Shown in pieces: positions 1-25,065 of a stretch of DNA of 25,065 bases (positions are counted from its first letter, which is position 1; every line of letters begins with the position of its first letter). The notes below the pieces were generated by a model. That model did not search any database. It saw nothing but the letters and a program-made list of their open reading frames with translations, and was not told where the DNA came from. Source of the DNA: a virus; IMG/VR virus record IMGVR_UViG_3300042091_000013, positions 1 through 25,065 of that record; one strand, written 5' to 3'. Position numbers and translations under genes: made by a program.

Positions 1-100
1 CTTTGATTCTCCCCGCTCTCTCTGTCGCCCATCTCGCCAGGAGCCTGAGCACTGCGAGCGGAACTGCCTTGGGTGATTTCATGCGCGCCCACTCGCCCAT
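1..100 (-). CDS. Possible small leftward gene, 3' end beyond window
   Basis: An open frame on the minus strand starts with ATG at 100 (a second in-frame ATG is at 82) and runs off the left edge without a stop. The visible part, about 33 residues, is basic and Arg/Ala/Leu-rich (it includes the stretch RLLARWATERAG). It begins about 20 bases after the stop of the 120-326 gene and would be the next gene of the same leftward unit. I see no strong ribosome site and recognise no family. The overlapping plus-strand frame has no better support. Confidence 0.3.
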   Translation of the reverse strand, partial: MGEWARMKSPKAVPLAVLRLLARWATERAGRIK

Positions 101-119
101 CCGGGCCGGGTTATGGGTG

Positions 120-326
120 CTAGACGGTTTGCCATGGGCCCCAGCCAAACCGATCAAGTACCCGCCAAAAGTAGCGCACTGCGACAGGCTCGCCATCCGC
201 AGAGACGATGACATCGCCACCACCAAATGTGATCCAGTCGGACGCCTCACGTTTTGCGCCAAGTAATGTCTTGGCGTCCAAATCCACTTCTACCCCACTC
301 GTCGCGGCGTATGCCGTAAATCTCAT
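120..326 (-). CDS. Small hypothetical protein, 68 aa, left-edge unit
   Basis: This leftward gene encodes 68 residues. The start at 326 is fixed by a good ribosome site: GGAGG lies nine bases upstream of the ATG on the minus strand. The middle is beta-rich (GGGDVIVSADGEPVAVRYF) and the end is aromatic (WRVLDRFGWGPWQTV). No signal peptide or membrane segment is visible and I recognise no family. A sigma70-like promoter at 362-390 lies directly upstream, so it probably has its own transcript with a leader of about 30 bases. A competing frame (247-363) overlaps it, but its ATG sits inside the -10 box of that promoter, so I prefer the 68-residue gene. Confidence 0.55.
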   Translation of the reverse strand: MRFTAYAATSGVEVDLDAKTLLGAKREASDWITFGGGDVIVSADGEPVAVRYFWRVLDRFGWGPWQTV

Positions 327-361
327 CTTCTCGCGCCTCCATGCGCTGTACTACTGTTTCC

Positions 362-390
362 ATGTTACGCACACTGCATAACCATGTCAA
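362..390 (-). promoter_or_regulatory. Sigma70-like promoter P-left2 with 19-bp operator
   Basis: Read on the minus strand: -35 TTGACA (390-385), 17-base spacer, -10 TAACAT (367-362). A palindrome GTTATGCA-gtg-TGCGTAAC occupies 382-364, covering most of the spacer and part of the -10; its arms match at 7 of 8 positions. The unit is a near copy of the promoter at 567-595 (24 of 29 bases the same). A repressor bound here would block RNA polymerase. It should drive the 120-326 gene. Confidence 0.6.
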
Positions 391-412
391 GCCCTTTGTA
401 CCACATCGTGAA

Positions 413-559
413 CTATTTTGAAATATTTTCAGCTTTCTTTCTGCGACGCCATGCTTGGACTCTTTCGTTGTTGCAGATGGAGCACTGCTGCTGCCCATTA
501 GAGCGCACCTGGTCGTATTTGTGGCCCTTCGAGCACGTTGATCGTCTCACGCTACCCAT
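413..559 (-). CDS. C-H-C-C zinc-ribbon miniprotein, 48 aa
   Basis: This 48-residue basic protein carries the motif CSKGH-x12-CSIC followed by a basic tail (AWRRRKKAENISK). That is a Cys/His/Cys/Cys zinc-binding pattern seen in many small phage proteins that resemble the N-terminal zinc ribbon of HNH nucleases. No HNH catalytic core is present, so nuclease activity is not supported; nucleic-acid binding is a reasonable guess. The ATG at 559 is chosen over an upstream ATG (622) because a -10 box (572-567) lies just seven bases before it, and the upstream start would lie ahead of the promoter. No ribosome site is present, which suggests a leaderless mRNA. A paralogous protein is encoded at 6406-6555. 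Confidence 0.65.
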   Translation of the reverse strand: MGSVRRSTCSKGHKYDQVRSNGQQQCSICNNERVQAWRRRKKAENISK

Positions 560-566
560 AACAATA

Positions 567-595
567 ATGATACGCACTCTGCGTAACAAAGTCAA
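567..595 (-). promoter_or_regulatory. Sigma70-like promoter P-left1 with 19-bp operator
   Basis: Read on the minus strand: -35 TTGACT (595-590), 17-base spacer, -10 TATCAT (572-567), then seven bases to the ATG at 559. The palindrome GTTACGCA-gag-TGCGTATC lies at 587-569, with arms matching at 7 of 8. Comparing it with P-left2 gives the consensus operator GTTACGCA-N3-TGCGTAAC. The position, over the spacer and -10, fits repression by a dimeric helix-turn-helix protein. No candidate repressor is in the window. Confidence 0.65.
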
Positions 596-631
596 CTGTG
601 CAAGATAATAATTCAGTGCCAACTATTCCAA

Positions 632-652
632 AGTAACCACTTATGCGTTACT
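632..652. repeat. Inverted repeat AGTAAC-N9-GTTACT in the divergent control region
   Basis: Perfect 6-base arms (632-637 and 647-652) are separated by nine bases in the non-coding stretch between the leftward and rightward promoters. It is not the same sequence as the 19-bp operators, though it shares the TGCGTTA-like core. It could be a second regulator site or coincidence; the arms are short. Confidence 0.3.
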
Positions 653-721
653 GGCTCATTACCACTACATCTTGATTGCCCAGCGGAAACAGCGCCTCGC
701 GGCCATCAAAGCGAAACACTC

Positions 722-752
722 TTGACAAGCTGACTTTACATCGTGCTACACT
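722..752 (+). promoter_or_regulatory. Sigma70-like promoter P-right for the packaging/late operon
   Basis: A consensus -35 TTGACA (722-727) is followed, after a long 19-base spacer, by an extended -10: TG (744-745), one base, TACACT (747-752). The ATG of the first rightward gene is at 759, six bases after the -10. Transcription would therefore begin at or next to the start codon. No terminator or other promoter is evident before 10758 on this strand, so it may drive a very long transcript. Confidence 0.55.
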
Positions 753-758
753 ATCGCC

Positions 759-932
759 ATGGTATTACAGATGCAAACCAGCGATCCCGAGCCGAGCGTA
801 ATCACGACCGTGCAGGTCATCCAGGCCCGTAACGGTGTGCTGATTCCCGTCTTCGAGATGGTGTGTGGGCGTGTTCGACAGATCGGCACAGTGATTGAAC
901 CAGCGCAGATTGAGCGCGGGAAGGCCGCGTAA
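759..932 (+). CDS. Small hypothetical protein, 57 aa, leader gene of the terminase operon
   Basis: Fifty-seven residues, acidic at the N terminus (QTSDPEPSV), with a beta-prone middle (TTVQVIQARNGVLIPVFEM). No family is recognised. The gene is supported by context: its stop TAA (930-932) overlaps the ATG of the TerS gene by one base (TAATG), a standard sign of translational coupling, and it follows directly on a promoter. There is no ribosome site before ATG 759, while the -10 box ends six bases upstream, so leaderless translation is inferred. A second in-frame ATG at 771 is also without a ribosome site. Confidence 0.6.
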   Translation: MVLQMQTSDPEPSVITTVQVIQARNGVLIPVFEMVCGRVRQIGTVIEPAQIERGKAA

Positions 933-1387
933 TGCCCGCCGGACGCCCCACTGACTATCGGCCTGAGTATGCGGAGCAAGCGGAGAAGCTCTGTCTTTTA
1001 GGGGCTACTGATATGCAACTAGCTGATTTCTTTGGAGTTAGTGAGCAAACAATCAACGCATGGAAGCACTCGTTTCCAAAATTTCTTGAGTCCTTAAAAG
1101 ACGGAAAGGAAAAGTTTGACAATGCTGTGGTGCGGACCTTGTACCGTAAGGCCATAGGCTATGAGTATGATTCTGAAAAGATTGTGGTTGTTGATGGCCA
1201 AGTGGTGCGCGTTCCCGTGCGGGAGCTGGTTCCTCCATCTGACACTGCCATGATCTTTTGGCTGAAGAATCGCAGACCGAAGGAATGGCGCGACAAGAAT
1301 CCAGGCGAATCAGCGGACAATCCGCTGTTTTTGCGCACGTTGAACGATTTCTACGCATCGCCGAAGCAAGATATTACTAAAGAGTAA
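932..1387 (+). CDS. terS: Terminase small subunit
   Basis: This 151-residue protein should recognise the packaging site on concatemeric phage DNA and hand it to the large subunit. Residues about 22-50 form a helix-turn-helix typical of phage TerS proteins (ATDMQLADFFGVSEQTINAW). A helical stretch follows, then a segment ending FWLKNRRPKEWRDK (about residues 110-123), a signature common in TerS proteins of this type. It is coupled to the upstream 57-residue gene by a one-base overlap and lies 85 bases before TerL. Length and position are normal. Confidence 0.88.
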   Translation: MPAGRPTDYRPEYAEQAEKLCLLGATDMQLADFFGVSEQTINAWKHSFPKFLESLKDGKEKFDNAVVRTLYRKAIGYEYDSEKIVVVDGQVVRVPVRELVPPSDTAMIFWLKNRRPKEWRDKNPGESADNPLFLRTLNDFYASPKQDITKE

Positions 1388-1472
1388 ACAGATAAGTTGT
1401 TGATAAATATAGAAGTGGTGTCGCCGATCTCGGGGGTGATACTTTTGGAGAGTTGAAAGGCATTGTTTACTA

Positions 1473-2903
1473 ATGAGTACACAATCTCCGACTCTTAATC
1501 CGGCATTGCGCAGCTTTTGGACTACTCCAGGCACAGGCCATGTGCTCTACGGAGGGCGCATCTCCACGAAAAGCTGGGACGCCGCTGGATTCGCCATCTA
1601 TCTTGCCTCGAACTATCACGTCCGATTCCTCTGTACACGTCAGTTCCAAAACAAGATCGCCGAATCAGTCTACACACTGCTCAAGATCCAAATAGAACGC
1701 TTCGGATTGAGAGATGAGTTCGAGATCACTGACCGCTCTATCGTGCATCCCCGGACGGGCAGCAACTTCATCTTCTACGGGCTGGCCCGCAACATCTCAG
1801 AAATACGCTCGCTTGAGGATGTGGACGTGTGGTGGATTGAAGAGGCCCACTTTCTCACCAAAGAGCAGTGGGATACTGTCGAGCCGACGATCCTACGCAA
1901 AGAGGGCGCGCAAATTTGGGCGATCTTCAATCCGATGTACGCAACCGACTTTGCCTATCAGCGGCTCGTGGTCAACCCGCCGCCGAAGTACGTAGTACGC
2001 AAGATCAATTATGATGAGAACCCTTTTCTTTCGCAGACAGCCAAAGAGATGATCGCCAGGTGCCGTGCCGAATCTGAGGATGACTACCAGCACATTTACA
2101 TGGGCAACCCCAAGCAGGATACCGAGGGAGCGGTCATTAAACGGAGTTGGATCGAGGCTTCGATTGATGCCCATCTAAGGCTTGGCTTCGATCCTGCCGG
2201 GAACAAGACAATCGGATTCGATGTGGCCGACGATGGAGAAGACGCCTGCGCGAACGTCTACGCTCACGGCAGCGTGGCTTTCTGGTCAGACGAATGGAGA
2301 GCGCGTGAAGACGAACTGCTCAAGTCTTGTATGCGAACCTATGAGTCTGCCGCGCAAAGGTCCGCAGATATTCGGTACGACAGCATCGGCGTCGGAGCGT
2401 CTGCTGGCGCAAAGTTTGACGAGTTGAACCAAGCCAGAGACAAGCATTTACGGCTGCGCTATGCGAAGTTCAACGCGGGGGCGGCTGTCGAGAGGCCGGA
2501 AGAGTTCTATGTCGGCGACCGTCAGAATCAGATCAAAAATAAGGACTTCTTCTCCAACCTCAAGGCTCAGGCATGGTGGAACATCGCAGACCGCTTCCGC
2601 AATACCTACAACGCGATCAACCGAGGAGAGAAGTTCAAAGACGACGACCTGATTAGCATTTCGAGTGACATGCCGCATCTTGAAAAGCTGAAAACAGAGC
2701 TTTCAACGCCGAAGCGCGACTTTGACAAGAACGGAAGAGTCAAGGTGGAGAGCAAAGAGGACTTAGCAAAGCCAACCCGAATCGGGGGCGGAGTAAAATC
2801 GCCAAACCTGGCAGATGCTTTTGTCATGGCCTTTGCTCCTCCCACTTTCTCATCTTTGAGAATCAGCCAATCGGCAATAGACGCCGCAATGGGGAGAGCA
2901 TGA
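1473..2903 (+). CDS. terL: Terminase large subunit (ATPase plus nuclease)
   Basis: The motor that cuts the DNA concatemer and pumps DNA through the portal; 476 residues is a normal length. The ATPase domain has a Walker A variant GGRISTKS at 27-34 and Walker B VWWIEE at 119-124 with the catalytic Glu. The RNase H-like nuclease domain has its first acidic cluster in FDVADDGED (about 249-257), a second Asp in YDSIGVG (303) and the late Asp in NLADAFVMAF (448). All expected catalytic acids are therefore present. The ATG at 1473 lacks a close ribosome site (AAAGG is about 12 bases away). Its stop overlaps the next start (ATGA). Confidence 0.95.
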   Translation: MSTQSPTLNPALRSFWTTPGTGHVLYGGRISTKSWDAAGFAIYLASNYHVRFLCTRQFQNKIAESVYTLLKIQIERFGLRDEFEITDRSIVHPRTGSNFIFYGLARNISEIRSLEDVDVWWIEEAHFLTKEQWDTVEPTILRKEGAQIWAIFNPMYATDFAYQRLVVNPPPKYVVRKINYDENPFLSQTAKEMIARCRAESEDDYQHIYMGNPKQDTEGAVIKRSWIEASIDAHLRLGFDPAGNKTIGFDVADDGEDACANVYAHGSVAFWSDEWRAREDELLKSCMRTYESAAQRSADIRYDSIGVGASAGAKFDELNQARDKHLRLRYAKFNAGAAVERPEEFYVGDRQNQIKNKDFFSNLKAQAWWNIADRFRNTYNAINRGEKFKDDDLISISSDMPHLEKLKTELSTPKRDFDKNGRVKVESKEDLAKPTRIGGGVKSPNLADAFVMAFAPPTFSSLRISQSAIDAAMGRA

Positions 2904-3139
2904 GAAAGCGCCGGACAGAAGAGGAAATGACAGCCGAGCAGCGCCCGCTGATGTACTCGAAAGCGGACTTGAGGCACCGTGACGGGTTACGCAGCAGCTT
3001 CCCCAACTGGGCCGGATCACGTCGGTTCGACTACCGCTCCGGCTGGACGCGGCTGGGCGATTTCTTTGCGGACGGCTACTTTCTCCGGGAAGAGATGCGC
3101 GAATTGGTGCATAATCGTTTTGGAGTGACAGTCGAATGA
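2900..3139 (+). CDS. Hypothetical protein, 79 aa, between TerL and portal
   Basis: A short, charged protein, very basic at the N terminus (MRKRRTEEEM), with an aromatic/Arg middle (GSRRFDYRSGWTRLGDFF). No domain is recognised. Both ends are four-base ATGA overlaps, with TerL upstream and the portal downstream, so it is translated as part of the packaging operon. The place between motor and portal suggests a packaging or head-entry accessory, but nothing in the sequence shows a function. Confidence 0.75.
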   Translation: MRKRRTEEEMTAEQRPLMYSKADLRHRDGLRSSFPNWAGSRRFDYRSGWTRLGDFFADGYFLREEMRELVHNRFGVTVE

Positions 3140-4617
3140 AGAAAGCACAGAGTTTACCGGCAAAGCCCATTAGCCTCTCAGCAATACGCTTGGCGTTGAC
3201 AAAAGCGTTGGAAGCCGATGACAGGCCGCATTATCCAATCCAAGCGCCGAAGATTCCCAAAGGCGTGGTTCCTGAAGGTCAACGGGCGCAGGTTGCGATG
3301 GATGAAGCATCTTACGAATGCGCTCGGATGGCAATGGACTACGCTCCACAGTTCGGCTCTCAACTTTACGCCTACAGCAGCATCGAAGGCTTTCCCGGAT
3401 ACCCGTATCTGATGGCGCTGGCGCTGCGCTCTGAGTATCGCAACATGGCGACGGCTCTGGCTACTGAGTTGACCCGCAAGTGGATCAAGTTCAACAGCAC
3501 AGACACGGATGACGAGGGAACCAAAGAGAAGATCACAGCCATCGAGCAGGAATTCACTCGTCTCGGAATCCAGCAGATCATTCGCAAGGCGGCGGAGCAT
3601 GACGCGCTGTATGGCACGGGGCAGATTCTCATCAACATCAAAGGCGCCGACGTAAAAACGCCGCTCATTCTCAGCGGGAAGACAATCGCAAAAAGCAGTC
3701 TGGAAGGATTCAAGAACGTCGATCCGATCTGGACCACGCCGCTCATGTACAACGCGCTGACTCCCGCTGCGCCGACGTTCTACAAGCCGCAAAGCTGGTG
3801 GGTGATGGGCGAGCATTGGGACGCTACTCGGCTGCTGATTATCACCACGCGCGAAGTGCCAGACATCTTCAAGCCGGGATTCAACTTTTCTGGCATGAGC
3901 CTATCGCAGCTTGCTGAGCCTTATGTCAACAACTGGCTGCGAACCAGGCAGAGCGTTTCCGATCTCATCAACAATTTCTCCATCGTGGTGCTCAAGACGG
4001 CCATGGATCAGGTATTGACCGGCGGGGATGATGGGTCAAACTTGTTTGCTCGGATCAAACTCTTTACGGCCACTCGCAGCAATAAAGGCGTCATGGCACT
4101 CGACAAGGAACGCGAGGAACTTGAGCAGATCGCAGTTCCGTTGGGCGGTCTGCATGAACTCCAGGCCCAAGCCCTTGAGCAGCTTTGTGTGGTGTCGCGG
4201 ATGCCCGCAACGGTTCTGACCGGCGTCACTCCTTCGGGATTCGGCAATACGGCTGAGGGCGAGATTAGGGTGTGGTACGACTGGATTCACGCGCAGCAGG
4301 AAGCCCACTACCGCATACCAATCGAGACAATATCGAAGTTGGTACAGCTTTCACTCTTTGGCGAGATCGACCCGGAAATCACCTTTGACTACGAGCCGAT
4401 GTACGAGATGACCGAAGAGCAAATGTCCACCATCCGCGTCAACGACAGCGTGCGGGCCGGAAACCTGATCGACCGGGGAGTGATTGACGCGCAAGAAGAG
4501 CGCGAACGGATGGCCCGTGATCCCGACAGCGGCTACCAGGGCATTGATGTGGAGAAAGAGATTGCGCCGCCAAATGAGGCGGAATTGGGCGCGAATCTCG
4601 GAAGGGCGACAGCATGA
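3136..4617 (+). CDS. Portal protein (DUF1073 type)
   Basis: This 493-residue protein should form the dodecameric ring at the capsid vertex through which DNA enters and leaves and to which the neck attaches. The motif ALYGTGQILI around residues 157-166, the conserved WTTPLMYN and SVVVLKT-like segments, and the C-terminal region with RVNDSVRAGNLIDRGVID are typical of the DUF1073 portal family. Position after TerL and before the F-like protein agrees. Members of this family are sometimes auto-labelled 'anti-CBASS Acb1', but I see no phosphoesterase domain here. It starts in a four-base overlap with the previous gene and ends in one with the next. Confidence 0.88.
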   Translation: MKKAQSLPAKPISLSAIRLALTKALEADDRPHYPIQAPKIPKGVVPEGQRAQVAMDEASYECARMAMDYAPQFGSQLYAYSSIEGFPGYPYLMALALRSEYRNMATALATELTRKWIKFNSTDTDDEGTKEKITAIEQEFTRLGIQQIIRKAAEHDALYGTGQILINIKGADVKTPLILSGKTIAKSSLEGFKNVDPIWTTPLMYNALTPAAPTFYKPQSWWVMGEHWDATRLLIITTREVPDIFKPGFNFSGMSLSQLAEPYVNNWLRTRQSVSDLINNFSIVVLKTAMDQVLTGGDDGSNLFARIKLFTATRSNKGVMALDKEREELEQIAVPLGGLHELQAQALEQLCVVSRMPATVLTGVTPSGFGNTAEGEIRVWYDWIHAQQEAHYRIPIETISKLVQLSLFGEIDPEITFDYEPMYEMTEEQMSTIRVNDSVRAGNLIDRGVIDAQEERERMARDPDSGYQGIDVEKEIAPPNEAELGANLGRATA

Positions 4618-4967
4618 TGACTGACGTTTACGGAAATGTTTATCTCACGTGCGGAGACCGCGTAGAAGGTCCGCTCACACTAAAAGAATACGAAGATGGG
4701 GAAGAATGGAAGCATTTCTTCAATGTGATATTTGAATTGGAAGACAATGCGAAGCAGGCGCAGAGGGATACGGAGCGCGTGAACGCGGCGATCAACGCCT
4801 TGCAAAAGCGGAACATTCCCATCGAAAAAAAGCGCCGCAAAGGGAGAATCCTGAAAGAACTTCGGCGCAACATGCGGGGATGGTCTAAGTCTACCTGCTA
4901 CTCAGTATTTGCGATTCGATGCGCAATCTGCGAGATCAACAATCAAGACTGGGGTGTGTACGCATGA
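4614..4967 (+). CDS. Hypothetical protein, 117 aa
   Basis: An unknown protein coupled to the portal by an ATGA overlap (start 4614) and to the following small gene in the same way. Residues about 40-85 are charged and helical, likely a short coiled coil (LEDNAKQAQRDTERVNAAI), followed by a very basic stretch (KKRRKGRILKELRRNMRG). The C terminus has two Cys in IRCAICEIN, a single CxxC that is too little to call a zinc site. No family is recognised; it may be an accessory gene rather than a virion part. Confidence 0.7.
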   Translation: MMTDVYGNVYLTCGDRVEGPLTLKEYEDGEEWKHFFNVIFELEDNAKQAQRDTERVNAAINALQKRNIPIEKKRRKGRILKELRRNMRGWSKSTCYSVFAIRCAICEINNQDWGVYA

Positions 4968-5104
4968 GCGACGTGTTGTTTGTAGCCAAGCCGCCGCGCG
5001 AGTTGCGCCAGATCGAAGTGGTGGACATTCACATCCTCGTTAAGGCCACACGGCCTGTGCTGTTGCCATACACAAAGGAGAAAAATGAGACACGTCAATC
5101 CTGA
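4964..5104 (+). CDS. Small hypothetical protein, 46 aa
   Basis: The ATG at 4964 overlaps the stop of the 117-residue gene (ATGA), and the frame runs to TGA at 5104, 46 residues. The middle is beta-prone (QIEVVDIHILVKATRPVLL) with no membrane character. The last 20 bases overlap the next gene, whose ribosome site (AAGGAG) lies inside this frame. Support is positional only; no family is recognised. Confidence 0.5.
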   Translation: MSDVLFVAKPPRELRQIEVVDIHILVKATRPVLLPYTKEKNETRQS

Positions 5105-5312
5105 GTTGATTGAAACTCTTCTAGACAGATGCTCTCCGCGATTAGCTTCGTTTCTTACGGCCGCTGTCGATGAAGAATACGATGGAAAGCTATTTCTGAT
5201 AGCGGTCAGCGCGTTTGATGCAGGGATGGTAGAAAAACTCCTCAAAGAAAACGGACTTTCGGTTACCTGTATACAAACCAAGAAGACAGACTTCCATGAA
5301 ACCAAAGCCTAA
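5085..5312 (+). CDS. Small hypothetical protein, 75 aa
   Basis: Seventy-five residues, acidic and helical (PELIETLLDRCSPRLASFL), with a C-terminal beta-like segment. The start is well supported by AAAGGAG a few bases before ATG 5085. It overlaps its neighbours on both sides: 20 bases with the 46-residue gene and 17 with the F-like gene. No family is recognised. With the two genes before it, it forms a block of three unknown small genes between portal and minor head protein. Confidence 0.65.
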   Translation: MRHVNPELIETLLDRCSPRLASFLTAAVDEEYDGKLFLIAVSAFDAGMVEKLLKENGLSVTCIQTKKTDFHETKA

Positions 5313-6120
5313 AGTTTGCCGTCCGGTTTGGCCGAACGCTGCTACTCGACAGCGGTATCAGCGGCGCTTGCTTGCGCTCATCCGAGAGATGGCCGCGAGT
5401 GTTGAGTACTGGCTGGAGGCCCAGCGCAAGGCCGCGCCGCCTGTCCTGGCGACGGATGCACTGCCTTCTGCCGAGATGCAGGAAGAGGTACAGCGCCTCT
5501 TTGAGCAGTGGCGCAAACGGTTTGAGGAGGATTCCGTGCCGATTGCGCATGGTTTCCTGAGTCGCACCTTCAAGGCCACAGACGCGGCCATGCGGCAGGC
5601 GCTCAGGGATGCGGGCTGGTCTATACAGTTCACCATGACCACGGCTATGCGGGATGCGTTCGCGGCGTCGCTGGCAGAAAATGTGGGCCTGATTCGCTCG
5701 ATTCCTGCTCAGTATTTACAGGAAGTCGAGGGAATCGTGATGCGGAACTACGCCGCTGGGCGCGATCTCAAGTCAATGGCAGCGGAGATTCGCGGGCGCT
5801 TCCACGTAGCGGCGAACCGGGCTGTGCTAATAAGCCGGGATCAGTCAAACAAGGCGAACGCGGTAGTGCAACGGGCGCGGATGCAGGAACTCGGAATCAC
5901 TGAGGCGATCTGGCTTCATTCCCACGCAGGGAAGGAGCCGCGCCCTACGCACGTCGCCATGAACGGCAAGAGGTACCTGATTAGTAAAGGGATGTGGGAT
6001 TCGGCAGTCAAGAAGTGGATTTATCCGGGGGAACTGATTGGATGTCGCTGCGTGGGGCGGTCTGTGCTGCCGTTCACTCCATCTGAGAAAACTGCCCGTC
6101 TTTCCCGGCTGTCAGCCTAA
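5296..6120 (+). CDS. Minor head / head morphogenesis protein (Mu F-like, SPP1 gp7-like)
   Basis: A 274-residue protein of the family that binds the portal and is packed into the procapsid. The diagnostic C-terminal block is intact: WLHSHAGKEPRPTHVAMNGK (about 205-224), then YPGELIGCRCVGRSVLP (about 243-259), which matches the His...His/Gly...Cys-Arg-Cys pattern of Mu F-like proteins. The N-terminal half is helical. Its gene follows the portal block as usual. It ends at 6120, only nine bases before the stop of the convergent 30-residue gene, so this is where the inverted cassette meets the late operon. Confidence 0.85.
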   Translation: MKPKPKVCRPVWPNAATRQRYQRRLLALIREMAASVEYWLEAQRKAAPPVLATDALPSAEMQEEVQRLFEQWRKRFEEDSVPIAHGFLSRTFKATDAAMRQALRDAGWSIQFTMTTAMRDAFAASLAENVGLIRSIPAQYLQEVEGIVMRNYAAGRDLKSMAAEIRGRFHVAANRAVLISRDQSNKANAVVQRARMQELGITEAIWLHSHAGKEPRPTHVAMNGKRYLISKGMWDSAVKKWIYPGELIGCRCVGRSVLPFTPSEKTARLSRLSA

Positions 6121-6129
6121 GTCACCCAT

Positions 6130-6222
6130 CTATCTGCGCCTGAATTGCACAATCACGCACAGAGCAAAGAAAAGCAGAAGAGCGATAGCGGATTGAGCGC
6201 AGTGAATCAGAAACTCTCTCAT
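6130..6222 (-). CDS. 30-aa single-pass membrane miniprotein
   Basis: A leftward gene of 30 codons: MREFLIHCAQ, a hydrophobic core AIALLLFFALCVIV, then QFRRR. The layout is a single transmembrane helix with a positively charged C-terminal end, predicting N-out/C-in. The start at 6222 has a good ribosome site (AAAGGA five bases upstream) and overlaps the stop of the previous cassette gene (ATGA). It could be a small toxin-, holin- or membrane-modulator-like protein, but the sequence does not decide which. It is the last gene of the inverted cassette. Confidence 0.6.
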   Translation of the reverse strand: MREFLIHCAQSAIALLLFFALCVIVQFRRR

Positions 6223-6428
6223 TTTGTTCCTTTCTGTTTTGGCAGGAAACGGTTCATTGTGGAATGGCAGATACTTAAAATTCGCTCGTATCCAGCATTG
6301 TCGTAGGCAATAGGCCCATTGATGTTCATGTCAGCCAAAATTGCGCGTTGAATGGCTCGACCATAACCGCGCAAAAGCAACTTACGGCGGCGCGGCGAAA
6401 GCCGTTTAGGTTGGCGTAGAACTGGCAT
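6219..6428 (-). CDS. Small basic protein, 69 aa, inverted cassette
   Basis: Leftward gene of 69 residues, strongly basic at the N terminus (LRQPKRLSPRRRKLLLRGYG) and containing a segment GYERILSICHSTMNRF. No family is recognised; the composition suggests nucleic-acid binding. The start at 6428 is fixed by a strong ribosome site (AAAGGAG, spacing about six). A longer frame to 6503 would overlap the zinc-ribbon gene further and lacks such a site. Its start lies inside the end of the 49-residue zinc gene, and its stop overlaps the 30-residue membrane gene. Confidence 0.7.
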   Translation of the reverse strand: MPVLRQPKRLSPRRRKLLLRGYGRAIQRAILADMNINGPIAYDNAGYERILSICHSTMNRFLPKQKGTK

Positions 6429-6555
6429 TGAAGTCTCCTTTACGTTTCTTCCGCCATTCCCTTGAATACCTGCTCTGGCAGATTGGGCAGCGTTGGCGTC
6501 CATCCTTGCCGGTTACAAGGCGGTGACCACGGCGGCAGACGGTTGAGCGGATCAC
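6406..6555 (-). CDS. C-H-C-C zinc-ribbon miniprotein, 49 aa (paralogue of 413-559)
   Basis: Starts with GTG at 6555, directly after the stop of the upstream cassette gene, with GGAG eight bases before. The protein contains CRRGH-x11-CPIC followed by a basic helix (SREWRKKRKG), and it closely matches the 48-residue protein at 413-559 (shared R-S-T, C-x2-GH, C-x-IC and basic tail). This is a zinc-binding fold without any nuclease core, probably binding DNA or RNA. The last 23 bases overlap the next gene. The non-ATG start and small size make it easy to miss in automatic calls. Confidence 0.7.
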   Translation of the reverse strand: MIRSTVCRRGHRLVTGKDGRQRCPICQSRYSREWRKKRKGDFNASSTPT

Positions 6556-6726
6556 CTAGTTGTCTCCCATGTAGATGTACGACATGCCGTCAACTTCTAC
6601 TCTGTCTCCCACTTTCAGATGCTCGAATATCAAGTAAATCAAAGCTGGTTTTAGAATCGTGGGAAGCTGAAGGTTGGGAATGTTGACGATTGCGGAAACT
6701 GGTATCTTTGCAGGTTCTTTTTCCAT
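6556..6726 (-). CDS. Small hypothetical protein, 56 aa, first gene of the inverted cassette
   Basis: Leftward gene of 56 residues starting at ATG 6726, with AAAGGA five bases upstream. The N-terminal half is apolar and beta/helix-mixed (IPVSAIVNIPNLQLPTILK), and the C-terminal half resembles a small barrel strand pair (VGDRVEVDGMSYIYMGDN). No family is recognised. It is the promoter-proximal gene; the preceding leader holds a tRNA-like sequence. Its TAG is directly followed by the GTG of the zinc-ribbon gene. Confidence 0.7.
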   Translation of the reverse strand: MEKEPAKIPVSAIVNIPNLQLPTILKPALIYLIFEHLKVGDRVEVDGMSYIYMGDN

Positions 6727-6740
6727 GTGATCCTTTCAAC

Positions 6741-6821
6741 TGGCAGTTGGCAGGGACTTGAACCCTGAAGGATGCGCGCAATGCAGTGCCGCAACCATAC
6801 CGAGTTTAGCTGCACTCTGCC
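6741..6821 (-). other. tRNA-like element, possibly a degenerate tRNA (Cys-like) or tRNA-derived site
   Basis: On the minus strand a perfect T-arm (5-bp stem CAGGG/CCCTG around TTCAAGT, 6767-6751) is followed by a 3' strand ending CTGCCA. The 5' end GGCAG (from 6821) pairs with CTGCC to give five acceptor pairs. A D-arm is possible (CAGC with GTTG, one wobble, loop containing GGTA). The anticodon arm is poor: GCA follows a T as in tRNA-Cys, but no clean five-pair stem around a seven-base loop is formed, and position 37 is T. CCA is not encoded in register. A functional tRNA is therefore doubtful. Confidence 0.4.
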
Positions 6822-6869
6822 TCGGCGTTGGCGTTTCCATTACGTTCTACTGCAACCGCCAGTAAATCC

Positions 6870-6899
6870 ACTGTAAGGCAATTGCCTATCTTTTGTCAA
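6870..6899 (-). promoter_or_regulatory. Promoter of the inverted cassette with 12-bp palindromic operator
   Basis: Read leftward: perfect -35 TTGACA (6899-6894), 18-base spacer, -10 TACAGT (6875-6870). The spacer contains the perfect 12-base palindrome AGGCAATTGCCT (6887-6876), a likely repressor site placed between the two promoter boxes. The transcript would begin near 6863, giving a leader of about 135 bases that includes the tRNA-like element before the first ATG at 6726. The operator differs in sequence from the left-edge operators. Confidence 0.6.
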
Positions 6900-6952
6900 G
6901 GGCATATTGCAATCGCCTTTTCATAGTGCAAGGCTGTGAATCGAGAAGGTCT

Positions 6953-8290
6953 ATGGAGATTGCTTGCGACTCTGCTCTCAAGAATCGGCGATACGACGCG
7001 GACGGACGGCTGCATATTCTGCGGACGCCGATCTCCAAGGCCACCGTCAATCCCTATTACGGAAGGGAAATCCCCGAAGCGGACAAGCTGAATCTGGAAC
7101 CGGAGCGCGTGTACTATCTGTTGCGCGATCCAGGCGAGCTAGCGAAGGCTGCTCCGTCTTTTGCCCGCAATCAGTTGATGTTCAAGCACATCCCAGTCAG
7201 TGCGGAAGACCCAAAGCAGGATTCAATCGCCGGGACCATCGGATCGGAAGTATCCTTCGAGGCTCCGTACTTGATCGCCGATCTCTGCATTTGGGACGTG
7301 GAAGCAATCGCCGGGGTGGAGACGGGCACCGTGCGGGAACTCTCGGCCTCGTATCGTTACCGGGCGGACATGACGCCGGGGATGTACGAGGGCCAGCGGT
7401 ACGACGGGGTGATGCGCGACATTCAGGGGAATCACGTTGCGCTGGTTAAATCAGGCCGCGCCGGGTCAGATGTGATGGCAGCGGACAGCATACTGGAGAC
7501 GAAAATGACTGAGACGAAGTTTGGCAAAGCTCTTTACGCAATTCTCTGTGCGGCCTCTCCTAAACTGGCCGCAGATGCGGCTCTGAAGCCAATGGTGATT
7601 GGCCTGACGCGCAAGCAGTGCGATCTCCGGGCGCTTGAGCCAAAGCTGCTTGCTATGGACGCAGCGTTGCGCATTGATTCAGCCCGTGTCGCCATGGATG
7701 CAGTCAAGGAGGATGAAGGCGAAGAGCGCCCCAAAGCCAAGGACCGCATCGCAAAAGATGCGCAGACTGCTGAGGAAAAGGCAATGTGGGCGCAGATGCG
7801 CAAAGACGGGAGCGCAGACGATCCCAACGACGATTCGATGCCTGCTAGCCTACGCAAGGCCAAAGACAGCAAGATCAAGCGGGCTAAGGACTTGTCTTTC
7901 GAGGAGTGGTCAAAGGAAGAGGAAGACGAGCCGGACCACGCCAAGAAAGCCGCCCGCGACGCTGAAGAGGAGAAAAAGGCCATGGATGCCCGAATCAAAC
8001 TGGCGACAGATGAAATCAAAGCCGAACTCCGCGATGCGGAAAACGCCCGCCGCGCCGTGCGCGCGGTTGTGGGCGACGTGCTGGCTCAAGACTCAGCAGA
8101 GGGCATTTACACCTTTGCGCTCGACCAAATGAAGGTTGACCACAAGGACGTGACCGGCGTCCCGGCGCTCCGGGCGCTGTTCAATCTGGCGCAACAGGCA
8201 TCGAAGCCCGCGCCGCGTGTCGCCTTCGATTCAAGCATCAACATCGAGGAAAAGTTCGCAGGCGCAAACCGCCCAATTCAGGTGATGTGA
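6953..8290 (+). CDS. Prohead protease with fused scaffold (DUF2213 type)
   Basis: A 445-residue protein. Residues 1 to about 175 match the DUF2213 family, thought to be prohead serine proteases: YYGREIPE near the start, a His in FKHIPVS (about 79), ELSASYRYR (about 129-137) with candidate Ser, and the signature GNHVALVKSGRAG (about 157-169). Residues about 185-445 are highly charged, Ala/Lys/Glu/Asp-rich and helical, as expected of an internal scaffold that is digested after assembly. Start 6953 is chosen because it has GAGAAGG just upstream; a longer TTG frame from 6893 lies across the cassette promoter and lacks support. Confidence 0.8.
   Translation: MEIACDSALKNRRYDADGRLHILRTPISKATVNPYYGREIPEADKLNLEPERVYYLLRDPGELAKAAPSFARNQLMFKHIPVSAEDPKQDSIAGTIGSEVSFEAPYLIADLCIWDVEAIAGVETGTVRELSASYRYRADMTPGMYEGQRYDGVMRDIQGNHVALVKSGRAGSDVMAADSILETKMTETKFGKALYAILCAASPKLAADAALKPMVIGLTRKQCDLRALEPKLLAMDAALRIDSARVAMDAVKEDEGEERPKAKDRIAKDAQTAEEKAMWAQMRKDGSADDPNDDSMPASLRKAKDSKIKRAKDLSFEEWSKEEEDEPDHAKKAARDAEEEKKAMDARIKLATDEIKAELRDAENARRAVRAVVGDVLAQDSAEGIYTFALDQMKVDHKDVTGVPALRALFNLAQQASKPAPRVAFDSSINIEEKFAGANRPIQVM
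7505..8290 (+). CDS. Nested in-frame scaffold protein (internal start)
   Basis: Within the protease-scaffold gene an in-frame ATG at 7505 (residue 185 of the long form) is preceded by GGAG (7495-7498) at the ideal spacing of six bases. It lies exactly at the junction between the protease domain and the charged scaffold region. The product, about 261 residues starting MTETKFGKAL, would be scaffold alone. This copies the lambda C/Nu3 arrangement, where the same gene gives protease-scaffold fusion and free scaffold. It is inferred from position and ribosome site only. Confidence 0.5.
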   Translation: MTETKFGKALYAILCAASPKLAADAALKPMVIGLTRKQCDLRALEPKLLAMDAALRIDSARVAMDAVKEDEGEERPKAKDRIAKDAQTAEEKAMWAQMRKDGSADDPNDDSMPASLRKAKDSKIKRAKDLSFEEWSKEEEDEPDHAKKAARDAEEEKKAMDARIKLATDEIKAELRDAENARRAVRAVVGDVLAQDSAEGIYTFALDQMKVDHKDVTGVPALRALFNLAQQASKPAPRVAFDSSINIEEKFAGANRPIQVM

Positions 8291-8300
8291 GGAGAAGATC

Positions 8301-9680
8301 ATGGGAAGCAATCTCATCGGCAGTTTTCAGACGCGGGTCAACCTTTACAACCCTTTGGGCGTAGAGGGTGATTTCGCCAGCGCCAATCCGAGGGCGACTG
8401 CTCTCACACCCGGAGACGGAGCGTTGGTCGCCGGTCCAAACGGCGTCACGATTGGCAAGTTCGCCTGGATTGAATCGGACGGCAGGACGGTAACCAACTC
8501 CGGCCAGAATCTCGCTGTGCCGGATGGATTCGTGCATCGTGACCAGCAGGGTCTGCTGACTGAGTACCTGCAAGCCGCCGGGATGCTGATTCCGCCTGGA
8601 TTCCCGGTCACGCTGATGGTTGCCGGGGACTTTCTGGCGGTCAACAACGGTCCGTCTTCGCTCCCGCGTGGTGGGAAGCTGTATGCGTCCTTCTACGACG
8701 GCTCAGTCCAAACCTCTGCCGGTACAGCCGCAAGCGTGACCGCTACGCTCGGCTCAACCAATACGGCCAGCCTTGGCTCGACCAATACCGCATCGCTCGG
8801 CTCGACATCGACTGGCACAGTCGTCGCTGGACATGCAAACCAGATCACGCTGACGGCCACTACCGGCACAATCTCAATCGGCGACTTCATCGCGGCAGCG
8901 GACGACAGCATCCCCGGCGGAACAACTGTTCTCCAGAATCTCGGAGCAGGCGTTTATGAGATCAGTGCGGAATGCACTACAACGGCGCAAACGGTTACGA
9001 CCTTCGGAGCGGTCATGGTTGTGACTTCATGCACTGGCCTGATTTCTGTGGGCGACACGGTGAGCGGCAGCGGCGGATTTCCAGTCGGGGCCACGATCAC
9101 ATCGCAGCTTCCGGGTGGAACCACTGGCGGCGCAGGCTCCTATGTCCTAAGCGCGGCGGGAAGCGCGTACAAGGCTTCTGGCACGGGCGTGACGACCTTC
9201 GGGAACGTGGTCAAGGTCACAGCGGTCTCAACGTACATCTCCGTTGGTGACACGGTGAGCGGCAGTGGCGGATTCCCGGCGGCTGTCACGAAGATCAGCG
9301 GTCAACTGTCTGGCACGGGCGGATCAACCGGGACCTACAGCCTGAGCAACAGAGGCACGGCATACACAGCCAGCGCCACGGGCGTTCTGACCTTCGGAAT
9401 CACTGTTGCTGTGACCGCCGTCGGGTCCGGGACACTTGCCGCCGGATTACCGATTGCCGACGCGACGAATCCGAGCTATCTTCCCACCGGCGCGATTCTT
9501 GCCGCGCAGATCAACGGCACGACCGGCCTGACCGGAATTTATGCGCTCAACGCGGCGTACCTGGCAACTGAGTATTCGGCAGGCGACAATCTCACAACGA
9601 CCGCTGGAATTGAACTCACGGACTGGACCGCCAAGTCCGCCGCCGCCGTGCGCGAACTTGTACAAATCTCAACGTGGTAG
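8301..9680 (+). CDS. Capsid cement/decoration protein with C-terminal repeats
   Basis: A 459-residue protein. Residues 1 to about 135 resemble the structural cement (Gp24-like) family: GSFQTRVNLYNPLGVEGDFA at the start, GVTIGKFAWIESDGRTVTN, PDGFVHRDQQG, PGFPVTLMVAGDFLAVN. A Ser/Thr linker of three eight-residue repeats (LGSTNTAS, from residue 150) follows. The rest is about four beta-rich repeats of about 65 residues with the core (I/L)SVGDTVSGSGGFP and GTYSLSNRGTAY-like endings. Such repeats often form surface domains on heads or fibres. The ribosome site GGAGAAG precedes ATG 8301. Longer than typical cement proteins, so it should stick out from the capsid. Confidence 0.75.
   Translation: MGSNLIGSFQTRVNLYNPLGVEGDFASANPRATALTPGDGALVAGPNGVTIGKFAWIESDGRTVTNSGQNLAVPDGFVHRDQQGLLTEYLQAAGMLIPPGFPVTLMVAGDFLAVNNGPSSLPRGGKLYASFYDGSVQTSAGTAASVTATLGSTNTASLGSTNTASLGSTSTGTVVAGHANQITLTATTGTISIGDFIAAADDSIPGGTTVLQNLGAGVYEISAECTTTAQTVTTFGAVMVVTSCTGLISVGDTVSGSGGFPVGATITSQLPGGTTGGAGSYVLSAAGSAYKASGTGVTTFGNVVKVTAVSTYISVGDTVSGSGGFPAAVTKISGQLSGTGGSTGTYSLSNRGTAYTASATGVLTFGITVAVTAVGSGTLAAGLPIADATNPSYLPTGAILAAQINGTTGLTGIYALNAAYLATEYSAGDNLTTTAGIELTDWTAKSAAAVRELVQISTW
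8748..8819 (+). repeat. Three 24-base tandem repeats (8-aa linker units)
   Basis: Units 8748-8771, 8772-8795 and 8796-8819 each encode a variant of LGSTNTAS; the third has diverged. They join the cement domain to the C-terminal repeats. In-frame units of this type can change in number by slippage without breaking the gene. Confidence 0.75.
9054..9277 (+). repeat. Two copies of a 29-base direct repeat, 195 bases apart
   Basis: Positions 9054-9082 and 9249-9277 differ at only two of 29 bases (both silent-type C/T changes) and encode GDTVSGSGGFP. The spacing of 195 bases equals one 65-residue protein repeat. This points to a tandem duplication of a whole repeat unit, recent enough to be visible at DNA level. 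Confidence 0.75.
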
Positions 9681-9689
9681 GAGCAGACA

Positions 9690-10748
9690 ATGGACCGTCA
9701 TCTTGAAGCAGTATCGCGGAAGTGGGGCGTTCATTTCATGGGCGTTGACGCCCAATTACAGCGCACCGAGAAAGAGCGCGGCGGCCTGTTGGCCATGGAC
9801 GCCCAGCCCGAACTGGTCACGATCTCGAACAGCGGCATCCCCGCGTTTCTTTCCACCTATATCGACCCCAAGGTGATCGAAATCCTGGTCGCCCCGATGA
9901 AGGCGACAGAGATCGTGGGAGAGGAAACCAAGAAGGGAGATTGGACGCTGGAGACGGCAATGTTCCCCATCGTCGAGTCAACCGGCATGGTCTCTTCTTA
10001 CGGCGACTACTCGGAAACCGGAATCGCCGGGGCCAACGTGAACTGGGTACAGCGCCAGTCCTACACCTACCAGGTCATCACCCAATGGGGGGAGCGCGAA
10101 CTCGACAAGATGGGCCTTGCGCGTATCGACTGGGCCAACCGGCAGCGCATCGCGTCCGTTCTCACGCTGAACAAGTTCCAGAACAAGAGCTACTTCTTCG
10201 GCATCGAGGGCTTGGCGAATTACGGCCTGCTCAACGATCCGTCGCTTTCGTCCCCCATCGCTCCGATCTCCGAAACGGTGACCGCTGGAGTGCTGGTGAC
10301 CTGGGCGCAGAAGGCAACCGATCCGAACGGCGCAATCTATGTCTACAACGACATTAAGGCGCTGTATGGGCAACTGGTATCGCAGGCTTATGGCCTTGTC
10401 GAACTCGATATGGCCTCGCCGATGACCTTGGCTATGTCGCCGGAATCGCAGGTCTATCTCACCTTGACGAACACCTACAACGTGAACGTCCAGGACATGC
10501 TCAAGAAGAACTTCCCGAAGATGAAGATCGAGACGGCCCCGGAGTACCAAACCACGTCCGGCAATCTGGTGCAGTTGATCGCTGACGAGATGCAGGGGCA
10601 GCGCACAGCGACGACGGCCTTCACCGAAAAGCTCCGCGCCCATCCGATCAAGATTGAGCTTTCGAGCTTCAAGCAGAAGACCTCGCAAGGTTCCTGGGGA
10701 ACGATTTTGTTTAGACCCTTTTTAATCAGTCAGTTACTCGGAGTTTAG
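9690..10748 (+). CDS. Major capsid protein (DUF2184 type)
   Basis: A 352-residue protein, the main shell subunit. It matches the DUF2184 capsid family in the N-terminal ISNSGIPAFLSTYIDPKVI, the middle SETGIAGANVNWVQRQSYTY and QWGERELDKMGLARIDW, and the C-terminal GTILFRPFLISQLLGV. The start at 9690 follows GTAGGAG at good spacing. It lies after the protease and cement genes as expected. The last roughly 47 bases (10702-10748) are AT-rich and use TTG, TTT, AGA, TTA codons unlike the rest of the gene, while the protein ending still looks normal; this borders the homing endonuclease gene. Confidence 0.88.
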   Translation: MDRHLEAVSRKWGVHFMGVDAQLQRTEKERGGLLAMDAQPELVTISNSGIPAFLSTYIDPKVIEILVAPMKATEIVGEETKKGDWTLETAMFPIVESTGMVSSYGDYSETGIAGANVNWVQRQSYTYQVITQWGERELDKMGLARIDWANRQRIASVLTLNKFQNKSYFFGIEGLANYGLLNDPSLSSPIAPISETVTAGVLVTWAQKATDPNGAIYVYNDIKALYGQLVSQAYGLVELDMASPMTLAMSPESQVYLTLTNTYNVNVQDMLKKNFPKMKIETAPEYQTTSGNLVQLIADEMQGQRTATTAFTEKLRAHPIKIELSSFKQKTSQGSWGTILFRPFLISQLLGV

Positions 10749-10757
10749 CTGCAACTA

Positions 10758-10766
10758 TGCTAAAAT
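10758..10766 (+). promoter_or_regulatory. Extended -10 promoter of the homing endonuclease gene
   Basis: TGCTAAAAT (10758-10766) is a near-consensus extended -10 with no clear -35. It ends six bases before the ATG at 10773, and no ribosome site lies between. The same geometry is seen at 747-759, so a leaderless mRNA is likely. Confidence 0.5.
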
Positions 10767-10772
10767 GTATAC

Positions 10773-11498
10773 ATGGATAACTTCTATGTGTACATGTACC
10801 TCCGAAGCAAGAAGTCGAAGCATGGGGAGATCGGGATGCCGTACTACGTTGGCAAGGGGCGGGGAAACCGAGCATATTGTAAACAGCACGGCGTCCCTGT
10901 TCCATCCGATAAGGCCAATATCTTGATTGTCAGTTCGGGTCTCTCTGAAAACGCGGCATTCGATGAAGAACGGCGTTTGATTGTTCTTTACGGTAGGATT
11001 GATAACGGAACTGGATGTCTCCAGAATCGTACTGATGGTGGCGAAGGAACAAGCGGATACCCGATGGTCCACTCAGCAGCAACGCGGGCCAAAATCTCCG
11101 TTTCACTGAAAGCTCAAGAATTGCCAACAAGTTTCAAACCAGGTCACCAGCATTCTCTGGAAACTCGCGCCAAATTCTCATCCTACGCAAGAGAGCGCAT
11201 GACGCCACAGATGAGGCAGAGAATCTCTGAGAAGCTGAAAGCGGTTGGCGCGGGCGCTCCGCTTGGCAATAAACACTTCGCAGGGCATACGCATACGCCC
11301 GAATGGCGAGAGAAGATGTCTCAGGCAATGAAGGGACGCACATTCTCTGACGAAACGATCACGCGGATGCGAGTTGCAGCGCGTGAACGGTGTACTCCAG
11401 AGCTACGAGCAAGAATGTCGGCTGCGCAGCATCTTCGTTTTGCGCGGGCAAAAGCAGTTCAACAGGAGCCGCATAAATGCGGCCTCAGCGCGGCCTAG
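10773..11498 (+). CDS. GIY-YIG homing endonuclease with NUMOD3 repeats
   Basis: A free-standing 241-residue homing endonuclease. The nuclease domain shows a GIY-YIG variant: VYMYL at residues 6-10 and PYYVGKGRGNRAY at about 23-35, then FDEERRLIVLYGR (about 63-75) and LQNRTDGGEG (about 84-93), which supply the usual Arg, Glu and Asn positions. From about residue 100 there are several NUMOD3-type DNA-binding units (SAATRAKISVSLKA, HSLETRAKFSS, TPEWREKMSQAMKGR, SDETITRMRVAARER). It sits between capsid and head-completion genes and is not part of the structural set. It should cut allelic phage genomes that lack it and spread by repair. Confidence 0.88.
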   Translation: MDNFYVYMYLRSKKSKHGEIGMPYYVGKGRGNRAYCKQHGVPVPSDKANILIVSSGLSENAAFDEERRLIVLYGRIDNGTGCLQNRTDGGEGTSGYPMVHSAATRAKISVSLKAQELPTSFKPGHQHSLETRAKFSSYARERMTPQMRQRISEKLKAVGAGAPLGNKHFAGHTHTPEWREKMSQAMKGRTFSDETITRMRVAARERCTPELRARMSAAQHLRFARAKAVQQEPHKCGLSAA

Positions 11499-11504
11499 CG
11501 CCGC
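11468..11504 (+). repeat. Two hairpins at the 3' end of the endonuclease gene
   Basis: The first is GCCGCAT-AA-ATGCGGC (11468-11483), seven pairs or six pairs with a four-base loop. The second is GCGGC-CTAGC-GCCGC (11490-11504), with the stop codon in its loop. No T-run follows, so these do not look like standard terminators. They end about 16 bases before the next ATG and might affect translation or mRNA stability at this boundary. Confidence 0.45.
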
Positions 11505-11520
11505 TCCTTGGAAGGGCATC

Positions 11521-11874
11521 ATGGCAAAGGAAACGATTCTGATTGGTTGCCGTTTACCAAACGGCCTTGTGCTGCATCACCCGAAGAACCGGAACCTGAC
11601 GGTCAAACTGGGTGGAACCTACGGGAAGCGGCTGGAGAGCGGGCTTTATCTTCCGCCAACGGCTTTCACCACAACGGCTGTCGATCTGGAATTCTGGAAC
11701 GACTGGAAGGCGGCTTACACCGGATTCCCGCCGCTCAAGACACGATCGGTTTTCGAGGCCCGCTCAGACCAGGAAGCCAGCGCGAAGGCCAAAGACACGC
11801 CCAAGACTGGATTCGAGCCGATCAGCAAGAACGCGGTGATCGACGGAGTGAGGATCGAAAAGGCGGTAAGCTGA
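11521..11874 (+). CDS. Hypothetical phage head-region protein, 117 aa
   Basis: A 117-residue protein whose true start is ATG 11521, after GGAAGGG; a longer frame from 11374 lies inside the endonuclease gene. The N-terminal half is beta-rich (ETILIGCRLPNGLVLHH, then LTVKLGGTYGKRLESGLYLP) and the rest is charged. Small proteins of this style commonly sit between capsid and DUF4054 genes in related phages, but their role is unknown. It overlaps the next gene by one to three bases (TGATG). Confidence 0.75.
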   Translation: MAKETILIGCRLPNGLVLHHPKNRNLTVKLGGTYGKRLESGLYLPPTAFTTTAVDLEFWNDWKAAYTGFPPLKTRSVFEARSDQEASAKAKDTPKTGFEPISKNAVIDGVRIEKAVS

Positions 11875-12341
11875 TGGGTGTGGCAGTGTTCAATCCGAGC
11901 GTGTTTCTAGGGCGGTACCCGGAGTTCACATCCGCCTATACAGCCAATCCGGCGCTCTTCGCCTCAATGTTCTCAGAGGCTGGCCTGTACCTCAACAACA
12001 CGGATTGCAGCATCGTCCAAGATGTAAACCTTCGCGGAACGCTGTTGAATATGTTGACCGCGCACATCGCTTACCTGAGTGGGCTATTGACGGCAGATGG
12101 CCAGACGCGGCCTGTAGGGCGTGTTAGCGCGGCCAATGAAGGGGCAGTGGGGGCTACGTTCGATTTCACGCCAGCAACGCCAGGAAGCGGCTCCTGGTTC
12201 AATCAGACGCAGTATGGGGCGGCATTCTGGCAGGCCACGACCAGTTATCGCGGCATGAGGTACTTTGCAAACCCGACGCGAGTAGAGGGCTTCACAGGGA
12301 CGCCGATGGGGACTGCATGGCTACCACAGCCGATTCAATGA
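11874..12341 (+). CDS. DUF4054 head-tail adaptor protein
   Basis: A 155-residue protein. It shows the DUF4054 pattern: NPSVFLGRYPEFTSA at the start, a helical LRGTLLNMLTAHIAYL (about 55-70), RVSAANEGAVGATFDF, and a C-terminal FWQATTSYRGMRYF. Family members are thought to be adaptors that sit under the portal. The start ATG 11874 overlaps the previous stop, and the stop overlaps the next small gene (ATGA). Confidence 0.82.
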   Translation: MGVAVFNPSVFLGRYPEFTSAYTANPALFASMFSEAGLYLNNTDCSIVQDVNLRGTLLNMLTAHIAYLSGLLTADGQTRPVGRVSAANEGAVGATFDFTPATPGSGSWFNQTQYGAAFWQATTSYRGMRYFANPTRVEGFTGTPMGTAWLPQPIQ

Positions 12342-12493
12342 TGGTGCAGATTTCTCTTGACGCCTCAGAGTTGGAGCGCGATCTGGAGAGAATCGAAAGC
12401 GGCGAGTTGGAGTTGCCGACAGTATCAGCAGTGCGAGTGAGTTGCGACGGGGTTTTCAGTGAGGATGTTCCGATATGGCTGCCAGAGCCGTGA
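12338..12493 (+). CDS. Small hypothetical protein, 51 aa
   Basis: Fifty-one acidic residues (ASELERDLERIESGELELP), probably a short helix and a strand. The start at 12338 overlaps the previous stop (ATGA); 12341 is an alternative ATG. The 3' end overlaps the gp10-like gene by 19 bases. Unbroken coupling on both sides supports it, but no family is recognised. Confidence 0.5.
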   Translation: MMVQISLDASELERDLERIESGELELPTVSAVRVSCDGVFSEDVPIWLPEP

Positions 12494-12996
12494 AAATGTC
12501 CGACGCGGTGACCGCCAAGCTCCTAGAGTTGGCGAAGCAGGCGCATGGCTCTGTCAAGGTAGGGTTCATCGACAACGACCAGGCTCCGATTGCGTTCTGG
12601 AACGAGTTCGGCCATAAGGGACGCTTTCCTGCGCCGCCTCGTCCGTTCTTCCGCACCATGGTTGCAAACGAATCGGGCAAGTGGCCGGGGATGATGGCTC
12701 GGCAACTGACCGCAAGCAAGATGGATGGAGCCAAGACGCTGGCCTTTATGGGAGAGGAAATCGAAGGCGAACTCAAGCAGAGCATTATCGACTTGACCGC
12801 TCCCCCGCTCTCGAAAACTACTCTCCGGCTGCGCTTCAAGTTCGGCAACAATCCGCAAAACATTCGCGCCCGCGATGTTGTCCAGGCGCAGCGCGACGTG
12901 GCAAAGGGCCGCAAGTTGGCATCAGGAACACAGGCAAAGCCGCTGATCTGGACCGGAGACATGCTCAACAGCACTTCTTACCAGGTGAGTCAATGA
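12475..12996 (+). CDS. HK97 gp10-like head-tail / tail completion protein
   Basis: A 173-residue protein with the hallmark of this group: SVKVGFIDNDQAPIAFWNEF (about 26-45), then GRFPAPPRPFFRTMV (about 49-63), i.e. the N-E-F-G and P-x-R-P-F motifs. The remainder is helical and basic. Such proteins help join head and tail. Start at 12475 inside the previous small gene; the end overlaps the next gene by four bases. It precedes a putative closure protein and the neck terminator, as expected. Confidence 0.8.
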   Translation: MAARAVKMSDAVTAKLLELAKQAHGSVKVGFIDNDQAPIAFWNEFGHKGRFPAPPRPFFRTMVANESGKWPGMMARQLTASKMDGAKTLAFMGEEIEGELKQSIIDLTAPPLSKTTLRLRFKFGNNPQNIRARDVVQAQRDVAKGRKLASGTQAKPLIWTGDMLNSTSYQVSQ

Positions 12997-13367
12997 TGGA
13001 CCTGCGCTCGATTGCCAACACGGTCAGTGACACGGTGAATCCCAATATCGCTGTGACTGTGCAGGCATCCACTGGATACAACATCGGCGCGGGACTCAAG
13101 CAGGTTCCTTCTTACGCCACTCCAGTTAACGGATTCGCACAAGTCCAGGCGCTGACCGCCGCTGATCTGCGACACCTTGACGGCCTTAACATTCAAGGCG
13201 CTACGCAGTCGATCATCCTTCGCGGGGCTTTGGATGCGATTGTGCGCGTGAACTCCAAGGGCGGCGATCTGGTAACGATCAACGGGCAGACGTGGCTCAC
13301 GGTAGCTGTTCTTGAGCAATGGCCCTTGTGGACGCGGGCTGCGATCCTGCTACAGGATGTGAACTGA
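12993..13367 (+). CDS. Putative head-closure (stopper) protein, 124 aa
   Basis: A 124-residue protein, beta-rich, with LTAADLRHLDGLNIQG (about 55-70), GGDLVTINGQTWLTVAVLEQ (about 88-107) and WTRAAILLQ at the end. This layout is common to small neck proteins encoded right before the terminator gene in contractile-tail phages. The exact role is inferred from position. Start 12993 overlaps the previous stop (ATGA), and the stop shares one base with the next ATG (TGATG). Confidence 0.6.
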   Translation: MMDLRSIANTVSDTVNPNIAVTVQASTGYNIGAGLKQVPSYATPVNGFAQVQALTAADLRHLDGLNIQGATQSIILRGALDAIVRVNSKGGDLVTINGQTWLTVAVLEQWPLWTRAAILLQDVN

Positions 13368-13885
13368 TGAGCGCCCCGACACAATACGTCCCGTCGATCA
13401 CTGTTGATTCGATCTTCGATGCGCTGGGAGTGTTTCTGACGCCGTTCGTCACGCCAGCGCAGATCATCCGCGCCCAGGTAAACCGCGTTGCACCTCCTAT
13501 CGGCAGTTTTGTGGAACTGACTGAGCTTTCAAGTGCTGATCTCGAAGTTCCGCGCCAATGGTACGACCACACCTACCTTGAGCGCAATATCATCGGACCG
13601 AAACGCCTCATGATTCAGGCGGACTTTTACGGCAAGCTGGCGGGTGACTGGTGCGCGGCAGTCAAAACAGTGTGGCGCACACCCTACGCTGCCTCGCTGT
13701 TTCCCAAAGGAATTGCCCCGCTCTACTGCGACGATGGCCACGAAGCCCCGCTGATTACCGGCGAAGAACAGTACGAGCGCCGCTGGGCGCTGACTATGAA
13801 TTTGCAGTACAACCCGATTGTGGTCGTGCCATTGCAATCGGCAGACACTTTGAAAATGAACCTGATTGATGACGTGGACGCATAA
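13367..13885 (+). CDS. Neck terminator protein (gp12-like, LIC_12616 type)
   Basis: A 172-residue protein of the neck/tail-terminator group. Typical parts are the N-terminal IFDALGVFLTPFV, QVNRVAPPIGSFVELT, IGPKRLMIQADFYG and the C-terminal QYERRWALTMNLQYNPIVVV. It should cap the tail tube and join it to the head. ATG 13367 is chosen over an upstream frame because it overlaps the previous stop. It is followed after nine bases by the sheath gene. Confidence 0.75.
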   Translation: MSAPTQYVPSITVDSIFDALGVFLTPFVTPAQIIRAQVNRVAPPIGSFVELTELSSADLEVPRQWYDHTYLERNIIGPKRLMIQADFYGKLAGDWCAAVKTVWRTPYAASLFPKGIAPLYCDDGHEAPLITGEEQYERRWALTMNLQYNPIVVVPLQSADTLKMNLIDDVDA

Positions 13886-13894
13886 GGAGAACCA

Positions 13895-15448
13895 ATGACC
13901 ATACCGGCATCGCAGATCGCAAACGTAATTCCCGGAGTTCTCAGTCCTGGCGGCGCTGGACTGGTGATGAACGGCCTTGTGCTGACGGAGAACCCACTGA
14001 TGACTACCGGCACAGTGCAGAGCTTTGCCAGCGCGGAAGCGGTATCGGCCTTCTTTGGGCCATCCTCGACGGAGTACGCTTATGCCTCCGTCTACTTCGC
14101 CGGGTACGTCAACGGAACCCAGCTTCCATCCTCGATTCTTTTTGCTGCCTACAATGGTGCCTCCGCTCGCGCCGCGACGCTGACTTCTGGCAGCTTTGCC
14201 GACTACAGTCTGGCCGAAATGCAGGCCATCACCGGCATATTGACGCTAACCGTAAATGGAACCCCGATCACGTCAGCCTCGATCAGTCTGACCGGACAAG
14301 TGAGCCAAAGCGCGATGGCAACCGCCATCCAGGCGGCATTCACTGACCCGAACTTTACGGTCAGTTGGAGCGCCGGGACGAGTCAGTTTGTCTTCACCAG
14401 CGGCACGACTGGAGTCAATTCGACAATCACCTTTGGCAGTGGGACGATTGCAATGAACCTATTGGTAACCCAGGCGGCAGGAGCCATTCTTTCGCAGGGA
14501 GCGGCTGAGGATACTCCTTCCGTGGCCATGAACCGGATTTGGGGACTGTCGCAAAACTGGGCCAGCATGTCTACGATTTTTGAGCCGGACGTTGCCGACA
14601 AGAAGTCCTTTGCGACATGGTTTAGCGAACAGGACGATGAAGTTTTGTACGTCTGCTGGGACAGCGATTCAAACGCCAGTGTGAGCGGAGGCGCGGGGAC
14701 GTTCGGCGTGTGGGCAATCGCCAACAGCGTGAACGGCGTGATGAGCATCGGCGGCGATCCGGCAGTGGGAACGCTTGGCCCGCTGGTTATGAACGTGGCC
14801 GCGTTTGTGCAGGGCATGATCGCGTCGATCAATTTCTCGCAGACGAATGGCAGAATCACGCTTGCCGGGAAATCGGCCCAGTCTGCCGCTGTCACGCCAA
14901 CCTGCGCGAACATTCAGACGTATCAAAACCTACTGGCGAATGGCTACAGTTGCTATGGCTCGTTTGCTTCGCGCAACCAGGGATTCACCTTCTTCTCGAA
15001 CGGCAACATGCCGGGAGATTTCCCCTGGGCAGACCAGTACATCGACCAGATTTGGCTGAGCGCACAGCTTCAACTGGCGCTGTTGAATCTCTACACCACG
15101 GTCAATGACATTCCTTACGATCTGACCGGCTACGGACTGATCCGGGCCGCGCTCGTGGGTCAGCCGACAGCGAATGGAAACGTAACCTACGACGGGCCGA
15201 TCAACAACGCGCTGAATAACGGCGTCATTGTTCCCGGCGTGTCGCTGTCCTCGACTCAGGCAGCGGCGGTCAACAGCGCGGCGGGTGCGAACGTGGCGGG
15301 AACGATCACAGCCAACGGTTTTTACTTGCAGATTCTCGATCCAGGTGCGACAGCGCGGAACGCTCGGCAGACGCCGATCATCAACTTGTGGTACACGGAT
15401 GGCGGGGCCGTCCAGCAGTTCAGCATGGCGAGCGTGGACATTTTGTGA
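13895..15448 (+). CDS. Contractile tail sheath protein (DUF3383 type)
   Basis: A 517-residue sheath subunit that makes this a contractile-tail phage. It shows the DUF3383 pattern: N-terminal MTIPASQIANVIPGVLSPGG, FASAEAVSAFFG and YFAGYVNGTQLP, a beta-rich inserted domain (about 90-200), and the C-terminal core with PWADQYIDQIWLSAQLQLAL and LLNLYTTVNDIPYDLTGYG. The ribosome site AAGGAGA precedes ATG 13895 at good distance. The tube gene follows directly. Confidence 0.9.
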   Translation: MTIPASQIANVIPGVLSPGGAGLVMNGLVLTENPLMTTGTVQSFASAEAVSAFFGPSSTEYAYASVYFAGYVNGTQLPSSILFAAYNGASARAATLTSGSFADYSLAEMQAITGILTLTVNGTPITSASISLTGQVSQSAMATAIQAAFTDPNFTVSWSAGTSQFVFTSGTTGVNSTITFGSGTIAMNLLVTQAAGAILSQGAAEDTPSVAMNRIWGLSQNWASMSTIFEPDVADKKSFATWFSEQDDEVLYVCWDSDSNASVSGGAGTFGVWAIANSVNGVMSIGGDPAVGTLGPLVMNVAAFVQGMIASINFSQTNGRITLAGKSAQSAAVTPTCANIQTYQNLLANGYSCYGSFASRNQGFTFFSNGNMPGDFPWADQYIDQIWLSAQLQLALLNLYTTVNDIPYDLTGYGLIRAALVGQPTANGNVTYDGPINNALNNGVIVPGVSLSSTQAAAVNSAAGANVAGTITANGFYLQILDPGATARNARQTPIINLWYTDGGAVQQFSMASVDIL

Positions 15449-15459
15449 AGAGGTGACGT

Positions 15460-15924
15460 ATGGGAGCTTTCGTGAACGGGGTTACTGGTGGTCAAAGCAC
15501 GATCACCTCTGCAAACTCGGTAATCAGCATGTCTGTGCAGGGCTTGTTCGGTACGCCTGTGCAACTGCAAGGCTACTCGACCGACAAGGCGTGGGACACG
15601 GCGGCGGTCGTGGTCAGCGAAACGCAGATCGGCGTGGATGGGCGAAAGACTGCCGGGTTGGTCTTTAACCCGATCAAGCAGACATTCTCATTCCAGGCCG
15701 ACTCGCCCAGCGTCGGATTCTTCGAGCAAATCTACGCCGCGCAACGCGCTGCCCGCGACGTGTACTACATCGCAGCCACGATTGACCTGCCTTCTACGGG
15801 CGAATCGTACATCTGCAACAAAGGCACGTTGGAGGATTACAACGCCGTAGCGTCGGCGGGAAAAGTCCTCAACGCCCGCGAATTTTCGATCAACTGGGGC
15901 AGCGTCCAGCCCTCTGTGCTGTAG
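15460..15924 (+). CDS. Tail tube protein (DUF3277-like)
   Basis: A 154-residue protein downstream of the sheath, the usual place of the inner tube. Beta-rich, with GFFEQIYAAQRAARDVYYIA and TGESYICNKGTLEDY, and a C-terminal NAREFSINWGSVQPSVL; overall like phage tail tube families of the DUF3277 type. GAGGTG lies before ATG 15460. Identification rests on size, order and fold-like pattern rather than on a catalytic motif. Confidence 0.78.
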   Translation: MGAFVNGVTGGQSTITSANSVISMSVQGLFGTPVQLQGYSTDKAWDTAAVVVSETQIGVDGRKTAGLVFNPIKQTFSFQADSPSVGFFEQIYAAQRAARDVYYIAATIDLPSTGESYICNKGTLEDYNAVASAGKVLNAREFSINWGSVQPSVL

Positions 15925-15936
15925 CTGGAGTAGCGC

Positions 15937-16419
15937 ATGAGAAAGACGGAAACATACACCGTTGAATCTGAGGGCAGAGACAAAGGCAAGAGCTTCCTGC
16001 TTACTGAGATGCCTGCGACGAAGGCGGAGGATTGGGCGATCCGGGCCATGCTTGCCCTCGGAGCCGCGAACGTGGAGATTCCAGACGGCGCTCTCCAGTT
16101 GGGCATGGCGGCGCTGGCGGAAATCGGCCTCAAGAAGCTCTTCGCCATTGACGCCGCGCAGATGCGTCCGCTCCTGGATGAATTGATGGAGTGTGTCGAG
16201 TTCGTTCCGAATCCTCAGAAGCCGCAGGTCAAGGTGAAGTACCCGCTCTTTGAAACCCAGGTCGAGGAAGTCAAGACACTGCTTTCGCTGAAATGGCAGG
16301 TGCTCAAGTTACACATGGATTTTTCGCTCGCCGACAGCCTCTCAGAATCTCTCGGAAAGGGGCTGGAGGCGGCAAAGCGCAAGCCGAGTACGCAAACGTC
16401 TCCAGAATCATCGGAGTAA
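15937..16419 (+). CDS. Tail assembly chaperone, short form (G-like)
   Basis: A 160-residue acidic/helical protein between tube and tape measure, the position of the lambda G-like chaperone that coats the tape measure during tail assembly. The C-terminal tail after residue 140 is low-complexity (RKPSTQTSPESSE). A slippery heptamer at 16356-16362 lets part of the ribosomes enter the -1 frame and make the long form. Confidence 0.75.
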   Translation: MRKTETYTVESEGRDKGKSFLLTEMPATKAEDWAIRAMLALGAANVEIPDGALQLGMAALAEIGLKKLFAIDAAQMRPLLDELMECVEFVPNPQKPQVKVKYPLFETQVEEVKTLLSLKWQVLKLHMDFSLADSLSESLGKGLEAAKRKPSTQTSPESSE

Positions 16420-16532
16420 TCGTTGGAAGGCGATTGGCGACGCTGGCGGAGCTTCAAACGATCTACGGTGAAGAAGATGCACATAATTTGCTGGAAATTA
16501 TCGCCGTAGATTCAGCGAACGAGGGGGAATGA
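15937..16532 (+). CDS. Tail assembly chaperone, -1 frameshift fusion (GT-like)
   Basis: The reading frame at -1 relative to the chaperone gene is open from before the slippery site to TGA at 16532 and encodes a typical T-like extension (YANVSRIIGVIVGRRLATLA, then ELQTIYGEEDAHNLLEIIAV). That extension has no good start of its own: its nearest ATG (16293) gives an odd basic N terminus. A slip at A AAG GGG would give about 142 zero-frame residues plus 56 from the -1 frame, about 198 in all. It ends just before the tape measure gene, as in other tailed phages. Confidence 0.78.
16356..16362 (+). promoter_or_regulatory. Programmed -1 frameshift site A AAG GGG
   Basis: In the zero frame the codons read GGA AAG GGG, so AAAGGGG is a perfect X XXY YYZ heptamer. 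A lambda-type alternative, C GGA AAG (16353-16359), overlaps it but has one mismatch. Both lead into the same -1 frame. Confidence 0.7.
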
Positions 16533-16533
16533 C

Positions 16534-18303
16534 ATGCCGACTATCGTGGATTCCCTCATCGTAACCCTGGGCTTGGATTCTAAAGACGTAGACGCCAAAG
16601 CTCCTGGCGTCCGCAAGAAGCTCGCTGATATTGAAAAGGAAGCGGACAAAGCCAAGAAAACAACTGATGATTTTGGCAAGGGGCTAAAGCAGGTTTCTGC
16701 GAGTCTTGGATCATTTCTCGCCGTGTTGGGCAGTACTGCCGCCGCTTCAGTATTCATTAAAAACACCATCGACACCAATACGCAGCTTTACCTGCTCTCT
16801 CGCAATCTGGAGATGAATACGCAAAAGCTCTTTGCGTGGGGCGCGGCGGCTCAGGAGATCGGCGGAAATAAGGGAACGATTCAAAACTTCATGCGGACGA
16901 TTGCCGGGATGCCTGGAGAGCTGCTCATTGGCAGGATGCCCCAGTTGCTCCCTCTCTTCGCGCGGCTGGGCATCAATTTCCGTGAGCCGTTCGATCAGAT
17001 CATGGTGGACCTATCGAAACGATTCTCTGGCATGGACCGCAAGGTTGCGTTCAGCTTCGGGATGGCCAGCGGCGTACCGGAAGACGTAATGAACCTGCTG
17101 CTTCAAGGCCCAGGCGCTGTGCAGTCGGCCATTGGCAGAACGGCGGGATTCGGACCAACCGGGAAAGAGGCTGGTTCGGCGCTCGAACTCAAGCGCCGGT
17201 TTACAGACCTTGAGCTGCTGTTGGTCAAGATCGGCTACGATCTGCTGTACAAGGTGACGCCTTACCTGGAAAAGTTCCTTGACGTGCTGATGAAGATCGG
17301 CGAGTGGGCAAAGCGCCATGAACGCATTGTGGCTATCGTTGCTGGGCTTGCAGCGGCCCTTGCTGGCGTCGCTGGGCTTGCCGGGGCGCTAGGGGCTGTC
17401 ACGCTGGCAGTGACGGCTCTCTGGGGCGCTATTGCGGCGGCGTGGCCTGTTCTGGCCGTGGTGGGCGTCGTGACGGCGTTGGGAGCGGCAATCCTGCTGC
17501 TGCGGAACGATTACAAGGTCTGGTCTGAGGGCGGAAAGTCGTTGTTCAACTGGGGAGATTGGGCAGAAGGCATCGACACCTGCTCAGAGGCATGGGATAC
17601 GCTCCGAGACAAGATTGAGAAAGCTACCAACGCCTTCGGAAAATGGGTTGATAGGAACACTCCGCCTTCTGGGCCTGAAGTGGGCATTTCTCTGCGGGAA
17701 AAGTACGACACATTCATGGCTAAACATGCGATGGGATGGGGGATCGGCAAGACAACTGACCAGTACCGTGAGGATTTCCTCGTGGATTTAATCGCCAGCA
17801 AGGAAGGATTCTACGAGCCAACTGGAATCAGGCCAAATATACCTCAGAGAGCGCACAATCCAGGCAATATTGAGTACGGAGATTTTGCGAAGTCGCAAGG
17901 CGCAACCGGCTACGTTGTAGCCCAGGGCGGGAAAAAGATCGCTACTTTCCCGGAGGACAACACTGGGTTCAATGCGATGCGAGTTTTGGTGCGAAGCAAG
18001 GGGTATTCTGAACTTTCTCCAGATCAGGCGGTGTCACGCTGGCAGACAGGATTGGTATCTCCGCGCATCGGCGATCTTCCCGGACTTATGAAAATTATTC
18101 ACGGAATACAGGGAGCATCCAGTCTTCCGGCCTCAGTTTCCTCGGCCACAACGACCAGCAGCACCAGCAACGACAACAGTCGCGTTACCAACATCGGAAC
18201 CATCAACATGCAGAATCCGGCAGGCATTCAGGACATGACGCCGACGATGCTGCGGGGAATGGACTGGACAACGCTCGTGTGCCAACAGAATTTTGGGCTT
18301 TAA
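16534..18303 (+). CDS. Tape measure protein with lysozyme-like domain
   Basis: A 589-residue protein. Start is helical and coiled-coil prone (KKLADIEKEADKAKKTTDD). A long hydrophobic stretch at about 263-325 (VAGLAAALAGVAGLAGALGA, then further Ala/Val/Leu-rich segments ending ALGAAILLLRND) could insert into the host membrane at injection. At about 415-505 there is a module with LIASKEGFYEP, RAHNPGNIEYGDF and ATFPEDNTGFNAM, resembling NPGN-type peptidoglycan-degrading domains. Length sets tail length; 589 residues at about 1.5 angstrom each predict a tail near 85-90 nm. Confidence 0.85.
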   Translation: MPTIVDSLIVTLGLDSKDVDAKAPGVRKKLADIEKEADKAKKTTDDFGKGLKQVSASLGSFLAVLGSTAAASVFIKNTIDTNTQLYLLSRNLEMNTQKLFAWGAAAQEIGGNKGTIQNFMRTIAGMPGELLIGRMPQLLPLFARLGINFREPFDQIMVDLSKRFSGMDRKVAFSFGMASGVPEDVMNLLLQGPGAVQSAIGRTAGFGPTGKEAGSALELKRRFTDLELLLVKIGYDLLYKVTPYLEKFLDVLMKIGEWAKRHERIVAIVAGLAAALAGVAGLAGALGAVTLAVTALWGAIAAAWPVLAVVGVVTALGAAILLLRNDYKVWSEGGKSLFNWGDWAEGIDTCSEAWDTLRDKIEKATNAFGKWVDRNTPPSGPEVGISLREKYDTFMAKHAMGWGIGKTTDQYREDFLVDLIASKEGFYEPTGIRPNIPQRAHNPGNIEYGDFAKSQGATGYVVAQGGKKIATFPEDNTGFNAMRVLVRSKGYSELSPDQAVSRWQTGLVSPRIGDLPGLMKIIHGIQGASSLPASVSSATTTSSTSNDNSRVTNIGTINMQNPAGIQDMTPTMLRGMDWTTLVCQQNFGL

Positions 18304-18305
18304 TA

Positions 18306-19022
18306 ATGCCGACGATTCCCTATCCCGATGTGCCGAACTATCCCGGAGTGCCGTACATTCCCCGGACTTCGCCCGGAGCGCCGTCTATCAATCTCAGCGT
18401 TGCGCCGCCGCAAGACTGGATGATTAACCAAGCCCCAAACGAGTTGCCGTGGGGAATCTTCACCTATCCCGCAAATAAGCCAATTTACCCTCCGACAGAA
18501 GGCGGAACGCTGTCGGTTTTGACGTTCGGATTCACTCGCTCGATGCAGGTCAGCGACTTCCCGATTGAAGCAAATAACACGAAAAAAGGTGCAGCTTTCG
18601 CCAGTTTCAACAAAGTCTATCAGCCTTCCAATCCGGTTGTTACGCTGGCCCTGAGCGGCACAGAGGGAGAGAAGATCGCTTTCTTGAAAGCTATTGACGA
18701 CGCCTGTCAATCAACTGCGCTTTTCAATGTCTATACTCCCGATGCTTCCTACAGCGGCAGCAAGGGTGCTTGCACGGTGGAGCGGTACAGCTATCAGCGG
18801 TCAGCTACGCGCGGCGCAACGATGCTGATTGTGGAAGTGTCTCTCAAGCAAGTGTTACAGGTCACTGCGGCTCTGTCCAACGTAGCGGCTGTATCAGGGA
18901 TTGCATCTCCGCAGTCTCCGAGCGCAGTCGCGCCGGTCAACAATGGGATCACCCAGGCCTCGCCTCCGCCGGTTTCATGGATGGCGCGGATGTTTAGCTC
19001 TGGCACTGTAGGAGTTCCGTAA
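18306..19022 (+). CDS. Putative baseplate/tail protein after tape measure, 238 aa
   Basis: A 238-residue protein with a Pro/Tyr-rich N terminus (PYPDVPNYPGVPYIPRTSPG), a beta-rich middle (GFTRSMQVSDFPIE, NPVVTLALSGTEGEK) and ACTVERYSYQRSATRGATML with LIVEVSLKQV later. Position between tape measure and the plug protein is that of baseplate hub-connector proteins, but I cannot name the family. Start 18306 is taken just after the tape measure stop; an upstream frame start at 18279 would lie inside the tape measure gene. Confidence 0.6.
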   Translation: MPTIPYPDVPNYPGVPYIPRTSPGAPSINLSVAPPQDWMINQAPNELPWGIFTYPANKPIYPPTEGGTLSVLTFGFTRSMQVSDFPIEANNTKKGAAFASFNKVYQPSNPVVTLALSGTEGEKIAFLKAIDDACQSTALFNVYTPDASYSGSKGACTVERYSYQRSATRGATMLIVEVSLKQVLQVTAALSNVAAVSGIASPQSPSAVAPVNNGITQASPPPVSWMARMFSSGTVGVP

Positions 19023-19342
19023 TGCAGCAGATTGTCCTTCAACCCGTTCCCTCGCAGCAGACACAGGTTGTGCTTGACGGGCAATCGTGCGCGATCTCGG
19101 TTTATGTCAAGAATCAGTGCATGTTTTTCGATCTCGCTGTGAATGGAACCCAGATCGCATATGCCGTGCAGTGCAAGAACCTTGTATCGCTTGTGCCGAC
19201 AGCGTACCTCGGATTTAGCGGATGGCTTGTCTTTTTCGATACGCAGGGAACCAGCGATCCAATCTATACTGGCCTCGGTGGGCGCTGGCAAATGCTCTAC
19301 TTGGATGAGGCAGATTTGAGGGCGTATGGGATCGCTGCCTAG
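19022..19342 (+). CDS. Baseplate plug protein (DUF6983-like)
   Basis: A 106-residue protein with the pattern of small baseplate plug proteins: LQPVPSQQTQVVLDGQSCAI at the start, VYVKNQCMFFDLAVNGTQI, and the strongly conserved end YLGFSGWLVFFDTQGTSDP followed by YTGLGGRWQMLYL. It should fill the tube end or centre of the baseplate. ATG 19022 overlaps the previous stop (TAATG), and its last 17 bases overlap the hub gene. Confidence 0.78.
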   Translation: MQQIVLQPVPSQQTQVVLDGQSCAISVYVKNQCMFFDLAVNGTQIAYAVQCKNLVSLVPTAYLGFSGWLVFFDTQGTSDPIYTGLGGRWQMLYLDEADLRAYGIAA

Positions 19343-20264
19343 TTCATTTGCGAACGTCAAGGACTTGCGCTTCGTGATTACGCTCAAGAACGGCAACGCC
19401 TTTTCCTCGTCTGGCGGCCAGTCGAGCAATACGATCACGCTCCAAGGACTGCGGGCGTCTGTTTACATCGACAATGCGGGCGGAGCCATGATGGGAACGC
19501 TTCGCGCGCAAGTCTTCGGCGTAACTGCCAGCGACATGAACAGGCTTACCAGCACGTTATGGGATGCGCTCGTGGTCAGTCCGGCTGGCTCATCATTCGC
19601 ATTCAATACGATTCAGGTTTTCGCAATCGACGGCACACAGCAGACGCTCGTCTACAATGGCGACATTCTGAATTGCTGGGGCGTCTACACTTCGATGCCC
19701 AATACCTACCTGTATATCGAAGCGCTGATCGGATATTCGGCGCTCGTCCAGCCTGTCGATCCATTGAGCATTGCGGCTGATACTGACGTTGGAACTGTTA
19801 TGAAGGGAATTGCCGGACAAATGGGCTATCAGTTTGAGAACAATGGCGTCAACACGACTGTCGCCAAAGGCTCTTACTGGGGAAACACGCTGATGGAACA
19901 GGCGCGGGCGCTGATGCAAGCGTACAGGTTCTGGATGTATCTCGACAGCACCAGCCCGAACACGATTGCGATTGCGCCTTATGGATCGGCCCGCAATGTC
20001 GCCGCGCCGTTGATTTCTCCGCAGACAGGCATGGAAGGCTACCCTGTTTTCAACAGCACTGGCGTCAATTTCGAGACGCTCTTCAATCCGGCGCTGGTAT
20101 TCGGCGGACCTATTCAAATGGTTTCCTCGATTCCCAAGGCGAAAGGAACTTGGATAGTGGTTTCAATGTCGCATCACCTTTCGAGCCAAATGCCCGGAGG
20201 GCCGTGGAAAACTACCGTTAATGCTGTGTCTCCGCAAACTGGAGCGGCCTACGTGGGGCAATGA
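19326..20264 (+). CDS. Baseplate hub protein (gp27/GpD-like)
   Basis: A 312-residue beta-rich protein in the position of the central hub that holds the spike. Features include ANVKDLRFVITLKNG at the start, VFGVTASDMNRLTSTLWDAL, MPNTYLYIEALIGYSALVQP, and near the end SIPKAKGTWIVVSMSHHLSS followed by PGGPWKTTVNAV, a typical hub ending. It overlaps the plug gene upstream and the spike gene downstream, consistent with one baseplate unit. Confidence 0.75.
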   Translation: MGSLPSSFANVKDLRFVITLKNGNAFSSSGGQSSNTITLQGLRASVYIDNAGGAMMGTLRAQVFGVTASDMNRLTSTLWDALVVSPAGSSFAFNTIQVFAIDGTQQTLVYNGDILNCWGVYTSMPNTYLYIEALIGYSALVQPVDPLSIAADTDVGTVMKGIAGQMGYQFENNGVNTTVAKGSYWGNTLMEQARALMQAYRFWMYLDSTSPNTIAIAPYGSARNVAAPLISPQTGMEGYPVFNSTGVNFETLFNPALVFGGPIQMVSSIPKAKGTWIVVSMSHHLSSQMPGGPWKTTVNAVSPQTGAAYVGQ

Positions 20265-20932
20265 TGGGGACTGTTTCCAATCCGGCAGGCATGTTGCAGC
20301 CCTCAAATCTTTGGGGCGTCTACAATAATCTGCGCTTCGTGATTCAGCAGGCACTGGCAAATGTCCAGACTGCGACAATCGTCCAAGTAGTCGCCTGCTC
20401 AAATAGCGGCGGGGTGTCGCCGGTTGGAACAGTTGACGTGCAAATCCTCGTGAATCAGATCACTGGACAGGCGGTAGCAACTCCGCACGTCACGATGTAC
20501 GGCTTGCCATATCTGAGAATTCAGGGCGGCGCGAACGCGGTCATTCTTGACCCGCAACCAGGAGATATTGGAATCGCCGTCTTTGCCAGCCGGGACATTA
20601 CGAACGTCAAAAGCACGAAAGCACAGGCGAACCCGCCGACTTTCAGGACGCACGACTTCGCGGACGGGATGTACCTCGGAGGTCTGTTGAACGGGACGCC
20701 CTCGCAGTACATTCAGTTCAACAGTTCCGGTATCTCTGTGATCTCTCCGACAGAGGTCAAGATTACAGCGCCGTCGATTCTGCTTTCTGATGCGGGATCA
20801 GCAGAGGCTTTAGTGTTGAAACCGTTCTATGATTTTTGGAATACCAACATTCTGCCGTTTTTACAGGGATTGGGCTACACTGGTCCTGTGCCTCCAACGA
20901 ATAGCGTTACCACGGTGATTCAAGGTCAATAG
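20261..20932 (+). CDS. Gp138-type baseplate spike (membrane-puncturing) protein
   Basis: A 223-residue protein. The N-terminal half matches the Gp138 OB-fold domain: IQQALANVQTATIVQVVACS, VDVQILVNQITGQAVATPHV, YGLPYLRIQGGANAVILDPQ then PGDIGIAVFASRDI. The second half (GISVISPTEVKITAPSILLS) is the start of a short beta-helical needle. It is pushed through the outer membrane on contraction. It overlaps the hub gene by four bases and is followed by the W-like wedge gene with no gap. Confidence 0.85.
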   Translation: MMGTVSNPAGMLQPSNLWGVYNNLRFVIQQALANVQTATIVQVVACSNSGGVSPVGTVDVQILVNQITGQAVATPHVTMYGLPYLRIQGGANAVILDPQPGDIGIAVFASRDITNVKSTKAQANPPTFRTHDFADGMYLGGLLNGTPSQYIQFNSSGISVISPTEVKITAPSILLSDAGSAEALVLKPFYDFWNTNILPFLQGLGYTGPVPPTNSVTTVIQGQ

Positions 20933-21298
20933 ATGAGCGGAACGACGCAAAACACGCTACTGCTCGACACTCAAGCCTGGGACTTGGTGCTAGACTCGAA
21001 CGGCAACATCGCCTTGGCTTCCCCGCCTTACGCGGTCGCTCAAGACGTGGCCAGCGCGATTCGCACGTTCCTGGGCGAGCTTTGGTACGACACCACACAA
21101 GGCGTTCCGTACTGGCAACAGTTGCTAGGCCAGAATCCAACCATCTCGCAGATTGCGGCGGCTTTCAATCAGGCGGCGCTCACTGTTCCAGGCGTCGCAA
21201 CGGCAAACACGGTCATCACTTCAATCTCTGGACGCGAGGTCAGCGGACAAGTCCAGTTCACGACCGGAGACGGAGAAAGTACGACGGTGACATTCTGA
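20933..21298 (+). CDS. Baseplate wedge protein (W / gp25-like)
   Basis: A 121-residue protein with the gp25-like core: SPPYAVAQDVASAIRTF followed by LGELWYDTTQGVPYWQQLLG (about 28-64), and a beta-strand C terminus (VSGQVQFTTGDGESTTVTF). The wedge protein starts sheath polymerisation at the baseplate. Start 20933 follows directly on the spike stop, and the stop shares one base with the next ATG. Confidence 0.85.
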   Translation: MSGTTQNTLLLDTQAWDLVLDSNGNIALASPPYAVAQDVASAIRTFLGELWYDTTQGVPYWQQLLGQNPTISQIAAAFNQAALTVPGVATANTVITSISGREVSGQVQFTTGDGESTTVTF

Positions 21299-22509
21299 TG
21301 GCGACTTCTGTTCCACCTATTGTCTGGACTCCCGAAGGCGTAGTGCTGCCCACTGACGCGGCGATCCTTGCCGGTGTCCAGGCAGACATAAACACCGCTT
21401 TCGGCGGAGGCGTCAATCCCGCTTTATCGACACCGCAGGGACAGATCGCTTCCAGCGACTCAGCGATCATCTCGGACAAGAACAGCGCAATCGCCTACAT
21501 TGCGAATCAGGTTGACCCGCAATATGCAGAGGGAAGGTTTCAAGACGCTATCGGCCAAATCTACTTTATGACGCGCAATGCAGCGACTTCCACTGTGGTC
21601 ATCGCAACCATCGGCGGATTGCCTGGAACCTACATCGCGGCTGGCGCTCTTGCGCTCGATACCTCTGGAAACGTCTATCAGCTTCTTGGTGCTGTGACCA
21701 TCGGCGGCGGCGGAACGATTCCGGCAGAGTTCGCCAATGTCTCTACGGGTCCGATTCCGTGCCCATCAGGATCGCTGATTCAGATTTACCGGGCGATACC
21801 AGGATGGGATAGCGTAACCAACGCCTCGGCAGGGATTCTAGGCTCTTACGTGGAAAGCTCGCAAGAGTTTGAATTGCGCCGCCAAAACTCTGTCGCGCTC
21901 AACAGCCATGGAACTACAGATGCGATCTTTGCCAATGTCTACGCGGTTCCCGGCGTACTCGACTGCTACGTGATCGACAACCCATCAGGAAACACGGTGA
22001 ACTATGGATCGACAAATTACCCGCTTGCCCCACACTCGGTTTATGTTGCGGTCGTTGGCGGCGCGGCCAGCGCAATCGCACAAGCCATCTGGCTCTCCAA
22101 AGACGGCGGCTGCAACTACAACGGGAACACCACGGAAACCGTCTACGACACCCGCTACTCCGCGCCTCAGCCCGCCTACCAAGTGACGTTCAACATACCG
22201 ACTGGGACAGCGGTCTATTTTGCGGTCACGGTGACCAATGCGGGAACTCTTCCGTCTGACTACGCGACACTGATTCAGAACGCGGTCATCGCGCAGTTCA
22301 ACGGGCAAAACAACAATACTCCTGCCGGAATCGGATCATTGATTCTAGCCCTCAACTATACGGGCGCAATCCTCGCAGCAGTTCCGGGGATTTCGCTCGT
22401 GAGTATCCTTGTGGGCCTAACAAGTTCGCCCACCGGATACGATCTGACAATGGGAATAGACCAGCAGCCGACGATTCAGGCTTCGCAGATTGCAGTGGTG
22501 GCAATTTGA
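21298..22509 (+). CDS. Baseplate J-like protein (gp47 family)
   Basis: A 403-residue wedge arm protein. Recognisable parts are the N-terminal ILAGVQADINTAFGGGVNPA with STPQGQIASSDSAIISDKN, RFQDAIGQIYFMTR, the middle ESSQEFELRRQNSVALNSHG (about 190-209), and the C-terminal IGSLILALNYTGAILAAVPG. All are typical of J/gp47 proteins. It overlaps W by one base and the next gene by four. Confidence 0.88.
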   Translation: MATSVPPIVWTPEGVVLPTDAAILAGVQADINTAFGGGVNPALSTPQGQIASSDSAIISDKNSAIAYIANQVDPQYAEGRFQDAIGQIYFMTRNAATSTVVIATIGGLPGTYIAAGALALDTSGNVYQLLGAVTIGGGGTIPAEFANVSTGPIPCPSGSLIQIYRAIPGWDSVTNASAGILGSYVESSQEFELRRQNSVALNSHGTTDAIFANVYAVPGVLDCYVIDNPSGNTVNYGSTNYPLAPHSVYVAVVGGAASAIAQAIWLSKDGGCNYNGNTTETVYDTRYSAPQPAYQVTFNIPTGTAVYFAVTVTNAGTLPSDYATLIQNAVIAQFNGQNNNTPAGIGSLILALNYTGAILAAVPGISLVSILVGLTSSPTGYDLTMGIDQQPTIQASQIAVVAI

Positions 22510-23078
22510 ACAATGTCCTCCAAACCGTTGCATCGCAGTACGGGGACAGCCCGACGATCCTTGCGCTCATCGAATCGTTCAATGCGGCGGTTGATCCCTC
22601 GGAGGACATTGACAACTTCTATGTCTGGGTGTGGGATGTGGCGACGGCGCAAGGATTCGGGCTTGATATTTGGGGACGCATAGTCGGCGTTACTAGAACG
22701 ATTCCAACAAGCCCTGCGACTGTTTTGACAGACGCGCAGTTTCTGCAGTTGATTCTGCTGAAAGCCCTCAGCAACATCTCGCGGGCGTCTTCGTATTCAA
22801 TCAACACGCTGCTTCTGGATTGGATGCAGGGGCGCGGAAGGACCTACGTCAACGATCTGGGAAATATGCTGATACGTTACATGTTCGAGTTCGCCTTGGC
22901 TCCGTTCGAGATTGATATTATTACTCAGAGCGGAATCTTTCTGAGACCGGCAGGCGTTGGCGGATGGATGGTGAACTTTCAACCGCCTGTTTTTGGGTTT
23001 AAGGGCATGACAGATGTAGCGGTTGGGTTCAATCAGGCTCCGTTTATGCCAACGGGAAACCCTTATGCAGTTGCGTGA
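22506..23078 (+). CDS. DUF2612 baseplate protein, TTG start
   Basis: A 190-residue protein of the DUF2612 family, encoded after J and before the fibre in many contractile-tail phages; probably the baseplate-to-fibre link. Matches include FYVWVWDVATAQGFGLDIWG, LKALSNISRASSYSINTLL (about 80-98), RGRTYVNDLGNMLIRYMFEF and IDIITQSGIFLRPAGVGG. The start is TTG at 22506, overlapping the previous stop (TTGA); no ATG or GTG occurs near it and the homologous region begins almost at once, so the rare start is likely real. Confidence 0.82.
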   Translation: MNNVLQTVASQYGDSPTILALIESFNAAVDPSEDIDNFYVWVWDVATAQGFGLDIWGRIVGVTRTIPTSPATVLTDAQFLQLILLKALSNISRASSYSINTLLLDWMQGRGRTYVNDLGNMLIRYMFEFALAPFEIDIITQSGIFLRPAGVGGWMVNFQPPVFGFKGMTDVAVGFNQAPFMPTGNPYAVA

Positions 23079-23087
23079 GGAGAGACA

Positions 23088-23984
23088 ATGCAGTTAAGCA
23101 ATGCTCCAGCACAAATCGTAGAGGCGTGGGCAACTGGAGATTCGACCAAAACGAATCCTATCCCTGTTCCCTCACAGCAAGGCATCACACCTGGCGCAGC
23201 CTCGTGGGTTGATGGATTTCCTCCACTTTGCAGCGCAGATGCGTCCGCAGGCGGAGTTCCTCCGAATCGCGAGGACATGAATGGCGGTCTGTACCAAATG
23301 AGCGCCGTCGATGTGTGGATGTGTGCTGGTGGAGGATTCCCCTACAACTCCGCGTTCTCTGCTTCCATCGGCGGCTATCCGAAAGGCGCTCGCGTCTTGA
23401 TGGCCAGCGGTAACGGGTACTGGGTCAGCACGGTTGATAACAACGTGACGGACCCGGACACTGGCGGGGCAGGATGGGCCAGCGCAGATGAAAACGCGAT
23501 TACGGCCTTGACGGGCGACGTGAGCGCATCTGGACCGGGAAGCGCCGCCGCGACAGTGAACTGGCCTAAGCCGGGAACCATAGGCAGCACCACGGCGAAC
23601 ACGGGAGCTTTTACGACGCTCACGGCCACGACCCCAGCGTCTTCCGACAACAGCACAAATGTGGCAACAACCGCCTGGTGTCTGCTGGGATTCGTGATTT
23701 CTCTCGGCACGAATGGCTATATCGGGGTGCCAACGTGGTTAGGCGGCTGGATGCTCCAATGGGGAACCAGTGGCATAATTCCTAACAACACCGAAACCTC
23801 TGTCAGCTTCAATGGAACCGGATTTCCAAACGCTTGCTTCGCGGTGTTCGCAACAGACAGCGGGGGCCGGGTGTCAACTGGAAACTCTGCGGCTGTGGCG
23901 GCGGCTCCATCTTCAAAGACAGCATTTAACGTGAATGTCTCCGCATCAGGTGAAACAGTTACCTGGTTTGCGATTGGAAACTAG
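23088..23984 (+). CDS. Tail fibre protein with gp53-like C-terminal domain
   Basis: A 298-residue fibre. The N-terminal part (about 1-140) should attach to the baseplate. The middle has fibre-type repeats: ALTGDVSASGPGSAAATVNW and TTANTGAFTTLTATTPASSD, then STNVATTAWCLLGF. The C terminus resembles the gp53-like receptor-binding domain (GYIGVPTWLGGWMLQWGTSG, SVSFNGTGFPNACFAVFATD). GGAGAGAC before ATG 23088 supports the start. No chaperone gene is seen right after it. Confidence 0.8.
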   Translation: MQLSNAPAQIVEAWATGDSTKTNPIPVPSQQGITPGAASWVDGFPPLCSADASAGGVPPNREDMNGGLYQMSAVDVWMCAGGGFPYNSAFSASIGGYPKGARVLMASGNGYWVSTVDNNVTDPDTGGAGWASADENAITALTGDVSASGPGSAAATVNWPKPGTIGSTTANTGAFTTLTATTPASSDNSTNVATTAWCLLGFVISLGTNGYIGVPTWLGGWMLQWGTSGIIPNNTETSVSFNGTGFPNACFAVFATDSGGRVSTGNSAAVAAAPSSKTAFNVNVSASGETVTWFAIGN

Positions 23985-23992
23985 GGGGAACG

Positions 23993-25065
23993 ATGAAAAG
24001 TTTGTTTGCATCGGCGATTCTGATCGCCTGCATGATCTTTCCGGCTACGGTTCACGCCCAGTCGAGCGGCACTACTCCGCCTCCGCCGCCAGTGTGTTCT
24101 TCGAGTAATGCGGGGGCGATCTATACTGACACGGCGACAACTCCCCCAACCGTGTACACCTGCTCCTACTACAACCTCGTTTGGCAGTGGGTTGTCAATC
24201 CGAGTTATGGCGGTCTGGTGTATTATCCGACTGTGCCATCGACTTGTTCTGGCGCTTTGCCAGTCTTCTTGGCTGGATGGCCCATAACTCAAATGTATTT
24301 ATGCGAGAGCGGGGTTCCTAAAGCTGTAGCTAATGGATTAACTGTTCCTATTGCTATCACATCTGGCGGCACGGGGGCATCCACCGCAGGGGGAGCACTG
24401 CAAAACCTGGACGCCGCAATCGCCTCTTATACCGGCACAGCAGACCCGCCTTCGCAGTCCTGCACAGGCGTGGCTTGGGTGGACCTGGGTGAGTTTGCTA
24501 CAAGTACGACAGATAAGCTCTACCAGTGCCTAAGCGGTGGTTGGACATTGGTTGGAGGGGCTGGCTGCTCGACAGGCGGATGCACGATGACCGGGCCGCT
24601 CGCGGCTCCGAGCATCAACAAAGTGCTGTACGTGGGAACGCCAGGCGGCTATGCGAATCTTGCGGCGGCGAACGCAGCGGCAATTGCGGCGGGCGGGGGA
24701 ACGATCATCACGCCGCCGGGATACACGGAGACTTTGAGCAATATCGTTATAGGAGCAAGCGGCGCATCCGTGTTTTGGTCGGCGGGAACGGGTACCATGA
24801 TTACTGTCACCGGGACGACAGGGATACAATTTTACAGCGGCTCAGGGTCAAGCTGCGATGTCCCGAAAAGCTGCCACATCATTACGGCGCAGACTAGCGG
24901 TTCTCCGATAAGTTTAGTCTCAAACTATCCCCAGGATGGCACAGGCGGAAGCATCTTTCTCGATGGATGGTTTATTGACGGCGGCTCAGAGGCAGTGAGT
25001 TTTTCCGACGCGGAAGTGTCGCTTGGGAACGTCTTCGCCAACTCCTATCTGCGCGATGTGTCGAT
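23993..25065 (+). CDS. Signal-peptide-bearing fibre/beta-helix protein, 3' end beyond window
   Basis: An open frame from ATG 23993 (after AGGGGGAA) to the right edge, 357 codons without stop. Residues 1-22 form a signal peptide: MK, hydrophobic SLFASAILIACMIFPATV, cleavage after V-H-A. A lipobox-like LIAC (10-13) is an alternative. A Pro-rich stretch follows, then two Cys-containing modules (VCSSSNAGAIYTDT...YTCSYYNLVWQW; SCTGVAWVDLGEF...YQCLSGGWTLVG). SGGTGASTAGGALQNLDAA is a classic tail-fibre motif. From about residue 220, PGGYANLAAANAAAIAAGGG and TIITPPGY look like the entry to a pectate-lyase-type beta-helix. It is either an exported phage protein or a fibre with an acquired signal. Confidence 0.72.
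   Translation, partial: MKSLFASAILIACMIFPATVHAQSSGTTPPPPPVCSSSNAGAIYTDTATTPPTVYTCSYYNLVWQWVVNPSYGGLVYYPTVPSTCSGALPVFLAGWPITQMYLCESGVPKAVANGLTVPIAITSGGTGASTAGGALQNLDAAIASYTGTADPPSQSCTGVAWVDLGEFATSTTDKLYQCLSGGWTLVGGAGCSTGGCTMTGPLAAPSINKVLYVGTPGGYANLAAANAAAIAAGGGTIITPPGYTETLSNIVIGASGASVFWSAGTGTMITVTGTTGIQFYSGSGSSCDVPKSCHIITAQTSGSPISLVSNYPQDGTGGSIFLDGWFIDGGSEAVSFSDAEVSLGNVFANSYLRDVS

Follow-up and report, generated by a model that had tools for sequence, protein, structure and literature searches.

Some phages appear to export a receptor-binding spike from the cytoplasm ahead of lysis, as is suggested by a Sec-type export signal found in every readable relative of a fibre-like gene and also on unrelated fibres and spikes. 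The gene in question (positions 23993..25065, + strand; 357 aa read, 3' end lost at the contig end) closes a virus record of 25,065 bases, which was analysed in its entirety and is referred to here as the window. Tail fibres are understood as parts of the virion whose folding and assembly take place in the cytoplasm. Were some of them exported first, phage assembly would gain a last step outside the cytoplasm, the host Sec system and signal peptidase would become factors in the making of infectious particles, and annotation would tend to misread such genes as secreted proteins of the host. If the proteins stay soluble instead, they would form a class, little described so far, of phage binding proteins or depolymerases that are secreted. 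Because related spikes occur with and without a signal, the question is directly testable.

The gene, its surroundings and its export signal

The gene order of the window is that of a contractile-tailed, myovirus-like phage: terminase, portal (PF06381), a Mu F-like head protein and a DUF3383 sheath are followed by a tape measure, a baseplate J-like protein (21301..22509, +; profile matches), a DUF2612 tail protein (22506..23078, +; profile match) and an ordinary tail fibre without signal, called fibre 1 below (23088..23984, +; Gp53-like C-terminus, Gp53-like_C PF21882, phrog_12796). Next comes the focal open reading frame, which is real: its ATG at 23993 stands 8 bases past the stop of fibre 1 with GGGGG just 5' of it, and the frame stays open to the contig end. 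No integrase was detected in 15 partial records, a result that carries little information on lifestyle. One related contig carries an ORF of 240 aa between the baseplate J and DUF2612 genes (L039:7327-8046) that resembles, by eye, a GIY-YIG homing endonuclease.

The N-terminus of the focal protein, MKSLFASAILIACMIFPATVHA↓Q, is predicted to be a Sec signal of signal-peptidase-I type (residues 1-22; 23993..24058, +), with an n-region MKS, an uncharged hydrophobic core and a cleavage site VHA↓Q after residue 22. Relatives were gathered by scans of IMG/VR, with the focal protein as query and then with the alignment as query, and 15 distinct family sequences were aligned, the window included and a repeat fetch and a near-copy left out. 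Signals were called by a simple rule of our own (a basic n-region, an uncharged hydrophobic core and small residues at both -3 and -1), which all 15 distinct members passed, so that the clean export signal which the sequence-only reading had described on a gene in the fibre position proved to be a property of the family. Signals of 19 to 26 residues were found, among them MKRIWISLFLLGSVIFPAMVYA↓Q, MKKFVIVTIFTVCAIFPSLIFS↓Q, MKRLFLVFAFLLFAHSAFA↓Q and MKTLERVLGICIIIAVMLLCARCAFS↓Q; they diverge widely (mean identity 33%), while the Gln at +1 is invariant in all members and the Cys-rich head behind it is nearly fixed. Where signals of equal length were compared, 58% of codon pairs in the signal changed the amino acid, versus 16% in the mature domain. 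Under random mutation at the observed divergence a passing signal would survive in 2-9% of copies per homologue, versus the 15/15 observed, a crude estimate that ignores relatedness among homologues. The background was low: the rule was passed by 10/622 (1.6%) of the upstream structural ORFs of related phages, by a similar share of shuffled N-termini (56/3110, 1.8%), and by 0/70 and 0/60 of the genes in the first two slots after baseplate J, i.e., those preceding the focal slot. Because the signal is conserved, export of the focal protein is well supported by these comparisons. The lipobox proposed at Cys13 is unlikely, and with it a lipoprotein was rejected, as Cys13 is not conserved and other residues stand there in relatives.

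That the hydrophobic N-terminus could be an uncleaved membrane-active or assembly segment of a cytoplasmic virion protein is an improbable reading, for which it can be said that cleavage is predicted, and by a simple rule; against it stand the charge of the n-region, the uncharged core, the small residues at -3 and -1, the Gln at +1 throughout the family and the variable signal length. Less credible still is a host-derived secreted gene, a mis-assembly or a sequence error. The focal protein matches no Pfam family, as such an origin might lead one to expect, but the same gene sits in the same tail slot of independent viral contigs, and the signals vary and yet pass the rule. Moreover, two pattern scans of a bacterial and archaeal genome collection, which reach only fairly close relatives, returned no relative of the head domain, and this speaks likewise against the suggested fusion of a fibre to a host secretory protein. 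An error near the start is ruled out by the 15 distinct family members, and no start codon further downstream is both common to the family and preceded by a ribosome-binding site.

A constant head and an exchanged outer part

Behind the signal lies a constant, Cys-rich head (residues 23-110; 24059..24322, +), whose Cys 35, 57, 85 and 104 are conserved across the aligned family. It is followed by the fibre-type motif ITSGGTGASTAGGALQNLDAA (24344..24418, +; weak match to the tail fibre family phrog_6578, E 0.04), by a second Cys module with Cys 157, 179, 192 and 197 (24461..24583, +) and by the start of the exchangeable outer part, which is not common to the relatives found (24611..25065, +). 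The standard fibre motif named in the sequence-only reading is thus present (GGTGA, residues 125-129), and so are its Cys-paired modules, with 11 Cys in 357 aa (3.1%) versus 0-1.3% in the other window proteins tested. A beta-helix entry in the outer part is plausible at most: the predicted structure of the 357 residues is of low confidence (mean pLDDT 47.5), and the AlphaFold models of this protein and of its head were too weak to support a fold search. A Cys-loop pattern derived from the focal head, and hence circular for the focal family itself, recurs in L154 and L158, both unrelated and signal-bearing, and in 0/834 long ORFs without signal. Cys content of the variable outer part of the family was not raised (1.05% versus 1.20% in fibre 1). 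The head gave no convincing match in PDB, Pfam or NCBIfam, and no named phage was found to hold a relative of the focal protein. A likeness of residues 69-100 to PLL lectins was considered and rejected, as no single stretch was significant alone.

Identities averaged over 55 contig pairs show how these parts evolve. The constant regions agree closely, with 82% in baseplate J, 82% over residues 1-125 of fibre 1 and 85% over the initial 85 residues of the mature focal head, and the identities of focal head and baseplate J correlate (r 0.71). Low values were obtained for the signal (33%), the final 100 residues of fibre 1 (32%) and the focal region just past the head (37%). With a constant head and an exchanged outer part, the focal protein is laid out like fibre 1 plus a signal, and its place among the fibre genes, its constant N-terminal head and its exchanged outer part are those of a receptor-binding fibre. 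In relatives, the outer parts match families of tail and virion proteins and, in L013, a beta-propeller.

Export signals on unrelated fibres and spikes

The sequence-only reading had proposed a search for the same signal in neighbouring fibre genes of related phages, and it was right to suppose an unusual fibre strategy. Sec signals occur on unrelated fibre families too. In phages related by baseplate J the same slot also holds unrelated signal-bearing proteins, namely L058 and the members of a family marked by the motif FNLFxPAxGvLkGxxSTYVTT; one of these members (L081) has a C-terminal S74 chaperone domain, as is typical of spikes. A scan with this family returned 38 viral loci, 37 of which pass the signal rule, a count inflated by choosing the best of several possible starts. 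One of these loci, L159, bears the signal MKKILLSLLFCGYVFA↓Q and then a domain whose homologues stand at the very N-terminus of spikes in named phages; those spikes are without signal. This domain matches PDB 7eeq, 'Tailspike head-binding domain', with E 1.4e-17 for the alignment and 1e-09 for the single sequence. Among the best 80 viral relatives of the domain, 75 begin at it without a signal and five carry a Sec signal that ends before Gln. On the spike tree, with its short alignment and long branches, presence of the signal changed at least three times.

These five spikes, with a signal directly before a virion-binding-type domain, expose the weak point in the premise that Sec signals have no place on virion fibres, and a fibre that is first exported and joins the virion afterwards must consequently be considered. 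Against the support they lend, it has to be noted that translation of some exported spikes could begin at an internal Met and give a form without signal, and that the tree is short and long-branched; in L215 a good ribosome-binding site precedes the signal-bearing start and none precedes the internal Met codons.

Two of the five (L186, L219) have a CxGC pair in the head-binding domain (GPCAGC, RPCTGC), while their signal-free relatives mostly read NPLxGG. The genes after these two spikes (L186:3646-5325, L219:3613-5259) also start with an evident signal, and some phages thus seem to have two exported genes of the fibre slot in tandem. Elsewhere, a protein of 1653 aa (L074:398-5356) combines a Sec-type signal with a weak GDSL-lipase match and is encoded upstream of the baseplate genes and not after the fibre, and a protein of 1253 aa with a Sec-type signal and unknown function is encoded in the complete uncultivated phage record MW202444.1 (L114:1811-5572).

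Proposed fate of the exported protein

Our preferred reading, which we hold with slightly less than even confidence and which draws on sequence comparison, is that the focal gene provides a tailed phage with a second receptor-binding fibre or spike, itself exchangeable, which Sec would export late in infection and which would mature in the periplasm and join virions at lysis. The host Sec system would export the protein during late infection, and signal peptidase I, we infer, would cut off residues 1-22 and leave Gln23 exposed. The Cys-rich head may then form disulfides in the periplasm, where the protein would wait until lysis. Virions stay in the cytoplasm, so the two are assumed to meet only at lysis, when the constant head may attach to the tails of released virions (or the protein may be released free) and the variable outer part may bind or digest a polymer of the host surface. 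Finished P22 heads accept tailspikes in vitro, which makes such a late addition feasible. A head that evolves like the baseplate, together with unrelated exported spikes that keep a virion-binding domain, makes a virion partner the simplest guess. Against attachment to the virion speak fibre 1, which already provides the virion with a receptor-binding protein, a focal head without detectable relative of known role, and the ordinary Cys content of the outer part. That exported receptor-binding proteins are a general, repeatedly evolved strategy, with periplasmic processing, disulfide bonding and addition to virions only at lysis, is a possibility we put forward tentatively.

Nearly as likely as a virion-joined fibre is a free binding protein or depolymerase. 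In this case a soluble adhesin, depolymerase or receptor-covering protein, periplasmic or released and made late, would never enter the virion; this has a substantial chance of being correct, if less than an even one, and such a protein may clear or mask receptors and debris, sparing the progeny, or exclude other phages. The signal evidence fits it equally, the virion is already served by fibre 1, and the gene is missing from the slot in some related phages, e.g., L065, as would be expected of an accessory gene; furthermore, the exported fibre of the L014 phage is followed directly by a second signal-bearing gene, which has a LamG/concanavalin-like lectin domain (L023:11906-12703; PF13385, E 1.3e-17). 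However, a free protein has no obvious need for a head evolving like the baseplate, exported spikes would not need to keep a virion-binding domain, and no device for crossing the outer membrane was found in four complete relatives, which gave no Pfam match to a C-terminal outer-membrane anchor, sorting or surface-secretion domain. This negative result also counts for the preferred reading and speaks against a trimeric autotransporter or another anchored surface adhesin.

Known systems offer partial likenesses to both. The 7eeq-like head-binding domain is common to the five exported spikes and to named podophage tailspikes (Xanthomonas phage PBR31, Shewanella phage X14, Rhodoferax phage P26218), which resemble the focal protein in their constant N-terminal head, exchangeable outer part and fibre or spike position, but are without signal and have a head-binding domain to which the focal head is not homologous. 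T5 Llp, which covers the receptor, is similar in possible function, i.e., the protection of progeny, but it is a small lipoprotein, whereas the focal protein is a large modular fibre without conserved lipobox. Phage Sec substrates as such are already known. The endolysin of Oenococcus phage fOg44 is secreted (reviewed in PMC6116005) and, as is proposed for the focal protein, passes through the host Sec system before lysis, but it is a lysis enzyme and not a fibre. Phages of Porphyromonas gingivalis encode Q-rule Sec substrates of unknown function which, like the focal protein, combine a Sec signal with Gln at +1; in the part of the source drawn on here they are not termed tail fibres, and host and sequence are unrelated as far as tested (PMC10367356). 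Searches of the open-access literature, which omits most subscription papers, turned up no account of a tail fibre or spike that is exported. In a phage of the focal clade, a Tlde1-domain (L,D-transpeptidase-like) protein is encoded downstream of the exported fibre (L053:15969-16331; PF10908, E 1.2e-12).
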